From contig NZ_JAPEOB010000001.1 in assembly GCF_026341775.1 (NCBI RefSeq), forward strand, positions 1,798,001-1,862,000: a stretch of DNA of 64,000 bases, read 5' to 3'. The translations under genes were made by a program, and so were the position numbers. Every line of letters begins with the position of its first letter. Positions within the stretch are counted from its first letter, which is position 1. Under the pieces are notes generated by a model that did not search any database, was not told where the DNA came from, and saw only the letters and a program-made list of their open reading frames with translations. Shown here in pieces: positions 1 to 64,000 of this stretch. This DNA comes from Streptomyces sp. NBC_00654. GTDB lineage: Bacteria > Actinomycetota > Actinomycetes > Streptomycetales > Streptomycetaceae.

Positions 1-1191
1 TCGCTGGCGTCCGCGCTCGCCTGGAACCTGAGCAGCCTGATCGTCTTCCGGATCGTGCAGGGCTTCGGTTCCGGTGTGCTCGATCCGCTCGTCCTGGTGA
101 TCCTGGCCCGGGCGGCGGGTCCGAACCGGGCCGGACGTGTCATGGGCATGATGGGTGTGGTGCTGTCGCTCGGCCCGGTCCTCGGCCCGGTGCTCGGCGG
201 GGTGGTGCTCGAATCCCTGGACTGGCGCTGGATGTTCTTCATCAACCTGCCGGTCGGGATCGTGGCCTTCCTGCTCGCGACGCGGGTCATCCCGGCCGAC
301 CCGGCCGGCGCACGGTCCGGGACCCGGCTGGATGTCACCGGCTTCGCGCTGATGGCCCCCGGCTTCGCCGCCATGGTGCTCGGCCTCACCCAGGCCGGCG
401 AACACGCCGGATTCGCGGCGTCGTCCGTGCTCGTCCCGCTGGCCATCGGCCTCGTCCTGCTCATCGGTTACGTACTCCACGCACTGCGCGCCCGGCGCGT
501 CCCGCCGCTGATCGATGTCCGGCTCTTCAGCAGCCGCAGCTTCGCCGCGAGCGTCACCGTCCAGGGGCTCGTCGGACTTGCCACCTACGCGGGCCTGTTC
601 GCGCTGCCGCTCTATTACCAGCTGCTGCACGGACACGGGGCCCGCGCGGCCGGGCTGCTCGTGGCGCCGCTGGGCCTGGGCTCCGCACTCGCCATGCCGC
701 TCGCGGGACGGCTCAGCGACCGGATGGGGGCCCGCACTCCCGCCCGGTGCGGCGCGGTCGTCGCGGCGCTCGGCGCGTTCGCACTCACCCGCGTCGGCGG
801 CGACAGCGGCGAACTGTGGTCGGCGCTGGGCGCCTTCGCGATCGGCCTCGGCCTGGGCGCCGTCGGCGCGCCCACCATGGGCGCGCTCTACCGGACGCTG
901 CCCCCGGAGAAGGTGCCGCAGGGCAGCTCGGTGCTCTACAACCTCAATCAGCTGGGCGGCGCGCTCGGCGTCGCGCTCGTCACCCTGATCCTCGCGACGG
1001 CGGGGGCGGACAACGGGAATCGGGCCGACGCGGTCAGTGGGTTCCACAGCGTCTACTGGTTCGTGACCGCGGTCTGTGTGGTCATCCTGATCGCCACGCC
1101 GCTGCTGCCCGGAAGGCCCGAGGCCCTGCCCGCCGCGGCGGCGGTGGAGCCGGAGGGAACCGCGGCGAAGGAACCCGCCGCCGGCGCGTGA
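1..1191 (+). CDS. MFS drug:H+ antiporter, DHA2 type (5' partial)
   Basis: The reading frame is open from base 1, so the start lies outside the window. The visible 396 residues are polytopic. A glycine/proline-rich motif C-like stretch (LSLGPVLGPVLGG) is followed by WRWMFFINLPVG, which is typical of the 14-helix EmrB/QacA (DHA2) branch of the major facilitator superfamily. That family exports drugs or other small molecules by proton antiport at the cell membrane. The C-terminus is an Ala/Glu-rich tail after the last helix. No specific substrate can be read from the sequence. The next gene starts 230 nt downstream and is probably separate. Confidence 0.9.
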   Translation, partial: SLASALAWNLSSLIVFRIVQGFGSGVLDPLVLVILARAAGPNRAGRVMGMMGVVLSLGPVLGPVLGGVVLESLDWRWMFFINLPVGIVAFLLATRVIPADPAGARSGTRLDVTGFALMAPGFAAMVLGLTQAGEHAGFAASSVLVPLAIGLVLLIGYVLHALRARRVPPLIDVRLFSSRSFAASVTVQGLVGLATYAGLFALPLYYQLLHGHGARAAGLLVAPLGLGSALAMPLAGRLSDRMGARTPARCGAVVAALGAFALTRVGGDSGELWSALGAFAIGLGLGAVGAPTMGALYRTLPPEKVPQGSSVLYNLNQLGGALGVALVTLILATAGADNGNRADAVSGFHSVYWFVTAVCVVILIATPLLPGRPEALPAAAAVEPEGTAAKEPAAGA

Positions 1192-1420
1192 GAACGGTGC
1201 TCCGCGGCCACGCCGGTACCGGAGAGGCGGCGGAAGCGGCAGCACCGGAGACCGCGAGGGCGACCGGGGTCACCGCGACGGCCGCCCGCGCCAGCGGCCC
1301 CGCCGATTTCACCCGGATGGCCGCGTCCGGGTGGCCGCACCCCGCCGGGCGGCGGAGCCTCAGGGTTCGTAGGCCACACCCGGATTTCGGGGTCTGTCGA
1401 TCGGACTGTGGAGGTCCCCC

Positions 1421-1843
1421 ATGAGCAACGCGGCGCAACAGCACCGGACACCGGCATCCACGACGAACTCCTGGGCGACCGGCGGCCTCGTCTTCGCGGG
1501 GGTCCTGATGCTTGTCGAGGGAATCCTCGGCATCTTCCAGGGCATAGCCGCCATCGCCGAGGACGACGTCTACACACGGTTCGGCGACTACGTGTTCAAG
1601 TTCAACCTGACCGGCTGGGGCTGGATCCACCTGGCCCTCGGCATCGTCCTGTTCATCACCGGGTTCGGGCTGCTCAAGGAGTCCTCCTGGGCGCGCGGCC
1701 TGGGTATCGGGCTGGCCGCACTGAGCATCATCGCCAACTTCATGTTCCTGCCGTACCAGCCCATCTGGGCCCTGGTCCTCATCGCCATCGGGATCTTCGT
1801 CATCTGGTCCCTGAGCACCGTCGAGCCCGACGGCAAGATCTGA
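1421..1843 (+). CDS. Small four-helix membrane protein, DUF7144-like
   Basis: A 140-residue protein with about four membrane helices (roughly residues 25-48, 67-86, 92-110 and 112-130) and a short polar N-terminus. The block TGWGWIHLALG and the motif PYQPIW are characteristic of the DUF7144 family, a common actinobacterial membrane protein of unknown function. The ATG start is supported by a GGAGG six bases upstream. The gene stands alone and converges on an MFS gene across a hairpin. No function is proposed. Confidence 0.85.
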   Translation: MSNAAQQHRTPASTTNSWATGGLVFAGVLMLVEGILGIFQGIAAIAEDDVYTRFGDYVFKFNLTGWGWIHLALGIVLFITGFGLLKESSWARGLGIGLAALSIIANFMFLPYQPIWALVLIAIGIFVIWSLSTVEPDGKI

Positions 1844-1855
1844 CCGGGCACCACG

Positions 1856-1887
1856 GCCACCGCCGCCCGGTAACCGGACGGCGGTGC
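1856..1887. terminator. Hairpin between convergent genes
   Basis: An imperfect inverted repeat (13-bp arms, one mismatch, centred near 1872) lies between the ends of the DUF7144 gene and the MFS gene. Its position suggests a shared, U-tract-free GC hairpin terminator of the kind common in high-GC actinobacteria. Confidence 0.45.
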
Positions 1888-1934
1888 CCGCGTACGTCAT
1901 GGGTGACCGACGGGAAGGCCGGCGGGCCGCGCCC

Positions 1935-3353
1935 CTACTTCAGGGCCGGGGCCGCGGAGGCGGCCGAGGGCTCCTCCGCGGGCTGACGGATCAGCGTCGA
2001 CGCGAGCAGGGCGAGCACCGTGGCGACCGCCGCCAGGGCGAACGCCGTGCGGTAGCCGCCGAGCGTGCCCGCACCGGCCAGTGGGCCGACCAGCGCGATG
2101 CCGACCGAGGCGCCGATGCCGAAGCACGCGCCGTTCAGACCGGGGAGCGCGCCGGGGCTCTCCTTGGGGGACAGCACGACACCGAGGCCGTTGAGCATCG
2201 TCAGGGCCAACCCGTTGTAGAACACACCCAGGGCGCAGCAGACCGCGAGAACGACCCAGCGGTCCCCGGCGAAGACGGCGGCCACGGCCAGCGCCAGCGC
2301 CGAGGCGAGCAGTCCCGTACGCAGCATCGGCAGCCAGCCCCTGCGCGGTGCCAGCCAGCCGGCCACCGGGGCCGCCAGCAGTCCGATCGCCGCCGGGGGC
2401 GTCAGGAACAGCAGGGCGGCGAGCGTCGCCGACATGCCGAAACCGGCCTTCCCGTCCTGGCTCAGCAGGACGACCGTGAAGTTCATGGCGGCGAAGACGC
2501 CGACGAGGGTCAGCAGCGTCGTGGCCATCAGCGGCCACACCTGACGGGAGCGCAGATCACGCACCGCGATCAGCGGGGTTCGGCCGCGCTTCTCGATCTG
2601 CCAGAAGACGAAGAACAGTGCCGCCCCCACGAGGGCGAGAACGGGCGGCCACAGCGAACCCCAGCCGTGCGCGGCGCCCTGACTGATCGCCTGGTTCACG
2701 CAGACGATGGCGGCGGACAGCGAGGCCGCGCCCCACCAGTCCATCCGCCCGGCGTCCTTCGCGGGCGGGGTCCCGGGCACGGCGCGCGCCACACAGAGCA
2801 GGGCGATCAGACCGGTGACCAGGATCGTGCCGAAGATCCACCGGAAGCCGAGCCGGTCGGCGACGAAACCGCCGAGGAATCCGTCCACGCCGCCGACCCC
2901 GCCGTTGAGGGCGGTGATCACACCGAGCGCGGTACCGAAGCGCTTCGGGGACATCGATTCACGCAGCAGGAGGTACGTCAGCTGGAAGGTGGCCCCCGAA
3001 GCCCCCTGCAACACCCGTCCGAGGACGAGGAGTTCCACGTTCGGCGCGAGCATCGCCAGCACGGTGCCGGCGCACATCACGGCGAGCGAGGCCAGCAGGA
3101 CCACGCGCCGGCCGAGATGGTCGCTCAGCCGGGACAGTACGACGCCCGCGACGCCACCGACGAGGAAGAAGAGGTTCTGCGAGAGCGCGACCGTACTCGC
3201 CGCCGCGTCGAGCTCGCGTGCGATCTCCGGCAGGGCGGGCGTCACCATCGACGCGTTGAGCTGGAAGGCGACGACTCCGGCGATCAGCGCGGGCATCAGG
3301 AAGCGGTGCGTACGGGACCCGGTCGCAGCGTCCCGCAGCGGGACCCGGCTCAC
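1935..3353 (-). CDS. MFS transporter, probable nucleoside/ribose-salvage partner
   Basis: A 472-residue polytopic membrane protein of the major facilitator superfamily. The motif A loop between helices 2 and 3 reads LSDHLGRR, and the long 12-14-helix layout resembles DHA2-type carriers. Its start overlaps the end of the nucleoside hydrolase gene by 4 nt (ATGA), so the two are almost certainly co-translated. That context suggests transport of a nucleoside, base or related compound, but the direction of transport cannot be decided from sequence. A classical drug exporter is the alternative. Confidence 0.88.
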   Translation of the reverse strand: MSRVPLRDAATGSRTHRFLMPALIAGVVAFQLNASMVTPALPEIARELDAAASTVALSQNLFFLVGGVAGVVLSRLSDHLGRRVVLLASLAVMCAGTVLAMLAPNVELLVLGRVLQGASGATFQLTYLLLRESMSPKRFGTALGVITALNGGVGGVDGFLGGFVADRLGFRWIFGTILVTGLIALLCVARAVPGTPPAKDAGRMDWWGAASLSAAIVCVNQAISQGAAHGWGSLWPPVLALVGAALFFVFWQIEKRGRTPLIAVRDLRSRQVWPLMATTLLTLVGVFAAMNFTVVLLSQDGKAGFGMSATLAALLFLTPPAAIGLLAAPVAGWLAPRRGWLPMLRTGLLASALALAVAAVFAGDRWVVLAVCCALGVFYNGLALTMLNGLGVVLSPKESPGALPGLNGACFGIGASVGIALVGPLAGAGTLGGYRTAFALAAVATVLALLASTLIRQPAEEPSAASAAPALK

Positions 3354-4324
3354 GCGGCGGCGCTCCCGCTCGTACGGATCCGCTCCACGAGCCGTTCGGG
3401 GAAGCGGCCGTCGGTCTCCAGGACGACCCGGGCGTTGGCGTCGGCCCGCTCGGGGTACGAGAGGTACATCCCGCGGGTGTCCGCGACGAGGGCGCCGCGC
3501 GCCGGACCGTCGCCGGTCTCGACGCCGACGTGCAGCCGGGGGGCGAGCAGCGGGGTGACATGGCCGACGGCTATCGCGGCAGCCAGCGGATCGTGACAGG
3601 CCGAGCCCCGGTAGGGCAGCACGACCTCTTCGTGGAAGTCGAAGTAGACGTCGAGCACCCGGGCGGCGAAGACGCTCGCGGGGGAGCCGTGGGCGAGGAG
3701 ATCCCGCTGAGTGGCGGTGGTGAGGTTCTCCCGCATGGTGACGTCGAGCGGGACGATCGTCAGGTCCCAGCCCGCGTCCAGCACGAGCGCGGCGGCCTCC
3801 GGGTCGTTCCCGATGTTGGCCTCGGCGAGGGGGGTGATGTTGCCGGGGTGGTGGACGGCGCCGCCCATCACCGTGACGTGGCGGATCATCTCGGGCAGCC
3901 GGGGCTCGCGGCGCAGGGCGAGGGCGAGGTTGGTGAGCGGGGCCGTGGCGAGCAGCGACAGTTCCCCCTCCGCCTGCCGGGCGGTCTCGATGATCAGATC
4001 GACGGCGTCCACGGTCACCGGGGAGGCGGACGGAGCGGGGAGCCGGACGTTGCCGATCCCGTTGTCGCCGTGGACGTGGGTGGCGTAGTCGGGCAACGAG
4101 CCGCGCAGCGTCCGGTCGGCTCCCGACGCCACGGGGATGTCGGTCCGCCCCACCAGTTCCAGGACCTGGAGGGTGTTGACCGCGGCCTGCCGGGCGTCGG
4201 TGTTGCCGCCGACGGTGGTGACGGCCCGCAGGTCGACATCGGGGGAGAGCGCGAGATAGAGGAGCGCGAGGGCGTCGTCGACGCCGGTGTCGCAGTCCAC
4301 CAGCAGGGCTTGGCTCGTCGTCAT
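3350..4324 (-). CDS. Nucleoside hydrolase (IUNH family)
   Basis: A 324-residue protein with the calcium-binding signature of inosine/uridine-preferring nucleoside hydrolases, D10-x-D12-x-G14-x-D16-D17. It also has the family blocks VTTVGGN, VTVMGG and a late CHDPLAAA histidine/aspartate segment. The enzyme hydrolyses the N-glycosidic bond of ribonucleosides to free base plus ribose. Substrate preference (inosine, uridine, cytidine or others) is not readable. It sits downstream of ribokinase, which would phosphorylate the ribose, and overlaps an MFS gene by 4 nt. The group forms a nucleoside salvage unit. Confidence 0.93.
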   Translation of the reverse strand: MTTSQALLVDCDTGVDDALALLYLALSPDVDLRAVTTVGGNTDARQAAVNTLQVLELVGRTDIPVASGADRTLRGSLPDYATHVHGDNGIGNVRLPAPSASPVTVDAVDLIIETARQAEGELSLLATAPLTNLALALRREPRLPEMIRHVTVMGGAVHHPGNITPLAEANIGNDPEAAALVLDAGWDLTIVPLDVTMRENLTTATQRDLLAHGSPASVFAARVLDVYFDFHEEVVLPYRGSACHDPLAAAIAVGHVTPLLAPRLHVGVETGDGPARGALVADTRGMYLSYPERADANARVVLETDGRFPERLVERIRTSGSAAA

Positions 4325-4374
4325 GTCACGTCGTCCTTGAAGTGATCGGGTTGGTTCTGTCGGGGAGTCGCACG

Positions 4375-4475
4375 CGGGAGCGGGCTACGGGAGCGGGCTA
4401 CGGGAGCGGGCTACAGAAGCGGGGTACGGGAACGGGCTACGGGAACGGGCTACGGAAGCGGTACGGGAACGGGCA
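4375..4475. repeat. 13-bp tandem repeat, about 8 copies
   Basis: Eight consecutive units of about 13 bp (consensus CGGGAGCGGGCTA, later units CGGGAACGGGCTA) lie in the 342-nt gap between the ribokinase stop and the nucleoside hydrolase start. Units 1-3 are identical. Units 7 and 8 are one or two bases short. Apparent reading frames through it are only repeat translations. Confidence 0.9.
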
Positions 4476-4593
4476 CGCGGGAGAGCGGGTCTCGGGCGGC
4501 GAGGAGCGGGAGGCGGGTTCCGAACGGCCCGCGCAGCACCGCGCGCCCCGGCCGCGCGGTGCCACGCACCCCGCCCCGGGCCGAGCAGCGTCG

Positions 4594-4646
4594 CGCACAC
4601 CCCCGCCCCGGCCGCACACCCCCGCCCCGGCCGCACACCCCCGCCC
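4594..4646. repeat. 19-bp tandem repeat, about 2.7 copies
   Basis: Two exact copies and one partial copy of a 19-bp C-rich unit (CGCACACCCCCGCCCCGGC) occupy the rest of the ribokinase/hydrolase gap, just past the ribokinase stop. With the 13-bp array, they make most of this 342-nt spacer repetitive and non-coding. Confidence 0.85.
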
Positions 4647-4666
4647 GCCCCGGGCCCTCGGGCGGC

Positions 4667-5512
4667 TCAGTGGGCTTCGGCCGCCTCGTCGAAGCTCCGG
4701 CCCTGGGCGCCCGACCAGGTCGTCGCGCGTGCGCCCGCCGCGACGGCGGCACCGAGGGCGTCGGCCGGGGAGTCCCCGGCGGCGAGCCGGGCGGCGAGGG
4801 TGCCGGCGAAGCAGTCCCCGGCACCGGTGGTGTCGACGGCGTCCACGGCCGGCGGCACGGCCTCGTGCTCGCCCCAGCGGGCGCCCCGGGCACCGAGCGT
4901 CACACACACCGACCGGGCGCCTTCGCCGAGCGCCTCGTACTCGTGCTCGTTGACGACCGCGGGGTCGGCCAGGCGCAGCAGCTCCGGGGGCACCTCGGCG
5001 GTGGGTGAGGCGTTGAGCACGACCCGTACTCCCGCCCGGTCGGCCAGCCGGGCGGCCCGTACGACGGCGGGCATCGGGGTCTCCAGCTGGAGCAGGAGCA
5101 CCTGGGCCCCCTCCAGGGCCCCGGCGGCCCGGTCGACGTCGGCCCCGGTGACGGCCCCGTTCGCGCCGGGGATCACGATGATCGTGTTCTCGCCCAGGTC
5201 GTCGACGGCGATGTGGGCCTGCCCCGTGGGTTCGCCCGGGGCGGGGACCACGCCCGCGGTGTCGATGCCGTCGGCGTCGAGCGCCGCGAGGTACCGGCGG
5301 CCTCCGTCGTCGTCGCCGACCCGGCCGACCATCCTGACCCGTGCCCCGGCGCGTGCCGCGGCCACCGCCTGGTTGGCGCCCTTGCCGCCGGGCAGCACGG
5401 TCAGGCCGCGGCCGAGCACGGTCTCGCCGGCGCCGGGATGCCGGGCCACGTGGGTCACCAGGTCGATGTTGAGTGACCCGAGCACCACCACGGTGGGCCG
5501 CTGCTCGTGCAT
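4667..5512 (-). CDS. rbsK: Ribokinase (PfkB family)
   Basis: A 281-residue PfkB-family sugar kinase. It has the N-terminal LGSLNIDLV strand, the GGKGANQAVAAAR signature 1 and the C-terminal DTTGAGDCFAG signature 2 with the catalytic Asp and anion hole. Ribokinase phosphorylates D-ribose at O5 with ATP. I chose the ATG at 5512 because an AAAGG motif lies just upstream. Upstream in-frame starts would add a tail not found in the family. With nucleoside hydrolase and MFS genes downstream and a divergent GntR gene, it fits salvage of nucleoside-derived ribose. The fixed family motifs do not exclude another pentose or nucleoside as substrate. Confidence 0.92.
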   Translation of the reverse strand: MHEQRPTVVVLGSLNIDLVTHVARHPGAGETVLGRGLTVLPGGKGANQAVAAARAGARVRMVGRVGDDDGGRRYLAALDADGIDTAGVVPAPGEPTGQAHIAVDDLGENTIIVIPGANGAVTGADVDRAAGALEGAQVLLLQLETPMPAVVRAARLADRAGVRVVLNASPTAEVPPELLRLADPAVVNEHEYEALGEGARSVCVTLGARGARWGEHEAVPPAVDAVDTTGAGDCFAGTLAARLAAGDSPADALGAAVAAGARATTWSGAQGRSFDEAAEAH

Positions 5513-5746
5513 TGTCAGACCTTTCGAGAAGGGAGAACGAGGCATTTCAGATGATTCACACGGCGAAGATGCCGACCGGCTTTCGAGTTGTCCTACATCT
5601 TGCCGGTCGACTGGAGGGACAGTAGCTCTGTGGAAGGCCCGCGACAAGGGGGGAAGGTCAACAGGGCGGGGCGGCGAGTATGCTCGGCGAGGCCGGAAGT
5701 CGTCCGACAACTGGGTGGGACGTCGACCGAGGAAAGGGGAACCGGG

Positions 5747-6499
5747 GTGGCTCAGGGCCGTACGCGACGCCGTCAGCCGAGGGTCGAGCTCTACGAACGG
5801 ATCGTCGCCGCGATCCATGACGGCACGTATCCGTCCGGTACGAAGCTCCCCGCCGAACCCGTTCTCGCCGCCGAGCTGGGGGTCGGGCGCCCCGCGCTGC
5901 GCGAGGTCCTCATCCTGCTCCAGGAGGACGGGGTCATCACCCGCAGACACGGCGTCGGAAGCCGGGTGAACCAGCCCCCCACCACGCGTGGGATCGAGCG
6001 GCTCTCACCCGTCGAGGTGCTGCTCGGGCCCGGGACCGCGGTCTGCCGACGGCTCGCCGCCGACCTCGACGAGCCGACCGACTTCTCCGGCTTCCACCTG
6101 CGCCTCCCGCCCACCAGCCGCGCCTGGTTCTGGGAGACGCTGATCGAGATCGACGGAGTCCCGGCCGGGTTCGCGCACGAATGGGCGGCCGACGCGCCGA
6201 CACTCGCCGACCTCGGCCCGGACTTCCTCGACGCGATCGGTGAACCGGCTCCGGGGACGCCGCCCACCAGCATGCTCGCACTCCTGCTCGCCACCGTCGA
6301 CGACCGTACGCTCGGAGCCAGGAGCACCATGGGCGCGACGATCCTCGGCAAGGAGCGCGGCAGGGCGATGGGCCGGCCGCCGGAGACCCCGGCGATCCTG
6401 ATCACCCAGGTCGTGACCGCGGACGCCCACCCGGTCCTCGCCGCGAAGTATCTGCTCCCGGCGGGCGCACCGCTGATCCATCTGACCCAGCGTCACTGA
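5747..6499 (+). CDS. GntR-family regulator with UTRA-like effector domain
   Basis: About 250 residues. The N-terminal winged helix-turn-helix (roughly residues 10-75) contains PSGTKLPAEPVLAAELGVGRPALREVL, the GntR recognition region. The C-terminal half ends in HPVLAAKYLLPAGAPLIH, resembling the UTRA/HutC ligand-binding fold. The GTG at 5747 has a strong GGAAAGGGG ribosome site, whereas earlier in-frame starts add an unstructured leader. The gene is divergent from ribokinase across 234 nt. The simplest inference is a repressor of the ribokinase-hydrolase-MFS unit released by a sugar phosphate or nucleoside. I saw no strong palindrome in the gap. Confidence 0.85.
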   Translation: MAQGRTRRRQPRVELYERIVAAIHDGTYPSGTKLPAEPVLAAELGVGRPALREVLILLQEDGVITRRHGVGSRVNQPPTTRGIERLSPVEVLLGPGTAVCRRLAADLDEPTDFSGFHLRLPPTSRAWFWETLIEIDGVPAGFAHEWAADAPTLADLGPDFLDAIGEPAPGTPPTSMLALLLATVDDRTLGARSTMGATILGKERGRAMGRPPETPAILITQVVTADAHPVLAAKYLLPAGAPLIHLTQRH

Positions 6500-6612
6500 C
6501 ACGCCCACCGGCCCCGGTCGTACCGGAGGCGGCGGCCCCGGTCCCGGGAAGGGCGGCCGAGCCCTACCGGGCCGGGTCGTGGCGGGCGCTACCGGGCCGG
6601 TGGTACCAGGCG

Positions 6613-7068
6613 CTACCGGGGCCCGTCGTACCAGGCGAACGCCGAGATCCGCCAGCCATCCGGGGTGCGGACGAACTGGATCGTCTTCGTCCCGCCGCCC
6701 TCGAACGGCTCACCGTCCAGGACCCCGGACTTGCGGTACTCACCGAACCGCGACGCGATGTCGCCGGTGATGTCGGTCCGTTCGGAGGTCTCCCACTCGG
6801 AGAACTCCGCCAGCCGGCCGTCCGCCAGCAGCCGTTCGCGAGGCGCGATGAACTCCTCCACGGTGTAGGCCGTGAACTCCGGACCGGTCTTGACGATCAC
6901 GCCGCCGGGAAGAACCAGCCGACGGATCCGCCCCACATCGGCGGACGTGCCGCCCCGGTTGTCGAAGGCGCCGAAGAACTCGGCTGTGACGGCGTCGAGT
7001 TCGGTCTTGGGGGTGGCGGGGGCCTTGGACGTGCTGAGGTCCTGGGACGTGCTGGAGTCCTTGGGCAT
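6613..7068 (-). CDS. SnoaL/DUF4440-like (NTF2-fold) protein
   Basis: A 151-residue protein. Residues 1-22 are Ser/Thr/Pro-rich. The rest has the NTF2-like pattern seen in SnoaL and DUF4440 proteins: an initial helix (LDAVTAEFFGAFDNRGG), a strand pair, and a final TPDGWRISAFAWYDG strand. Such folds act as small cyclases, isomerases or ligand-binding proteins, and the catalytic role here cannot be inferred. The gene lies downstream of the ferritin-like gene on the same strand, 42 nt from its stop, so the two may be co-transcribed. Confidence 0.75.
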   Translation of the reverse strand: MPKDSSTSQDLSTSKAPATPKTELDAVTAEFFGAFDNRGGTSADVGRIRRLVLPGGVIVKTGPEFTAYTVEEFIAPRERLLADGRLAEFSEWETSERTDITGDIASRFGEYRKSGVLDGEPFEGGGTKTIQFVRTPDGWRISAFAWYDGPR

Positions 7069-7110
7069 GGCGGGACGGTAGCACTCGGCCGGGCACGGTC
7101 GACGCCTCGC

Positions 7111-8190
7111 TCACGCCTCCGCTTCGACGTACCGGAACTCCGGACCGTAGGTCGATCCGCTGTTGTCGGGCAGCGGGATCCGCATCAGCTCCTGCGCCGG
7201 TGCCTGGAGCTGGAACATCTGTCCGACCGCCTTGTTCAGCAATTGCGCGGCCGCGGCCGGCGTCTCCGCCTGCCAGGCCTGTTCGATGAACCGCAGCATC
7301 GAACTGTAGTGGTGATTGAACGTGTCGAGGAGCCGGCGCACCTCGTCGGGAACCGCCAGCGGGCCCAGAGCCCAGCCGCCCTTCGGGACCGTTCCCATGG
7401 GGAAGGCCTGCGGCATGGGGATCACGGCGCCCTGGAATTCGTATTTCTTCGGGTTCTCCGACACCTGGATCAGATGGCGACCGTGAAAGATCTCCCGGAA
7501 GGAGTAGAAGTGGGCCAGTTCTCCGGGCCCGCCGGGGAATGGGTTGTCCGGCGAGGCGGCAGTTCCCTCACCCTGCTCCTTGATCGTCGTGACGGCTTTC
7601 TCGACATCGTCGAACGAGGTGAGCGCGACGACGTCGTTCCCTTTTCCGTGGGCCGACATGTTCCTGGTGACCTGTCGAGTGCCCGTGATCAGATCCTGAT
7701 GATTCCGAAATGCTTCCAGAATCGCTGTGTAGAAAGCTCCGATCGACGTATGGCTCTCCCTGGCCTCGACGATGGGCTCATCCGGCCTCTCGATCTGCGA
7801 GTACATGTCCAGCGATTGCTTGGTCAGCCCGGAGAGGGAAACGGACAGCTCGGGGCGCACGCCGCCGGGAAGCGAGCCGGGATATTTCGGCACCAGTTTC
7901 TCGTCGGCGAGACGCGGGGTTCCGCCGATGGTGGTGAGCATGTTGCAGACCAGTCCCATGTGGGACATCTCGTCGAAGACGATCTCCTGAATCGTCGCGA
8001 AGGCGTCGGCACTCTCGCCCGGATCCTTGATCGACCAGAGGCCGCACAAATAAGGCGGAAGTGTGGCGAGTTCAAGCATGATGGCCTGCTGCAACGATTC
8101 CTTGAGCCACTGCTCGTCGTGCGCCTCGGTGGGTACCTCCATGAGTTCGGCGATTCTGTTGCTTTCGTAGTTGAGAGCTGTCGTGGTCAT
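7111..8190 (-). CDS. Ferritin-like protein, VioB/RebD iminophenyl-pyruvate dimer synthase-type domain
   Basis: A 359-residue protein of the ferritin-like superfamily with the iminophenyl-pyruvate dimer synthase domain known from VioB and RebD. An early helix LKESLQQAIMLELATLPPYLCGLWSI is followed by IQEIVFDEMSHMGLVCNML, where Glu and E-x-x-H are the expected iron ligands. A second helix pair lies near FREIFHGRHLI. The ATG at 8190 follows GAGAGG; the in-frame leader of 21 residues upstream is less likely. VioB/RebD partners couple oxidised tryptophan imines, but this protein lacks their large N-terminal region, so only an oxidoreductase role is inferred. It is divergent from a tyrosinase unit, perhaps in shared aromatic metabolism. 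Confidence 0.83.
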   Translation of the reverse strand: MTTTALNYESNRIAELMEVPTEAHDEQWLKESLQQAIMLELATLPPYLCGLWSIKDPGESADAFATIQEIVFDEMSHMGLVCNMLTTIGGTPRLADEKLVPKYPGSLPGGVRPELSVSLSGLTKQSLDMYSQIERPDEPIVEARESHTSIGAFYTAILEAFRNHQDLITGTRQVTRNMSAHGKGNDVVALTSFDDVEKAVTTIKEQGEGTAASPDNPFPGGPGELAHFYSFREIFHGRHLIQVSENPKKYEFQGAVIPMPQAFPMGTVPKGGWALGPLAVPDEVRRLLDTFNHHYSSMLRFIEQAWQAETPAAAAQLLNKAVGQMFQLQAPAQELMRIPLPDNSGSTYGPEFRYVEAEA

Positions 8191-8948
8191 GGCGGACCTC
8201 TCGCTGGTTGTGGATTTCTGCCCATCGTGGGCGACGTGCGCTCGGCGCATCAACGGCGCGCGGGTGCGAGCTCCCGGATTGCACCCGCACAGGCGATGCT
8301 TGACGAGATGATTGAACGTCGAATCGCCGGGTCCTGTTTCCCCGGGATCGTGACCGTGCCCGATTTCCGGCGCCCCGGGCGCCGCTGGGAGGACGTCCTA
8401 TCACCGAGACATGCCGAAGGGTTGGTGGGAGACTGAGGAGGACCGATTCGGCCTCGGCCTTCAGGGGGTCCGGCACCACGCGGCGCGCGCTTCTCGACGG
8501 CGGCTTCCCTCCCGGGGAGGTGCGGAACTGCCTTCGGAGCCGTCGACGGGCGATCGCCTCCCCGGTCACGCCGGCCTCACAGACCGCCGCGTGGTCCGCG
8601 CCGAGCAGCGGCGTACTGGAGTCCTTGGCGCACCTGCACGGCAATCGGCTGCTCGGCACGCACCGCCCCTGGAACGGGTGGTGTACGGGCTCCTGGCGCG
8701 GACGGGACACGGCATCGCCCGGTGGCCGACGGCCTGATCCGCCGACGGACTGATCCGTCCGGGGGTGCGGCTCGCCGTACGCGGAGGGAGGGCGGAACTC
8801 CTGAGGCCGCGCGTCGTATCGACGAACTGCCACGACTGAACTGCCACGACCACCGAACTGCCCTGCCGAAGACCTGTCACGACCGACCGAACCGCCACGC
8901 CGAAGACCTGTCACGACTGAGCGAACTGCCCACGACCGGGAGGTCCCC
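8191..8948. other. 758-nt intergenic region upstream of the tyrosinase unit
   Basis: This divergent spacer separates the ferritin-like gene from the tyrosinase pair. Several frames stay open through it on both strands, but none has a convincing ribosome site, family motif or consistent codon pattern. It must hold two promoters. The last 125 nt are a repeat array, listed separately. Confidence 0.6.
8824..8937. repeat. Degenerate CCACGAC-type repeat array
   Basis: GAACTGCCACGAC occurs at 8824 and 8838. A 19-nt repeat GCCGAAGACCTGTCACGAC occurs at 8865 and 8899, offset by 34 nt. Further CACGAC-like cores lie near 8896 and 8931. The array ends only a few bases before the GGGAGG ribosome site of the tyrosinase cofactor gene. 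It could bind a regulator repeatedly or reflect slippage. Confidence 0.75.
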
Positions 8949-9326
8949 ATGGACCCGCTGGAACTGAACGCCGCCGCAACGCCGACGCAGCTCGGCGGCT
9001 ACCTGAGTGACCTGCCGCAGCCACCGACGGTCCACCACCACGGCCCCGCCAGGAACGTCCGTACGGACCTGTATCAGGGGCATCGGATCGTCGTCACCAC
9101 CACGTACGAGATCACCGTGGACGGGATGCCCGTCCCGGCGCATGTCGGTGTGGACAACAACGGCCGCGTGCACTGCCACGCGCTGCCGGCCTACCACTTC
9201 CTCTCCGCCGTCGACACGGTCCGGACCCTGATCGACAACTATCCCGACGAATACCCGGCACCGCCCGATTCCCCGGGGAATCGGCCACCCGCCGGCGACG
9301 GGGGGCACCACCACGGAGGCGGTTGA
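8949..9326 (+). CDS. Tyrosinase cofactor (MelC1/caddie-like) protein
   Basis: A 125-residue protein. Residues about 35-95 (NVRTDLYQGHRIVV, then a YEITVDG strand and a closing AVDTVRTLIDNYP helix) resemble the MelC1 caddie fold, which delivers copper to apotyrosinase. It has an HHHG patch near residue 29 and ends in HHHGGG, both plausible copper ligands. Unlike classical MelC1 it shows no export signal, so the pair may act inside the cell, as GriE/GriF-type o-aminophenol oxidase systems do. GGGAGG lies upstream of the ATG. The tyrosinase gene begins 1 nt after its stop. Confidence 0.75.
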   Translation: MDPLELNAAATPTQLGGYLSDLPQPPTVHHHGPARNVRTDLYQGHRIVVTTTYEITVDGMPVPAHVGVDNNGRVHCHALPAYHFLSAVDTVRTLIDNYPDEYPAPPDSPGNRPPAGDGGHHHGGG

Positions 9327-9327
9327 G

Positions 9328-10299
9328 ATGGCGGTCGTACGCAGGAACATCCTCACCGACACGGCCGTGCGGGACGCCTACCTCGACGGCGTCAACCTGC
9401 TCAAGCGTGAGCACTCCACATTCACCACCGCCGATCTCGGCATCGACGGCAACCCGGCCCCGGTACGCACCTACGACCTGTTCGTGATCTGGCACGTCCG
9501 GGCCATGCGCACGGCCGTCCCTCCGGCGGGCGACGCCAACGTACGCAACGCCGCGCACATGGGCCCGATCTTCCTCCCCTGGCACCGGGTGATGCTCGGG
9601 CTGCTGGAGGCCAACATCCAGCGGATCCTGGGCGATCCGAGCTTCGGACTGCCCTACTGGGACTGGTCGGCGGACGGCGCACTGGACCGGCCCGAGAACG
9701 CCGCGCTCTGGCAGCCCGACTGCCTGGGCGGAACCGGAATGCCGGTCACCGACGGTCCGTTCGCCTTCCGGCCGGCCGACCCGGACAGCTTCCGCGTCCG
9801 GATCGCCACCAGCCAGAACCTGGCACTCATCCAGACCGACCGGGGCCTGAGACGGGCGCTCGGCGACAGTACGGCTTCGCTGCCCACGGTCGACGACGTG
9901 GCGATGGCCTTCAACACGACGCCACCGGTGGGCGACCCGAATCTGGCCTCCTACGACTTCGACCCGTGGGATGCCACCTCGGTGGGCTTCCGCAACTGCC
10001 TGGAAGGATTCGAGCCCTACGGCCTGCACAACGAGGTGCACGTGTGGATCGGCCGGGACATGGGCCTCGCTTCCTCCCCCAATGACCCGGTGTTCTTCCT
10101 GCACCACTGCAACGTGGACAGGATCTGGGAGGGATGGATGGGCCGCAACGGGCGGAACTACCTGCCCGACATGTCCGCGCCGCCCACCCTGGAGGGTCAT
10201 CGCATCGACGATCCGATCATTTCCCCGCTCGGTGCGGGGGCGACCCCCAGGGCTGTCCTGGACCCGACGAGCATATACACGTACGACGTCGTGCCCTGA
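9328..10299 (+). CDS. Tyrosinase-family type 3 copper oxidase
   Basis: A 323-residue protein with both copper sites of tyrosinases. CuA is made by the His in FVIWHV, the His in NAAHMGP and the FLPWHR histidine. CuB is made by LHNEVHVWIG and DPVFFLHHCNVDRIWE. The family hydroxylates monophenols and/or oxidises o-diphenols or o-aminophenols. It is longer than melanin-forming MelC2 (about 270 residues), with inserts around residues 130-220, so a biosynthetic phenol oxidase like GriF/NspF is possible. There is no signal peptide. A GGAGG inside the end of the upstream caddie-like gene provides translational coupling. Confidence 0.93.
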   Translation: MAVVRRNILTDTAVRDAYLDGVNLLKREHSTFTTADLGIDGNPAPVRTYDLFVIWHVRAMRTAVPPAGDANVRNAAHMGPIFLPWHRVMLGLLEANIQRILGDPSFGLPYWDWSADGALDRPENAALWQPDCLGGTGMPVTDGPFAFRPADPDSFRVRIATSQNLALIQTDRGLRRALGDSTASLPTVDDVAMAFNTTPPVGDPNLASYDFDPWDATSVGFRNCLEGFEPYGLHNEVHVWIGRDMGLASSPNDPVFFLHHCNVDRIWEGWMGRNGRNYLPDMSAPPTLEGHRIDDPIISPLGAGATPRAVLDPTSIYTYDVVP

Positions 10300-10570
10300 G
10301 CGCGGATGATTCGGCACCCGGGGTCAGGATTCATGAGGCACGGCCTCCGTACTGCCTCCCGGTGCGAACCGGGAAAACGCTCCGCGTGCGCTGTTCGCAT
10401 GAAAAGAGGAAAGGGTTCGCACGTTCGGAGTCCGTATAGCTGTGCGGAATGGCGGGAGGCCGCACAGTGGGCAGGGCCGGAAGGAAACGGGACCCGGATT
10501 CACCGTGCGGGCCCGGGGCCGATACCGGTGACCCGGAGACAGGCGGTCAGCCGATTTTGGGGAGTGTGAC

Positions 10571-12010
10571 ATGGCTGCCCTTCAGCTGACGGTCGTGGTG
10601 CCCTGCTTCAACGAGGCCGAAGCGATCGAGACCTTTCACGCCGCGTTGCTCGCCGCGCTCGATCCCCTGGGCGGCAACCTGGAAATCTGCTATGTGGACG
10701 ACGGCAGTACCGACGGGACACGGCTGCTGCTGGGTGGCCTCGCGGCACTCGACACGCGTGTCCGGTACACCGCCTTCAGCCGGAATTTCGGCAAGGAGGC
10801 AGCCATGCTCGCCGGGCTCCGAATGTCCAGGGGCTCCGCGGTCGTCCTGATGGACGCCGACCTCCAGCATCCGCCCGAACTCATTCCCCGCATGCTGGAA
10901 CTGCACCGGCACGGCTACGACCAGGTGATTCCCCGGCGTGACCGGACCGGCGAGGGGGTGCTGCGCAACGCGCTCAGCCACACCTACTACGCGCTGGTCC
11001 GCCACTGCATGGACGTGGAGGTCATCGACGGCTCCGGAGACTTCCGACTGCTGTCACGACGGGCGGTGAACAGTGTGCTGTCGCTCCCGGAGAGCAATCG
11101 GTTCTCGAAGGGGATCTTCTCCTGGATCGGCTTCGAAACGGTCAGCTTCCGGTACCGGAACCGGGAGCGCGCGGCCGGGCAGTCGAAATGGGGAAGCAGA
11201 AGACTGCTGAACTACGGAATCGACGGACTGCTGTCCTTCAACAACCGTCCACTGCGCCTGGCCATCTACACCGGATTCTGGGTCTTCGTCTCGGCGCTCG
11301 TCTATGCCTTGTGGACCGTTGTGAATGTGCTGCTGAACGGCGCGGAGACCCCCGGTTACGCCACTCTCCTCACCGCGGTCGTGGCGCTCAGCGGAATTCA
11401 GCTGGTCACGCTCGGAGTCATCGGGGAATACGTCGGGCGCATCTACCACGAGGCGAAACACCGCCCGCCCTATGTCGTACGGGAGACCGACGAAACATGT
11501 CCTTCGCTGCCGGGAGAGCCAGAACCGGTCGCCACGGGCGAGCTGAGCGACATCGCGGCCGACCGGTCGCGCACGATACGGCAGTTCGCCTCCTTCGTAC
11601 TGATCGGCTGCGTGAACACGGCGGTGTATCTGGCCGTCTATTACGTGCTGAACCAATGGATGCCGTATCTGGCCGCCCATGCGGTGGGATTCACGGTCAG
11701 CTTCGTCGGCTCATTCCTGCTCAACTCCTACATCACGGTCGGGACGAAGCCCACCTGGCGGGGGTTCGTGCGGTATCCCCTGTCGAGCGTCATCAACCTC
11801 GTGGTGTCGGGCGCTCTGCTGCATCTGGCGGTCAGCGGTCTGGGCGTGGACAAGAACCTCGCCGCCCTGGCCGCCGGCGTACTCGTCACCCCGTTCTCCT
11901 TCCTGCTGGCCCGGTGGGCGATCACCTCGGGCCGGGGCGCTCCCGCACCGCCCGACCGGCCCGACGACAACCGGGCCGAGCCGTCGGTGATCAAGTCGGA
12001 CAGCCACTGA
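10571..12010 (+). CDS. Fused GtrB glycosyltransferase - GtrA membrane protein
   Basis: A 479-residue two-part protein. Residues about 1-315 are a family 2 glycosyltransferase of the GtrB/DPM1 type, with [20 protein letters not shown] and DADLQHPPE, followed by two membrane helices near 230-290. Residues about 330-455 form a four-helix GtrA domain ([16 protein letters not shown]). GtrB moves a sugar from NDP-sugar to polyprenyl phosphate, and GtrA is thought to help flip the lipid-linked sugar. Having both on one chain removes the need for separate genes. The polytopic gene 39 nt downstream may be the final transferase. The cell-surface substrate is unknown. Confidence 0.9.
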
Positions 12011-12049
12011 CGGCACCCGGTCTTCTCCGGAGAGGAAAGGCACCCGCAC

Positions 12050-13627
12050 ATGGTTGGCAGCGTCCCGGGAACCGCCGTTCCGGAACAGCCGGACGAAAAG
12101 GGACGGTCCGACGGGAAGGGACCGCCCGGCGGGAAGAGACGGTCCGACAGGAGGACGCAGCAGGCCGGGAAGGGCGCGCCGTCGGACGAACGGGCCCGGC
12201 GATCGGGGACGCGGCCCCGGGCGGATCTCTGGGTACCGGCCCTCGCGCTCGTACCGCTCGGTCTGCTCGCCGCCGCATCCTGGTCCGGGCGCTGGGTCCG
12301 CCCCGGCGCCGACGACTGGTGCTTCCTGCCGGTCGTACGGGACGAGGGCGTCTCCGGCATCGTCGGCAAGTTCTACCTCGACGACAACGGACGGATCGCG
12401 AACGGGCTGCTGGTCGGCGCCTACGCGAAGTTCGGCGTCGCCGGGCACCAGTGGTACGCCCTGGCCGGCGGCGTACTGATGCTGGGCATTCTGTGGGCGG
12501 TGGCCGCCGCGGCGCTGCGCAGAGCGGGACTGACCGTGCCCCGCGGTACAGCGCTCCTGATCGCGTCCATGGTCACCGCGCTCTTCCTGTTCGTGACGAC
12601 CAACACCTACAAGACGTTCTACTGGCCCGCCGCCTCGGTGTCGCACACCCTGCCCCCCGTGCTCGCCTGCGCCGCGACGATTCCGCTCCTGCGGGCCCGC
12701 TCACGCACGGGCAGGACCATGGCCCTGGCCTGCGTCACGCTCATGGGCCTGGTCATCGGCACCCTGTCGGAGGAGACCACGGTCGTCGTCGCGGTCGTTC
12801 TGTTCGCCGGTCTGCTGATCGGCCACCGGATCCTCCCCGCACACGCCCGGACCTACGGGTGGGCGTGGTGCGCGGCGGGCATCGCGGGGACGGGCATCGG
12901 GGCCCTGATCCTGCTCACCTCACCGGGCTCCCGGGCCCGGCGCGAGCGGTACGGCGCGCAGAACGCGGACCTGCTCGCCCCCGAATCGCTCATCGCGTCG
13001 CTGCGCGGGTTCGGCGAGATCGTCGTCACGGTGGCCACGACGTGGCAGTACGTCGGGGCGGTCGCGGCGGGACTCCTGCTGGGCCTGGTCGCCCGGCGTG
13101 CGGACGGCGCCCCGCCCCGCCCGCCCGCGCACTGGCCCCTGCTCGCCGTCACCGGCACGCTCGCGCTGCTCGTGTCCGGATACCTCTGTACCGTCATCAC
13201 CTACCCGGCGTTCGGTGAGCGCGTCGCGACCGCCAATCGGCTCTGGAACGACTACCTGTTGCTGTACGTCGCGCTGCTCGTCGGCGCGGGCCTGCTCCTC
13301 GGGCAGGCCGCGCGGCGGCCCGTCCGGCACACGGGCCCGGCCAAGGCCGTCTGCGCCGTGCTCTGCGTCCTGGTGTGCGTCGGCCCGGCCGTCTCGCTCA
13401 TGCGCCTCGACACCCATATGCGGGCACGGGCCCAGCGGTGGGACCACCAGGACCGATGGCTGCGGGAACGGGCGGCGGCCGGCGCCGAGGTCCTCCCGTA
13501 CAAGGCGGTCACGGTCAGCGGGATGCTGGAGCCGTTCGGCCGGCAGGGACGTGACACCTGGCCGGCCGGTTGCGTGGCCGACTACTACCGCCTCGAACGC
13601 GTCACCTACTCGACCGAGCTTCCCTGA
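12050..13627 (+). CDS. Polytopic membrane protein, DUF6056/GtrC-like
   Basis: A 525-residue protein. Residues 1-58 are a charged, disordered Lys/Arg/Gly-rich segment, followed by about ten membrane helices. After the first helix, a periplasmic-type loop carries [15 protein letters not shown] and NGRIANGLL. The Asp pair after helix 1 is the usual catalytic position of GT-C-like transferases and DUF6056 proteins. With the GtrB-GtrA fusion directly upstream, the likely role is transfer of the polyprenyl-linked sugar to a surface polymer. This is inference from context, and I recognise no substrate-specific motif. Confidence 0.7.
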
Positions 13628-13646
13628 TCCGTTCCGTAGGGCCACG

Positions 13647-13787
13647 ATGCCGATGCCACAGCAGCGCGGCGGTGAAGTGACCGTGCTGTACGGGCCCGGC
13701 GGATTCGAGCCGAACCAGCCGGGCGAGCGGCGACCCTACCCCTGGCACCTGGCCCTGGACGCGGTGACGACGGTCATCGGAGCCTGA
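13647..13787 (+). CDS. Possible short hypothetical ORF (46 residues)
   Basis: A short open frame starts 20 nt after the polytopic membrane gene (MPMPQQRGGEVTVLYGPGG...). Its codons look actinobacterial, and a weak TAGGG precedes the ATG. No family is recognised. It could equally be a remnant of a longer gene or chance. Confidence 0.25.
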   Translation: MPMPQQRGGEVTVLYGPGGFEPNQPGERRPYPWHLALDAVTTVIGA

Positions 13788-13876
13788 AGCCGCACCCTGC
13801 CCCTGCACCACGGCGGGGCGTTCGCCCCTTCCTGGACCGACCTCGTCGCGTACAGCACCGCGAAGAACAAACAAGA

Positions 13877-13931
13877 CCGCACCCGGACCGTCACGGGACG
13901 CCGTGCTCGGCGGCCTGCGGACCGGGTGCGG
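13877..13931. terminator. Long-loop inverted repeat downstream of sodN
   Basis: Exact 10-bp arms (CCGCACCCGG and CCGGGTGCGG) are separated by 35 nt that can pair internally. The element lies about 50 nt past the sodN stop, so it may terminate sodN transcription. This is a prediction from symmetry only. Confidence 0.4.
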
Positions 13932-13983
13932 CAGCTAGGCGATGCGACCCGCGAAAGCGCAGGTCAAAGGGCCCAGGCAAAGA

Positions 13984-14379
13984 TCAAGCCTGCTTGGTCT
14001 CCCAGAAGATCTTGTCGATCTGGGCGATCAGGTCCAGAGCCTTCTGGCCGGTCGCCGGGTCGTTCGAGCCCTTGGCCGCGGAGAGCGCCTTCAGGGTGTC
14101 GTTGACCAGCTGGTGCAGCTCCGGGTACTTCTCGAAGTGCGGGGGCTTGAAGTAGTCGCTCCAGAGCACCGAGACGTGGTGCTTCGCGAGCTCCGCGCGC
14201 TGTTCCTTGATCAGGACGGCGCGGGTGCGGAAGTCCGCGTCCTCGTTGGCCTGGTACTTCTCCTGAACGGCCTTGACAGACTCCGCCTCGATGCGGGCCT
14301 GGGCCGGGTCGTACACACCGCAGGGCAGGTCGCAGTGGGCGCTGACCTTCACCTTGGGGGCAAACAGGCGGGAAAGCAT
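13984..14379 (-). CDS. sodN: Nickel-containing superoxide dismutase
   Basis: A 131-residue NiSOD precursor. A 14-residue prosequence precedes the mature nickel hook HCDLPCGVY. After cleavage His1, Cys2 and Cys6 (H15, C16 and C20 here) bind nickel, which cycles between Ni(II) and Ni(III) to dismute superoxide. The remaining four-helix bundle (MKW-free version ending in IFWETK) matches Streptomyces SodN in length. A GAGGAGG ribosome site precedes the ATG. In Streptomyces nickel and Nur govern NiSOD versus FeSOD use, and an sRNA from sodF can pair near the sodN start; neither site was tested here. Its peptidase sodX is divergent. Confidence 0.98.
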   Translation of the reverse strand: MLSRLFAPKVKVSAHCDLPCGVYDPAQARIEAESVKAVQEKYQANEDADFRTRAVLIKEQRAELAKHHVSVLWSDYFKPPHFEKYPELHQLVNDTLKALSAAKGSNDPATGQKALDLIAQIDKIFWETKQA

Positions 14380-14558
14380 GGGGCTGTCCTCCTCGTGATC
14401 GTCTTCTCAGGTGGGACATTACTCCGTGAGCGACCGGATTCAGCGGCTGCCCCATGGGCTTAGGCCAAAAGTCCAGGGTGCGTATCAGACCGGTGGCCGA
14501 ATGTACGTAGCGGTACGCGGGAGGGTGTACTGGAGGACGGACCGGGGAGGTACCGGAG

Positions 14559-14996
14559 ATGCAGGAGCTGACAGAGGAGCCCTGGCGCGGGCGCGCCGCG
14601 CGGGTGCCGTTCCAGGTCGTGGAGGTGACGGGGCCGTCGATGGTGCCCACGCTCTACCACGGTGATCTGCTGCTCGTGAGGTACGGGGCGCCGGTGCGGC
14701 CGGGGGACGTGGTGATCCTGCGCCATCCGTTCCAGCAGGATCTGCTGGTGGTGAAGCGGGCCGTCGAGCGCCGGGCGGGCGGCTGGTGGGTGCGGGGCGA
14801 CAACACGTTCGCGGGCGGGGACAGCACGGACTACGGGACCGTGCCCGAGGAGCTCGTGCTGGCCCGGGTCCAGGTCCGCTACCGGCCGTTGAAGAAGGGT
14901 CAGCGGTCCGTGCTCGGCGTGCTCGGCTGGGCCTTCTCCGCGCTGCGGCCGGTCTCGGCGGCGCGCTCCGCCTCCAGGCGCTTGCGGGCCCGGTAG
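14559..14996 (+). CDS. sodX: Nickel-type superoxide dismutase maturation protease
   Basis: A 145-residue S26-family (signal peptidase I-like) protein next to sodN. The catalytic Ser27 lies in TGPSMVPTL and the general-base Lys66 in LVVKRA. The GDN motif (VRGDNTF) closes the fold. It cleaves the SodN prosequence to expose the nickel-binding N-terminal histidine. There is no membrane helix, as expected for a cytoplasmic maturase. A strong GGGGAGG lies upstream of the ATG. Its last 97 nt overlap the convergent CGNR gene, and the C-terminal 30 residues are Arg/Ala-rich. Confidence 0.95.
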   Translation: MQELTEEPWRGRAARVPFQVVEVTGPSMVPTLYHGDLLLVRYGAPVRPGDVVILRHPFQQDLLVVKRAVERRAGGWWVRGDNTFAGGDSTDYGTVPEELVLARVQVRYRPLKKGQRSVLGVLGWAFSALRPVSAARSASRRLRAR

Positions 14997-15529
14997 GCGG
15001 CGACGTTCGCCCGGGTCGCGCAGCGGTCCGAGCAGTAGCGCCGGGACCGGTTGGTCGAGGTGTCGAGGTACGCGTTGCGGCAGGGCGCGGCCTCGCACAG
15101 GCCGAGCCGGTCCACCCCGTGCGAGGTGAGGTGGAAGGCGAGGCCCATCGCCGCGATGGCGGCGTACCCGGCGGTCGCGTTCGAGGGGTGGTCGGCCAGA
15201 TGCATGTGCCAGTCCGGCTTGCCGTCCTCGTCCCGGGTGTCATGGCCGGAGATCTGCGGGCTCACGGGGAACTCCAGCAGCAGGGAGTTGAGCAGGTCGA
15301 CCGCGAGCGTCTCGTCGTCGAGGTCGGCCGCCTCGAAGACCGCACGCAGCCGTCCCCGTACGGACCGGAAGCGGGTCACATCCGCGTCGGTCGCACGGCG
15401 GGCCGCCTGGCCGTTGGCGCCGAACAGGTCCCGGACGGCTTCGACCGTGGTGAGGATGTCCTTGTTACGGGCCGGCTCCTCGGTGTTGACCAGGCGCACG
15501 GCATAGTCCGAGTAATAGGCCAGTTCCAC
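14900..15529 (-). CDS. CGNR zinc-finger regulator (ABATE domain)
   Basis: A 209-residue protein. The N-terminal ABATE-type region (residues about 1-130; AVRLVNTEEPARN, then VEAVRDLF) is followed by a zinc finger near 145-185. There C-x5-C and CSDRCATRANVAAYR supply the cysteines, and the eponymous CGNR motif reads CATR here. The family is thought to act as transcriptional regulators that bind a small ligand through ABATE. It is divergent from a methyltransferase gene, which it may control. The last 97 nt are antisense to the sodX 3' end, an unusually deep convergent overlap. Confidence 0.88.
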   Translation of the reverse strand: MELAYYSDYAVRLVNTEEPARNKDILTTVEAVRDLFGANGQAARRATDADVTRFRSVRGRLRAVFEAADLDDETLAVDLLNSLLLEFPVSPQISGHDTRDEDGKPDWHMHLADHPSNATAGYAAIAAMGLAFHLTSHGVDRLGLCEAAPCRNAYLDTSTNRSRRYCSDRCATRANVAAYRARKRLEAERAAETGRSAEKAQPSTPSTDR

Positions 15530-15617
15530 TTGTAGTCCTTACGGTGTCGGTCTAAAGTCGATGCGTCGACCAGTGTAATGGGCGTTATTGGCAATTGAGT
15601 ATTACGTGGAGGATGAC

Positions 15618-16379
15618 GTGACGGAGACGGCGGCGGGCAGCGACTGGCAGTCCTGGCAGGAGAGCTGGGACCGGCAGCAGGAGTGGTACATGCCGGACCG
15701 CGAGGAGCGGTTCCGGGTGATGCTGGACATGGTCGAGGCCGTGGTGGGGCCGGAGCCCACGGTGCTCGACCTCGCGTGCGGTACGGGAAGTATTACGGAC
15801 CGGCTCCTCCGCCGGTTCCCGAAGGCCACGAGCACGGGCGTCGACCTCGACCCCGCGCTGCTCGCCATCGCCCGCGGCACCTTCGACGGCGACGACCGGG
15901 TCACCTTCGTCACCGCCGATCTCAAGGACCCCGGCTGGACCGGGCTGCTGCCGCACGACTCCTACGATGCCGTGCTCACCGCCACCGCTCTGCACTGGCT
16001 GCACAGCGAGCCGCTCACCGCACTGTACGGGCAGATCGGCCAACTCGTGCGGGACGGCGGCGTGTTCATGAACGCCGACCACATGATCGACACCGACACC
16101 CCCCGTATCAACGCCGCCGAACGCGCCCACCGGCACGCCGCCATGGACCGCGCCAAGGCCGCGGGCGCCCTCGACTGGGCCGACTGGTGGGCCCTCGCCG
16201 CCAAGGACCCGGCCCTCGCCGCTCCCACCGCCGAGCGGTACAGGATCTACGGCGAGCACGCCGACGGCGACATGCCCTCCGCGCGGTGGCACACCCGTAC
16301 GCTGCGCGCGGCCGGGTTCGGCGAGGCGCGCCCCGTCTGGGCCTCGCCCTCGGACACCCTGGTGCTCGCGGTGAAGTGA
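15618..16379 (+). CDS. SAM-dependent class I methyltransferase
   Basis: A 253-residue Rossmann-fold methyltransferase. Motif I reads VLDLACGTGS, the acidic motif II is GVDLDPALLAIA, and the motif IV/post region is YDAVLTATALHWLH, as in small-molecule methyltransferases. The GTG at 15618 follows GGAGG by five bases. A TTG 30 nt earlier is in frame but lacks a ribosome site. The substrate is unknown. The gene is divergent from the CGNR regulator and converges on an amino-acid transporter across a long hairpin. Confidence 0.88.
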   Translation: MTETAAGSDWQSWQESWDRQQEWYMPDREERFRVMLDMVEAVVGPEPTVLDLACGTGSITDRLLRRFPKATSTGVDLDPALLAIARGTFDGDDRVTFVTADLKDPGWTGLLPHDSYDAVLTATALHWLHSEPLTALYGQIGQLVRDGGVFMNADHMIDTDTPRINAAERAHRHAAMDRAKAAGALDWADWWALAAKDPALAAPTAERYRIYGEHADGDMPSARWHTRTLRAAGFGEARPVWASPSDTLVLAVK

Positions 16380-16414
16380 CCCCGCGTCGGGCCGGAACGG
16401 GACAGGGGAAGGAA

Positions 16415-16460
16415 ACGGGGAAGGGCGGTACGGGCTGATGCCCGTACCGCCCTTCCCCGT
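16415..16460. terminator. Perfect 20-bp hairpin, bidirectional terminator
   Basis: Arms 16415-16434 and 16441-16460 are perfectly complementary around a 6-nt loop (CTGATG). The element sits between the convergent methyltransferase and ABC ATPase genes and lacks a T-run, typical of high-GC intrinsic-like terminators. Confidence 0.85.
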
Positions 16461-16470
16461 ACGCGTGCCC

Positions 16471-17232
16471 CTACAGCACCTTCGACAGGAACGACTTCGT
16501 CCGGTCGTGCTGAGGGTTCGTCAGTACGTCGCGCGGGTGACCCGCTTCGACCACCACGCCGTCGTCCATGAAGACCAGCGCGTCGCCCACCTCACGGGCG
16601 AAGCCCATCTCATGGGTGACGACGATCATCGTCATGCCGTCCTCGGCCAGCCCGCGCATGACGTCCAGGACGTCCCCGACCAGCTCCGGGTCGAGCGCGG
16701 AGGTCGGCTCGTCGAAGAGCATCAGCTTCGGCTCCATGGCCAGCGCACGGGCGATGGCCACCCGCTGCTGCTGACCGCCGGAGAGCTGTGACGGGTAGTT
16801 CTTCGCCTTGTCGGCGAGCCCGACCCGGTCCAGCAGCCGTTCGGCGCGCGCGTGCGCGACGGCCCGTGTCTCACCCTTGACCTGGACCGGGGCCTCCATG
16901 ACGTTCTCGATGGCCGTCATGTGCGGGAACAGGTTGAAGCGCTGGAAGACCATGCCGATGTCCCGGCGCTTGCGGGCGACCTCGCTGTCCTTGAGCTCGT
17001 AGAGCCTGTCGCCCTTCTGGCGGTAGCCGACCAGTTCGCCGTCGACCGAGAGCCGGCCCGCGCTGATCTTCTCCAGGTGGTTGATGCACCGCAGGAAGGT
17101 CGACTTGCCGGAACCGGACGGGCCGATCAGGCAGAAGACCTCACGCGGGGCGACCTCCAGGTCGATGCCCTTGAGGATGTGCGCGGAGCCGAAGGACTTG
17201 TGGACTCCCTCGGCCTTCACCATGGGGTTCAC
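16471..17232 (-). CDS. Polar amino-acid ABC transporter, ATP-binding protein
   Basis: A 253-residue ABC ATPase of the GlnQ/PAAT family. Walker A is GPSGSGKST, the signature is [16 protein letters not shown], Walker B is [14 protein letters not shown], and the H-loop lies in [10 protein letters not shown]. It powers import of a polar amino acid with the permease and binding protein just upstream. Its start overlaps the permease gene by 4 nt. The family includes glutamate, glutamine, arginine and cystine carriers, which sequence motifs alone do not separate. Confidence 0.95.
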
Positions 17233-18176
17233 ATCGAGCCTCCGTTCGGGCGTCCCAGCGACAGCACTCCGGCCTTGACCTTCTGGAACGGTGTGGCCGC
17301 CAGGCTCCGGCTGGAGCCCCGGGCGTAGTAGCGCTCCAGGTAGAACTGGCCGACGCTCAGGATCGAGGTGAGGATCATGTACCAGGCCGCGGCCAGGAAC
17401 AGCATCTCCACCGTCGCCCCCGAGGTCTGCGAGACGTTCTGGGTCGAACGCAGCAGTTCGGTGTACTGGACGGCCACCGCCAGGGACGAGGTCTTGAGCA
17501 TATTGATGACCTCGTTGCCCGTCGGCGGCACGATCACGCGCATCGCCTGGGGGACCACGATCCGGCTCAGGGTCTTGCCGTGGCTCATGCCCAGCGCGTG
17601 GGCCGCCTCGGTCTGCCCCTCGTCGACGGACTGGAGCCCGGCCCGGCAGATCTCCGCCATGTACGCGGCCTCATTGAGCCCGAGGCCCAGCAGCGCACAG
17701 AGGAACGGGGTCATGAAGGACGACCACTCGTCCTTGTAGATCGGCCCGAGGTTGATGTACTCGAACACGATGCCGAGGTTGAACCAGACCAGGAGCTGTA
17801 CGTAGACCGGGGTGCCGCGGAAGAACCAGATGTAGCCCCATGCGATCGAGGACGTCACCGGGTTCTTCGAGAGCCGCATCACCGCGAGCACGACGCCCAG
17901 CACCACACCGATGATCATCGCCAGCACGGTGATGATGACGGTGTTCTTCACGCCCTGGAGGATCTGGTCGTCGAAGAAGTAGTCCGGGATCGCGCTCCAG
18001 TTGATCTTGCCCTGGGCGAATGCGTAGACGAGTGCGGCCAGCAGCGCGATGGCGACGACGGCCGAGACGTACCGGCCGTAGTGCCGCACCGGGACGGCCT
18101 TGATGGCCATCGGCACGGGTGTGGGAGTGGGAATGGGCGGCGTGTCGGCCGGCCCTGTCTTCTTGATGTCAGTCAC
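17229..18176 (-). CDS. Polar amino-acid ABC transporter, permease
   Basis: A 315-residue permease of the His/Glu/Gln/Arg/opine family. After a Pro/Thr-rich cytoplasmic N-terminus, a first helix near 40-58 is followed by the HisM-type core ([20 protein letters not shown], then [17 protein letters not shown]). The EAA loop is [21 protein letters not shown]. Only one permease gene is present, so it probably works as a homodimer. The gene lies between the binding protein and ATPase genes as a standard operon. Confidence 0.95.
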
Positions 18177-18205
18177 AGGTGCTGCCTTTCAGCGCCGGTC
18201 TCCGC

Positions 18206-19165
18206 TCAGGACCCGCCGTTGATCTTGGCCTCGCTGACCGCTCCGGCCTCCACACCCCACTTGGCGATGATCTTCTCGTACTCGCCGCTCTTGATGATCG
18301 CGTCGAGCGCGGCCTGCACGGCCTTGGTCAGATCCTTGTTGTCCTTGGCGACGGCGATGCCGTACGGGGCCGCCTCGACCTGCTCGCCGACCAGCTGGAA
18401 GTCGTTGCCGCCGCCGGAGGTCTTCACCGCGTACGCGGCCACCGGGAAGTCGGAGGAGCCGGCGTCCGCACCGCCGCCGCGCAGGCGGGTCTGTGCCTCC
18501 AGGTCGTTGTCGAACGCCTCGATGGAGATCGTGCCCTTGCTGCCGCACTTCTCGTTCTCGGTCTTGGCCAGATCGTGCGAGACCGTGCCGCGCTGGACCA
18601 CGATCTTCTTGCCGCAGAGGTCCGACCAGGTCTTGATGCCCCTGTCGTCGCCCTTCTTGGTGTAGATCGAGACACCGGCGGTGAAGTAGTCGACGAAGTC
18701 GACGCCCTCGCCGACCTTCTTCCCGGTCTCGGAGTCGATGCCTTCCTGGCGGTCCTTGGTGTCGGTCATCGACGACATGGCCAGGTCGTAGCGCTTGGAG
18801 CGCAGTCCGGTGAGCAGCGTGTCGAAAGTGCCGTTCTCGAAGGTGAACTTCACCCCGAGCTGCCTGCCGAGCGCGTCGCCGATGTCGGGGTCGATGCCGA
18901 CGGTCTTGCCGGACTTGTCCTTGAATTCGACCGGAGGGTAGGCGATGTCCGAACCGACCTTGATCTCGCCCTTGTCCCTGATCGCCTGCGGAAGCAGATC
19001 GGCGAGCGGGGCGTTCTCGGTGGTGTTCGTCTCGCCGCGCTTCTTGGTGGCGGAGTCGGTCTGGTCGCCACAGGCGGTCAGCAGCATGGTGCCGGCGACC
19101 GCGATGGCGCAAACCGCTGCAATCCGGGCCTTCGCGGTCGTACGACAGGTGGTGCTTGCGGTCAT
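18206..19165 (-). CDS. Polar amino-acid ABC transporter, substrate-binding lipoprotein
   Basis: A 319-residue binding protein. The signal peptide (residues about 1-32) ends in a lipobox MLLTAC with the lipidated Cys near residue 31, so it is anchored outside the membrane. The mature part has the SBP family 3 pattern: IKVGSDIAYPPVEFKD, VGIDPDIGDALGRQLGVK, and a late hinge region LVGEQVEAAPYGIAV. The ATG at 19165 follows GGAGGA. The ABC permease and ATPase genes follow, 29 nt away and then overlapping. The ligand (glutamate, glutamine or another polar amino acid) is not determined. Confidence 0.94.
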   Translation of the reverse strand: MTASTTCRTTAKARIAAVCAIAVAGTMLLTACGDQTDSATKKRGETNTTENAPLADLLPQAIRDKGEIKVGSDIAYPPVEFKDKSGKTVGIDPDIGDALGRQLGVKFTFENGTFDTLLTGLRSKRYDLAMSSMTDTKDRQEGIDSETGKKVGEGVDFVDYFTAGVSIYTKKGDDRGIKTWSDLCGKKIVVQRGTVSHDLAKTENEKCGSKGTISIEAFDNDLEAQTRLRGGGADAGSSDFPVAAYAVKTSGGGNDFQLVGEQVEAAPYGIAVAKDNKDLTKAVQAALDAIIKSGEYEKIIAKWGVEAGAVSEAKINGGS

Positions 19166-19688
19166 GTCGGAGTCCTCCGGCAGGTGAAGGGGGGTGCTGA
19201 AAGGTGGACGCGCGCACAACTTCGAGTGTCGCCACCTTGTGTGATTACGGCATCTTGCCATTCGGATTACCCCATTCAGGGAGCCTGTCATGTCAAAATC
19301 GGGTAACGGGCGACCCCCGAACCTCAACTGGCCGGTACGTCAGGGCCGGACCATCCGTGGGAATTGCATCCTCCGGCCGGAGGATCTCCGGTACGTCTCG
19401 ACCGGTGGACGACTTTTATGCCGCTTAGCGGACTTGTCCCGATATTCGGCTATGAGTCACGTCACCGACTCGATACGGACTCGTCCGAGGCACTGTTCGT
19501 CAGGTAAAAAAGACGTTTACACCCCTCATCCGGGGCTCAGGGCGCGTGTGCGGCGCGCCCGCGCGTATGTAATCCCCCCTGCGGGAGCGGGCCAACCACT
19601 CCGCGCAGGCACGTACGCGGTGCCCGCCCACCCCTCCTCAACCAGGAGTGGCCACCCTCAAACGATGAAGACTTAAGGGGTCAACACC
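19166..19688. other. 523-nt divergent intergenic region (ABC transporter / malic enzyme)
   Basis: No gene is supported here. The stretch is relatively AT-rich for this genome, notably 19205-19290 and 19440-19530, as expected for two divergent promoters. Short TTAC-containing segments near 19246, 19267 and 19515 might be regulator sites, but none forms a clear palindrome. The AAGGGG ribosome site of the malic enzyme lies at the right end. Confidence 0.55.
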
Positions 19689-20921
19689 ATGGCAGCGGAG
19701 ATCGTCAATCCTCGCAGCGACAGCACTACTGACAGTGACATCGATCACGTGGATACCACAGCCGACGAGCCCTTCGATCCGGCCTTCGCCCTTCACCGCG
19801 GCGGGAAGATGGCCGTGCGGTCCACCGTCCCGATCCGGGACAAGGACGACCTCTCCCTCGCGTACACACCCGGCGTCGCCAAGGTGTGCAGCGCCATCGC
19901 CGAGAATCCCGAGCTCGTCCACGACTACACCTGGAAATCGCAGGTCGTGGCCGTCGTGACGGACGGCACCGCCGTCCTCGGTCTCGGTGACATCGGTCCC
20001 GAGGCATCCCTCCCGGTGATGGAGGGCAAGGCGATCCTGTTCAAGCAGTTCGGCGGGGTCGACGCGGTGCCGATCGCGCTCGCCACCACCGACGCGGACG
20101 AGATCGTCGACACCGTCGTCCGGCTCGCGCCCTCCTTCGGCGGAGTGAACCTGGAGGACATCTCGGCCCCCCGGTGCTTCGAGATCGAGCGCAAGCTCCA
20201 GGAGCGCCTGGACATCCCCGTCTTCCACGACGACCAGCACGGCACCGCCGTCGTGACCCTCGCGGCCCTGCGGAACGCCGCGAAGCTGTCCGGGCGGACG
20301 CTCGGAGATCTGCGCGGGGTCATCTCCGGCGCCGGGGCGGCAGGGGTGGCCATCGCCAAGTTCCTGCTGGAGGCCGGGATCGGCGATATCGCCGTGGCCG
20401 ACCGCAAGGGCATCGTCAGCCGGGACCGCGAGGACCTGACCGACGTCAAGCGGGAGCTGGCCGCGATCACCAACAGGGCGGGCATCTCCGGACCGTTGGA
20501 GTCGGCCCTGGCCGGCGCCGACGTGTTCATCGGTGTCTCCGGCGGTACGGTCCCGGAGGCGGCCGTCGCCTCGATGGCCCCGGGGGCGTACGTCTTCGCC
20601 ATGGCCAACCCGAATCCCGAGGTCCACCCCGACATCGCGCACAAGTACGCGGCGGTGGTGGCGACCGGGCGTTCGGACTTCCCGAACCAGATCAACAACG
20701 TGCTGGCCTTCCCCGGCATCTTCGCCGGCGCGCTCCAGGTCCGGGCTTCCCGGATCACCGAGGGCATGAAGATCGCGGCGGCGAACGCGCTGGCCGACGT
20801 GGTCGGTGACGAACTGGCGGCGGACTACGTGATCCCGTCCCCGTTCGACGAGCGGGTCGCCCCGGCGGTGACGGCGGCCGTGGCCGCCGCCGCGCGGGCG
20901 GAGGGCGTCGCGCGCCGCTGA
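19689..20921 (+). CDS. NAD-type malic enzyme (malate oxidoreductase)
   Basis: A 410-residue short-form malic enzyme. The catalytic Tyr lies in SLAYTPGVAKVC and the Lys in EGKAILFKQFGG. The metal site is FHDDQHGTAVV, the Rossmann loop is GAGAAGVAIAKFLL, and ANPNPEV and NQINNVLAFPG complete the signature. It converts malate to pyruvate plus CO2 with NAD(P) reduction. It feeds pyruvate and reducing power from the TCA cycle, relevant to storage lipid and antibiotic precursors in streptomycetes. A 36-residue polar N-terminus precedes the conserved region. The ATG follows TAAGGGG. Cofactor choice (NAD versus NADP) is not settled by these motifs. Confidence 0.95.
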   Translation: MAAEIVNPRSDSTTDSDIDHVDTTADEPFDPAFALHRGGKMAVRSTVPIRDKDDLSLAYTPGVAKVCSAIAENPELVHDYTWKSQVVAVVTDGTAVLGLGDIGPEASLPVMEGKAILFKQFGGVDAVPIALATTDADEIVDTVVRLAPSFGGVNLEDISAPRCFEIERKLQERLDIPVFHDDQHGTAVVTLAALRNAAKLSGRTLGDLRGVISGAGAAGVAIAKFLLEAGIGDIAVADRKGIVSRDREDLTDVKRELAAITNRAGISGPLESALAGADVFIGVSGGTVPEAAVASMAPGAYVFAMANPNPEVHPDIAHKYAAVVATGRSDFPNQINNVLAFPGIFAGALQVRASRITEGMKIAAANALADVVGDELAADYVIPSPFDERVAPAVTAAVAAAARAEGVARR

Positions 20922-20933
20922 CGTGGCGACAGG

Positions 20934-20972
20934 GGGTGGGGCGGGCCCGCGGTGTGCGGGGCCGCCCCACCC
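20934..20972 (+). terminator. Hairpin after the malic enzyme gene
   Basis: Arms GGGTGGGGCGG (20934-20944) and CCGCCCCACCC (20962-20972) pair perfectly over 11 bp with a 17-nt loop, followed by TTT. It starts 13 nt past the malic enzyme stop and is a good intrinsic terminator candidate. Confidence 0.75.
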
Positions 20973-20980
20973 TTTCCGTT

Positions 20981-21012
20981 GTGCGTGTGCGTGTGCGTGT
21001 GCGTGTGCGTGT
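20981..21012. repeat. GTGCGT hexamer microsatellite, 5 copies
   Basis: Five exact GTGCGT units run from 20981 to 21010, followed by GT. A looser CCTGCC/TCTGCC stretch continues near 21060-21095. The repeats are non-coding, between the malic enzyme terminator and an oxidoreductase gene, and could vary in length between strains. Confidence 0.9.
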
Positions 21013-21183
21013 CCGGCGTGTGTGCCGGTAGCCGGTGCCGGTAGCCCGTGACCCTGCGCCTGCCCGTGCCCCTGCCTCTGCCTCTGCCCGTGACCGGACC
21101 GCCTGTAGTGTTCCGGGGCGGGTTGGCGTGTGTCACACCGTCGGCCGGTTACGCCGCCGGACTCTCCGCCCTATCGTCGAGCC

Positions 21184-22149
21184 ATGTTCGCCGCCTACGC
21201 AGCCCGCATCGACCCCGACCAGCCCCTGAACGGCCTTGAGCTGGGTGAACGCCCGGCGCCCGAGGCGCGTCCCGGCTGGACCACCGTCAACGTCAGGGCC
21301 GCCTCCCTCAACCATCACGACCTCTGGTCCCTGCGCGGCGTGGGCCTCGCCGAGGACAAGCTGCCGATGATCCTCGGCTGTGACGCCGCCGGGGTCGACC
21401 AGGACGGCAACGAGGTCGTCCTGCACTCGGTGATCGGCCAGACGGGGCACGGGGTCGGCCCCGGCGAGACGCGGTCCATCCTCACCGAGCGCTACCAGGG
21501 CACCTTCGCCGAGCAGGTCACCGTGCCCAGCTGGAACGTGCTGCCCAAACCGAAGGAGCTCACCTTCGAACAGGCGGCCTGCCTGCCGACCGCATGGCTC
21601 ACCGCGTACCGGATGCTGTTCACCAACGCCGGGGTGCGCCCCGGCGATTCCGTGCTCGTCCAGGGTGCGGGCGGCGGTGTCGCCACCGCCGCCATCGTGC
21701 TCGGCAAGGCGGCCGGACTGAGGATGTTCGCCACCAGCCGGGACGAGGGCAGGCGCGGGCGGGCCGTCGAACTCGGCGCCGTGGAGGCGTACGAGTCCGG
21801 CGCCCGGCTTCCCCACCGCATGGACGCGGTCATCGAGACGGTCGGTGCCGCCACCTGGTCCCACTCGGTGAAGGCGCTGCGCCCCGGAGGCACGATCGTC
21901 ATCTCCGGCGCCACCAGCGGTGACCGCCCCTCGCATGCCGAACTCACCCGGATCTTCTTCCTCGAACTGAAGGTCATCGGCTCCACGATGGGCTCCAAGG
22001 ACGAGCTGGAGGACCTGCTCTCGTTCTGCGCGGCGACCGGTGTGCGGCCCGTCATCGACGAGGTGCTGCCGCTGGACCGGGCCCGGGAGGGGTTCGAACG
22101 GATGGAGTCGGGAGAGCAGTTCGGGAAGATCGTGCTCACCTCGTCCTAG
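21184..22149 (+). CDS. MDR/zinc-type alcohol dehydrogenase-like oxidoreductase
   Basis: A 321-residue medium-chain dehydrogenase/reductase. The N-terminal GroES-like half includes AASLNHHDLWSLRGVG and ILGCDAAGV. The Rossmann half has VLVQGAGGGVATAAIVLGKAAG and a final FGKIVLTSS. The structural zinc cysteines of classical ADH are absent, which favours the quinone oxidoreductase/zinc-free branch. The ATG at 21184 lacks an obvious ribosome site, and a TATCGT lies seven bases upstream, so the mRNA may be leaderless. The redox substrate is unknown. Confidence 0.85.
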   Translation: MFAAYAARIDPDQPLNGLELGERPAPEARPGWTTVNVRAASLNHHDLWSLRGVGLAEDKLPMILGCDAAGVDQDGNEVVLHSVIGQTGHGVGPGETRSILTERYQGTFAEQVTVPSWNVLPKPKELTFEQAACLPTAWLTAYRMLFTNAGVRPGDSVLVQGAGGGVATAAIVLGKAAGLRMFATSRDEGRRGRAVELGAVEAYESGARLPHRMDAVIETVGAATWSHSVKALRPGGTIVISGATSGDRPSHAELTRIFFLELKVIGSTMGSKDELEDLLSFCAATGVRPVIDEVLPLDRAREGFERMESGEQFGKIVLTSS

Positions 22150-22182
22150 GGCCGTCCCGCCAGGGGCCGGAGGGGGCAGCGC

Positions 22183-23616
22183 TCAGGAAGGGCCCGCGAC
22201 GTCCTGGCCGATCCGCGTCAGTTCCATCGCCGCCCCCGCCACCGGGCTCATCCGGCGCTTGCGGAGGTCCAGGACGGGGTCCGGGTTCGAGAGGCCGTGT
22301 GATGCGAGCAGATTCATCAGGGACCAGATCACGTCGGGGCGCCCCGCCAGGGGGAGCTCCCGGCCCTCGGGGGTGATGACCGCCGCTGCGGTGGTGCCGG
22401 CGAGCAGATTGGTGCGGGGCCAGTCGACGACGTACGAGCCGCCGGCCGGGTCCGCGTACAGGACGACCTCCCTGGTGCGGTGCAGCACCGCCAGGTAGGT
22501 CATCGGGACCGTCAGCCTCCGGGCGGACTCGAACGGCGGTGTGCCGTCCGCCGGATGGACGCGCAGCACCGTATCGAGGACCGGCCCGTGGTCCTGGAAA
22601 CTGTGCGTGGAGCGCATCTTCAGGAACCGGCCCCGCACCAGAACGCCACCGCGGCTCGACCACCGCCGGCCGACGGATCCGAACTCCGCCCGTTCACCCG
22701 GGAGCCCGTCCACGATCCACCGGGATTCCTCACCCGGCTCGGTCACCGGCGCCCGTTCTTCGGGGAAGGAACGGTCCCGCTCGACCACGGCGGTGTAGCG
22801 CGCCGCCGTGTGGGCGTCCAGGCGCCGGAGGTCGATCGTGTCGCCGGTCAGCTCGACGCCTCCCGCCGACCGTGAGATCCGCATCTGCCGCAGCAGGCGG
22901 CCGGGGCGCCGGGTCGCATCGCTCAGCCCGCCGTCGAGGCCGGCCACCCGGCAGGTCCGTGTCCCCGCCAGCAGGGTGCTGCTGGGCCACAGGGGGGTGA
23001 CGCTTCCGTGGGGCTGCGGACCGGCGGATCCGGCAGGTCCGGCAGGTCCGGCAGGGGCGACGAGGACGGCCAGGCGGCCCGCCGTGACCGCCGACAGACA
23101 CACGGACGGGACCCGCCACTGGTCCGTGATCTCGAACCACCCCGCCGGGCCCCCGGCCTCCGCTTCCTCCGCCTCGTACACCCGCAGCCTCAGTTCGACC
23201 AGTGGGGTGAATTCGTTGGGGGTGTAGTCGCCCGGGTACGTCGTGACGCCCGTCCCGCCCTCGGGGTCGTACCGCGCGAGTGACGCCTCCAGCACATCCG
23301 CGCGTACCAGCCGTGCCTGCGGATGGCCCTTCGGGGACTGCGGAGCCCACATCACGAAGCTCTCCTCGCCGTAGGAGAAGCCGCCGTCCTCGACCCGGTC
23401 CGCGCGCGTGATCCGGGGGAATCCGCGACGCGCGAGCCTGGAGGCCAGGACGAGGACCAGGCCCGAGCCGGCCAGCGCGGCGAGCAGCGGGATCCAGGCC
23501 CAGTCCTCGCCCTCGGACCAGGCGATCCAGGCCACGACGTAGGCCAGCGGCACCGGGAAGCAGCAGACCATGACGAAGAGAAAGTTGCCGACCACCGCAC
23601 CGGCATAGCTACGCAT
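22183..23616 (-). CDS. Hypothetical membrane protein with large soluble domain
   Basis: A 477-residue protein of no family I recognise. Two membrane helices lie at residues about 8-30 and 38-60; the rest is soluble and beta-rich. It contains a low-complexity PAGPAGPAGSAGP run from a tandem GGCAGGTCC repeat near 23030-23060. A later half has many RxR and hydrophobic strand segments (SAGGVELTGDTIDL, TYLAVLHRTREVVLY). I chose the ATG at 23616 with an upstream purine-rich GAGGCGGGGA. The layout suggests a membrane-anchored cytoplasmic sensor or scaffold, but no function is proposed. Confidence 0.7.
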   Translation of the reverse strand: MRSYAGAVVGNFLFVMVCCFPVPLAYVVAWIAWSEGEDWAWIPLLAALAGSGLVLVLASRLARRGFPRITRADRVEDGGFSYGEESFVMWAPQSPKGHPQARLVRADVLEASLARYDPEGGTGVTTYPGDYTPNEFTPLVELRLRVYEAEEAEAGGPAGWFEITDQWRVPSVCLSAVTAGRLAVLVAPAGPAGPAGSAGPQPHGSVTPLWPSSTLLAGTRTCRVAGLDGGLSDATRRPGRLLRQMRISRSAGGVELTGDTIDLRRLDAHTAARYTAVVERDRSFPEERAPVTEPGEESRWIVDGLPGERAEFGSVGRRWSSRGGVLVRGRFLKMRSTHSFQDHGPVLDTVLRVHPADGTPPFESARRLTVPMTYLAVLHRTREVVLYADPAGGSYVVDWPRTNLLAGTTAAAVITPEGRELPLAGRPDVIWSLMNLLASHGLSNPDPVLDLRKRRMSPVAGAAMELTRIGQDVAGPS

Positions 23617-23867
23617 GTCCCCGCCTCGCCTCGTTCCCGCGCCCCGGCGGCACGGGTCGTGGCCCGGGGGTTGCTGTCCTCGGCCCATAGTTCCGCCGCC
23701 CCCGCCCCAGCACCACCCTTCCGGAGGAACCGGTCGGCGCGTCCTTCCCCGCACCGGTCCGCCTCCATCCCGGACCGGATCGCGGTCGCATGCCCCGTAC
23801 CGTCCACCGAATGTCCCCGCCGCAGGCACTCTTGATGGAGTGTCAGTTCTGCTGATGGGATCTGCCC

Positions 23868-25277
23868 ATGCGAATCGGCAGAGCACTCGTGGCAGTCGTC
23901 GTCTCCTCCGTGCTGGCGGCCGGGGCCCTCGCCCCCGCCGCGTCGGCGCGTCCCGCCCCCGACCGGCCGGGGAGTGGCATCCCGCGGCTGACCGACGACC
24001 GCGGCAGGGCCCTCACCCTGCGCGGCTGGAACGTCGAGGACAAGGCGAACCGGGGTGAGGCGGCCCTGACGGCCGTGACCGAGAAGCACTTCCGCGATCT
24101 GCGGGCCAAGGGGTTCAACTTCGCCCGGCTGCTGGTCTTCTGGGACGATCTGGAGCCGGAGCGGGGCCGGTACAGCGAACGGTATCTGCGCCGGATCGAC
24201 CGGATCCTGGACTGGGCGCGGAAGTACCGCGTCCAGGTCCTCCTCGACGCCCACCAGGACGTCTTCGGCCCGGCGTTCGGCCACCGCGGCATCCCCGCCT
24301 GGGCCACCCGTACCGACGGGCTGCCGTTCACCCCGCACCCCGACGACTGGTTCGCCGAGTACTTCGAGCCGGCCGTCCAGCGGGCCTTCACCCACCTGTA
24401 CGAGGACCCGGACCTGCGGCGCGCCCAGGCCGACATGTGGCGGGTCCTCGCGGGCCGGTTCGCGCACCATCCGGCGGTCATCGGCTACGACCTGATCAAC
24501 GAGCCGATGGGGGAGCTGCGGGAGGGCGAGGAACTGCCCGCGGCCGCCCGCCGGATCGAGGCCGAACAGCTCACCCCGATGTACAACAGGCTGGCCCGCG
24601 CGGTGCGTTCGGTCGACCGCGACACCTGGGTCTTCGTCGAGCCCACGCCGATCGTGGGCGAGGGCGTGCCCACCGGGCTGGGCCGGATCGAGGACCGCAG
24701 GGCCGTGTACGCGCCGCACTTCTACAACACGGCGATGGAGGCGGGCGCCGACTACGACCCCGGCGCGGGCTGGATCGAGTCGTACGAGGCCGCCGTGACC
24801 GCGTACCCGAAGGAGCGGCGCATGCCGGTCGTCGTCGGCGAATGGGGGCCGCTGAACAACGGGCTCCCGCTGATGAACCGTTTCTACCGCGAGGCGGTCG
24901 CCTCCCTGAACCGCTACAGCTCCGGCTGGGCGGGCTATGTGTGGTGCTACGGGGGCGGCTACTGCGCCCTCGACGAGCAGGGCCGCTTCCGTACGAACAA
25001 GGAGCTGACCGCCACCCCGTACGCCCCGGCGGTCGCGGGCACGGTCCGCTCCGACACGTACGACGCGGATACCCGGGTCTACCGGCTCACCTACACGGCG
25101 GCCCGGCGCGGTACGACGGAGATCTCGCTGCCGCCCTCGGCGCGGGGCTGGCGGGTCTCGGTGGACGGGTCCGCCGTGGTCCGGGGGGACGCGCGGCACG
25201 GCGGAGAGCTGCGGGTCGTGGCGAGGGGCGGGGCGCGGGTGGGGGTGACGGTGCGCGAGAGTGGCGCCCATGGCTGA
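23868..25277 (+). CDS. Secreted glycoside hydrolase family 5 (endoglycoceramidase-like)
   Basis: A 469-residue exported hydrolase. A Sec signal peptide (residues 1-28, cleavage near ASA-RP) precedes a GH5 TIM barrel. Family landmarks are LRGWNVEDKANRG, LDAHQDVF, the acid/base Glu in GYDLINEP and the nucleophile Glu in VVVGEWGPL. The C-terminal 90 residues form a small beta-sandwich (YRLTYTAARRGTTEISLPPS). The HQDVF and NEPMGE context matches bacterial endoglycoceramidase-like GH5 enzymes more than cellulases. A glycolipid or aryl-glycan substrate is likely but unproven. It overlaps the GNAT start by 8 nt. Confidence 0.87.
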   Translation: MRIGRALVAVVVSSVLAAGALAPAASARPAPDRPGSGIPRLTDDRGRALTLRGWNVEDKANRGEAALTAVTEKHFRDLRAKGFNFARLLVFWDDLEPERGRYSERYLRRIDRILDWARKYRVQVLLDAHQDVFGPAFGHRGIPAWATRTDGLPFTPHPDDWFAEYFEPAVQRAFTHLYEDPDLRRAQADMWRVLAGRFAHHPAVIGYDLINEPMGELREGEELPAAARRIEAEQLTPMYNRLARAVRSVDRDTWVFVEPTPIVGEGVPTGLGRIEDRRAVYAPHFYNTAMEAGADYDPGAGWIESYEAAVTAYPKERRMPVVVGEWGPLNNGLPLMNRFYREAVASLNRYSSGWAGYVWCYGGGYCALDEQGRFRTNKELTATPYAPAVAGTVRSDTYDADTRVYRLTYTAARRGTTEISLPPSARGWRVSVDGSAVVRGDARHGGELRVVARGGARVGVTVRESGAHG

Positions 25278-25806
25278 GATGAAGACCCCTGAGGGGCTGG
25301 TGCTGCGTTCCTGGCGGCCGGACGACGCCCCGGCCGTGCTGCGCGCCTTCGCGCCCGCCGGGATGTCCCGCCAGTCGGCCCGTCCCGTCACGACCCCGGC
25401 CGAGGCCCTGGAGTGGGTGGCGGACCGGGAGCGGGAGCGCGCGGCCGGGACCGGCTACGCCTGGGCCGTCGTGGGGGAGGGCGAGGTGCTCGGGTGCGTG
25501 ACCGTGGGTGCGGTGAACCGCGTCCACGACACGGGCTGGGTCTCGTACTGGACGGCCGGCCCCGCCCGGGGGCGGGGTGTCGCCGGGGCGGGCGTACGGG
25601 CGCTCGCGCGCTGGGCCTTCGGCGACCTCGGCCTGTTCCGGCTCGAACTGGGGCACCGGACGAACAATCCGGCCTCCTGCCGGGTCGCCGGGCGGGCCGG
25701 GTTCGCGGTGGAGGGGATCGAGCGGGGCAAGCTGCGGTACGGCGAGGAGCGGTTCGACGTGGAGCGGCACGCCCGTCTCGCGAGCGATTCTGTCAACGAA
25801 GGTTGA
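25270..25806 (+). CDS. GNAT N-acetyltransferase (RimJ/RimL-like)
   Basis: A 178-residue GNAT protein. It has the RimJ/RimL-type start (LVLRSWRPDDAPAVL), an acetyl-CoA loop PARGRGVAGAGVRALARWAF and a closing RLELGHRTNNPASCRVAGRAGFAVEG, all typical of the family. It may acetylate a ribosomal or other protein N-terminus or a small amine. The ATG at 25270 overlaps the GH5 stop region by 8 nt. A GTG nine bases earlier is an alternative. Its stop codon lies inside the first of two palindromes that precede the next gene. Confidence 0.85.
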   Translation: MAEMKTPEGLVLRSWRPDDAPAVLRAFAPAGMSRQSARPVTTPAEALEWVADRERERAAGTGYAWAVVGEGEVLGCVTVGAVNRVHDTGWVSYWTAGPARGRGVAGAGVRALARWAFGDLGLFRLELGHRTNNPASCRVAGRAGFAVEGIERGKLRYGEERFDVERHARLASDSVNEG

Positions 25807-25807
25807 C
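25792..25807. promoter_or_regulatory. Palindromic operator candidate 1, GTCAAC-N4-GTTGAC
   Basis: A perfect 6+6 palindrome (GTCAACGAAGGTTGAC) overlapping the GNAT stop codon. A second near-identical copy lies 27 bp downstream, about 2.5 helical turns. Paired sites before a small HTH gene suggest autoregulation. Confidence 0.7.
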
Positions 25808-25818
25808 GAAGTGGCCGC

Positions 25819-25834
25819 GTCAACGTAGGTTGAC
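25819..25834. promoter_or_regulatory. Palindromic operator candidate 2, GTCAAC-N4-GTTGAC
   Basis: The second copy (GTCAACGTAGGTTGAC) ends 3 nt before the HTH start codon, so a bound protein would block the promoter or ribosome site. Its AGG also supplies the only Shine-Dalgarno-like bases for the gene. Confidence 0.75.
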
Positions 25835-25837
25835 GGC

Positions 25838-26047
25838 ATGACCGAAGCAACGGATCTGGCCGCACGTGCCGGTGACCGCGACCCGCGTGTCGGGCTGCGG
25901 GCCGTCGCCGCGCTGCGGCGTCTGCTGGAACAACTCGAAGCCGTGCAGGTCGCGAGCGCCCGCGCCCAGGGCTGGTCGTGGCAGGAGATCGCGGCCGAGC
26001 TGGGCGTCAGCCGGCAGGCCGTGCACAAGAAGTACGGGAGGCATTGA
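25838..26047 (+). CDS. Small HTH DNA-binding protein
   Basis: A 69-residue protein. A helical N-terminus (RVGLRAVAALRRLLEQLEAVQV) is followed by a helix-turn-helix, SWQEIAAELGVSRQAVHKKYGRH, where SRQAVHKK is the likely recognition helix. It resembles sigma-70 region 4-like or Xre-type minimal regulators often paired with Clp-N proteins. It is immediately downstream of the two GTCAAC palindromes, which it most likely binds. Its stop codon shares a base with the Clp-N start (TGATG), so the two are translationally coupled. Confidence 0.82.
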   Translation: MTEATDLAARAGDRDPRVGLRAVAALRRLLEQLEAVQVASARAQGWSWQEIAAELGVSRQAVHKKYGRH

Positions 26048-26637
26048 TGTTCGAGCGATTCACCAAGGGCGCCCGAGCCGTCGTGACCGGTGCCGTCGTC
26101 CAGGCCGAACGGGCCGGTGCCGGCTCGGTCGCCGAGGAACATCTGCTCCTCGCCCTGCTGGAACAGAGGGGCAGCCGGGCCTCCTTCGCCGTCGCGGCGC
26201 TCGGCCTCGCCGACGGCCGTGACTCGCTGGAGTCCTCGCTCGCCGATGCCCGTCGGCGCGGAGGCCTGACCAGGGCCGACACGGAGGCGCTCGCCGGGAT
26301 CGGGATCGACGTCGACGAGATCGTGTCCCGTGTGGAAGGGGCGCACGGCGAGGGCGCGCTCGCCGGTGACCGGACGAGCCGCCGGTGGTGGTCCGGGCGC
26401 CGCCCGTTCACCCCGGGCGCGAAGACCATCCTGGAGAAGTCGCTGCGGGTCGCCCTCGGGCGCGGCGACCGCTTCATCGGCGAGGAGCACCTGCTGCTGG
26501 CGCTCACCGCCACCCCCGGAACGGTCGCGGACGTCCTCGCCGAGCACGGGGCGACCTACGCGACCGTGGAGCGTGCCCTGTACGGGGCCGGGGCAGCGGA
26601 CCGGCGCGGCGGAGGGCCGCAGGCGGAGGCGGGCTGA
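26047..26637 (+). CDS. Stand-alone Clp N-terminal domain protein
   Basis: A 196-residue protein made of two Clp-N-like repeats. The first (ARAVVTGAVVQAERAGAGSVAEEHLLLALLEQ) and the second (AKTILEKSLRVALGRGDRFIGEEHLLLALTATP) are joined by an Arg/Ser-rich linker. No AAA+ module follows, so it cannot unfold substrates by itself. It may act as a ClpC/ClpP adaptor, decoy or stress sensor. The ATG overlaps the HTH stop by 1 nt, so both are expressed together. Confidence 0.85.
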   Translation: MFERFTKGARAVVTGAVVQAERAGAGSVAEEHLLLALLEQRGSRASFAVAALGLADGRDSLESSLADARRRGGLTRADTEALAGIGIDVDEIVSRVEGAHGEGALAGDRTSRRWWSGRRPFTPGAKTILEKSLRVALGRGDRFIGEEHLLLALTATPGTVADVLAEHGATYATVERALYGAGAADRRGGGPQAEAG

Positions 26638-26642
26638 CCCGC

Positions 26643-26692
26643 ACCCCGCCCGCCCCGGCCCCCGTGGGGTGCCGGGCGGGTGCGGGGCGGCC
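26643..26692. terminator. GC-rich imperfect hairpin between convergent genes
   Basis: A CCCCGCCCGCC-type arm is mirrored by GGCGGGTGCGGGG with a 2-nt bulge, in the gap between the Clp-N stop and the convergent PadR stop. Placement suggests a shared terminator. Confidence 0.45.
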
Positions 26693-26700
26693 CTCCGCCG

Positions 26701-27792
26701 TCAGGCCCTGTCGCGGTCGCCGGCGCGGTCGTCCTCGCCCGCCGGGCCGCCCTTGCGCAGCAGCGAGTCGACGTGGGCCGCGGCCGTACCCAGGTGGTGG
26801 CGGGCCTCGGTGACCTGTTCCGCCGTGACGCCGTGGTCCCGTGCCGCATCGCGGATGTCGTCGCGGAAGCGGTCCAGGAGGCGGTCCAGGTCGCGGGCCG
26901 GGTCGCCCGTGGTGGCCGTGTCCCGGCCCCACTCGGGGTCCGCCCCGGCGGTCCCGGCCGCTCCGGTGGCTTCCGTGTCCTCGGAGGTCCGGGTGTCCTC
27001 GGGCTTGCCGAAGGGGGGCCAGTTGCCCGTCCTGGCGAATCCGCCGAGCTGGCCGGTGATCTCGGCCAGGCCCTCGCGCACACCGGCGGGCCAGTCGCCC
27101 CGCGCGAAGTGCTCCTGGACCTGGCGTGCGGCGCTCTGCATCTGGTCGCGTGCCTTCTCCTGGGCCTCCTGGGCCTGACGGCGGGCCTGCTGGGCGTCCT
27201 CGCGGGCGCGCCGGGACTCGTCCTTCGCCCGGCGGGCCTGCTCCTTCCACTCCTGCTTGGCCTTGCGCAGCTCTTCCTTCGCCGTGCGCCATGCCTCGCT
27301 GTCGCCCAGGTCGCCCAGGTCGCCGAAGTCGCCGAACGGGTGGGGGCGGGAACCCTTCGCGCCCTTGGTGCCCTTGCCGCCCGGCGTTCCGCCGCCAGGG
27401 GTGTGCCGGGACTCGGACGCGGCGGCCCGCATCTCGCTGCGCAGCTTGCCCGCCGCTCCGCGGACGTCGTCGCGGATCTCGGCGGCCAGCTCGGAGACGG
27501 AGTCGCGGATCTCCAGTTCCAGATCGGCCAGTTCGCCGCCGCGGCCCGCCAGCTCGGCGCGTCCCGCGTCGGTGATCGAGTAGACCTTGCGGCCGCCCTC
27601 GGTGGCGTGCGTGACCAGGCCCTCGGCCTCCAGCTTGGCCAGGCGCGGGTAGACGGTGCCCGCCGAGGGCGCGTACAGGCCCTGGAAACGTTCCTCCAGG
27701 AGCCGGATCACCTCGTAGCCGTGGCGCGGGGCCTCGTCCAGCAGCTTCAGCAGGTAGAGGCGCAGGCGGCCGTGGGCGAATACGGGGGGCAT
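26701..27792 (-). CDS. PadR-family regulator with long C-terminal coiled coil
   Basis: A 363-residue protein. The N-terminal 90 residues are a PadR winged helix (LRLYLLKLLDEAPRHGYEVIRLLEE; SAGTVYPRLAKLEAEGLVTH). The next 200 residues are highly charged Lys/Glu/Ala/Arg coiled coil (around REDAQQARRQAQEAQEKARDQ), unusually long for the family. A closing helical segment precedes an Asp/Arg tail. It begins 1 nt after the stop of the DUF4097 gene, so both are one unit, probably autoregulated through the palindromic region upstream of that gene. The coiled coil may mediate oligomerisation or contact with the DUF4097 partner. Confidence 0.87.
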   Translation of the reverse strand: MPPVFAHGRLRLYLLKLLDEAPRHGYEVIRLLEERFQGLYAPSAGTVYPRLAKLEAEGLVTHATEGGRKVYSITDAGRAELAGRGGELADLELEIRDSVSELAAEIRDDVRGAAGKLRSEMRAAASESRHTPGGGTPGGKGTKGAKGSRPHPFGDFGDLGDLGDSEAWRTAKEELRKAKQEWKEQARRAKDESRRAREDAQQARRQAQEAQEKARDQMQSAARQVQEHFARGDWPAGVREGLAEITGQLGGFARTGNWPPFGKPEDTRTSEDTEATGAAGTAGADPEWGRDTATTGDPARDLDRLLDRFRDDIRDAARDHGVTAEQVTEARHHLGTAAAHVDSLLRKGGPAGEDDRAGDRDRA

Positions 27793-27793
27793 G

Positions 27794-28651
27794 TCAGAGA
27801 ACCTTTCCGGTCGGCTCGGCGTCGTGCGGTTCTTCCTCGGCCTGCGGGCGGCGCAGCAGGGCGATGGAACCGGATGCGGTCATCGCCCGCAGTGTCCCGG
27901 TCCCGGCGCCGAGGGTGCCGGTGATCTTCTTCGCCCCCCACTGTCCGCTGACCCGCAGGTCCTCGAAGGCGCTGGACAGGGTGCCGCTCGCGGTGTTCGC
28001 CTCGACCGTCGCGTCCGCCGGGTGCGGCAGCCGGATGGCGATCTCGCCGGAGACCGTGGTCAGCCGGATGTCGGTGGGCCGTCCGGACGGGTCGAGGTCC
28101 AGGATCATGCCGCCGCTGACGGACTCGGCGCGTACGGAGGTCCCGGCGCCGTCGACCACGGTCAGATCGCCGGAGACGGACTGGAAGCGGAGATCGCCGG
28201 TGACGTCCTGGGCCTCCAGATTCCCGGACACCGTCTCGGCGGTCACCTTGCCGGTCAGGCCGGACACGCTGGTGTCACCGCTGACGCCGCGCACGTCGGT
28301 GCGTCCCCGGATTCCGGAGACGACGGCCTCGGCGCCGACCGCGCCGACCTCCACGGCGCAGTCGGCGGGCACGACGACGGAGACGACGGCCCTGCGGCGC
28401 CAGCCCTTGTCCTCAAGCCACTTGTGGAGGCTCTTCCAGTGCAGGTCCTCGTAGGCGACGGTCAGGGTGCCGTCCTGCTGGGTCACCACGAGCGGCGGGC
28501 CCTCCAGCGCGGAGATCTCCAGCCGGGCGGCCGTCTCCTCGCTGCCGACCACGTTGACGGTGCCGTTGACGACGCGCACCTGGAGCGTGGTCACCGGTTC
28601 GTCGAAGGTGAGCTTCTGCGGCTCGGCGACGGCCCACGTCGACACAGGCAT
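27794..28651 (-). CDS. DUF4097 beta-helix adhesin-like protein
   Basis: A 285-residue protein with repeated strands such as VRGVSGDTSVSGLTGKVTAETVSGNLEAQDVTGDL and ESVSGGMILDL, the parallel beta-helix of the DUF4097 (putative adhesin) family. There is no signal peptide or membrane helix, so the protein is probably cytoplasmic. I chose the ATG at 28651, nine bases after GGGAGG; upstream starts give an unrelated low-complexity leader. The PadR gene follows 1 nt later. DUF4097-PadR pairs are common in actinobacteria and linked to envelope stress in some bacteria, but the role here is unknown. Confidence 0.85.
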   Translation of the reverse strand: MPVSTWAVAEPQKLTFDEPVTTLQVRVVNGTVNVVGSEETAARLEISALEGPPLVVTQQDGTLTVAYEDLHWKSLHKWLEDKGWRRRAVVSVVVPADCAVEVGAVGAEAVVSGIRGRTDVRGVSGDTSVSGLTGKVTAETVSGNLEAQDVTGDLRFQSVSGDLTVVDGAGTSVRAESVSGGMILDLDPSGRPTDIRLTTVSGEIAIRLPHPADATVEANTASGTLSSAFEDLRVSGQWGAKKITGTLGAGTGTLRAMTASGSIALLRRPQAEEEPHDAEPTGKVL

Positions 28652-28685
28652 GGATATGACCTCCCGGAGAGCGTGGTGACGCAAC

Positions 28686-28719
28686 ATATCGCGTCTCGTG
28701 TCGAACACGATATATCGCG
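28686..28719. promoter_or_regulatory. AT-rich palindromic region, candidate PadR operator
   Basis: This segment upstream of the DUF4097-padR unit holds a perfect palindrome CGATATATCG (28708-28717), a second one TCGTGT-CGA-ACACGA (28696-28710), and a direct repeat ATATCGCG (28686 and 28712). It is the most AT-rich patch nearby. A PadR dimer is the obvious candidate binder. Confidence 0.65.
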
Positions 28720-28825
28720 GCTTGGTGAAGTCAAGCGTGATCGGGGGAGCCGCTGATCGCCCGAACGCCCAGAGGTGTCGCTCGAATAGCGTCATACATG
28801 GGCAAATTGCCCTAGCGTGTGAGGC

Positions 28826-29722
28826 ATGAACGCGACATCCGTGGGGGCACTGCTGCTGTGCCGGGCCGACCCCGAGACCGTACGGCCCCTGGCTCACCTC
28901 CTGCGCGAGCCGATGCTGCTCACCCCGGCGGGGGACGAGTGGAGCGCACTCGTACCGGAGGGGAAGCCCTGGAAGGGCGCGGGGCGGGCGGGCGCGGCAC
29001 CGGCCGGGCCGGGGCGGGCGGGGACGGACGCCGCGGCGGACGGGGCGGCCGAGCCCGTCGACCGGGTGCTCGGCGGCTGGGCCACCGCGCTCGCGGTCGG
29101 CTCCGCCTGGCCGGTGCTGGCCCTGTGGTGGGACGGCGACCGGGCGGGCTACACGCTGGCCGCCGGGTTCCGCCGCCCCGTCGGCTACATCTGGCTCGCC
29201 GACGGCACCCCGGCGGGCGAGGGCGAGGCCATGCGCACCTTCGCCGCACGGCTCGGCCTCGACCCCGTCCTGGATCTCCAGGCGCTGGAGGAGCTGACCC
29301 TGCCGGACCCCGACGCGGACGCCGACGCCCGGCTGACCGGACTGCTCGCCGTGCTCACCCGCACCGGACTGACCCTGCCGACCGGCCTCGGCCCCGGCGA
29401 GTCCGCCGACCGGCTGCGCGGCGTGGCCGAGGTGCTGCCGGGGACGGAACGCGTCGAGTGGGCGGGCTGGCGCGATGCCGTACGCGTGGAACTGGACGCG
29501 GTCGAGAACAGCCGCCTCGGCCCGTGGGTGAGCGGCCCCGGGGCCCGAGCGGTGGCCGTGGCCGAGGTCGTGGCCGGGCTGCCGCTCCTGCTGTGGGGCG
29601 CACGCCGGCGCAGCGGAGGCTGGGCCGCGGCCGGGGCGGTGCTGCTGGTGCAGGGCGCGCTGGGTATCGCGTACCACCGCGTCCGCGGGGCCCGGCCGCC
29701 CCGGAGCCGGGGACAGGAATAG
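28826..29722 (+). CDS. Hypothetical protein with C-terminal membrane helices
   Basis: A 298-residue protein of no recognised family. The N-terminal half (LLLCRADPETVRPLAHLL) includes an Ala/Gly linker near 50-78. The middle contains two short hydrophobic stretches, and the C-terminus has two likely membrane helices (AVAVAEVVAGLPLLLWGA and AAAGAVLLVQGALGIAYHRV) before a basic tail. The codon pattern and ATG start are normal. It stands alone between a divergent DUF4097 gene and a convergent DUF6104 gene. Confidence 0.7.
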   Translation: MNATSVGALLLCRADPETVRPLAHLLREPMLLTPAGDEWSALVPEGKPWKGAGRAGAAPAGPGRAGTDAAADGAAEPVDRVLGGWATALAVGSAWPVLALWWDGDRAGYTLAAGFRRPVGYIWLADGTPAGEGEAMRTFAARLGLDPVLDLQALEELTLPDPDADADARLTGLLAVLTRTGLTLPTGLGPGESADRLRGVAEVLPGTERVEWAGWRDAVRVELDAVENSRLGPWVSGPGARAVAVAEVVAGLPLLLWGARRRSGGWAAAGAVLLVQGALGIAYHRVRGARPPRSRGQE

Positions 29723-29759
29723 CGCCGGGGAGACGGACAGCGCCCGGGACCGGGTCGGC

Positions 29760-29811
29760 TACGGAGCCGGAGCCGGTACGGAGCCGGGACGGGGTACGGA
29801 GCCGGAGCCCG
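29760..29811. repeat. TACGGAGCCGG tandem repeat, 3 copies
   Basis: Three near-identical units of 17-18 bp beginning TACGGAGCCGG lie in the 160-nt gap between two convergent genes. They are non-coding and of the same style as the minisatellite near 4.4 kb. Confidence 0.8.
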
Positions 29812-29881
29812 GGGGCAGGGGCGGGCGGCGGGCAGGGGCGGAAGGGGCGGAAGGCGAAGGCCCCGACGCGCGCGTCCGCGT

Positions 29882-30067
29882 CTACGCGTCCTCGTCGTCC
29901 TCGTCGTCCAGTCGCGCCAGCCAGGTCGCGAGGCGCTCGACGGGCACCTCGAAGTCGGGGTTGAGGTCGACGAACGTACGCAGCTGCTCGGCGAGCCACT
30001 CGAAAGTGACCTCCTCCTCGCCGCGCCGCTTCTCCAGTTCCTCGATGCCACGGTCGGTGAAGTACAA
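29882..30067 (-). CDS. Small DUF6104-like protein
   Basis: A 61-residue acidic protein: MYFTDRGIEELEKRRGEEE, then a helix-rich body (VTFEWLAEQLRTFVDLNPDFE) and a DDEDDEDA tail. It matches my recollection of the DUF6104 family, a short protein conserved in streptomycetes of unknown function. The gene is divergent from the conflict-system genes. The 177 nt between them must hold both promoters. Confidence 0.8.
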   Translation of the reverse strand: MYFTDRGIEELEKRRGEEEVTFEWLAEQLRTFVDLNPDFEVPVERLATWLARLDDEDDEDA

Positions 30068-30244
30068 GACGTGCTCCTGTTGCGTACGGAAGTTCTCCCC
30101 TCAGGGTATGGGGTCGCCGGAGCGGCCGGATCTCGACGGTGCGAAGCCGTTCCCCCTCGCCTGCCGGGGTGCCGGACAGTAATCTTGTCGGCCGGATCAA
30201 GTCAGCGCCGGGGCACCTGCCTTGACGTGCGGATCGGGGGAGCC

Positions 30245-30601
30245 GTGAGTGGTCGTGTCCGTCGTATCGATCTCGGTGACGGCAAGATCGTCTATGCCAG
30301 GGTCAGCGCGGCCGAGGGGTACGGGTCGTCCGACCGGGACGTCGGCGTGGCCGACGCCGCCGCGGCCAGACTGGAGCAGCTCAACGAGCTGATCGCCCGG
30401 GTCGGCGGCACGGTCCTGGACGCCGCGGCCGCGGTCAAGCCGCACGAGGCCTCGGTCACCTTCGGGGTGGAGCTGAGCACCAAGTCCGGCAAGGCGCTCG
30501 CCATCCTCGCGGACGGCGAGGCCAAGGCGTCCGTCCAGGTCTCCCTCACCTGGCGGCTGGGCGAGCGGGACCCGGAGGGGCCGGCCGGCACGGATGTCTG
30601 A
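30245..30601 (+). CDS. Trypsin-co-occurring domain 1 (Trypco1, CU044_2847-type) protein
   Basis: A 118-residue protein: a short strand-rich start (VRRIDLGDGKIVYARVS), a helix (LEQLNELIARVGGTVLDAA) and a beta unit (EASVTFGVELSTKSGKALAILADGEAKASVQVSLTW). This is the CU044_2847/Trypco1 pattern, a small domain encoded next to trypsin-like proteases in VMAP-type conflict systems. It may inhibit, present or sense for the protease. The GTG at 30245 follows GGGGGAG closely. It overlaps the protease gene by 8 nt, so expression is coupled. It opens the 11.3-kb system. Confidence 0.82.
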   Translation: MSGRVRRIDLGDGKIVYARVSAAEGYGSSDRDVGVADAAAARLEQLNELIARVGGTVLDAAAAVKPHEASVTFGVELSTKSGKALAILADGEAKASVQVSLTWRLGERDPEGPAGTDV

Positions 30602-32564
30602 CGGCCTTCCCGACCTCGACGCACTCGTCCGGGCGGCCACCGTTCACTTCCTGCCGCCGGAGCCGGGCCAGGACCGGATGTGGGGCAGCGGCTTCTTCGT
30701 CGCGCCCGGCTGGATCCTGACCGCCGCGCATGTGCTCCTCCCCTATGTGCGGGAGGACCGGGACCGGCGCTTCAGGGTGGCCGGTGACCAGCGGCAGCAC
30801 GGCATCGCCCCGGCCCCGGCACGGCTGGAGCAGTGGCTCGTCGGTGACCCGTGGAGCGAGCACATCCCGGCCCAGCGCGATCTGGCCCTGGTGCGGCTGC
30901 TCGACGACACGGTCGAGCACGAGTGCGTTTGGCTCAGCGACCAGATGGTCTCCAGCGGCGGTGACCGGGTGGCGTTCGGTTTCCGGCCGACCCAGGAGGA
31001 GGCCGAGGAGGACATCAGTCCGTACGGGCTCTGGCGCGGCGCGGTCAAGGCGAACGTCGACGACGGGGCGCTCGCCGTCCGGTTCGAGTCCCTGGCCGAA
31101 TTCCCTCCGGGTGTCTCGGGCGGACCGGTACTGGATCCCGCCACCGGCGCCGTGCTGGAGATCGTGAAGTCCGGCCGCGCGGAGCAGGACGGCGGACGGG
31201 CCGTGTCCGCCGCCGCCCTGCGCCGGTTCGGCGTGCTGTACCGCGAGGTCATGGACGCCCATGACCGCTGGCACCACGGCCGCCGGGCCGACACCGGCAG
31301 CTGGACCTCCCACCAGGGCCGGCTCGGCGGCCGGGGCTCCGGCGCCGACGCCGAACAGTGGTCCCCCGAGGACCGGGTGAACGCGCTGAACCACCTCGCG
31401 GGCCTGGCCCCGCCCCTGGAGGGCGATGCCGCGGGGCTCGCCCGCCACGTGCGCAACGAACGGCTGCCGCACACCGTGCCGGCGCCCCTGACCTGGCGCG
31501 ACGGGCACGGGCTGCTCTACCGGGGCGACGGCACCCCGCTCCCGGCGTACGTCTTCATGCACTACCTGCGGCTCGTCGGCGAACTCACCCGCGGCTACGG
31601 GGGCGACACGAGCGGGCTCGACGACTGGCTGGACGGCCGGCTGCGCAGGCTGCCCCCGCACCTGCGGCGGCTGGTGGAACAGGCCCGGCTGCCGGAGAGG
31701 GACAGCACGGAGCGCGTCGTCATCCCCTACCCCGGCCTCGCCGACCCGGCCCACATCGTCGTCGTCGAGCTCGACGAACTGCCCTACGGGACCCTGCACT
31801 GGCAGATCAGGATCGACGACGGCAGCGGTGACCACGAGATCTTCGCCTCGGAGACCGACCCGAACGGTGTGGCGCCCGGCCGCCTCCGCCTCAACCTGCG
31901 CGAACACCTCGCCGAGGCCTTCCAGTTCGCCGATACGGCGGGCGGGGTGCCCGCACCCTGCGAAGTCGTCGTACCCGCCGGGTACTTCGACACCCCCGTA
32001 CACCGGTGGCAGCTCGCCGACGAAGCGCGCCTGGGCGATCCCGCCCATCTTCCGGTCGGGGTGAGACGGCGGATCGTCCTGCGCAACGTGGACCGGCGCG
32101 GGGAGCCGGACGCCCTCTGGTCGGACCGCTGGAGCGCGGCGGCCGGCTGCGGACCGCTCACGGCGAGCCGGGTGCCGCCCGCCGGACAGCCGCCCCGGAG
32201 CAGGCACTTCGCCGAGATACAGCCCTCCGGCATCCCCGTCCTGTGCCATCCCGCGGGCCGGGGCATCGGCCGCAAGGCCATCGAGTTCGCCTTCGACACG
32301 GGCCACGGCATCGCCCTGTGGCGCATCGACGGCCATGACCGGGGCCCCTGCGACAGCGACTGCGAGGACCTGCACAAGGGCGTCGCCGAACTGCTGGCGC
32401 GCACCGAGTCGCTGCCCGAACTCCCCGACCGGCTGCGGCGCATCAGGGAAGAGATCCACGAGACCCGGACGACGGGGCACTGGGCCGAATCCGTCGCCGT
32501 CATGTACGACGACCCCCGCCGCCCGGTGCCGGAGCGACCCGTGGGACCGGTGGACTCACCATGA
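30594..32564 (+). CDS. Trypsin-like serine protease with VMAP domains
   Basis: A 656-residue protein. Residues 1-215 form a trypsin-fold domain with an intact triad: His46 in WILTAAHVL, Asp96 in QRDLALV and Ser175 in PPGVSGGPV. There is no signal peptide, so it acts in the cytoplasm. A helical middle part (about 255-350; YVFMHYLRLVGELTR) resembles the VMAP middle region. The C-terminal 300 residues (strands around HIVVVELDELPYGTLHWQIRI, later WSDRWSAAAGC) resemble VMAP-C. Family knowledge ties VMAP proteins to MoxR ATPases and vWA partners, both encoded next. The protease may be the effector or the activator of the TIR component. Confidence 0.85.
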   Translation: MSDGLPDLDALVRAATVHFLPPEPGQDRMWGSGFFVAPGWILTAAHVLLPYVREDRDRRFRVAGDQRQHGIAPAPARLEQWLVGDPWSEHIPAQRDLALVRLLDDTVEHECVWLSDQMVSSGGDRVAFGFRPTQEEAEEDISPYGLWRGAVKANVDDGALAVRFESLAEFPPGVSGGPVLDPATGAVLEIVKSGRAEQDGGRAVSAAALRRFGVLYREVMDAHDRWHHGRRADTGSWTSHQGRLGGRGSGADAEQWSPEDRVNALNHLAGLAPPLEGDAAGLARHVRNERLPHTVPAPLTWRDGHGLLYRGDGTPLPAYVFMHYLRLVGELTRGYGGDTSGLDDWLDGRLRRLPPHLRRLVEQARLPERDSTERVVIPYPGLADPAHIVVVELDELPYGTLHWQIRIDDGSGDHEIFASETDPNGVAPGRLRLNLREHLAEAFQFADTAGGVPAPCEVVVPAGYFDTPVHRWQLADEARLGDPAHLPVGVRRRIVLRNVDRRGEPDALWSDRWSAAAGCGPLTASRVPPAGQPPRSRHFAEIQPSGIPVLCHPAGRGIGRKAIEFAFDTGHGIALWRIDGHDRGPCDSDCEDLHKGVAELLARTESLPELPDRLRRIREEIHETRTTGHWAESVAVMYDDPRRPVPERPVGPVDSP

Positions 32565-32691
32565 CGACTTGGCCGGAAATCAGCTTTGGCCGGGCCTTAC
32601 GGGGGTACATTCCCGTGGGCCCATTGCGGGCGTTGCCTGCCCCCGTCGGCCAGAGCGCGGGAAGTCACCGACCGCCGACGAGGAGCGAGAA

Positions 32692-33702
32692 ATGAGCAAC
32701 TGGCTGATTTACCGGGGTGAGGGAGAGCCTGCCCCGGAACGGATCGGCGAGCTTCCGCCCCCGCCGCCCTGGCGCGACTTCACCGGTGAGCCGACCGGAC
32801 TCCCGGTCCCCGGCCCGGACTCCTCGACGAAGCGGCGCCTCGGCGGGCGCCCCCTGCTCCCCGTCCAGGACGAGGACGCGATCCAGCTCATCAACGCCGC
32901 CCTGTATCTCCGGCGGCCGCTCCTGGTGACCGGCGAGCCCGGCTCCGGCAAGAGCACGCTCGCCCACGCCGTCGCCCGGGAGCTGGGCCTGGGCCGGGTC
33001 CTGCAGTGGTCCGTCGTCAGCCGTACGGAACTGAAGCAGGGGCTGTACGAGTACGACGCGATCGGCCGGCTCCAGGACGCCCAGCTCTCCCGCGAACGCG
33101 GCGCGGGCGAGGGCGACATCGGCGAGTACATCAAGCTCGGCCCGCTCGGCACGGCGCTCCTCCCGGCGGAACGCCCGCGGGTGCTGCTCATCGACGAGCT
33201 CGACAAGAGCGACATCGACCTGCCGAACGACCTGCTGAACGTGCTGGAGGAAGGCGAGTTCCGCATCCCCGAACTGGAGCGCACCGCCAAGCGCGAAGGA
33301 CACGCGCCCGTCACCGTCCTGGACGACGACGGCCGCAGTGTGCCCGTCGTCGACGGAAGGGTGCGCTGCCGCGCCTTCCCCTTCGTCGTGATGACGAGCA
33401 ACGGCGAGCGCGACTTCCCCAAGCCCCTGCTGCGCCGCTGCATCCGGCTCAATCTGGAACCACCGCGCAACGAACGGCTCGCCGCGCTGGTGCACGCCCA
33501 CTTCGGGGAGGGCGCGCACGAGGCCAACCGGGACCTCCTGGAGAGCTTCAGCCGGGGCGACGACGAGGGGCTGCGGCCGACCGACGAACTACTCAACGCG
33601 ATCTTCCTCACCCAGCACACCGCACGGGAGGCAGGCAGCCGGCGGGACAGCATCGCCCGGCTGCTGATGCGTCCCCTGGAGCAGCACCCCCAGCAGCGGT
33701 GA
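32692..33702 (+). CDS. MoxR-type AAA+ ATPase
   Basis: A 336-residue ATPase. Walker A is GEPGSGKST (residues 81-89) and Walker B is RVLLIDELDKS, with Asp168 and Glu169. A sensor/arginine-finger region is VMTSNGERDFPKPLLRRC. The 80-residue Pro-rich N-terminus is specific to this class. The family remodels protein complexes, usually with a vWA partner, here the next gene 7 nt downstream. GGAG lies before the ATG. The 127-nt gap from the protease gene holds a weak hairpin (32594-32621) that might modulate expression between the two halves of the operon. Confidence 0.92.
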   Translation: MSNWLIYRGEGEPAPERIGELPPPPPWRDFTGEPTGLPVPGPDSSTKRRLGGRPLLPVQDEDAIQLINAALYLRRPLLVTGEPGSGKSTLAHAVARELGLGRVLQWSVVSRTELKQGLYEYDAIGRLQDAQLSRERGAGEGDIGEYIKLGPLGTALLPAERPRVLLIDELDKSDIDLPNDLLNVLEEGEFRIPELERTAKREGHAPVTVLDDDGRSVPVVDGRVRCRAFPFVVMTSNGERDFPKPLLRRCIRLNLEPPRNERLAALVHAHFGEGAHEANRDLLESFSRGDDEGLRPTDELLNAIFLTQHTAREAGSRRDSIARLLMRPLEQHPQQR

Positions 33703-33709
33703 CGCCGCG

Positions 33710-36700
33710 ATGAACTCCGCCTCCCGCAGGGCAGCCGGCGCTGAGCACGGCGTGCTCACCGCACTGGTCGCCCGGCTCCGGGAGGCCGAATTCAGCACCA
33801 CCGCCGAAGAGGTGGCCGACGCGCTGTGGCTCGCCCGCTGGGTCGGGCCCGCCACCTGGCCGGACGGGCCGCCGGCCGGGGCCGCGGCGGAGCCCCCGCC
33901 CGGCGACCGGGCGACCGGGCCCATCGTCCCGCCGGACCCGGTGGCGCCGCTCGTCCGCCCTCCCGCGGCACCGGCCGAGGGGCGCGCCGCGCTGCGCGCC
34001 CCGGCCACGGGCGGTGAAGGGGCCGGCGGCACCGGCGCGCGGTACGGGGGCTCTCCCGTACGGGTCCCCACCGCGCCCACCCTGCCCGACCCGCTCGCCC
34101 TCCAGCGCGCGCTGCGCCCCCTGCAGCGGTTCCGGCCGCCCGCCCGCCCGGCGGGCGGACTCCTCGACGAGAAGGCCACCGCGCAGCACGCGGCGGAGAC
34201 CGGCCTGACCGTGCCGGTGCTGCGCCCCGCGCGCCGCCGGGTGGCCCGCGCCCAACTGCTCATGGATGTCTCCTCCTCGACCATGGTGTGGGAGCAGACC
34301 CTCGACGAACTGCGGGAGGTCCTCGAACGCGCCGGTGCCTTCCGCGAGGTGCGCGTCCACTATCTGCACGAGGACCCGGACGGCGCCCCGGGCGCCGCCA
34401 CCACGGCCACCGCCGGCCCGGCCGCGCTGTGGCCCCCGGCCCAGCTCACGGACCCCACCGGACGGCAGATCACGCTGCTGCTCAGCGACTGCGCCGGACC
34501 GATGTGGCGCAACGGTGCCATGCACCGGCTGCTCCACCGCTGGGCGGCCGCCATGCCGGTCGCCGTCGTCCAGCCGCTGCCACAGAGGATGTGGCGCAAC
34601 ACCCATCTGCCCGCCCGGCCAGGACTGCTGCGCAGGCCCGAAGGGCCCGCGGGGCGGCTGGAGTTCCTGTCCCCGGGGGAGGCGCCCCGGCACGCGGTGG
34701 CCGTTCCGGTGCTGGCGCCCCACCACCTGTCCCTGGAGACCTGGGCCCGGCTGCTGTCCGGGACCGGCGAGCTGACGCTGCGCGCGGCGGCAGCCTGGGT
34801 CGGCCCGGACCCGCGCCCCGCCCCCGCCCCGGCCCGCCGGGCGGCCGACTTACCGGCCCGGGAACGGGTCCGGGTGTTCCGCCGCCACGCCTCGCCCGCC
34901 GCGGTTCGGCTCGCCCAGTGGCTGACCACCACCCCGCTGGAACTGCCGGTGATGCAGCACCTCCAGCGGGCCATGCTGCCGGACAGCGGCCCCGACGTCC
35001 TCGCGGAAGTGCTGCTCGGAGGGCTGCTCACCCGTCTCGACGGGGGACCCGGCAGCCCCGCCTACGCGTTCCGCGACGGTGTCTGGGGCGAGCTGTACCA
35101 ACGACTGGCACCCGGCGACCCGGATCTGGCGCTCAAGCACCTCTCCCGCTACATCGAGGGGCGCTGGGGGCGCACCGCCCGTAACTTCCCCGCGATGGCG
35201 GTGGCCTATCTGGAAGGCAGCGTGGAGCCGCCCCGGCCACCGGGCGGTTCCCCGGACGACCCGCTGCTGCGGGAGTTCGCCGTCGTCTCCACCCGGGTGC
35301 TGCGCCGCTCGCTGCCCCGGCCCGTCACCGCCGCGACGGAGCACACCGACTCGCCCGGTGAGGCGGCGGAGGAGGCACGGGCACGGCTGGAACGGTTCCG
35401 GCTGCAGGGCACCGCCCGGGATCTGGACGCCGGAATCGCGCTGCTCGGCTCGGCGTCCGGGGCCGAGCGCCGCCGCCCGGAACAGGCCGAGCTGTACGCC
35501 TCCCTGGCCTCGGCGCTCGTCGAGCGGTGGGAGGCACGCAGGCTCGGCGAAGACCTCCAGGGCGCCCTCCAGGCCGCGGAACAGGCCGTGCCCACCGTGA
35601 CCCGGGCCTACCGGACCATGGGCGACGTGCTGGTGAGGATGGCCGAGGAGGTGGCGGCGGCCGGGGCGGACACGGACGCGGTGCCCGGCCGGTACCGGCA
35701 GCGCGCCGCCGCACCGGGGGAGACCGCGGACCCGGACTCCGTACGCTTCCTGCTGCTGGACGACGCACAGCGGGCGCTGGCGGAGGCGGTGGCCGGGGGC
35801 GGTGCGGTCGCCAGGACCGCCGCGATCGTCCGCGCCCGGGTGCTCCAGGAGCTGGCCGGTGACTTCGCGGAGCAGGCCCTGCGGCTGCACAGCCCGCCGC
35901 CCGAAGATCCCCAGGAGTGGTATTCGGCCATGATGCTCCGGTCGATCGGCGTGCTGGACACGCTGGTCGAGGCGGACCCCGTACCGCCCTCGTCGCTGTA
36001 TCTGCGCGGCCGGTCCTACATCATGCTCGCCCGCCGACTGGCGGGGACGACGGACGGCGGACCGGCCACCGACCCGGAGCGGGTACGGGACGCCGCCCGG
36101 CGTGCCCGCGCCGACCTGACCGAGTCGCTGGCCCGGATGGCGCACCTGCTCACGGGCGACCGGGACGGCGAGGAGCCGCGGCACGAGGCCGCCGCGCACT
36201 GGCAGCCCGACCCCGCCGACCTCGTCGACGGCTGGGCCGCGCTGGCGCAGGCCCATGAGCTGGCCTGGACCGGCCTCGACACGGAGACGGGCCTGGTGCA
36301 CGCCCTGCGGGCGCTCACCGAGGCGCGGGCCGCCGCCGAGAACCTGCCGGCCGGCTCCCGGCGCGAACTGCTGATCCTCCGCTGCCTGGAGGCGAAGGCG
36401 TCCATCGAGAGCCGGCGCTTCCACGAGGGCATGGACTCCCCGGACGAGGCGCTCGACCGGGCCGTCGAGGCCTGGGCGGAGGTCTGGTCCCGGACGCCCG
36501 CCGACAGCCCCTGGGAGCCCGGCAACCTCCAGATATACGGCCTCACCCTGCTGCGCCGGGCACAGCAGAACAGGTCCGAGGAGGATCTGCGCGAGACGGT
36601 CCGGCTGCTGCGCCAGTCCGTGGCGGGGACCTCGGAGAACAGCCCGGATCTCGCCGCGCGGAGAATGAACCTGGGCCTGGCGCTGCTGTTCCGCTTCCGG

Positions 36701-37099
36701 CTCGTGGGAGCCCTGGTCGACCTGTACGAGGCCGACTGGATATTGGGAGCCGCGGCCCGCGGGGCCGTCTCGGGCGATGTCGCGGCCTCCGCCCACGCCG
36801 TCCGCGGCCAGGTGGCCCTGGAGCTCGGCCGGGCGGTCGGGGCCGAAGTGCGGTTCACCGAGGCCGCGGCCTACTTCAAGCAGGCCGCGGACCGCGCGCT
36901 CGCCGCCGGATCGCCCGTCATGGCCGCCGCCCATCTGATGGACCGGGCCAGGACGCTGGAGCGGATCGCCGGTCCCGACCGGGCGCTCACCGAATACCAC
37001 CGCGCACTCGCCGTCCTCACCGAGCACGGCGGGGAGCACGGCCGGGTCGCGGACCGGATCAGGGAGAACGTACAGCGCCTCGAATCGGGTGACGTATGA
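33710..37099 (+). CDS. vWA-like / SAV_2336-type protein with TPR-like C-terminus
   Basis: An 1129-residue protein. Residues 1-35 are a helical SAV_2336-type start (LTALVARLREAEFSTTAEEV), and about 45-170 a Pro/Ala linker. Residues about 175-330 are a vWA-like domain with a MIDAS D186-x-S188-x-S190 in LLMDVSSST and a second acidic site (SD260) in TLLLSDCAGPMW. From about 500 to the end the chain is helical and repeat-like, resembling TPR scaffolds. vWA proteins are MoxR substrates or partners. Codon 381 is TTA, the rare bldA-read codon. There is no clear ribosome site, so it probably relies on coupling to the MoxR gene. The stop overlaps the peptide gene by 4 nt (ATGA). Confidence 0.85.
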   Translation: MNSASRRAAGAEHGVLTALVARLREAEFSTTAEEVADALWLARWVGPATWPDGPPAGAAAEPPPGDRATGPIVPPDPVAPLVRPPAAPAEGRAALRAPATGGEGAGGTGARYGGSPVRVPTAPTLPDPLALQRALRPLQRFRPPARPAGGLLDEKATAQHAAETGLTVPVLRPARRRVARAQLLMDVSSSTMVWEQTLDELREVLERAGAFREVRVHYLHEDPDGAPGAATTATAGPAALWPPAQLTDPTGRQITLLLSDCAGPMWRNGAMHRLLHRWAAAMPVAVVQPLPQRMWRNTHLPARPGLLRRPEGPAGRLEFLSPGEAPRHAVAVPVLAPHHLSLETWARLLSGTGELTLRAAAAWVGPDPRPAPAPARRAADLPARERVRVFRRHASPAAVRLAQWLTTTPLELPVMQHLQRAMLPDSGPDVLAEVLLGGLLTRLDGGPGSPAYAFRDGVWGELYQRLAPGDPDLALKHLSRYIEGRWGRTARNFPAMAVAYLEGSVEPPRPPGGSPDDPLLREFAVVSTRVLRRSLPRPVTAATEHTDSPGEAAEEARARLERFRLQGTARDLDAGIALLGSASGAERRRPEQAELYASLASALVERWEARRLGEDLQGALQAAEQAVPTVTRAYRTMGDVLVRMAEEVAAAGADTDAVPGRYRQRAAAPGETADPDSVRFLLLDDAQRALAEAVAGGGAVARTAAIVRARVLQELAGDFAEQALRLHSPPPEDPQEWYSAMMLRSIGVLDTLVEADPVPPSSLYLRGRSYIMLARRLAGTTDGGPATDPERVRDAARRARADLTESLARMAHLLTGDRDGEEPRHEAAAHWQPDPADLVDGWAALAQAHELAWTGLDTETGLVHALRALTEARAAAENLPAGSRRELLILRCLEAKASIESRRFHEGMDSPDEALDRAVEAWAEVWSRTPADSPWEPGNLQIYGLTLLRRAQQNRSEEDLRETVRLLRQSVAGTSENSPDLAARRMNLGLALLFRFRLVGALVDLYEADWILGAAARGAVSGDVAASAHAVRGQVALELGRAVGAEVRFTEAAAYFKQAADRALAAGSPVMAAAHLMDRARTLERIAGPDRALTEYHRALAVLTEHGGEHGRVADRIRENVQRLESGDV
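34850..34852 (+). other. In-frame TTA (bldA) leucine codon
   Basis: This TTA codes Leu381 of the vWA-like protein, in AADLPARE. It is the only in-frame TTA I found in any gene of the window. In Streptomyces the UUA-reading tRNA is developmentally limited, so this codon can delay translation of the system. Confidence 0.85.
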
Positions 37100-37272
37100 C
37101 GTTGCCGCCCGACGACAGCAGCACGCCCCTGCCCTCCTTCGGGTCCCTGGCCGCCCTCGTCGACCGCGGCGGCGCGACCGGACACCCGGTGCTGGACGCG
37201 GTCCTGGCGGGACTGCGCGACCGGTCCGCCGAGTCCGGACCGTGCGTGGCGTACTACGAGGACGCCCCGTGA
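37096..37272 (+). CDS. Candidate FxSxx-type cyclophane RiPP precursor (FxsA-like)
   Basis: A 58-residue ORF between the vWA and radical SAM genes. It overlaps the first by 4 nt (ATGA) and the second by 4 nt (GTGA), a strong sign of a real, co-translated gene. The leader part has LAALVDRGG and GHPVLDAVLAGLRDR, the kind of helical recognition segment found in FxsA peptides. The C-terminus is CVAYYEDAP. Aligning it with the family end (VAG-F-x-S-x-x) puts Tyr54-Glu55-Asp56 at the Phe-x-Ser crosslink site. Three-residue cyclophanes of the aromatic-X2-X3 kind are known. A Tyr/Asp version is my inference. Confidence 0.8.
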   Translation: MTLPPDDSSTPLPSFGSLAALVDRGGATGHPVLDAVLAGLRDRSAESGPCVAYYEDAP

Positions 37273-38507
37273 CGGCGGACACCACGGCGGGCCCCGTTCC
37301 GCACTGGCCGCACCGGGCGCTGGACGCCTCGGACCTGACCCCGGTCCCGCTGCGGCAGTTCGTGCTCAAGGTGCACAGCCGGTGCAACCTCGCCTGCGAC
37401 TACTGCTACATCTACCGCAGCCCCGACACCAGCTGGCGCGAGCGCCCGGCGCGGGTGGCCGAGGAGACCATGGCCCGCACCGCCGACCGCATCGGCGAGC
37501 ACGCCGCCGCCCACGGCCTGGACCGCATCCGGGTCGAACTGCACGGCGGCGAACCCCTGCTGGCGGGCCCCGGGCCGCTGCTCGCGTACACCCGCGCGGT
37601 ACGCCGGGCGGTGCCCGCGGACTGCGAGGTGCTGCCCACCGTGCAGACCAACGGCACGCTGCTGACCGGCGCCGTCCTCGACCGGCTCGGCGACGAGGGC
37701 ATCCGGGTGGGCCTCAGCCTCGACGGCGGGAACGCCCGCCTCAACGGCCGGCGCCCGGGCCACGACGGCCGGCCCTCCTGGCCCGCCGCGTCCCGCGCCG
37801 CCGCCCTGCTCGCCCGGCGCGGCGCGCAGTACGCGGGCATCCTCAGCACGATCGACCTCGCCGGTGACCCGCGGGAGGTCTACACCTCGCTGCTCGCCCT
37901 GGACCCGCCCGGAGTGGACTTCCTGCTGCCGCACGCCAACTGGGGCACGCCCCCGGCGGGGAAGCGGCCCGCCCGCCCCGGACGGCACCGGCCGCATCCG
38001 GCACCGTACGGGCAGTGGCTCGCCGAGGTCTTCGACCTGTGGTGGCACGCGGACGGGCTGCGGACGAGGGTCCGGCTGTTCACGGAGATACTGGCCCTGC
38101 TGCTGGGCAGCCGGAGCACCGCCGAGGCGGTCGGACTCTCCCCGATGGCCGCGATCGTGGTCGACACGGACGGTGCGATCGAGCAGGTCGACTCCCTCAA
38201 GAGCGCCTACGCGGGCGCCCCCGAGACCGGCCTCGACGTCTTCGCCAACTCCTTCGACGAGGCGCTGCGCCACCCCGGAGTCGCGGCACGGCAGCTGGGC
38301 GAACAGGGGCTCGCGCCGGAGTGCCGAGGCTGTCCGGTGCTCCGGGTGTGCGGCGGTGGCAACTACGCGCACCGGTACGCCCCGAACAGCGGCTTTCTGC
38401 ACCCCAGCGTCTACTGTGCCGACCTCGAACACCTCATACGGCACATCGCCCGACGCCTGTGTGACGCGGGAGACAATGGTCACTGTTCGCCAACCTGCCC
38501 TCACTGA
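37269..38507 (+). CDS. FxsB-like radical SAM/SPASM peptide maturase
   Basis: A 412-residue maturase. The radical SAM cluster is C39-x3-C43-x2-C46 (CNLACDYC). GGEPL and TNGTLL follow as SAM-binding strands. A SPASM region has C352-x2-C355-x5-C361, then C383, and three further C-terminal Cys (398, 406 and 410). FxsB enzymes form a C-C bond between an aromatic residue and the third residue's beta carbon (three-residue cyclophane) in the neighbouring peptide. The GTG at 37269 overlaps the peptide stop by 4 nt, with GAGG upstream. The substrate motif is probably YED, not FxS. Confidence 0.92.
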   Translation: MTADTTAGPVPHWPHRALDASDLTPVPLRQFVLKVHSRCNLACDYCYIYRSPDTSWRERPARVAEETMARTADRIGEHAAAHGLDRIRVELHGGEPLLAGPGPLLAYTRAVRRAVPADCEVLPTVQTNGTLLTGAVLDRLGDEGIRVGLSLDGGNARLNGRRPGHDGRPSWPAASRAAALLARRGAQYAGILSTIDLAGDPREVYTSLLALDPPGVDFLLPHANWGTPPAGKRPARPGRHRPHPAPYGQWLAEVFDLWWHADGLRTRVRLFTEILALLLGSRSTAEAVGLSPMAAIVVDTDGAIEQVDSLKSAYAGAPETGLDVFANSFDEALRHPGVAARQLGEQGLAPECRGCPVLRVCGGGNYAHRYAPNSGFLHPSVYCADLEHLIRHIARRLCDAGDNGHCSPTCPH

Positions 38508-38575
38508 GCGAAATCTGACGCACAATCGAAGAGCTTGCGCACAAAGTTGAACACTTGCGTCGAGGGAGTACCGGG

Positions 38576-41557
38576 ATGACGGAGGATTCCGACCACGTCA
38601 CGGTCGTGTTCGCGGGACAGAGTGAGTCCTGGGCCAAATGGGTGGAGGAGGAGTGCGAGACGGCGGGCATCGCCACGAACCTCGTCCGCTGGGACCCCCT
38701 GCGCAAGCCGCCGGAGGGCCGGGCCCTCATTGACCTGCTCGCCGCCCCCGGCCGGGTCCTGCTCGTGCTGGACGACTGGTATCTGCGCTTCGACGCGGGC
38801 CGCTACCGGGCCTGGGCCGATGTGCTCCGGCAGGTGCTCCCCGCCCACCGGACACAGATCGCGGCCATCTCCGTCACCCCGCACAGCCTGCCCGAGGCGG
38901 CACGTGAGCTGGACCCCGTCGGCCTCTACGGGGTGGGGCGCGAGGAGGCCAAGCAGCGCCTGCTGGCCGCCTGCGGGCTCGTCCTGGACCAGCACTCCGG
39001 GGTCGACCTCGACCGGGGGCTGCGCTTCCCGGACGAGCCGCCGCCCGTGTCCAACGTGGAGCGCCGCAACCGCCGCTTCACCGGCCGCCGCCAGGTCCTG
39101 GACCGGGTGCACCGGCTGCTGAACGACCGTACGGCGTCGGCCGCGCAGACCGCCCCCGCGCCGGTGGCGGTGCACGGGGCGGGCGGGATCGGCAAGACCG
39201 AGGTGGCGCGGGAGTACGCGCACCGCTACGCCGGCGAGTACGACGCCATCTGGTGGATCAGGGCCCACACCCCGCTCATGGCGCGCGAGGACTTCGCCGC
39301 ACTCGCCAAGGAGCTGCGCACCGGGGACGGCGACGAACTGCGCGGGCTCATCGCCGCCGCCCAGCGCCGCCTCGCCGCGTCACGGCAGCGCTGGCTCATC
39401 GTGTTCGACGGGGCGGACAGCCCGGACGAGCTGGCCGGACTGCTGCCCAAGGGCCCCGGCCACGTACTGATCACCACGCGCGACACCTCCTGGTCCTCCC
39501 ACGGGGCGGAGCTCGTCGAACTGCCCCGCTTCGAACGCGAGGAGAGCATCGCCTTCGCCTGCCGCCGGGCGCCGAGGATCACGGAGGAGGACGCCGACCG
39601 GCTGGCCGACGTGGTCGAGGACCTGCCGATCCTCATCGACCAGATGGCCGCCTGGCTGGAGGCGTATCCCCTCACCGACGTCGCCCGCTATGTCCAGGAC
39701 ATCCGCGAGGGCGACCCCAACGTCCTGGACGTCATGCCGTCCGGCGGCGAGGCGCAGCGGTTCCAGGCCGTGTGGTCCACCACGCTGAACACCCTCGGCG
39801 AGGACGCGCCGCACGCCCATGAACTCCTCAAGCTGCTGGCCCACTTCTCCGCCGACACCGTGCCGGTCAGCCTGCTCCGGTCGGCCAGGGCCTCCGACCT
39901 GCCCATCCATCTGGCGCGCCTGGTCAGCGAACCCAGCAACTGGAACTCGGCCCTGCGCAGGCTCTCCGAGACCACGTCCATGCGGCTGGAGTACGAGACG
40001 GGCCCGCAGGACGACATCCTCACCGTGGGCACCCTGCGCATGCACCGGCTCTTCCACCGCTTCGTCCGCAGCACCCTGTCGGCCCGCGACCGCAAGCAGG
40101 CGTCCGAGACCGCCTGCCGGGTCCTGGTCGCCGCCGACCCCCGGGACCCGACGTCCCCCCGCCACTGGCAGCGCTACGCCGATCTGATCCCCCATCTGGA
40201 ACCCTCGGGCGCGCTGGAGTCGGCCGACGAGGACGTACGGAGCCTCGTCCTCAACTGCGTCGAGTACCTCCGGATGCGGGGCGAGTACGGCGACGGCTGG
40301 ACGATCACCAGGAAGGCGCTCGAACACTGGCGGGCCGACTCGGGCCCCACCGACCGCACCGTCCTGGTCGCCACCCACCAGTACGCCAACATGCTGCGCA
40401 GGCTGGGACGTTACGCCGACGCCGAGGGCGTCGGACGCGACATCCTCGATCGGCTCTCCACGGACCCGGACGTGCAGGACATCGAGCTGCTGCGGGCCAT
40501 GAACGGCCTCGGCGGCACGCTGACGGCCCTCGGGCGGTACGACGAGGCGCGGTCCCTCTACGAGGACGCCACGGCCCGCGCGGTGCGGAAGCTCGGAGAC
40601 AGCAATGTGCCGCGCACCCTCGCCATCCGCAGCAACCTGGCCCAGGCCATCGCCCTTCAGGGGCGGTACGCGGAGTCCCTGGACCAGCACCGGGCGATCC
40701 TGGAGGCACGTGTCGGGCTGCTCGGCCCCCGTAACGCCCTCACCCTGCTGTCCGCCCTGTACACCGCCTGGACCCTGCGCCTGCTGGGCCGCTACCGCGA
40801 GGCGCTCGTGATCCAGGAGCGCAACACCTGGCTGCACGGCCAGGTGCTCGACCGGGAGCACTCCCAGACCCTCCAGGCCCAGCACAACCTCGCCCTGTGC
40901 CGGCGCAGGGAGGGCGATCTGGAGTACGCCCACGCCATGATGCGCCGGGTCCGCGACAAGGTGACCGGCCGCCGGGGCGGCCACCACCCCGAGACGCTGC
41001 TGATCTCCACCGACTACGCCATGCTGCTGCGGGAGATGGGCCGGTTCGACGAGGCGCTGGAGATCGCCGAGTCGACCGCCCGGCTGTACGCCACCCAGCT
41101 CGGCGAGGACCACCCCTACGCGATCGGCAGCCGGGCCAACCGCGGCGTCGTCCTGCGCGATCTGGGCTATCACAGCTCCGCCCTGGCGATCGGCGAGGAG
41201 ACGACGGAGGGCATGGCGCGCGTGCTCGGCGACGATCACCCCTGGAGCATCGGCTGCGCCCTGAACGCGACCGCCGCACGGGCGGCGACGGGCGACCCGC
41301 AGGGGGCGGTGGACCTCGGCCGCGCCGCGCTGGGACGGGCTCGCGTGGGCATCGGGCTCGGGCACGCCCTCACGGTCGGCCTGGAGGCGGGGCTGGCTCT
41401 GGACCTGCGGGCGGCGGGCCGGACGGAGGAGGCCGGAAAGCTGGCCGACGAGACACTGGGACGGCTCGGTGCCTCCCTCGGGCGGACACACCGCACGGTG
41501 CGCGCGACGGCCGCGGGAGAGCGCCCGTACTGGGACTTCGAGCCCCAGCCGATCTGA
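38576..41557 (+). CDS. TIR - NB-ARC - TPR protein of the FxSxx system
   Basis: A 993-residue protein. Residues about 7-140 are TIR-like (VTVVFAGQSESWAKWVEEE; VLLVLDDWYLRF). Residues about 190-480 form an NB-ARC/STAND NTPase with P-loop GAGGIGKT (Lys207), a Walker-B-like RWLIVFDGAD and a winged-helix segment. About 560-960 are tetratricopeptide repeats (repeated LGRYADAEGVGRDIL-type units). FxSxx-COOH systems often carry a TIR protein and a TPR protein; here both are one chain. The TIR lacks the usual Glu of NADase TIRs in the SxxWCxxE position (AWADVL instead), so its catalytic status is open. The ATG follows GAGGGAG. It is the last gene before a long hairpin. Confidence 0.85.
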   Translation: MTEDSDHVTVVFAGQSESWAKWVEEECETAGIATNLVRWDPLRKPPEGRALIDLLAAPGRVLLVLDDWYLRFDAGRYRAWADVLRQVLPAHRTQIAAISVTPHSLPEAARELDPVGLYGVGREEAKQRLLAACGLVLDQHSGVDLDRGLRFPDEPPPVSNVERRNRRFTGRRQVLDRVHRLLNDRTASAAQTAPAPVAVHGAGGIGKTEVAREYAHRYAGEYDAIWWIRAHTPLMAREDFAALAKELRTGDGDELRGLIAAAQRRLAASRQRWLIVFDGADSPDELAGLLPKGPGHVLITTRDTSWSSHGAELVELPRFEREESIAFACRRAPRITEEDADRLADVVEDLPILIDQMAAWLEAYPLTDVARYVQDIREGDPNVLDVMPSGGEAQRFQAVWSTTLNTLGEDAPHAHELLKLLAHFSADTVPVSLLRSARASDLPIHLARLVSEPSNWNSALRRLSETTSMRLEYETGPQDDILTVGTLRMHRLFHRFVRSTLSARDRKQASETACRVLVAADPRDPTSPRHWQRYADLIPHLEPSGALESADEDVRSLVLNCVEYLRMRGEYGDGWTITRKALEHWRADSGPTDRTVLVATHQYANMLRRLGRYADAEGVGRDILDRLSTDPDVQDIELLRAMNGLGGTLTALGRYDEARSLYEDATARAVRKLGDSNVPRTLAIRSNLAQAIALQGRYAESLDQHRAILEARVGLLGPRNALTLLSALYTAWTLRLLGRYREALVIQERNTWLHGQVLDREHSQTLQAQHNLALCRRREGDLEYAHAMMRRVRDKVTGRRGGHHPETLLISTDYAMLLREMGRFDEALEIAESTARLYATQLGEDHPYAIGSRANRGVVLRDLGYHSSALAIGEETTEGMARVLGDDHPWSIGCALNATAARAATGDPQGAVDLGRAALGRARVGIGLGHALTVGLEAGLALDLRAAGRTEEAGKLADETLGRLGASLGRTHRTVRATAAGERPYWDFEPQPI

Positions 41558-41572
41558 CCCCCGTACCGCACA

Positions 41573-41620
41573 ACGGGCTCCGGCCCCCGCCGATACACAT
41601 CGGCGGGGGCCGGAGCCCGT
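41573..41620. terminator. Perfect 21-bp hairpin, bidirectional terminator
   Basis: Arms 41573-41593 and 41600-41620 pair without mismatch around a 6-nt loop (TACACA). It closes the conflict-system operon and the convergent kgd gene. Confidence 0.9.
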
Positions 41621-41637
41621 GACGGTGGTGCCGCTGG

Positions 41638-44600
41638 TCAGGCCTCGAAGACCTCGGCGACCAGCTGGGCCTGCTCGGCCTGGTGGCGCTTGGCCGAGCC
41701 GACCGCCGGGGACGAGCCGTGCGGCCGCGAGATGCGGCGCAGGCGCTCACCGTGCGGGATGTCGGCGCCGACGGCCAGGTCCAGGTGGTCGATCAGGTTG
41801 AGCGCGATGAACGGCCACGCACCCTGGTTCGCCGGCTCCTCCTGGGCCCAGAGGTACTTCTCGGCGTTCGGGTACTTGGCGATCTCGGCCTGGAGCTCCG
41901 CACCCGGCAGCGGGTACAGGCGCTCCAGCCGGATGATGGCCGTCTCCGTGTCGCCGCGCTTCTCCCGCTCGGCGTCCAGGTCGTAGTACAGCTTGCCCGC
42001 GCAGAAGACGACCTTGCGGACGTCCTCGGGCTTGACCGACGCGTCGCCGATCACCGGACGGAAACCGCCGGTGGTGAACTCCTCGATCTTCGACGCCGCG
42101 GCCTTCAGACGCAGCATCGACTTCGGGGTGAAGACGATCAGCGGCTTGTGGTGCGGGTTGTGCACCTGCCAGCGCAGCAGGTGGAAGTAGTTCGACGGCA
42201 GGGTCGGCATCGCGACCGTCATGTTGTCCTGCGCGCACATCTGGAGGAAGCGCTCCGGGCGGGCGGACGAGTGGTCCGGGCCCTGGCCCTCGTAGCCGTG
42301 CGGCAGCAGCAGCGTGACGCCGGAGGTCTGGCCCCACTTCTGCTCGGCCGAGGAGATGAACTCGTCCACGACGGTCTGCGCGCCGTTGACGAAGTCACCG
42401 AACTGGGCCTCCCAGACGACCAGCGACTCGGGACGGGCCAGCGAGTAGCCGTACTCGAAGCCCATCGCCGCGTACTCGGAGAGCAGCGAGTCGTAGACGT
42501 TGTACCGGGCCTGGTCGTCGGTGAGGTACAGCAGCGGGGTGTAGTCCTCGCCCGTCACCTGGTCGACCAGCACCGCGTGGCGCTGCCCGAACGTGCCGCG
42601 GCGGGTGTCCTGGCCGGCGAGCCGGACCGGGGTGCCCTCCATCAGCAGCGAACCGATGGCGAGCGTCTCGCCCATGCCCCAGTCGATCGTGCCGTTCTCC
42701 ACCGAGGCCGCGCGACGCTGCATCTGCGGCATCAGGCGGGGGTGGACGGTGATCTGCTCGGGGATGTTGACCTGGGACTCGGCGATCCGCTTGACGACCT
42801 CGGCGGAGACCGCCGTGTCGACGGACACCGGGAACGCGGCCTGCGGCTCCGGGACGTGCGGGGCGGGCGGCTGCGAGGTGGCCTCGCGGACCTCCGCGAA
42901 GACCTTCTCCAGCTGACCCTGGAAGTCCTGGAGCGCCTGCTCCGCCTCTTCCAGCGTGATGTCGCCGCGACCGATGAGGGACTCGGTGTAGAGCTTGCGC
43001 ACCGAGCGCTTCTTGTCGATCAGCGTGTACATCTGCGGGTTGGTGAACTCCGGGTTGTCGCCCTCGTTGTGACCGCGGCGGCGGTAGCAGATGAGGTCGA
43101 TCACGACGTCCTTGTTGAACGCCTGCCGGAACTCGAAGGCGAGCCGCGCCACGCGGACCACGGCCTCCGGGTCGTCGCCGTTGACGTGGATGATCGGCGC
43201 CTCGATCATGCGCGCCACGTCGGTGGCGTACATCGAGGAGCGCGAGGACTCCGGGGCGGCGGTGAAGCCGACCTGGTTGTTGATCACCACGTGCACGGTG
43301 CCGCCGGTGCGGTAGCCGCGCAGCTGCGACATGTTGAGCGTCTCGGCGACGACGCCCTGGCCCGCGAAGGCCGCGTCGCCGTGGAGCGCGACGGGCAGGA
43401 CGGTGAAGTCCGTGCCGCCCTTGTTGATGATGTCCTGCTTGGCGCGGGCGATGCCCTCCAGGACCGGGTCGACCGCCTCCAGGTGGGAGGGGTTGGCGGC
43501 CAGCGAGACCTTGATCTGCTCGCCGTCCAGACCGGTGAAGGTGCCCTCGGCGCCCAGGTGGTACTTGACGTCGCCGGAGCCGTGCATGGAGCGCGGGTCG
43601 AGGTTGCCCTCGAACTCGCGGAAGATCTGCGCGTACGACTTGCCGACGATGTTCGCCAGCACGTTCAGCCGGCCGCGGTGGGCCATGCCGATGACGACCT
43701 CGTCGAGGCGGGCCTCGGCGGCGGAGTCGATGACCGCGTCGAGCAGCGGGATGACGGACTCGCCGCCCTCCAGCGAGAACCGCTTCTGGCCGACGTACTT
43801 GGTCTGCAGGAACGTCTCGAACGCCTCGGCGGCGTTCAGCCGGCGCAGGATGCGCAGCTGCTCCTCGCGCTCGGGCTGCTGGGCGCGCGGGCGCTCGACC
43901 CGGTCCTGGAGCCACTTGCGCTGCTTCGGGTCCTGGATGTGCATGAACTCGATGCCGGTGGTGCGGCAGTACGACTCGCGCAGCACCCCGAGGATGTCGC
44001 GCAGCTTCATCATCGACTTGCCGGCGAAGCCGCCGACCGCGAAGTCCCGCTCCAGGTCCCACAGGGTGAGGCCGTGCTCGGTGATGTCGAGGTCGGGGTG
44101 CTTGCGCTGGCGGTACTCCAGCGGGTCGGTGTCGGCCATGACGTGGCCGCGCACCCGGTAGGAGTGGATGAGCTCGAAGACGCGGGCGGCCTTGGTGACG
44201 TCGCTGTCGTGCGAGGCGTCGATGTCCGTGAGCCAGCGGACCGGCTCGTAGGGGATGCGCAGCGCCTTGAAGATCTCGTCGTAGAACTCGTTCTGGCCGA
44301 GCAGCAGCTGGCTCAGGACGCGCAGGAACTCGCCGGAGGCGGCGCCCTGGATGACCCGGTGGTCGTACGTCGAGGTCAGGGTCATGACCTTCGAGATACC
44401 GAGCTTGTTGAGGGTGTCCTGCGAGGTGCCCTGGAACTCCGCCGGGTAGTCCATCGCGCCGACGCCCATGATGAGGCCCTGGCCGGGCATCAGGCGGGGC
44501 ACGGAGTGGACCGTGCCGATGCCGCCGGGGTTGGTCAGCGAGGCGGTGACCCCGGTGAAGTCGTCCATGCCGAGCTTGCCGATGCGGGCACGCCGGACGA

Positions 44601-45447
44601 TGTCCTCGTACGCCTGCCAGAACTCGAAGAAGTTGAGCGTCTCGGCCTTCTTGATGGCCGCGACGACGAGCTGGCGGTCACCGTTGGGCTTCACCAGGTC
44701 GATGGCCAGGCCGAGGTTGATGTGCTCCGGCTTGACCAGGGTCGGCTTGCCGTCCTTGACCGTGAAGGAGTGGTTCATCGACGGCATGGCCTTGAGGGCC
44801 TGCACCATCGCGTACCCGATGAGGTGCGTGAAGGAGATCTTCCCGCCGCGGGCGCGCTTGAGGTGGTTGTTGATGACGATGCGGTTGTCGAAGAGCAGCT
44901 TCACCGGGACGGCGCGGACGGACGTGGCCGTCGGCAGCTCCAGCGAGGCGTTCATGTTCTTCGCGACGGCGGCGGAGGGGCCGCGCAGCGTCACGTACTC
45001 CGGACCCTCCGGGGCCTCGGTCGCCTCGGCGGTCTTCGCCGGGGCCGCGGCGGGCTTCGCGGGGGCGGCCTTCGCCGGGGCTGCCGGAGCAGCGGCGGCG
45101 GGGGCGGCCTTCGCGGGCGCCGGAGCGGCGGCGGCGGGCTGGGCCGGGGCGGCGGGCGCGGCGGCCGGAGCCGGTGCCGCGGGCTGGGCCGGGGCGGTGG
45201 CGACCGGGGCCGGGGTCACCGCGGCCGCGACGTCGGGAAGGGGCTTGTCCGCCGTGCCGGAGGTACCCGGCTTGTAGTCGGCGAAGAAGTCCCACCAGGC
45301 ACGGTCGACCGAACTGGGGTCCTGGAGGTACTGCTGATAGATCTCGTCGACGAGCCACTCATTGGGGCCGAAGGCCGCGGCCGGGTTCCCACCCGGGCTG
45401 GCTTGGTCGGTCGAGATGCTTGAGTTACTGGGGGACTGAGACGACAC
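41638..45447 (-). CDS. kgd: Multifunctional 2-oxoglutarate decarboxylase / dehydrogenase (KGD)
   Basis: A protein of about 1269 residues of the actinobacterial KGD/OdhA type. An E1-type N-terminal strap ([20 protein letters not shown]) is followed by an Ala/Pro linker (residues about 65-130), an E2-like acyltransferase domain with [16 protein letters not shown], and a thiamine-diphosphate E1 domain ([26 protein letters not shown]). It converts 2-oxoglutarate to succinyl products in the TCA cycle and works with E2/E3 of the pyruvate complex. Start: the GTG at 45447 ([10 protein letters not shown]) follows known orthologues. A GTG 24 nt earlier and an upstream ATG at 45498 also exist. No lipoyl domain is seen. 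Confidence 0.93.
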
Positions 45448-45705
45448 GGCGGCAACCGCCCTCTTCCGCTTCACAAGGTGATGGACAGCGGAAATCAAGG
45501 CTACGCCTCCTTGGCCATTCCTTGCAGACCGGGCCGGTCTTCGTCGTGCAAGTCACATCGGAAGGCGGGTTTCGGCGCAGGAAATGGCGGGAAACAACCT
45601 GGGTTCCGCCGCACTTCGGGTACGCAGAGCCGTGGGTACGGCCACCCGACCGTATCCCCTTTATGGAGGACACGGAGAACATGCCCTTCCGGTTCGAACC
45701 CTATG

Positions 45706-46782
45706 TCAACCGCGCGGCTGGGACATTCCCGGAAGAGTGACCTGGATACGGCAGCCGCGTGATGATTCGGCCACCCCGATGCGGCCCCCGTGCAGATCCA
45801 CCGCCCAGCGGGCGATGGCCAGCCCCAGACCCGTACCGCCGTCGCTGCCCGGTCCGTGCGGGGACGGCGCCTGCCCCCGGTTGAACCGCTCGAAGACCCG
45901 GTGGCGCTCGGCCTCCGGGATGCCCGGACCCTCGTCCATGACCTCCAGCTCCAGTGACTCGGGATGCGCCCCGCGGCGCGCCAGCACCGTGACCCGGCCG
46001 TGCGGCGGGCTGTGCTTGACCGCGTTGTCGATGAGGTTGGCGACCACCTGGTGCAGCCGTTCCGCGTCCGCGTGCGCCGTCAGCTCGGGCGGCGACACAT
46101 CCAGATGCAGATGGACGTCCGTACGGGAGTGATTGCCGGAGCCGGAGGAGAGCCGACGCTGCGAGGCGGCCAGATTGGCCTCCTTCAGCACACCCGACAG
46201 ATACGGCCACACCTCGAAGCGGCGGGCCTTGAGCGCCACCACCCCGTTGTCCAGCCGGGAGAGGTCGAGCAGCGTCTCCACCAGCCTGCCGAGCCGCTCC
46301 GTCTGCTTCAGAGCCGTGCGCATCGTCTCGGGATCGGCCGGTGACACCCCGTCCACGACGTTCTCCAGCACGGCTCTCAGCGCCGCGATGGGAGTGCGCA
46401 GCTCATGGGAGACATTGGCGACCAGCTCCTTGCGATGCCGGTCCTCCGCCTCCAGATCGTCCGCCATCCGGTTGATCGTCTGGGCCAGGTCGCCCAGCTC
46501 GTCCCGCCGCCCGGCGCCGCTGACCCGGCCGGTGTAGTCGCCGTGCGAGATCGACCGGGCCACGGCTCTCATCTCGTCCAGCGGCGCCGTCAGACCGTGC
46601 GCCACGAACTGGGTGATCAGCAGCGTGGCGATCACCGAGAACACCGTGATGAACCGGAATTCGGTCCGGGTGCGCAGGGCGACGATCAGGAGCCCCGTCG
46701 TGATGAACACCGACACCACGACGAGGGTGCCGAGCTTGGCCTTGATCGAGAAGGGCCGTAGTCCCGCCCCTGGCCGGGTCAT
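45706..46782 (-). CDS. HAMP sensor histidine kinase
   Basis: A 358-residue kinase. Two helices (about residues 19-36 and 43-63) with a very short external loop are followed by HAMP (about 65-115), the HisKA dimerisation helix with His126 in VANVSHELRTP, and an HATPase domain (NLIDNAVKHSPPHG; DEGPGIPEAERH; GTGLGLAIA). The tiny extracellular part suggests that it senses membrane state or works with another protein. Its start overlaps the response regulator gene by 4 nt (ATGA), giving a matched pair. The kgd gene lies downstream on the same strand, 258 nt away. Confidence 0.94.
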   Translation of the reverse strand: MTRPGAGLRPFSIKAKLGTLVVVSVFITTGLLIVALRTRTEFRFITVFSVIATLLITQFVAHGLTAPLDEMRAVARSISHGDYTGRVSGAGRRDELGDLAQTINRMADDLEAEDRHRKELVANVSHELRTPIAALRAVLENVVDGVSPADPETMRTALKQTERLGRLVETLLDLSRLDNGVVALKARRFEVWPYLSGVLKEANLAASQRRLSSGSGNHSRTDVHLHLDVSPPELTAHADAERLHQVVANLIDNAVKHSPPHGRVTVLARRGAHPESLELEVMDEGPGIPEAERHRVFERFNRGQAPSPHGPGSDGGTGLGLAIARWAVDLHGGRIGVAESSRGCRIQVTLPGMSQPRG

Positions 46783-47516
46783 GGCGCGGGGGTCTCCAGG
46801 GCGTAGCCGACACCGTGCACGGTACGGATCCGCTCGGCGCCGATCTTCCGGCGCAGCGCCTTGATGTGGCTGTCGACCGTACGGGTGCCCGAGGCGTCCG
46901 CCCAGTCCCAGACCTCCGCCAGCAGCTGCTCGCGGGAGAGCACCGCACGCGGGGTGTTGGCCAGGCAGACCAGCAGATCGAACTCCGTCGGCGTCAGGTG
47001 CACGTCCTCGGCGCGCACCCGGACCCGGCGCTGCGCGTGGTCGATCTCCAGCTCGCCCAGGCGCAGGATGCCGCTGCGCGGGGTGACCGCGGCCAGCGCC
47101 GCACGCTCCACCCGGCGCAGCAGGACGTGTACCCGGGCCGCCAGCTCGCGCATGGAGAACGGTTTGGTCATGTAGTCGTCGGCGCCGACACCGAGTCCGA
47201 CCAGCATGTCGGTCTCGTCGTCCCGGGCCGTCAGCATCAGCACCGGCACGGGGCGCTGGGCCTGCACCCGACGGCAGACCTCCAGCCCGTCGAAGCCGGG
47301 AAGCATGATGTCGAGCACCATCAGATCGGGCTGCCAGGCCTCGGCCGCGTCCACGGCCGCGGGCCCGTCCAGTGCGGTCTGCACCAGGAAGCCCTCGGCC
47401 CGCAGCCGGGCGGAAATGGCGTCGACGATCGTGGGGTCGTCCTCGACCACCAGCACCCGGCGCTGAGCCCCTGGGGTGGCCGCGACGCCGTTGTGGGTGG
47501 TGTGTGTCTGTTCCAT
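46779..47516 (-). CDS. OmpR-family response regulator
   Basis: A 245-residue regulator. The receiver has the acidic pocket (VVEDDPTI), the phosphoacceptor Asp69 (LMVLDIMLPGFDG) and Lys in TKPFSM. The C-terminal winged helix (about 145-240; HLTPTEFDLLVCLA and TVDSHIKALRRKIG) matches OmpR/PhoB. It is partner to the histidine kinase gene that overlaps its end. Its targets are unknown. A loose purine-rich region precedes the start. Confidence 0.95.
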   Translation of the reverse strand: MEQTHTTHNGVAATPGAQRRVLVVEDDPTIVDAISARLRAEGFLVQTALDGPAAVDAAEAWQPDLMVLDIMLPGFDGLEVCRRVQAQRPVPVLMLTARDDETDMLVGLGVGADDYMTKPFSMRELAARVHVLLRRVERAALAAVTPRSGILRLGELEIDHAQRRVRVRAEDVHLTPTEFDLLVCLANTPRAVLSREQLLAEVWDWADASGTRTVDSHIKALRRKIGAERIRTVHGVGYALETPAP

Positions 47517-47751
47517 CGCCCCGCCCCTGCCCGTTTCTCACGGGGGTCATACCCCCCGCAAGGCACGGTCTTCGCTCGTGGATTTCGTGGGTGATCCCTT
47601 GTACCGCTCAGCAGCGTAAAGGCAGCGGACGGCTCCCGGCTACGCAGGGTGTTGTCACGCATCGACGAGTTGGGCCCCGCGGTGAGGCGGATCGTCGGCC
47701 TTGTACCGGATGCCCCGGGGCGCGACGGGGCCCCGCATGCCGGACAGGGGT

Positions 47752-48429
47752 TCAGTCCGTCCGGAGTGCGAGATGGACCACGTCCGGTACACCTCGGGCA
47801 ACGGCTACCTCTTCCGTCCTTACCGCACTGAACCCGGCATTCCGCAAAGCCTGTTCGAAGGCGTGCGACGGCTGCGCGGACCACACGGCGAGCACTCCGC
47901 CCGGGGTCAGACGCGCGTGGCAGTCCGCCAGACCGGCGGGGGAGTAGAGGTTCCCGTTGTCGTCCGTGACGGTCCAGTCGGGTCCGTTGTCGATGTCCAG
48001 GCACAGAGCGTCGTAACGCTCCGTGGTCGTCCGCAGGTGTGCGACCAGGTCCGTGTGCAGGATCTCGGTCCGCGCGTCGGCCAGCGCCTCGCCGGAGATC
48101 CGGTCCAGCGGCCCCTCCCGGTGCCAGTCGACGATCGCCTGTTCCCGCTCGACGACGACGATCCGCCCCCACCGCTCCTCGGCGGCGGCCCGCGCCAGCG
48201 AGAATCCGACCCCGAGTCCGCCGATGAGGACGGCGGGACCGGGCCGGCCGGCGGGGAGCGCGGCGAGCGCCGCGTCGATCAGCAGCCGCTCGGACCGTCC
48301 GTCCGAGGTGTCCATCAGGAAACAGCCGTTGGCGATGATCTCGAAGTCCTCCCCGCGCTCGCGCAGGACGACCTCGCCGAAAGGTCCTTCGCGTCGGTCG
48401 AGCGTGACGGGGCTGGTGCTGGCGGACAT
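47752..48429 (-). CDS. Spermidine synthase-like methyltransferase-fold protein
   Basis: A 225-residue protein of the spermidine synthase superfamily. It has VVLRERGEDFEIIANGCFLMDTSDGRSERLL, then GGLGVGFSLARA (nucleotide loop), VVVEREQAIVDWH and ALCLDIDNGPDW with late Asp residues. It is shorter than true aminopropyltransferases (about 280 or more residues), and the N-terminal strand set is small. Enzymatic activity or an unrelated SAM-dependent role is open. The ATG at 48429 follows GGAGAG. Orthologues sit next to this two-component pair in other streptomycetes as I recall. Confidence 0.8.
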   Translation of the reverse strand: MSASTSPVTLDRREGPFGEVVLRERGEDFEIIANGCFLMDTSDGRSERLLIDAALAALPAGRPGPAVLIGGLGVGFSLARAAAEERWGRIVVVEREQAIVDWHREGPLDRISGEALADARTEILHTDLVAHLRTTTERYDALCLDIDNGPDWTVTDDNGNLYSPAGLADCHARLTPGGVLAVWSAQPSHAFEQALRNAGFSAVRTEEVAVARGVPDVVHLALRTD

Positions 48430-48537
48430 GACGTGGCTCTCCGGTCTCCGGTGGCGGTGGACGATGTCCCGCCATCCTGTCCCGGCGGACCCGGCCGGGG
48501 CCAACGCTTTGGCACATCCGCCCCGGTGGGGGCCGGT

Positions 48538-49230
48538 TCACCGTCTTTCCGGACGCTGCCCGCGCAGTACGAGGAGACCTCCCCCCACGATGTACGCCGA
48601 CAGTGCCACCGCCCACGCGGCGGTCTGCGGCCCCGGCTGCATCGGCCAGGCCCAGAGGGCCGCGGCCCCGCCCGGGGCCCGGGGCGCGGCCAGGTAGACC
48701 GCGCTGCCGTAGACCGTCATCGGCAGCCAGCTGGGCCGCGCCCCCAGCAGGGCCGCCGAGGCCGCGGCCACCCCGGTCGCGCCCAGCACGTTGCGTACCA
48801 TCGCCGGGGCGCCGAACCCCTCCGGATGCCCCGGTACGGCCAGGGCGAGCGCCCCTGCGGCGAGGGCGGTCAGGGCCAGCAGATGGGCCAGCCGGAGCGG
48901 CCACCACCGGCGTACGGCGGTGCGGTCCAGCTCGTCACTGTGCGAGTACAGGCTGGTGCCGATGGCGGACGAGGCGAGCAGCGGGGCGAGCGCCACCACC
49001 GGTGCCCGCGCGCTGTGGTCGAAGTACGGCCGGTCCTCCAGCCAGTCGGCGGCCCACGCGGCGAGAAGGGCGAGGCAGACCAGTGCCGCGACGGTGGCCG
49101 GGAAGGCGCGGGAGCGGAGGTGGAGGGCGGGCAGCGCCTTCGGGTGCGTACGGAGCCGGCGCGGCACCGGACCGGCCGGGGTGGCAGGGATCCCGGGAGG
49201 CGGTACGGGAGGAGTCGCGGGAGCGCTCAC
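48538..49230 (-). CDS. ABC transporter-associated membrane protein 2
   Basis: A 230-residue protein with a Pro-rich N-terminus (residues 1-40) and about five to six membrane helices (for example AFPATVAALVCLALLAAWAA and LALTALAAGALALAVPG). No ABC2 motif is clear, but it is the last of five genes joined by 4-nt overlaps. It probably makes a heteromeric membrane part with the preceding large permease-like protein. Confidence 0.7.
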   Translation of the reverse strand: MSAPATPPVPPPGIPATPAGPVPRRLRTHPKALPALHLRSRAFPATVAALVCLALLAAWAADWLEDRPYFDHSARAPVVALAPLLASSAIGTSLYSHSDELDRTAVRRWWPLRLAHLLALTALAAGALALAVPGHPEGFGAPAMVRNVLGATGVAAASAALLGARPSWLPMTVYGSAVYLAAPRAPGGAAALWAWPMQPGPQTAAWAVALSAYIVGGGLLVLRGQRPERR

Positions 49231-50588
49231 AGGACCGGGACCTGCTTCGGGTCGCAGCTGCCTGCCGAGGCCAGATAGCGGCCGAGCCAGACCCTGCGGT
49301 CGGCGTCCGCCATGGCGGTGAGCCGGGCCGGATGCGGGGAGCCGGTGAAGCGCTCGTCCCGGGCCGCCAGCCAGCTCGCCACCGCGTCATCGGTCTCCAG
49401 GAGTCGCAGACGTTCCGCCGGGCCTCCGTACTCCGCGTCCGAGCACTCGCGGTGGGTCAGCTGGTACGCGACCTGCGAGACGTAGTCCGCGGGGTCGGGC
49501 AACTCGTCGCGGATCACGCCCCAGCCGCGGGTCAGACCCGGCAGGACTGCCTCGCCGCTTCCGGGCCGGGCCTCGCCGTCCACGTAGCGGACCGGGGCAC
49601 CGGGGACGCCGTCCAGCCGGGACAGCATCCCGGCCAGCGCCCCGGACACCTCGGGCAGCAGCGGGCCCTCCAGGCCGGCCACGCAGATCTGCGGGACGGT
49701 GTCGCCGCAGACCGGGCGGGCCGCCGCCGGGTCCGCCCGGAACATCCCCTCACCGGTGCTCACGATCAGCGGAGCGGCACAGAGGGCCGCCGCGAGCGGC
49801 ACCAGAGCGAGGACCCGGCGCCGGGCCGCGTAGCCGAGCACCAGCGCGAGCGTCAGACCGCCCGTCCAGACGGCCATGACGGGAGCGAACCACCACACGG
49901 GTACGGAGTCACGGAGCCAGTACTGCGTGGCGGGGCTCAGGAACCGGGCCTCGGACGACAGATAGCCCGGGGCTCCCAGGCCCACGTACAGGAGTCCGGC
50001 GAGAACCGGAGCGGTCAGCCGCCACCGGCACACGCGTCCCACCACGAGGCCCACGAACGCCAGGCACACCAGCACGCTGAGGTCGCCGACGGCGAGCGCC
50101 GGGGAGGGGCCGCCCGCCCCGGCGTACGGCCAGGTCGCCGCCAGCACCCCGGCGAGCGCCACGAGATACCCGACCGCCGCCCACAACGCGACGGGAAGAG
50201 CCGCCATCACCAGCCGCGTGAGGCGGGCGCGGGGCACGGACAGCCACAGTCCTCCGGTCCGCCGCCGGTGCTCACGGCCGCCCTGCCAGCAGCCCGCGGC
50301 TGCGGTGAGCGGCCCGGCGACCAGGGTGGCCGAGACATGCAGCAGGTCCTGGGTGTCGTTCCAGGACCCCTGCCACTCGGCGGACTTGGCGACCATCGTG
50401 GTGAGAATGGTCGCGGCGACGGCGGGGCCGGTCCACGGGGCGGAGCCGCGCCGCAGCTCGGTGCGGAGCACGGTCATGGCGGGGCGGGGGTACGGCCGCC
50501 CCGCGGCGGCGGTCCCGGCAGGCTCCGGCGGGCCGGGGGCCTTCGTCCGGAGCTCGCGGGGCCCGTGTTCCCCGGGTGTCAGGCTCAT
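49227..50588 (-). CDS. ABC transporter-associated membrane protein 1
   Basis: A 453-residue protein. A 38-residue polar N-terminus is followed by about seven helices to residue 280 and a soluble C-terminal domain (about 290-453; TGEGMFRADPAAARPVCGDTVPQICVAG with paired cysteines). The C-terminal part probably lies outside the membrane. It overlaps the ATPase gene by 4 nt and the next membrane gene by 4 nt, so it is a permease-type partner. The exported or sensed compound is unknown. Confidence 0.75.
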   Translation of the reverse strand: MSLTPGEHGPRELRTKAPGPPEPAGTAAAGRPYPRPAMTVLRTELRRGSAPWTGPAVAATILTTMVAKSAEWQGSWNDTQDLLHVSATLVAGPLTAAAGCWQGGREHRRRTGGLWLSVPRARLTRLVMAALPVALWAAVGYLVALAGVLAATWPYAGAGGPSPALAVGDLSVLVCLAFVGLVVGRVCRWRLTAPVLAGLLYVGLGAPGYLSSEARFLSPATQYWLRDSVPVWWFAPVMAVWTGGLTLALVLGYAARRRVLALVPLAAALCAAPLIVSTGEGMFRADPAAARPVCGDTVPQICVAGLEGPLLPEVSGALAGMLSRLDGVPGAPVRYVDGEARPGSGEAVLPGLTRGWGVIRDELPDPADYVSQVAYQLTHRECSDAEYGGPAERLRLLETDDAVASWLAARDERFTGSPHPARLTAMADADRRVWLGRYLASAGSCDPKQVPVL

Positions 50589-51355
50589 CGGGCCGCCACC
50601 GCCTCACGGTGCGCGCGCAGGGCGGCGGTGTAGCCGCGCTCGATGGGGTTGGCGCCGAGCCCGTCCGGCTCGCCGCCCAGCTCCATGAGCTCGGCGGTCG
50701 TGCCCCGGTAGGCCATCGCGCCGGCCTCGATCAGCGTCACCTCGGAACACGCCACGGCGACGTCCTCGACCAGGTGCGTGGACACGATCACGGTGGATGT
50801 CCTTCCCAGCTCCCGCAGCAGCGCCCGGAACTCGACCCGCTGCTCCGGGTCGAGCCCGGCGGTCGGCTCGTCGAGCAGCAGCAGCGCGGGTTCGTTCACG
50901 ATGGCCTGGGCGACCCCGACGCGCCGGACCATGCCGCCCGACAGCGTCTTCACCTTCGCGTCGATCCGGTCCGCGAGACCCACGCGCTCCACGGCGTGTT
51001 CCACGGCGGAGGCCACCCGCGCCCCGTCCATCTCCTTGAGCCAGGCCACGTAGGAGATGAACTCGCGGACCGTGAATCCGGGGTAGTGGCCGAAGTCCTG
51101 CGGCAGATAGCCGAGCCTGCGCCGGACCGCCGCGCGGGCCCGGTGGTCCGACGCGGCGCCGACCTCGCTGCCGAGCAGTTCCACGCGCCCGGCCGCCGGT
51201 GCCGCCACGGTCGCCAGCACCCGGATCAGCGAGGTCTTCCCCGCGCCGTTCGGGCCGAGCACGCCGTGCACACCCGGCGCGAAGTCCAGGTCGACCGCGT
51301 CCAGTGCGGTTTTTCTGCGGTGCCGGACGGTCAGTCCGGTGACCTTTGCGCTCAC
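50585..51355 (-). CDS. ABC transporter ATP-binding protein
   Basis: A 256-residue ATPase. Walker A is GPNGAGKTS, the signature is LSGGMVRRVGVAQAI, Walker B is LLLLDEPTAGLDPE, and the switch His lies in IVSTHLVEDV. The subfamily resembles export-type (CcmA/NatA-like) ATPases. The gene overlaps both neighbours by 4 nt. Its membrane partners are the two proteins encoded just downstream and perhaps the anti-sigma membrane domain upstream. Confidence 0.93.
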   Translation of the reverse strand: MSAKVTGLTVRHRRKTALDAVDLDFAPGVHGVLGPNGAGKTSLIRVLATVAAPAAGRVELLGSEVGAASDHRARAAVRRRLGYLPQDFGHYPGFTVREFISYVAWLKEMDGARVASAVEHAVERVGLADRIDAKVKTLSGGMVRRVGVAQAIVNEPALLLLDEPTAGLDPEQRVEFRALLRELGRTSTVIVSTHLVEDVAVACSEVTLIEAGAMAYRGTTAELMELGGEPDGLGANPIERGYTAALRAHREAVAAR

Positions 51356-52422
51356 AACGTCTCCAGATGGTCGAAGGATCTACGGCGTACGGCGAGGAGC
51401 GCCGCACACATCAGGGCCGCCGCCGCCCAGCAGCCCTGGACACCCGGCCCGGCGAAGTACGGGCCGGCCACGGCGACCAGCGCGTCCGCCCCGGCTCCCG
51501 ACGCGGAGCCGACGGACGGCAGCACGACCGCGGCGGCCCAGCCCACGGCGACGGCCGAGGCGCCCGCACGGCAGCCGACGTACGAGCCGAGGGCGAGCGC
51601 CGCGAGGGTCAGCGCCAGCCCCGGCAGCAGCCACGCCGCGGCACCGGGTCCGCCAGCCGACGCGGGCAGCAGCGCCCCGGCGCAGGTCAGCGCCGGAATG
51701 CTCAGCCCGAGCACTGCGGCGGTCCTGGTGAGCAGCAGCCACAGCCCGCCGGACGGGGTCGACGCGGCGATCTCGTGCAGGGGGTCGGCATGCCGCCCGT
51801 ACGAGACGACGACCCCGGCGAGCGGCAGGACCGGCGCGGTCACGAGCAGCAGGGGGCGCGCGGCCGGTCCCAGCCCCGCCCCGTACGCCAGGACGACCGC
51901 CCCCACGGCCACCAGCACCAGCGCGAGCGGCCACGGGCCGCGCAGGGCGGGCCCGGCGGCCCAGAGGACCCGGGCGAGGCGGGTGGCGGCGGGCCTTCGG
52001 GCCACCCCGGTTCCGGGTCCGGTTCCGGGCTCGGCGGCCACATCCGTTCCGGGCCTGACAACCACCCGCGATCCGGGTTCGGTGAGCAGTCCCGCTCCGG
52101 ATTCCGCCCGGACCGTTCCCGCCCGTGCCTCGGCCAGTACCGTCGCCAGTACGGCCGCCCGGACGTCCGCCAGCACGGCTCCCGCCGCGGGCCCCGGCGT
52201 CTCCGCTGCCCCTGCCGCCGCCCCCGCCGTCCCCGTTGTCGCCCCTCCGGCCCGGACCGCCGCGGACACGCGGGCCGCGCAGGCTCCGCAGGCCTCGACG
52301 TGCATCTCCAGTGACCAGGCGTCCGGCTCCGCCGCGGTGCCGTCCGCGTACCGCGCCGCCAGATCCCGGCCCACGTGCCAGGCCTCGCCCGCGGCCGTCC
52401 CGGGTGTCATTCCGAGCCTCAT
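51352..52422 (-). CDS. Zinc-finger anti-sigma factor fused to a polytopic membrane domain
   Basis: A 356-residue protein. The N-terminus has a ZAS zinc finger H41-x3-C45-x2-C48 (MHVEACGACAA). An Ala/Thr/Gly-rich linker (about 55-135) leads to a six-helix membrane domain (about 150-345). ZAS domains bind ECF sigma factors, and the sigma gene is immediately upstream with an ATGA overlap. Unusually, the membrane part is large and resembles a permease, so the anti-sigma may couple the ABC transporter state to sigma release. This link is inference. Confidence 0.78.
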   Translation of the reverse strand: MRLGMTPGTAAGEAWHVGRDLAARYADGTAAEPDAWSLEMHVEACGACAARVSAAVRAGGATTGTAGAAAGAAETPGPAAGAVLADVRAAVLATVLAEARAGTVRAESGAGLLTEPGSRVVVRPGTDVAAEPGTGPGTGVARRPAATRLARVLWAAGPALRGPWPLALVLVAVGAVVLAYGAGLGPAARPLLLVTAPVLPLAGVVVSYGRHADPLHEIAASTPSGGLWLLLTRTAAVLGLSIPALTCAGALLPASAGGPGAAAWLLPGLALTLAALALGSYVGCRAGASAVAVGWAAAVVLPSVGSASGAGADALVAVAGPYFAGPGVQGCWAAAALMCAALLAVRRRSFDHLETL

Positions 52423-53033
52423 GCCGTTCCTCCCAGCGGTTCGCCGTCCGGTGTCAGCCGTTCCAGGGCGGCGCGCAGTTCGCGTCGCGCCCGCATCGCG
52501 CGGGTCTTGACCGTGCCTTCCGGGACGCCGAGCAGCTGCGCCGCCTCCCGGGTCGTCATGCCGTCGATGACCGTCGCGCGCAGCACCTCCCGCAGCTCGG
52601 GCGAGATCCGGCCGAGCGCGGTGCCCACGTCCCCGTACTCCAGACCGGCCAGCACCCGGTCCTCCGCGGAGGGTGCGGCGGCGTCCCGGCCCGTGCCGAC
52701 GGGCGGCTCCGACCGGGCCCCGGCCCGCCGGGCGTCGACCAGCCGACGGGCGGCGATCACCCACAGCCAGCCGCCGACCCGCGCTCCCCGGTGCGTACCG
52801 GCGGAGCGCCAGACCGTCACGAAGGTGTCCTGGAGGACCTCCCTCACGGTCTCGGCGTCCGCGCACCGGCGGCTGAGCCGGGCGTGCAGCCAGCCCGCGT
52901 GCCGGTCGTAGAGCGTGCCCAGGGCCGCCGTGTCCCCCCTGGCGACCGCGCGCAGCAGCTCGGTGTCGTCGGTGTCGTCGTTCACGTAGTCCCGGTGGTC
53001 CGGGTCCTCCCCCGCAGGGCGCAACAGCCTCAC
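52419..53033 (-). CDS. ECF sigma factor
   Basis: A 204-residue ECF sigma factor. Region 2 reads LGTLYDRHAGWLHARLSRRC and VREVLQDTFVTVWRSAG; region 4 reads REAAQLLGVPEGTVKTRAMRARREL. A GTG at 53033 is taken as the start. GGGGAGG lies nearly adjacent, which is too close. A GTG at 52985 (VNDDTDD) is an alternative with a more family-like N-terminus. It overlaps the anti-sigma gene by 4 nt and should direct its own operon. Confidence 0.85.
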   Translation of the reverse strand: MRLLRPAGEDPDHRDYVNDDTDDTELLRAVARGDTAALGTLYDRHAGWLHARLSRRCADAETVREVLQDTFVTVWRSAGTHRGARVGGWLWVIAARRLVDARRAGARSEPPVGTGRDAAAPSAEDRVLAGLEYGDVGTALGRISPELREVLRATVIDGMTTREAAQLLGVPEGTVKTRAMRARRELRAALERLTPDGEPLGGTA

Positions 53034-53238
53034 ACCTCCCCTATCGGAGGCCGGACCGTATCCGGTTCACGGAAGGCGGGAGCGGCTGCCGGTGTTGCAC
53101 CCGGTACGGAGGCGCGGAGCGGGGGGCGCGGCGGCCGGGCGGTGGGTGATCGCTCAGGGCGAACACCGGGCGGGGAACAATCAGCCGCTCAGGAGCATTG
53201 AGTCGACATAGCTCAACTTGCCTGCCGAAGGGGAGATC

Positions 53239-55659
53239 ATGACTACGGAGTCCAAGGCGTTCACAACGATCGACCTGCCCGTGCTGCCGCTCGATGACGA
53301 AGTCGTACTGCCCGGAATGGTGGTGCCGCTGGATCTGTCGGACACGGAGGTACGGGCCGCGGTCGAGGCGGCGCAGGCCGCCGCGCGTGCCGGTGACGGC
53401 AAGCCCGAGGTGCTGCTGGTGCCACGGATCGACGGGACGTACACGGGGACGGGTGTCCTCGGCACCGTCGAGCAGGTCGGACGCCTCTCGGACGGCGACC
53501 CGGGCGCGCTCATCCGGGCCCGTGACCGGGTGCGGATCGGCGCCGGGACCAGTGGGCCCGGCGGGGCGCTGTGGGTGGAGGGGACCAGGATCGACGTGGT
53601 CGTTCCCGACCCGCTGCCCGGCGCCGCCGCGGAGCTGGTCAAGGAGTACAAGGCGCTCGCCACCAGCTGGCTGAAGAAGCGTGGCGCCTGGCAGGTCGTG
53701 GACCGGGTCCAGCAGATCGAGGACATCTCCGCGCTGGCCGACAACTCCGGCTACTCGCCCTTCCTCACCACCGCCCAGAAGGTGCGGCTGCTGGAGACCG
53801 TGGACGCGGTCGCCCGGCTGAAGCTCGCCATCCAGTGGCTCGGCGAACACCTCGCCGAACAGGACGTCGCCGAGTCGATCGCCAAGGACGTCCAGGAGGG
53901 CGTCGACAAGCAGCAGCGCGAATTCCTGCTGCGGCGCCAGCTCGACGCCGTACGCAAGGAGCTCTCCGAGCTCAACGGCGACCCGGAGGACGAGTCCGAC
54001 GACTACCGGGCCCGTGTCGAGGCCGCCGATCTTCCCGGGCATGTCCGCGAGGCCGCGCTCAAGGAGGTCGAGAAGCTGGAGCGCTCCTCCGACCAGAGCC
54101 CCGAGGGTTCCTGGATCAGGACGTGGCTGGACACCGTTCTCGAACTGCCCTGGACCGAGCGCACCGAGGACGCCTACGACATCCGCGGCGCGCGGGAGAT
54201 CCTGGACGCCGAGCACGCCGGTCTGGCGGACGTGAAGGAACGGATCACCGAGTACCTCGCGGTGCGCAAGCGGCGTGCCGACCGCGGCCTCGGGGTCGTC
54301 GGCGGACGGCGCGGCGGTGCGGTGCTGGCACTCGTCGGCCCGCCCGGAGTCGGCAAGACCTCGCTCGGCGAGTCCGTCGCGCACGCCATGGGCCGCAAGT
54401 TCGTCCGTGTCGCGCTCGGCGGTGTCCGGGACGAGGCGGAGATCAGGGGCCACCGGCGTACGTACGTGGGCGCGCTCCCCGGACGTATCGTGCGGGCCAT
54501 CAAGGAGGCCGGTTCGATGAACCCGGTCGTCCTGCTCGACGAGATCGACAAGGTCGGCTCGGACTTCCGGGGCGACCCGGCCGCCGCCCTGCTCGAAGTC
54601 CTGGACCCGGCCCAGAACCACACCTTCCGCGACCACTACCTGGAGGTCGAGCTCGACCTCAGCGACGTGGTGTTCCTGGCGACGGCCAATGTGCTGGAGG
54701 CCATCCCGGAGGCACTGCTCGACCGGATGGAGCTGGTCCGGCTCGACGGCTACACCGAGGACGAGAAGGTCGTCATCGCCCGCGACCACCTGCTCCCGCG
54801 CCAGCTGGAGCGGGCCGGTCTGGAGAAGGACGAGGTCGGCCTCGACGAGTCCGCGCTGCGCAAGCTGGCGGGGGAGTACACCCGCGAGGCGGGCGTACGG
54901 AACCTGGAGCGGGCCGTCGCCCGGCTGCTGCGCAAGGTGGCGGCCCAGCACGAACTGGGCGACCGGGAGCTGCCGTTCACGGTGTCCGAGAAGGATCTGC
55001 GAGGGCTGATCGGGCGTCCGCACCACGTTCCCGAGTCCGCCCAGGACCCGGCCGAGCGCCGTACGGCGGTGCCGGGCGTGGCCACCGGTCTCGCGGTCAC
55101 CGGAGCCGGCGGGGACGTGCTGTTCGTGGAGGCGTCGCTGGCCGACCCGGAGACCGGGGCGTCCGGGCTGACCCTCACCGGCCAGCTGGGCGACGTGATG
55201 AAGGAGTCGGCGCAGATCGCGCTGAGCTTCCTGCGGTCGCACGGCGCGGAGCTGGAACTGCCGGTCGCGGACCTCAAGGACCGCGGCGCGCACATCCACT
55301 TCCCGGCGGGCGCCGTCCCCAAGGACGGGCCCAGCGCCGGTATCACCATGACGACGGCGCTGGCCTCCCTGCTCTCGGGACGGCTGGTCCGTACGGACGT
55401 GGCGATGACCGGCGAGGTGTCGCTGACCGGGCGGGTGCTGCCGATCGGCGGACTGAAGCAGAAGCTGCTGGCGGCCCATCGCGCGGGCATCACCACCGTG
55501 GTGATCCCCAAGCGGAACGAGGCCGACCTGGACGACGTCCCGGCCGAGGTCCTCGACACGCTGGACGTGCACCCGGTCACCGATGTCCGCCAGGTGCTGG
55601 AGATCGCCCTCGCCCCGGCCTCGGCCGGGGTGCGGGAGAGGATCCCGGCCGCGGCCTGA
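53239..55659 (+). CDS. lon: ATP-dependent Lon protease
   Basis: An 806-residue Lon. The N-terminal LON domain (about 10-200; LPVLPLDDEVVLPGMVVPL) and helical region are followed by an AAA+ core with Walker A GPPGVGKT (Lys373) and a Walker B in VVLLDEIDKVG. The C-terminal S16 protease domain has the catalytic dyad Ser699 (KDGPSAGIT) and Lys742 in the LKQK motif. It degrades damaged or regulatory proteins in the cytoplasm. GGGGAG lies before the ATG at 53239. It is divergent from the sigma operon. Heat-shock regulation is common in the family, but I could not confirm a HAIR or similar site upstream. Confidence 0.96.
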   Translation: MTTESKAFTTIDLPVLPLDDEVVLPGMVVPLDLSDTEVRAAVEAAQAAARAGDGKPEVLLVPRIDGTYTGTGVLGTVEQVGRLSDGDPGALIRARDRVRIGAGTSGPGGALWVEGTRIDVVVPDPLPGAAAELVKEYKALATSWLKKRGAWQVVDRVQQIEDISALADNSGYSPFLTTAQKVRLLETVDAVARLKLAIQWLGEHLAEQDVAESIAKDVQEGVDKQQREFLLRRQLDAVRKELSELNGDPEDESDDYRARVEAADLPGHVREAALKEVEKLERSSDQSPEGSWIRTWLDTVLELPWTERTEDAYDIRGAREILDAEHAGLADVKERITEYLAVRKRRADRGLGVVGGRRGGAVLALVGPPGVGKTSLGESVAHAMGRKFVRVALGGVRDEAEIRGHRRTYVGALPGRIVRAIKEAGSMNPVVLLDEIDKVGSDFRGDPAAALLEVLDPAQNHTFRDHYLEVELDLSDVVFLATANVLEAIPEALLDRMELVRLDGYTEDEKVVIARDHLLPRQLERAGLEKDEVGLDESALRKLAGEYTREAGVRNLERAVARLLRKVAAQHELGDRELPFTVSEKDLRGLIGRPHHVPESAQDPAERRTAVPGVATGLAVTGAGGDVLFVEASLADPETGASGLTLTGQLGDVMKESAQIALSFLRSHGAELELPVADLKDRGAHIHFPAGAVPKDGPSAGITMTTALASLLSGRLVRTDVAMTGEVSLTGRVLPIGGLKQKLLAAHRAGITTVVIPKRNEADLDDVPAEVLDTLDVHPVTDVRQVLEIALAPASAGVRERIPAAA

Positions 55660-55705
55660 CTGTCACGGCGTGACGGGCGTGGCACCAGGTGCGCGGCCGG
55701 TACGG

Positions 55706-55742
55706 ACGGCCCGCCCACCCGAGTCAACGGGGGGCGGGCCGT
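55706..55742. terminator. 11-bp hairpin after lon
   Basis: ACGGCCCGCCC (55706-55716) pairs exactly with GGGCGGGCCGT (55732-55742), forming a 15-nt loop, between lon and the convergent deacetylase gene. Confidence 0.75.
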
Positions 55743-55812
55743 TCCGCGTCCGGGAGGGGCCGAGGCCGGCCGGATCAGGGGCAACGGCCCGGCCGAGGGG
55801 CGACCGGCCCGG

Positions 55813-56577
55813 TCAGGGGCGGTAGATGGTGCCCGGCACCGGCGTGGCGGGTGCCATCAGCTCGGGGACCGTCACGAAGGTGTAGCCCTTCTTCTGGAGC
55901 GCGTCGATGATCCCCGGCACCGCGGGCACCGTGCCCTTGTAGATGTCGTGGAGCAGGATGATGCCGTCCTTGCCCGCCTGGTCGAGTATCCGCTTCTTGA
56001 TCAGCGCGGAGTCGTTCGTCGAGTAGTCCTTGGCGGTGGCGCTCCACAGGATCTGCGAGAGCCCCAGGTCCCTGCTGATGTCGGAGACCGTGTCGTCGGT
56101 GCGGCCCTGCGGCGGACGCATCAGCCGGGGCTTCTTCCCGGTGATCTTCGCGATGGCGTCCTGGGTCTTCTTCAGCTCGGCGCGTATCTCGTCGGGCTTC
56201 TTGTCCGTGAGGATCTCGTGCGACCAGGTGTGGTTGGCCACCTCGTGGCCCTCGTCCTGGATGCGCCGCACGGTGTCGGGGTGCTTGAGCACGTGGTTCT
56301 TGCCCAGCAGGAAGAAGGTGGCGTGGACCTTCTTCTCCTTGAGGATGTCCAGGAGACGCGGGGTGTCCTTCGCCGGGCCCGCGTCGAAGGTGAGCGCTAT
56401 GCACTTGGCCTTGCGGCAGTCCACCGGGCCGAACGAGCCCTTGGCGTCGGAGGCGGCGTCCTGACGTGCCGAGCCCGGAGCCGTCGTCTCCATGGAGCAG
56501 CCGCTCAAGGTGAGCGTGAGCGCGGTCACAAGGGTGGCGGCCAACCCCATACCGAACGACTTCGTCTTCCTGGGCAA
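55813..56577 (-). CDS. Polysaccharide deacetylase lipoprotein (NodB homology)
   Basis: A 254-residue protein. A lipoprotein signal ends in LSGC near residue 26. The NodB domain motifs are ALTFDAGP (motif 1), HTWSH (motif 2), a RPPQG motif 3 near PRLMRPPQGRTD, and ILLHDIY (motif 5). Motif 1 has Ala where the classical TFDDGP second Asp binds metal, which may shift or reduce activity. Family members de-N-acetylate peptidoglycan, chitin or related polymers. It is anchored outside the membrane. Confidence 0.88.
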   Translation of the reverse strand: MPRKTKSFGMGLAATLVTALTLTLSGCSMETTAPGSARQDAASDAKGSFGPVDCRKAKCIALTFDAGPAKDTPRLLDILKEKKVHATFFLLGKNHVLKHPDTVRRIQDEGHEVANHTWSHEILTDKKPDEIRAELKKTQDAIAKITGKKPRLMRPPQGRTDDTVSDISRDLGLSQILWSATAKDYSTNDSALIKKRILDQAGKDGIILLHDIYKGTVPAVPGIIDALQKKGYTFVTVPELMAPATPVPGTIYRP

Positions 56578-56751
56578 GGCAGGTCACTCCTCCGTGGTTG
56601 GTTCCGCACATTCGTGCGGCACGGCGAGGACTATACATAGCGCGTATACGCGTGGTTCATAGCGGGGGTCCGGGCGCGGCACGACGCCCCGGCGACGTCT
56701 GCTCGTCACCGGGGCGCGGTTGTGCGGAGTCGCCGCGTGCGCGACCGGGGA

Positions 56752-57576
56752 TCAGCCGTTGGCCAGCGCCTGTACGCGGTCCAGGGCGCCGTTGAAGCGG
56801 TTGTGGTCGCCGACCGTCGGGCCGGACGAGGTGTACTGCCACATCGTGTAGAAGCCCCAGCCGGCCGGGAGTTCGCCGACGGTCGAGTTGTAACGGGCCA
56901 CCCAGAGGGGGTTGGTGGCGCCGAAGCTCGCGTTGTTGCCCGTGCAGTCCTTCCACCAGCTGGTCGCGGTGTAGATCACCGGGTCCCGTCCGGTGCGCGC
57001 CCGGTAGGTGTTCACGAAGTCGCGTATCCAGGCGACCATGCCTGCCTGGGACAGGCCGTAGCACTGGGCTCCGTACGGGTTCCACTCGATGTCCAGCGCT
57101 CCGGGCAGGGTCTTGCCGTCCCGGGACCAGCCGCCCCCGTTGTCCACGAAGTAGTTCGCCTGGGCGGCGCCGCTGGTCGTGTTCGGGGTGGCGAAGTGGT
57201 ACGAACCCCGGATCATGCCGACGTTGTACGAGCCGTTGTACTGCTGGGCGAAGTCCTCGTTCTTGTAGTACGTGCCCTCGGTGGCCTTGACGTAGGCCCA
57301 CCGCACTCCGCTGTTCCACAGCGTCGCCCAGTCGACGGCGTTCTGATGGCCGCTGACGTCCACGCCCTCGGTCTGCACGGCGCGCGAGTCGCGCGGCAGT
57401 CCGCCCTGGCCGTCGTGCTCGATGACGCCCTGGCCCATCCGGGCCGTGCCCCGGGCGGGAGTGTCGCCCGCGGTCGCCGTGCCGGGCAGGGTGATGAGGA
57501 GGGAGAGCGCCGTGAGAAGGGTTCCCGCGGCGGCGAGGCGCGAGCGGCGGGACGATCCGAATCTGAGGACGGGCAT
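56752..57576 (-). CDS. Secreted GH25 lysozyme (muramidase)
   Basis: A 274-residue protein. A basic signal peptide (residues 1-36, cleavage near TATAG) is followed by a GH25 domain with VDVSGHQNAVDW (Asp of the active site), YVKATEGTYYKNEDFAQQY, GMIRGSYHFA and GALDIEWNPYG (catalytic Asp and Glu). It cleaves peptidoglycan between MurNAc and GlcNAc. The ATG at 57576 follows GGAGG; an upstream ATG adds an unlikely leader. The last residues (GALDRVQALANG) form the family's closing helix. Confidence 0.93.
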   Translation of the reverse strand: MPVLRFGSSRRSRLAAAGTLLTALSLLITLPGTATAGDTPARGTARMGQGVIEHDGQGGLPRDSRAVQTEGVDVSGHQNAVDWATLWNSGVRWAYVKATEGTYYKNEDFAQQYNGSYNVGMIRGSYHFATPNTTSGAAQANYFVDNGGGWSRDGKTLPGALDIEWNPYGAQCYGLSQAGMVAWIRDFVNTYRARTGRDPVIYTATSWWKDCTGNNASFGATNPLWVARYNSTVGELPAGWGFYTMWQYTSSGPTVGDHNRFNGALDRVQALANG

Positions 57577-57792
57577 TCTGGGTTGCCTCCGAGGCCTGAG
57601 TGGGGGGAGCAAGGGGAGTTGCTGCCAGGGGCGGTTGGGGGAGCGCCCCTGTCCGGCTGTCATGGTGTGTCCATGCCACCTTTGACAGTGATGACGCTAC
57701 GCACGTAGACCGGCGTGGCGGAAGGGGGCCTGCGCGCCGCCGTTGGTCTACGCCTGCGAAATACTGACCGAGCTGCGGCGATGACCGGTGGC

Positions 57793-57805
57793 GAAAGAAA
57801 CTTTC
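57793..57805. promoter_or_regulatory. GAAAG-AAA-CTTTC palindrome upstream of marR
   Basis: A perfect 5+5 palindrome (GAAAGAAACTTTC) ends 16 nt before the MarR start codon and lies in the divergent gap to the lysozyme gene. MarR dimers bind such short palindromes. Confidence 0.55.
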
Positions 57806-57821
57806 AGCGGCAGGAAAGCGT

Positions 57822-58319
57822 ATGAGGGGTGCTGACGTGCACGGGAGCGAACGAGGGCGTGAACCCGGCGCAACTGCCGGAAGTGGTGTGGACCACGAAT
57901 TCCTCGCGCTGGAGCGTGAGTTGGCTGTCTTTTTGCGCCGGGCGCGCGCCAATTCGGGGGAAATGGCCCGTGAGGTGCACCCCGATCTGGAGGCGGCCGC
58001 CTATGGCCTGCTCGTACGTCTGGAGTCGGCGGGGCGGCAGCGGGCCACCGATCTCGCGGCCTACTTCGGTGTCGGCAAGGCGACGATGAGCCGTCAACTG
58101 CGCGCCCTGGAGGGCCTCGGGCTGGTGGCCCGCGAACCCGATCCGGCGGACGGCCGGGCCTGGCTGGTCCACCTCACCGACGAGGGGCTGGCCCGGTTCC
58201 GCAGCGTCCGGGACGCCCGTCGCGGCCGGTATGTGCGCAAGCTCGCCGACTGGGACCGGGCGGAGGTCGCGGAACTGGCCCGGCTGCTGCACCACTTGAA
58301 CGCCCGCGCCGAGGGCTGA
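57822..58319 (+). CDS. MarR-family regulator
   Basis: A 165-residue regulator. Winged-helix core: AAAYGLLVRLESAGRQRATDLAAYFGVGKATMSRQLRALEGLGLVAREPDPADGRAWLV, with the D-x-R wing typical of MarR. Flanking helices at both ends form the dimer. The ATG at 57822 follows AGGAAAG; a GTG 15 nt later is also possible. It is divergent from the lysozyme gene across a GAAAG/CTTTC palindrome, which it may bind. Its stop codon lies inside a 41-bp tandem duplication. Confidence 0.9.
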   Translation: MRGADVHGSERGREPGATAGSGVDHEFLALERELAVFLRRARANSGEMAREVHPDLEAAAYGLLVRLESAGRQRATDLAAYFGVGKATMSRQLRALEGLGLVAREPDPADGRAWLVHLTDEGLARFRSVRDARRGRYVRKLADWDRAEVAELARLLHHLNARAEG

Positions 58320-58389
58320 GCGGGACCCTCCGGCGTACGCCGCCCGGGTCCGAGGGTTGAGCGGGACCCTCCGGCGTACGCCGCCCGGG
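58311..58389. repeat. 41-bp tandem duplication overlapping the marR stop
   Basis: A 38-nt block (GAGGGCTGAGCGGGACCCTC...) starting at 58311 recurs at 58352 with one base change (C to T). The first copy contains the MarR stop codon. Each copy has a GCGTACGC palindrome-like core. Confidence 0.92.
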
Positions 58390-58418
58390 GGCGCACGACG
58401 GGGCCTCCCCGGTACGGC

Positions 58419-59204
58419 TCAGAACTCCACGTACACCGCGGTGGCGTCGTCGTGCGTCTTGCTCCGTCGCAGATACGTGCGGTCCGTGTCCGCGTCCTCC
58501 AGGTCCCGGACCCGGTCGATCAGCCCCTGGGGACCCACCTTGCGCAGCAGCCCCAGGGCGGCCGTCCAGTCGCCCTCGTGGAACGTCTCCGTCCAGCGGC
58601 CGGCCCCGTCCGTCAGCGCGGCCAGCGTCCGCACCTCCGCCCGCGGGGTCTCACCGGTCACTGCGCGTGATGCCACCCGTGGGTCGGCGGCGGCGGTGAA
58701 GAACCCGCCCTCCTGGTTGCGGAACTGCGCGTCGGAGATCGCCTCGGAGGCCAGCGCGCCGGGCGGCAGCCGGTCGAGACGGTCGTCGAGCACGGGCCGG
58801 ACCGTCCCGTCCGGTGCCTCCAGGAGGAGGGCGGAGTCGGACAGCACCAGGTATTCGACCCGGTGTTCGTCCCAGCGTGCGAGGACCACTGTCGCCTGAG
58901 GCGTACGCACGTGAGAAAGGTCACACGTGGCCCGATGGGCGTCGGCGGTGCGCCGGATGGACTCCGAGAGAATCTCGGTGAGCGTCAGATCTCGTCGTGA
59001 ACCGGACAGTTCGGCCAGCGAGCCGCCCAGTCGCGCGGTGAACCAGGGCACCGAGTGCACACATCCGTCGTCGCCCCGGGGTGGGGTGACGCCGTCCAGC
59101 AGGACCAGCGATCCACCCTGGCCGGACGCGGGGAGAGCCGTGGAGGCCCAGTCCTCGTTGGGGCGTTCGGGGCTGCCGGGAGCGGAGGCGAGTTCGATGC
59201 GCAT
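58419..59204 (-). CDS. PP2C-like serine/threonine phosphatase domain protein
   Basis: A 261-residue protein. The PP2C-type acidic motifs are NEDWASTAL, VLLDGVTPPRG, AALTDGAGRW and a C-terminal THDDATAVYVEF. In true PP2C enzymes these Asp residues hold two metal ions. The first motif (usually R-x-x-NED) is present as RPNEDW. The chain is near the minimal size of the fold, so activity is likely but not certain. The ATG at 59204 lacks a strong ribosome site. The partner protein is unknown. Confidence 0.8.
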   Translation of the reverse strand: MRIELASAPGSPERPNEDWASTALPASGQGGSLVLLDGVTPPRGDDGCVHSVPWFTARLGGSLAELSGSRRDLTLTEILSESIRRTADAHRATCDLSHVRTPQATVVLARWDEHRVEYLVLSDSALLLEAPDGTVRPVLDDRLDRLPPGALASEAISDAQFRNQEGGFFTAAADPRVASRAVTGETPRAEVRTLAALTDGAGRWTETFHEGDWTAALGLLRKVGPQGLIDRVRDLEDADTDRTYLRRSKTHDDATAVYVEF

Positions 59205-59540
59205 ACTGCCAGTCTGCACGAGCTCTTCACGGGGCCTGCACGGGGCGGACATTGGCTTGTACTGGCAGGTCAGCGTGGCCCGACAGGGCGGAAGGAAGGG
59301 CTCCGGAGCGTGTGCGGGCGGGCATCCTGCCAAAGCCGGGGCCGAAGTTCCACCCGGTGTCCATGCATGGCCGACGGCGCGCGCGGGGAGACTTGTTCGT
59401 CAACTCAGGAGTGATGTTCACTCGTTCGAGTGGCGGAGCGGTTGATGCGCGCCCCCCTCTCAAAAGCGCTGGAATGGTCGGAAGCCGTACCAGGAGCGGG
59501 GTGCCTCCATACGTGACCGAGCGTCACCTCCGCTTCAAGG
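59205..59540. other. 336-nt divergent intergenic region (phosphatase / conservon)
   Basis: No gene is supported. It must hold the conservon promoter. A GAGTGGCGGAGCGGTT stretch near 59429 looks like a tRNA D-arm, but no acceptor or T-arm follows. CACTCGTTCGAGTG at 59420-59433 is a good inverted repeat and could be a regulatory site. Confidence 0.5.
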
Positions 59541-62641
<3,101 letters not shown>

Positions 62642-62645
<4 letters not shown>

Positions 62646-63124
62646 CTGCGCCCAGCACATTCGGGCTGAGTACCGAAGCCCGGAACCTTCACTGGTTGCT
62701 GAGCAATCTGGTGGAGGAGGTGCCAGGGGTCCATTCGGTCACCGTCGTCTCGTCCGACGGGCTCATGCTGCTCTCCTCCGACCCCGGCCATCTCACCACC
62801 ACCCCGGTCACCGGCCGGCAGGACGGCCCCAAGGGCTCCAGCGCCGACCTCGCCACCATCGTCTCCGGCATCGGCTCCCTCACGGTGGGAGCCGCGAAGC
62901 TGATGGACGGCGGTGGCGTCAAGCAGACGATGGTCGCCATGGACGAGGGCAGCGTCTTCGTCATGTCGATCAGCGACGGCTCCCTGCTCGGCGTGCACGC
63001 CACCCCCGACTGCGACATGAGCGTCATCGCGTACCACATGGCACTCTTCGTCGGCCGTGCCGGACACGTCCTCACCCCCGAACTCCGCAGTGAACTGCGC
63101 AAATCGATGGAGAGCACCCAGTGA
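62642..63124 (+). CDS. cvnB: Conservon roadblock/LC7 protein (CvnB)
   Basis: A 160-residue roadblock/LC7 protein: NLHWLLSNLVEEVPGVHSVTVVSSDGLMLL, then LATIVSGIGSLTVGAAKL and a closing helix LRSELRKSME. It probably regulates the nucleotide state of the partner GTPase, as roadblock proteins do in MglA/Rag systems. The start is a TTG at 62642 overlapping the cvnA stop (TTGA), with GGAGG seven bases upstream. Confidence 0.95.
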
Positions 63125-63534
63125 CGCCCGCTGCTGAACCCGCCCGCAGGCTCCCCGTCCGCGGGTCGGACAAGAGGCCCGCACGGGTCCGTCCGTACTC
63201 CCTCACCGGGGGCCGTACCCGCTTCGGCCACGTCCTGCTCGTCGAGACGTTCGTCGCCGCGCTGGAGGCCCCCGAGGAGCGCCGCGAGCTCACCAACGGC
63301 AATCTCGCCTCGCGCGTCATGCCCGAACTCCAGGCGATCGTCGAACTCTGCCGCCGGATGCGTACGGTCGCGGAGATCTCGGCCCTCCTGAAGATGCCGC
63401 TCGGTGTGGTCCGGGTGCTGCTCAGCGACCTGGCCGACCAGGGAAAGATCCGCGTGTACGGAACCGGTCACGGCACCGGCCAGCCCGACCGCGCACTGCT
63501 CGAAAGGGTGCTCAATGGACTCCGCCGTCTCTGA
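63121..63534 (+). CDS. cvnC: Conservon DUF742 protein (CvnC)
   Basis: A 137-residue protein. VRPYSLTGGRTRFG is the start of the DUF742 block, followed by an HTH-like segment AEISALLKMPLGVVRVLLSDLADQGKIRV. It is a component of all conservons and probably contacts the GTPase. The GTG start overlaps cvnB by 4 nt. It overlaps the next gene by 20 nt. Confidence 0.95.
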   Translation: MTPAAEPARRLPVRGSDKRPARVRPYSLTGGRTRFGHVLLVETFVAALEAPEERRELTNGNLASRVMPELQAIVELCRRMRTVAEISALLKMPLGVVRVLLSDLADQGKIRVYGTGHGTGQPDRALLERVLNGLRRL

Positions 63535-64000
63535 GTCGCCGCTCTTCGCCCCGCGACAGCCGGGGCCCGGGGACCAGGCCGACGAATCGATCCAGGCCTG
63601 GCAGCTCGACCACACCAGGGCGCCCATCGCCACCAAGATCGTGGTCGCGGGTGGTTTCGGGGTGGGCAAGACGACGTTCGTCGGCTCGGTCTCCGAGATC
63701 ACCCCGCTGAAGACCGAAGCGCTGATGACCCAGGCCAGCGAGGAGACCGACGACCTCTCCGCGACGCCCGACAAGGTCACCACGACCGTCGCGATGGACT
63801 TCGGCCGGCTCACGCTCGACGACGACCTCGTCCTGTACGTCTTCGGCACACCCGGCCAGCAGCGCTTCTGGTTCATGTGGGACGACCTGGTGCGCGGGGC
63901 GATCGGCGCGGTCGTGCTCGCGGACACCCGGCGGCTCGCCGACTGCTTCCCCGCGCTCGACTACTTCGAGAGCTGCGGGCTGCCGTACATCGTGGCGGTC
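63515..64000 (+). CDS. cvnD: Conservon GTPase (CvnD), 3' partial
   Basis: The frame opens with ATG at 63515, 20 nt before the cvnC stop, and stays open to the window edge, giving 162 residues. The P-loop is GGFGVGKTT (about residues 48-56), the switch/G3 region is FGTPGQQRF, and LADTRRLAD is the expected next part. It belongs to the small Ras-like family of conservon GTPases. The C-terminus with the NKxD-type motif lies beyond the window. Confidence 0.93.
   Translation, partial: MDSAVSESPLFAPRQPGPGDQADESIQAWQLDHTRAPIATKIVVAGGFGVGKTTFVGSVSEITPLKTEALMTQASEETDDLSATPDKVTTTVAMDFGRLTLDDDLVLYVFGTPGQQRFWFMWDDLVRGAIGAVVLADTRRLADCFPALDYFESCGLPYIVAV

Follow-up and report, generated by a model that had tools for sequence, protein, structure and literature searches.

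Comparative sequence analysis places a VMAP-MoxR-vWA operon with a YxD-tail peptide in a fixed, exchangeable slot of the Streptomyces chromosome

Kaur et al. (2020, eLife, PMC7159879) have described VMAP-MoxR-vWA systems with a radical SAM gene and a peptide module among their parts and a TIR-AP-ATPase-TPR gene lying downstream. The excerpted text of that paper places an MPTase (HEXXH) gene at the core of the peptide module, defines the MoxR proteins of the VMAP-ternary systems by the motifs WxhapG and PsWRxa, and mentions related standalone peptide-processing systems. For YxD-tail cyclophane RiPPs, the maturase YxdB is described in excerpts of PMC11002830, which summarise Sugiyama et al. (2022), as forming a bond between Tyr C3 and Asp C-beta, and excerpts of PMC12636437 count alphaKG hydroxylases among the HEXXH proteins known from RiPP clusters.

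The locus analyzed here belongs to Streptomyces sp. NBC_00654 (GCF_026341775.1, NZ_JAPEOB010000001.1, positions 1,798,001-1,862,000, forward strand), and all coordinates refer to this 64,000-nt stretch, the window. Seven reading frames, each with its position confirmed and all on the + strand, fill 30245-41557 (11.3 kb). The first four encode Trypco1 (trypsin-co-occurring domain 1; 30245..30601; PF19493, 67.1 bits, cut-off 24.6; NF041216, 70.5 bits), a trypsin-like protease fused to VMAP-C (30594..32564; PF20028, 122.7 bits, cut-off 27; PF13365 Trypsin_2, 46.9 bits, cut-off 27.6), a MoxR AAA+ ATPase (32692..33702; PF00004 AAA, 33.8 bits, cut-off 21.2, with PF07728 also over cut-off) and a SAV_2336-type vWA protein with a long C-terminal region (33710..37099; NF041121 SAV_2336_NTERM, 428.5 bits, cut-off 200). 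These are followed by a 58-aa precursor peptide with the tail AYYEDAP (37096..37272), an FxsB-family radical SAM/SPASM peptide cyclophane maturase (rSAM; 37269..38507; TIGR04269, 418.7 bits, cut-off 370; CX3CX2C motif at residues 39-46) and a TIR-NB-ARC-TPR protein (38576..41557; NF040586 FxSxx_TPR, 761.6 bits, cut-off 300, with NB-ARC and TPR over cut-off). The gap between the trypsin-VMAP and MoxR genes was recomputed as exactly 127 nt, and the gene coordinates give 68 nt between the rSAM and TIR-NB-ARC-TPR genes; the remaining junctions are overlapping frames or 7-nt spacing, with the vWA, precursor and rSAM frames joined by overlaps. Recomputed frames and family matches bore out the seven + strand genes and the junctions reported in the initial annotation. 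Its family labels held for six genes, all over cut-off in database searches, but the precursor that it had called FxSxx-type was reassigned to the YxD-tail family (NF041709, 69.1 bits, cut-off 55), FxSxx membership having been rejected on a TIGR04268 score of 18.2 bits, under the cut-off of 28. An Rfam scan returned nothing at the gathering threshold, a tRNA scan found zero tRNAs, and a promoter and terminator scan listed none.

In agreement with the VMAP-ternary/FxSxx system in the excerpted text of Kaur et al. (PMC7159879), the operon has the strict VMAP, MoxR, vWA order and the VMAP-C domain, Trypco1 beside the trypsin-VMAP, a precursor with an rSAM-SPASM gene, and a separate TIR-AP-ATPase-TPR gene downstream. 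The combination had initially been suggested to be new, and that suggestion falls, the combination having been published in that work. The operon differs in that its YxD tail lies outside the four peptide types given there and in that, unlike the FxSxx subtype, it has no MPTase (HEXXH) gene. Fusion of TPRs to the vWA protein is a feature of that subtype (PMC7159879, excerpted text), and no family with TPRs matched residues 491-1129 of the vWA protein with an E of 1 or below. From the YxD-tail side, the precursor shares the Tyr-Glu-Asp tail and scores over the family cut-off, but the maturase is an FxsB-family protein, with a predicted product; a link to VMAP is without mention in the excerpted text of PMC11002830. 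PADLOC gave weak partial matches only, and none of its defence models covers the operon.

The absence of a HEXXH gene follows the type of peptide tail. HEXXH was found in 0/53 vWA-linked YxD modules and in 13/13 F-type modules, counts in which L173, scored as lacking HEXXH by the distance rule, was reset by hand (its HEXXH frame is visible) and from which we left out L062, where the vWA gene adjoins the rSAM gene and no precursor was obtained, and L134, a truncated contig whose precursor lay beyond the distance rule. Because the rSAM tree holds a single Y clade, this correlation amounts to about one evolutionary event rather than 53. The link between the YxD tail and HEXXH absence in vWA-linked modules seems to be new. 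Two rSAM+HEXXH loci, L224 (tail LWGYNSAL) and L234 (tail ending AEYTQSIGNDGR), have Tyr in place of Phe. We also rejected an overlooked HEXXH enzyme within the window, as the single HEXXH motif in its six frames lies at 11447, outside the operon; likewise, the host genome's four TIGR04267 matches are all elsewhere. The HEXXH gene of the F-type and HEXXH-only versions probably belongs to the family of alphaKG-dependent HEXXH beta-hydroxylases (ChlBH, cited in excerpts of PMC12636437), a family absent from the operon. A role for this gene as the F-type leader protease was weighed; given the alphaKG hydroxylases among RiPP HEXXH proteins (PMC12636437, excerpts), a module that lacks HEXXH may still have its leader cleaved.

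The trypsin-VMAP, the one product of the seven genes with a recognised protease domain and thus a candidate for cutting the leader, carries the catalytic triad H46, D96 and S175. The His-Asp-Ser triad is kept in 55/55 aligned VMAPs and in 26/26 of a second sample, and since it is intact across these proteins the protease looks active. In the MoxR translation we found the N-terminal motifs WLIYRG and PPWRDF, which correspond to the two of VMAP-ternary MoxRs. Among relatives, counted for the second motif, its W is kept in 58/59 and its R in 59/59 rows, and Walker A/B are conserved in 58-59 of the 59. The MIDAS residues of the vWA protein, Asp186 and Asp260, both occur in 62/66 aligned rows, the other four being gapped there. 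For Trypco1, the predicted structure had a mean pLDDT of 57.7, and this model was kept out of the fold search.

The N-terminal part of the TIR-NB-ARC-TPR protein was assigned to the TIR fold; the TIR_2 profile stayed below cut-off (23 of 28 bits), and the best hit of the TIR alignment profile against solved chains had an E of 0.44. The NB-ARC P-loop is intact, with K207 as its lysine. We take the NADase glutamate to be expected four residues after a conserved tryptophan, as in SARM1 (W638/E642). Trp80 occurs in 35/35 aligned rows, with position 84 being Leu in 34 and Phe in 1, and Leu84 recurs in 29/29 further sequences of a second sample. By this motif alignment, as distinct from a structural superposition, the TIR part probably lacks the NADase glutamate, and a catalytic TIR is hence unlikely.

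The operon sits between two conserved genes on the - strand. Its left border is a DUF6104 small protein (29882..30067, TTG start with first base 30067; PF19599, 126.8 bits, cut-off 27) and its right border is kgd, of the 2-oxoglutarate dehydrogenase type (41638..45498; PF00676, PF16870 and others). Between the operon and kgd, which converge, lies a GC-rich long inverted repeat (41573..41620; -61.0 kcal/mol for the fold of 41566-41640), a possible terminator that is unlisted by the terminator scan, which demands a T run. The C-terminal 400 residues of kgd were matched in 150/150 same-genus genomes, and kgd adjoins 44/54 YxD loci and 14/14 F-type loci. DUF6104 is present in 57/60 surveyed stretches, including 26/26 empty ones; the three without it (L179, L189 and L236) are F-type, and DUF4097 was likewise not reached there. 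Similarity to empty sites ends at 30066 in 7/7 sites compared, and the right border falls at 41630-41640. Across 60 genomes the slot was empty in 26, held rSAM+HEXXH in 13, HEXXH-only in 12, YxD in 3, the VMAP core alone in 2 and other contents in 4. This survey is a choice by eye from the same-genus kgd matches listed, mostly higher-ranked ones with a kgd nearer to the window's, rather than a random draw: already-fetched sites and too-short contigs were omitted, some eligible rows were untaken, and it contains repeats (L207 = L124, L210 = L093). Among the matches listed, four genomes with 97% kgd identity to the window comprised three empty slots and one F-type operon. The fixed kgd slot, its empty and alternative states and the exchange of entire operons seem to be new; the excerpted text of PMC7159879 mentions neither the slot nor empty sites, nor exchange of the operon as a whole, nor a version with HEXXH alone. 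The genes had been proposed to form one coupled system, and they do co-occur, share their presence and absence as one block, and in six cases have one deep split in common. Orthologues were found together in relatives, and because the same order recurs there and 26/60 genomes are without the whole block, the grouping goes beyond chance.

The trees point to exchange of the operon as a whole. Six operon genes each showed a single Y/F split with 99-100% support, and the VMAP, MoxR, vWA, rSAM and TIR proteins from 52 complete loci split once, at the same place, while the kgd tree needs six Y/F changes (AU p 0.00415; L062 labelled Y and L097 F by hand), two of which are forced by the strongly supported branches alone. 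Because six genes split once while kgd needs six changes, the operon is one unit that has been swapped whole. With the second sample added, MoxR needed 2 changes for Y, VMAP 3 for Y and TIR-NB-ARC 2 for F; support for the HEXXH-only class was weak on the TIR-NB-ARC tree (39%). On a PadR tree (quick method, 47 rows) the labels came close to random scatter, with 19 changes against a shuffled mean of 20.9 and an equally low number in 35/200 shuffles. On these comparisons, the operon is shown to be a single unit in a fixed slot, which some genomes fill with it, others leave empty and others fill with an entire version of different peptide chemistry. Plasmid carriage as the route of spread is unsupported, plasmid rSAM relatives being <60% identical (11 of 72,556 records, E up to 1e-40), and so is phage carriage, the TIR-NB-ARC-TPR protein having gone unmatched among 50,697 phage records (E up to 1e-20).

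We read the locus as a VMAP-MoxR-vWA ternary conflict operon of the kind described by Kaur et al., in a YxD-tail, HEXXH-less version whose peptide is kept inside the cell, and we give this reading a probability of about 0.5. From what is known of the family, the rSAM enzyme would cross-link, within AYYED, the second Tyr with the Asp that lies two positions further along. No exporter was recognised among the seven operon genes by family profile searches, and we therefore infer that the modified peptide may stay intracellular, where it would bind or regulate proteins that the operon itself encodes. Restraint of the trypsin-VMAP would fall to Trypco1, and remodelling or timing of the complex to MoxR-vWA. 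On sensing invasion or the state of the peptide, the NB-ARC-TPR protein would assemble via its non-catalytic TIR; assembly would then release the protease and so damage the infected hypha. This order of sensing, assembly and execution is conjectural. The intact protease, P-loop and MIDAS residues speak for the conflict-system reading, as do presence, absence and exchange at one constant site, which suit such systems. The weak PADLOC matches and the two changes forced by well-supported kgd branches count against it, and gain, loss and exchange are also compatible with kin recognition or any accessory locus.

As an alternative, the operon could be a biosynthetic cluster whose small cyclophane natural product or signal is secreted, with VMAP, MoxR and TIR-NB-ARC serving regulation or self-protection. 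The maturase and precursor sit centrally in it, and YxdB and related maturases produce triceptides in E. coli (PMC11002830, excerpts), yet the lack of a recognised exporter, the co-inheritance with the maturase of the protease, ATPase, vWA and STAND parts that make up the bulk of the 11.3 kb, and the little variation of the tail across the class (where the search pattern itself demanded the key residues) speak against this explanation, and we consider it unlikely. Kin discrimination of the hypha offers another account, in which versions with differing peptide chemistry would be incompatible. Fungal het loci with NLR proteins provide the comparison for such allorecognition. The occurrence of multiple versions, besides an empty state, at a single fixed site and their exchange between lineages would suit it, as would the NB-ARC-TPR and TIR parts, but presence/absence polymorphism is just as usual in phage defence, which leaves this account improbable in our view.

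Lastly, a VMAP ternary system and a peptide/STAND module might be independent and merely share a hotspot. YxD-precursor/rSAM modules without an adjacent vWA gene do exist (14/122 distinct rSAM rows), VMAP cores without peptide genes fill the slot in 2/60, and the standalone peptide-processing systems of Kaur et al. (PMC7159879, excerpted text) are related. Against this stand the common single split of five proteins in the 52 complete loci and the overlapping vWA, precursor and rSAM frames, and we regard such independence as distinctly improbable. More tentatively, and with low confidence, the kgd-DUF6104 slot may be a Streptomyces locus for immunity or allorecognition that is polymorphic and whose alleles are defined by the chemistry on a small peptide (YxD with rSAM alone; F-x-[N/S/D] with rSAM plus HEXXH; a Trp-containing tail with HEXXH alone), with receptor, protease and ATPase co-diverging and whole operons being swapped via the conserved flanks.

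A modified peptide working inside VMAP conflict systems had been predicted already in 2020. The natural peptide-chemistry versions at one site, together with empty sites in close relatives, are ready comparisons for the role of the peptide and its ring, and the YxD version, with one maturase and without HEXXH, is a simple first system for reconstitution. If it is true that the peptide is an internal immune component, cyclophane RiPPs would gain a role beyond that of secreted antibiotics.

The seven genes of the operon have the same coordinates and junctions as in the initial annotation, including the 127-nt gap 5′ of the MoxR gene (start 32692, + strand) and the 68-nt gap 5′ of the TIR gene (start 38576, + strand). 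Family searches upheld the names it had given to every gene other than the peptide, which it had called FxSxx-type: the precursor cleared the threshold of NF041709, the YxD-tail family, but fell short of the FxSxx one. The radical SAM (rSAM) enzyme exceeded the FxsB cut-off and carries CX3CX2C, and the last operon gene exceeded the cut-off for FxSxx_TPR, NCBI's own name, which already links it to these peptide systems. We recognised no exporter in the cassette, and the HEXXH partner gene was absent from the operon, all four TIGR04267 matches in this genome lying outside the window. The genome holds three SAV_2336-type vWA genes.

We annotated 118 fetched comparison loci (L059–L176, including five from elsewhere in the window's own genome) together with the window, using profiles built from the loci themselves, and obtained 129 rSAM rows, of which 122 were distinct. 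HEXXH accompanied none of the 53 vWA-adjacent rSAM genes with a YxD-type precursor (window counted) and all 13 of those with an F-type precursor, 12 of the latter being scored by rule and one (L173) set by hand. Another 14 YxD modules without an adjacent vWA gene likewise had no HEXXH, 40 rSAM rows had neither a vWA gene nor a recognised precursor, and two loci (L062 and L134) were left unclassed in this count. The YxD core consensus was mostly A-Y-[Y/H/F]-[E/D]-[D/N] (67 rows), the search pattern itself having required an aromatic residue and D/N. This core fits a ring joining the second aromatic residue to Asp, as reported for the maturase YxdB; His is used by other triceptide maturases, according to the available text of PMC11002830. 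Two rSAM-plus-HEXXH loci, L224 and L234, have Tyr in place of Phe in their tails (GYNSAL and EYTQS) and are exceptions to the simple tail rule.

Most of these operons lie between DUF4097/PadR and kgd; with L062 and L097 labelled by hand, kgd lay within the fetched stretch in 44 of 54 YxD-type and 14 of 14 F-type loci. Trees of rSAM, MoxR, TIR-NB-ARC, VMAP and vWA (52 loci: 40 YxD-type, 12 F-type) each separated the two types once with 99–100% support, as did that of Trypco1 (48 loci); the precursor itself lacked the length needed for one. On the tree of the neighbouring kgd protein, six changes between types were needed, two of them forced by strongly supported branches alone, and a single YxD-type clade was rejected (AU p 0.00415). 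Since the operon proteins split once and kgd needs six changes, we concluded that the operon moves whole, its neighbour kgd not following.

The kgd gene was present in 150/150 same-genus genomes searched, and we fetched its operon side from 60 of these, picked by eye. The slot between DUF6104 and kgd was empty in 26/60 (DUF4097–kgd gap 258–2178 nt), and held rSAM plus HEXXH in 13/60, HEXXH only in 12/60, YxD/rSAM only in 3/60, a VMAP core without peptide genes in 2/60 and other contents in 4/60. DUF6104 was found in 57/60 stretches, including 26/26 empty ones. Similarity between the window and seven empty sites ended on the second base (30066) of the TTG start codon of the DUF6104 frame (29882–30067, − strand), and restarted at 41630–41640, at the end of kgd; the insertion therefore replaces the entire upstream region of the DUF6104 gene. 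Turnover is recent, since the four listed genomes whose kgd is 97% identical to that of the window differed in slot state (three empty, one with an F-type operon).

The 12 HEXXH-only loci (L184, L185, L186, L188, L192, L199, L201, L202, L211, L220, L225 and L226), in which we detected no rSAM gene, carry TIR-NB-ARC-TPR as a separate gene. Their precursors matched the F-type profile weakly (15–34 bits), kept the leader pattern, and in 12/12 cases had a Trp-containing tail (e.g., SWPEDAFVD, EFWAEG, TWYSSG), a peptide type outside the four types in the available text of Kaur et al. (PMC7159879). The class formed one group with 99–100% support in MoxR and VMAP and with a weak 39% in TIR-NB-ARC.

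Other arrangements were also observed. L191 and L208 had a VMAP core in the kgd slot, with neither peptide-module genes (precursor, rSAM, HEXXH) nor a separate STAND gene detected. L194, L205 and L231 had an inverted PadR-DUF4097 pair and a HEXXH gene near kgd, with no VMAP genes seen. Eight loci (L071, L073, L076, L077, L079, L086, L147 and L154) had two tandem YxD precursor-rSAM modules around one TIR-NB-ARC-TPR gene, and no kgd in the fetched stretches. Four (L152, L153, L155 and L166) combined a YxD precursor, an rSAM from a separate clade and an AAA ATPase, with no vWA or VMAP found in these stretches; L152, L155 and L166 also encode a TIR-NB-ARC-type protein. L157 and L158, from the same genome, are two further VMAP-type systems, the former having vWA and AP-ATPase-type regions in one long frame that is followed on its 3′ side by a HEXXH gene.

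Most named records surrounding rSAM-gene relatives were from Streptomyces, and stretches of same-genus genomes matched records of this kind, so we assign the window to that genus. The YxD peptide exceeded its cut-off in 15/392 same-genus genomes (window's own counted) and in 1/396 genomes across the phylum, that one being the window's own.

The available text of Kaur et al. (PMC7159879) places a peptide-processing module in about 20% of actinobacterial VMAP systems, describes Trypco1 and its pairing with trypsin, and gives FxSxx-type modules an rSAM-SPASM gene and a TIR-AP-ATPase-TPR protein as a separate downstream gene. Because these parts are described there, the gene combination highlighted in the initial annotation is already in print; the HEXXH-less YxD class, the fixed slot, the empty sites, the whole-operon exchange and the HEXXH-only class go beyond the parts in that text. 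None of the titles listed by full-text searches, run in a library that covers a minority of subscription journals, was an experimental study of an operon of this kind.

Our data support co-inheritance of a cassette in which the cytoplasmic-type protease, the AAA+/vWA pair and the STAND ATPase are all intact and a peptide is accompanied by its maturase. In the proposed order of events, the peptide would be made and its ring closed inside the cell, the protease would be held latent by Trypco1 and VMAP, and MoxR-vWA would set the threshold; the STAND protein may then detect invasion or a lost peptide state and assemble via TIR, with the protease acting last. Presence or absence, and exchange, at a single site argue for a conflict or recognition role rather than a housekeeping one.
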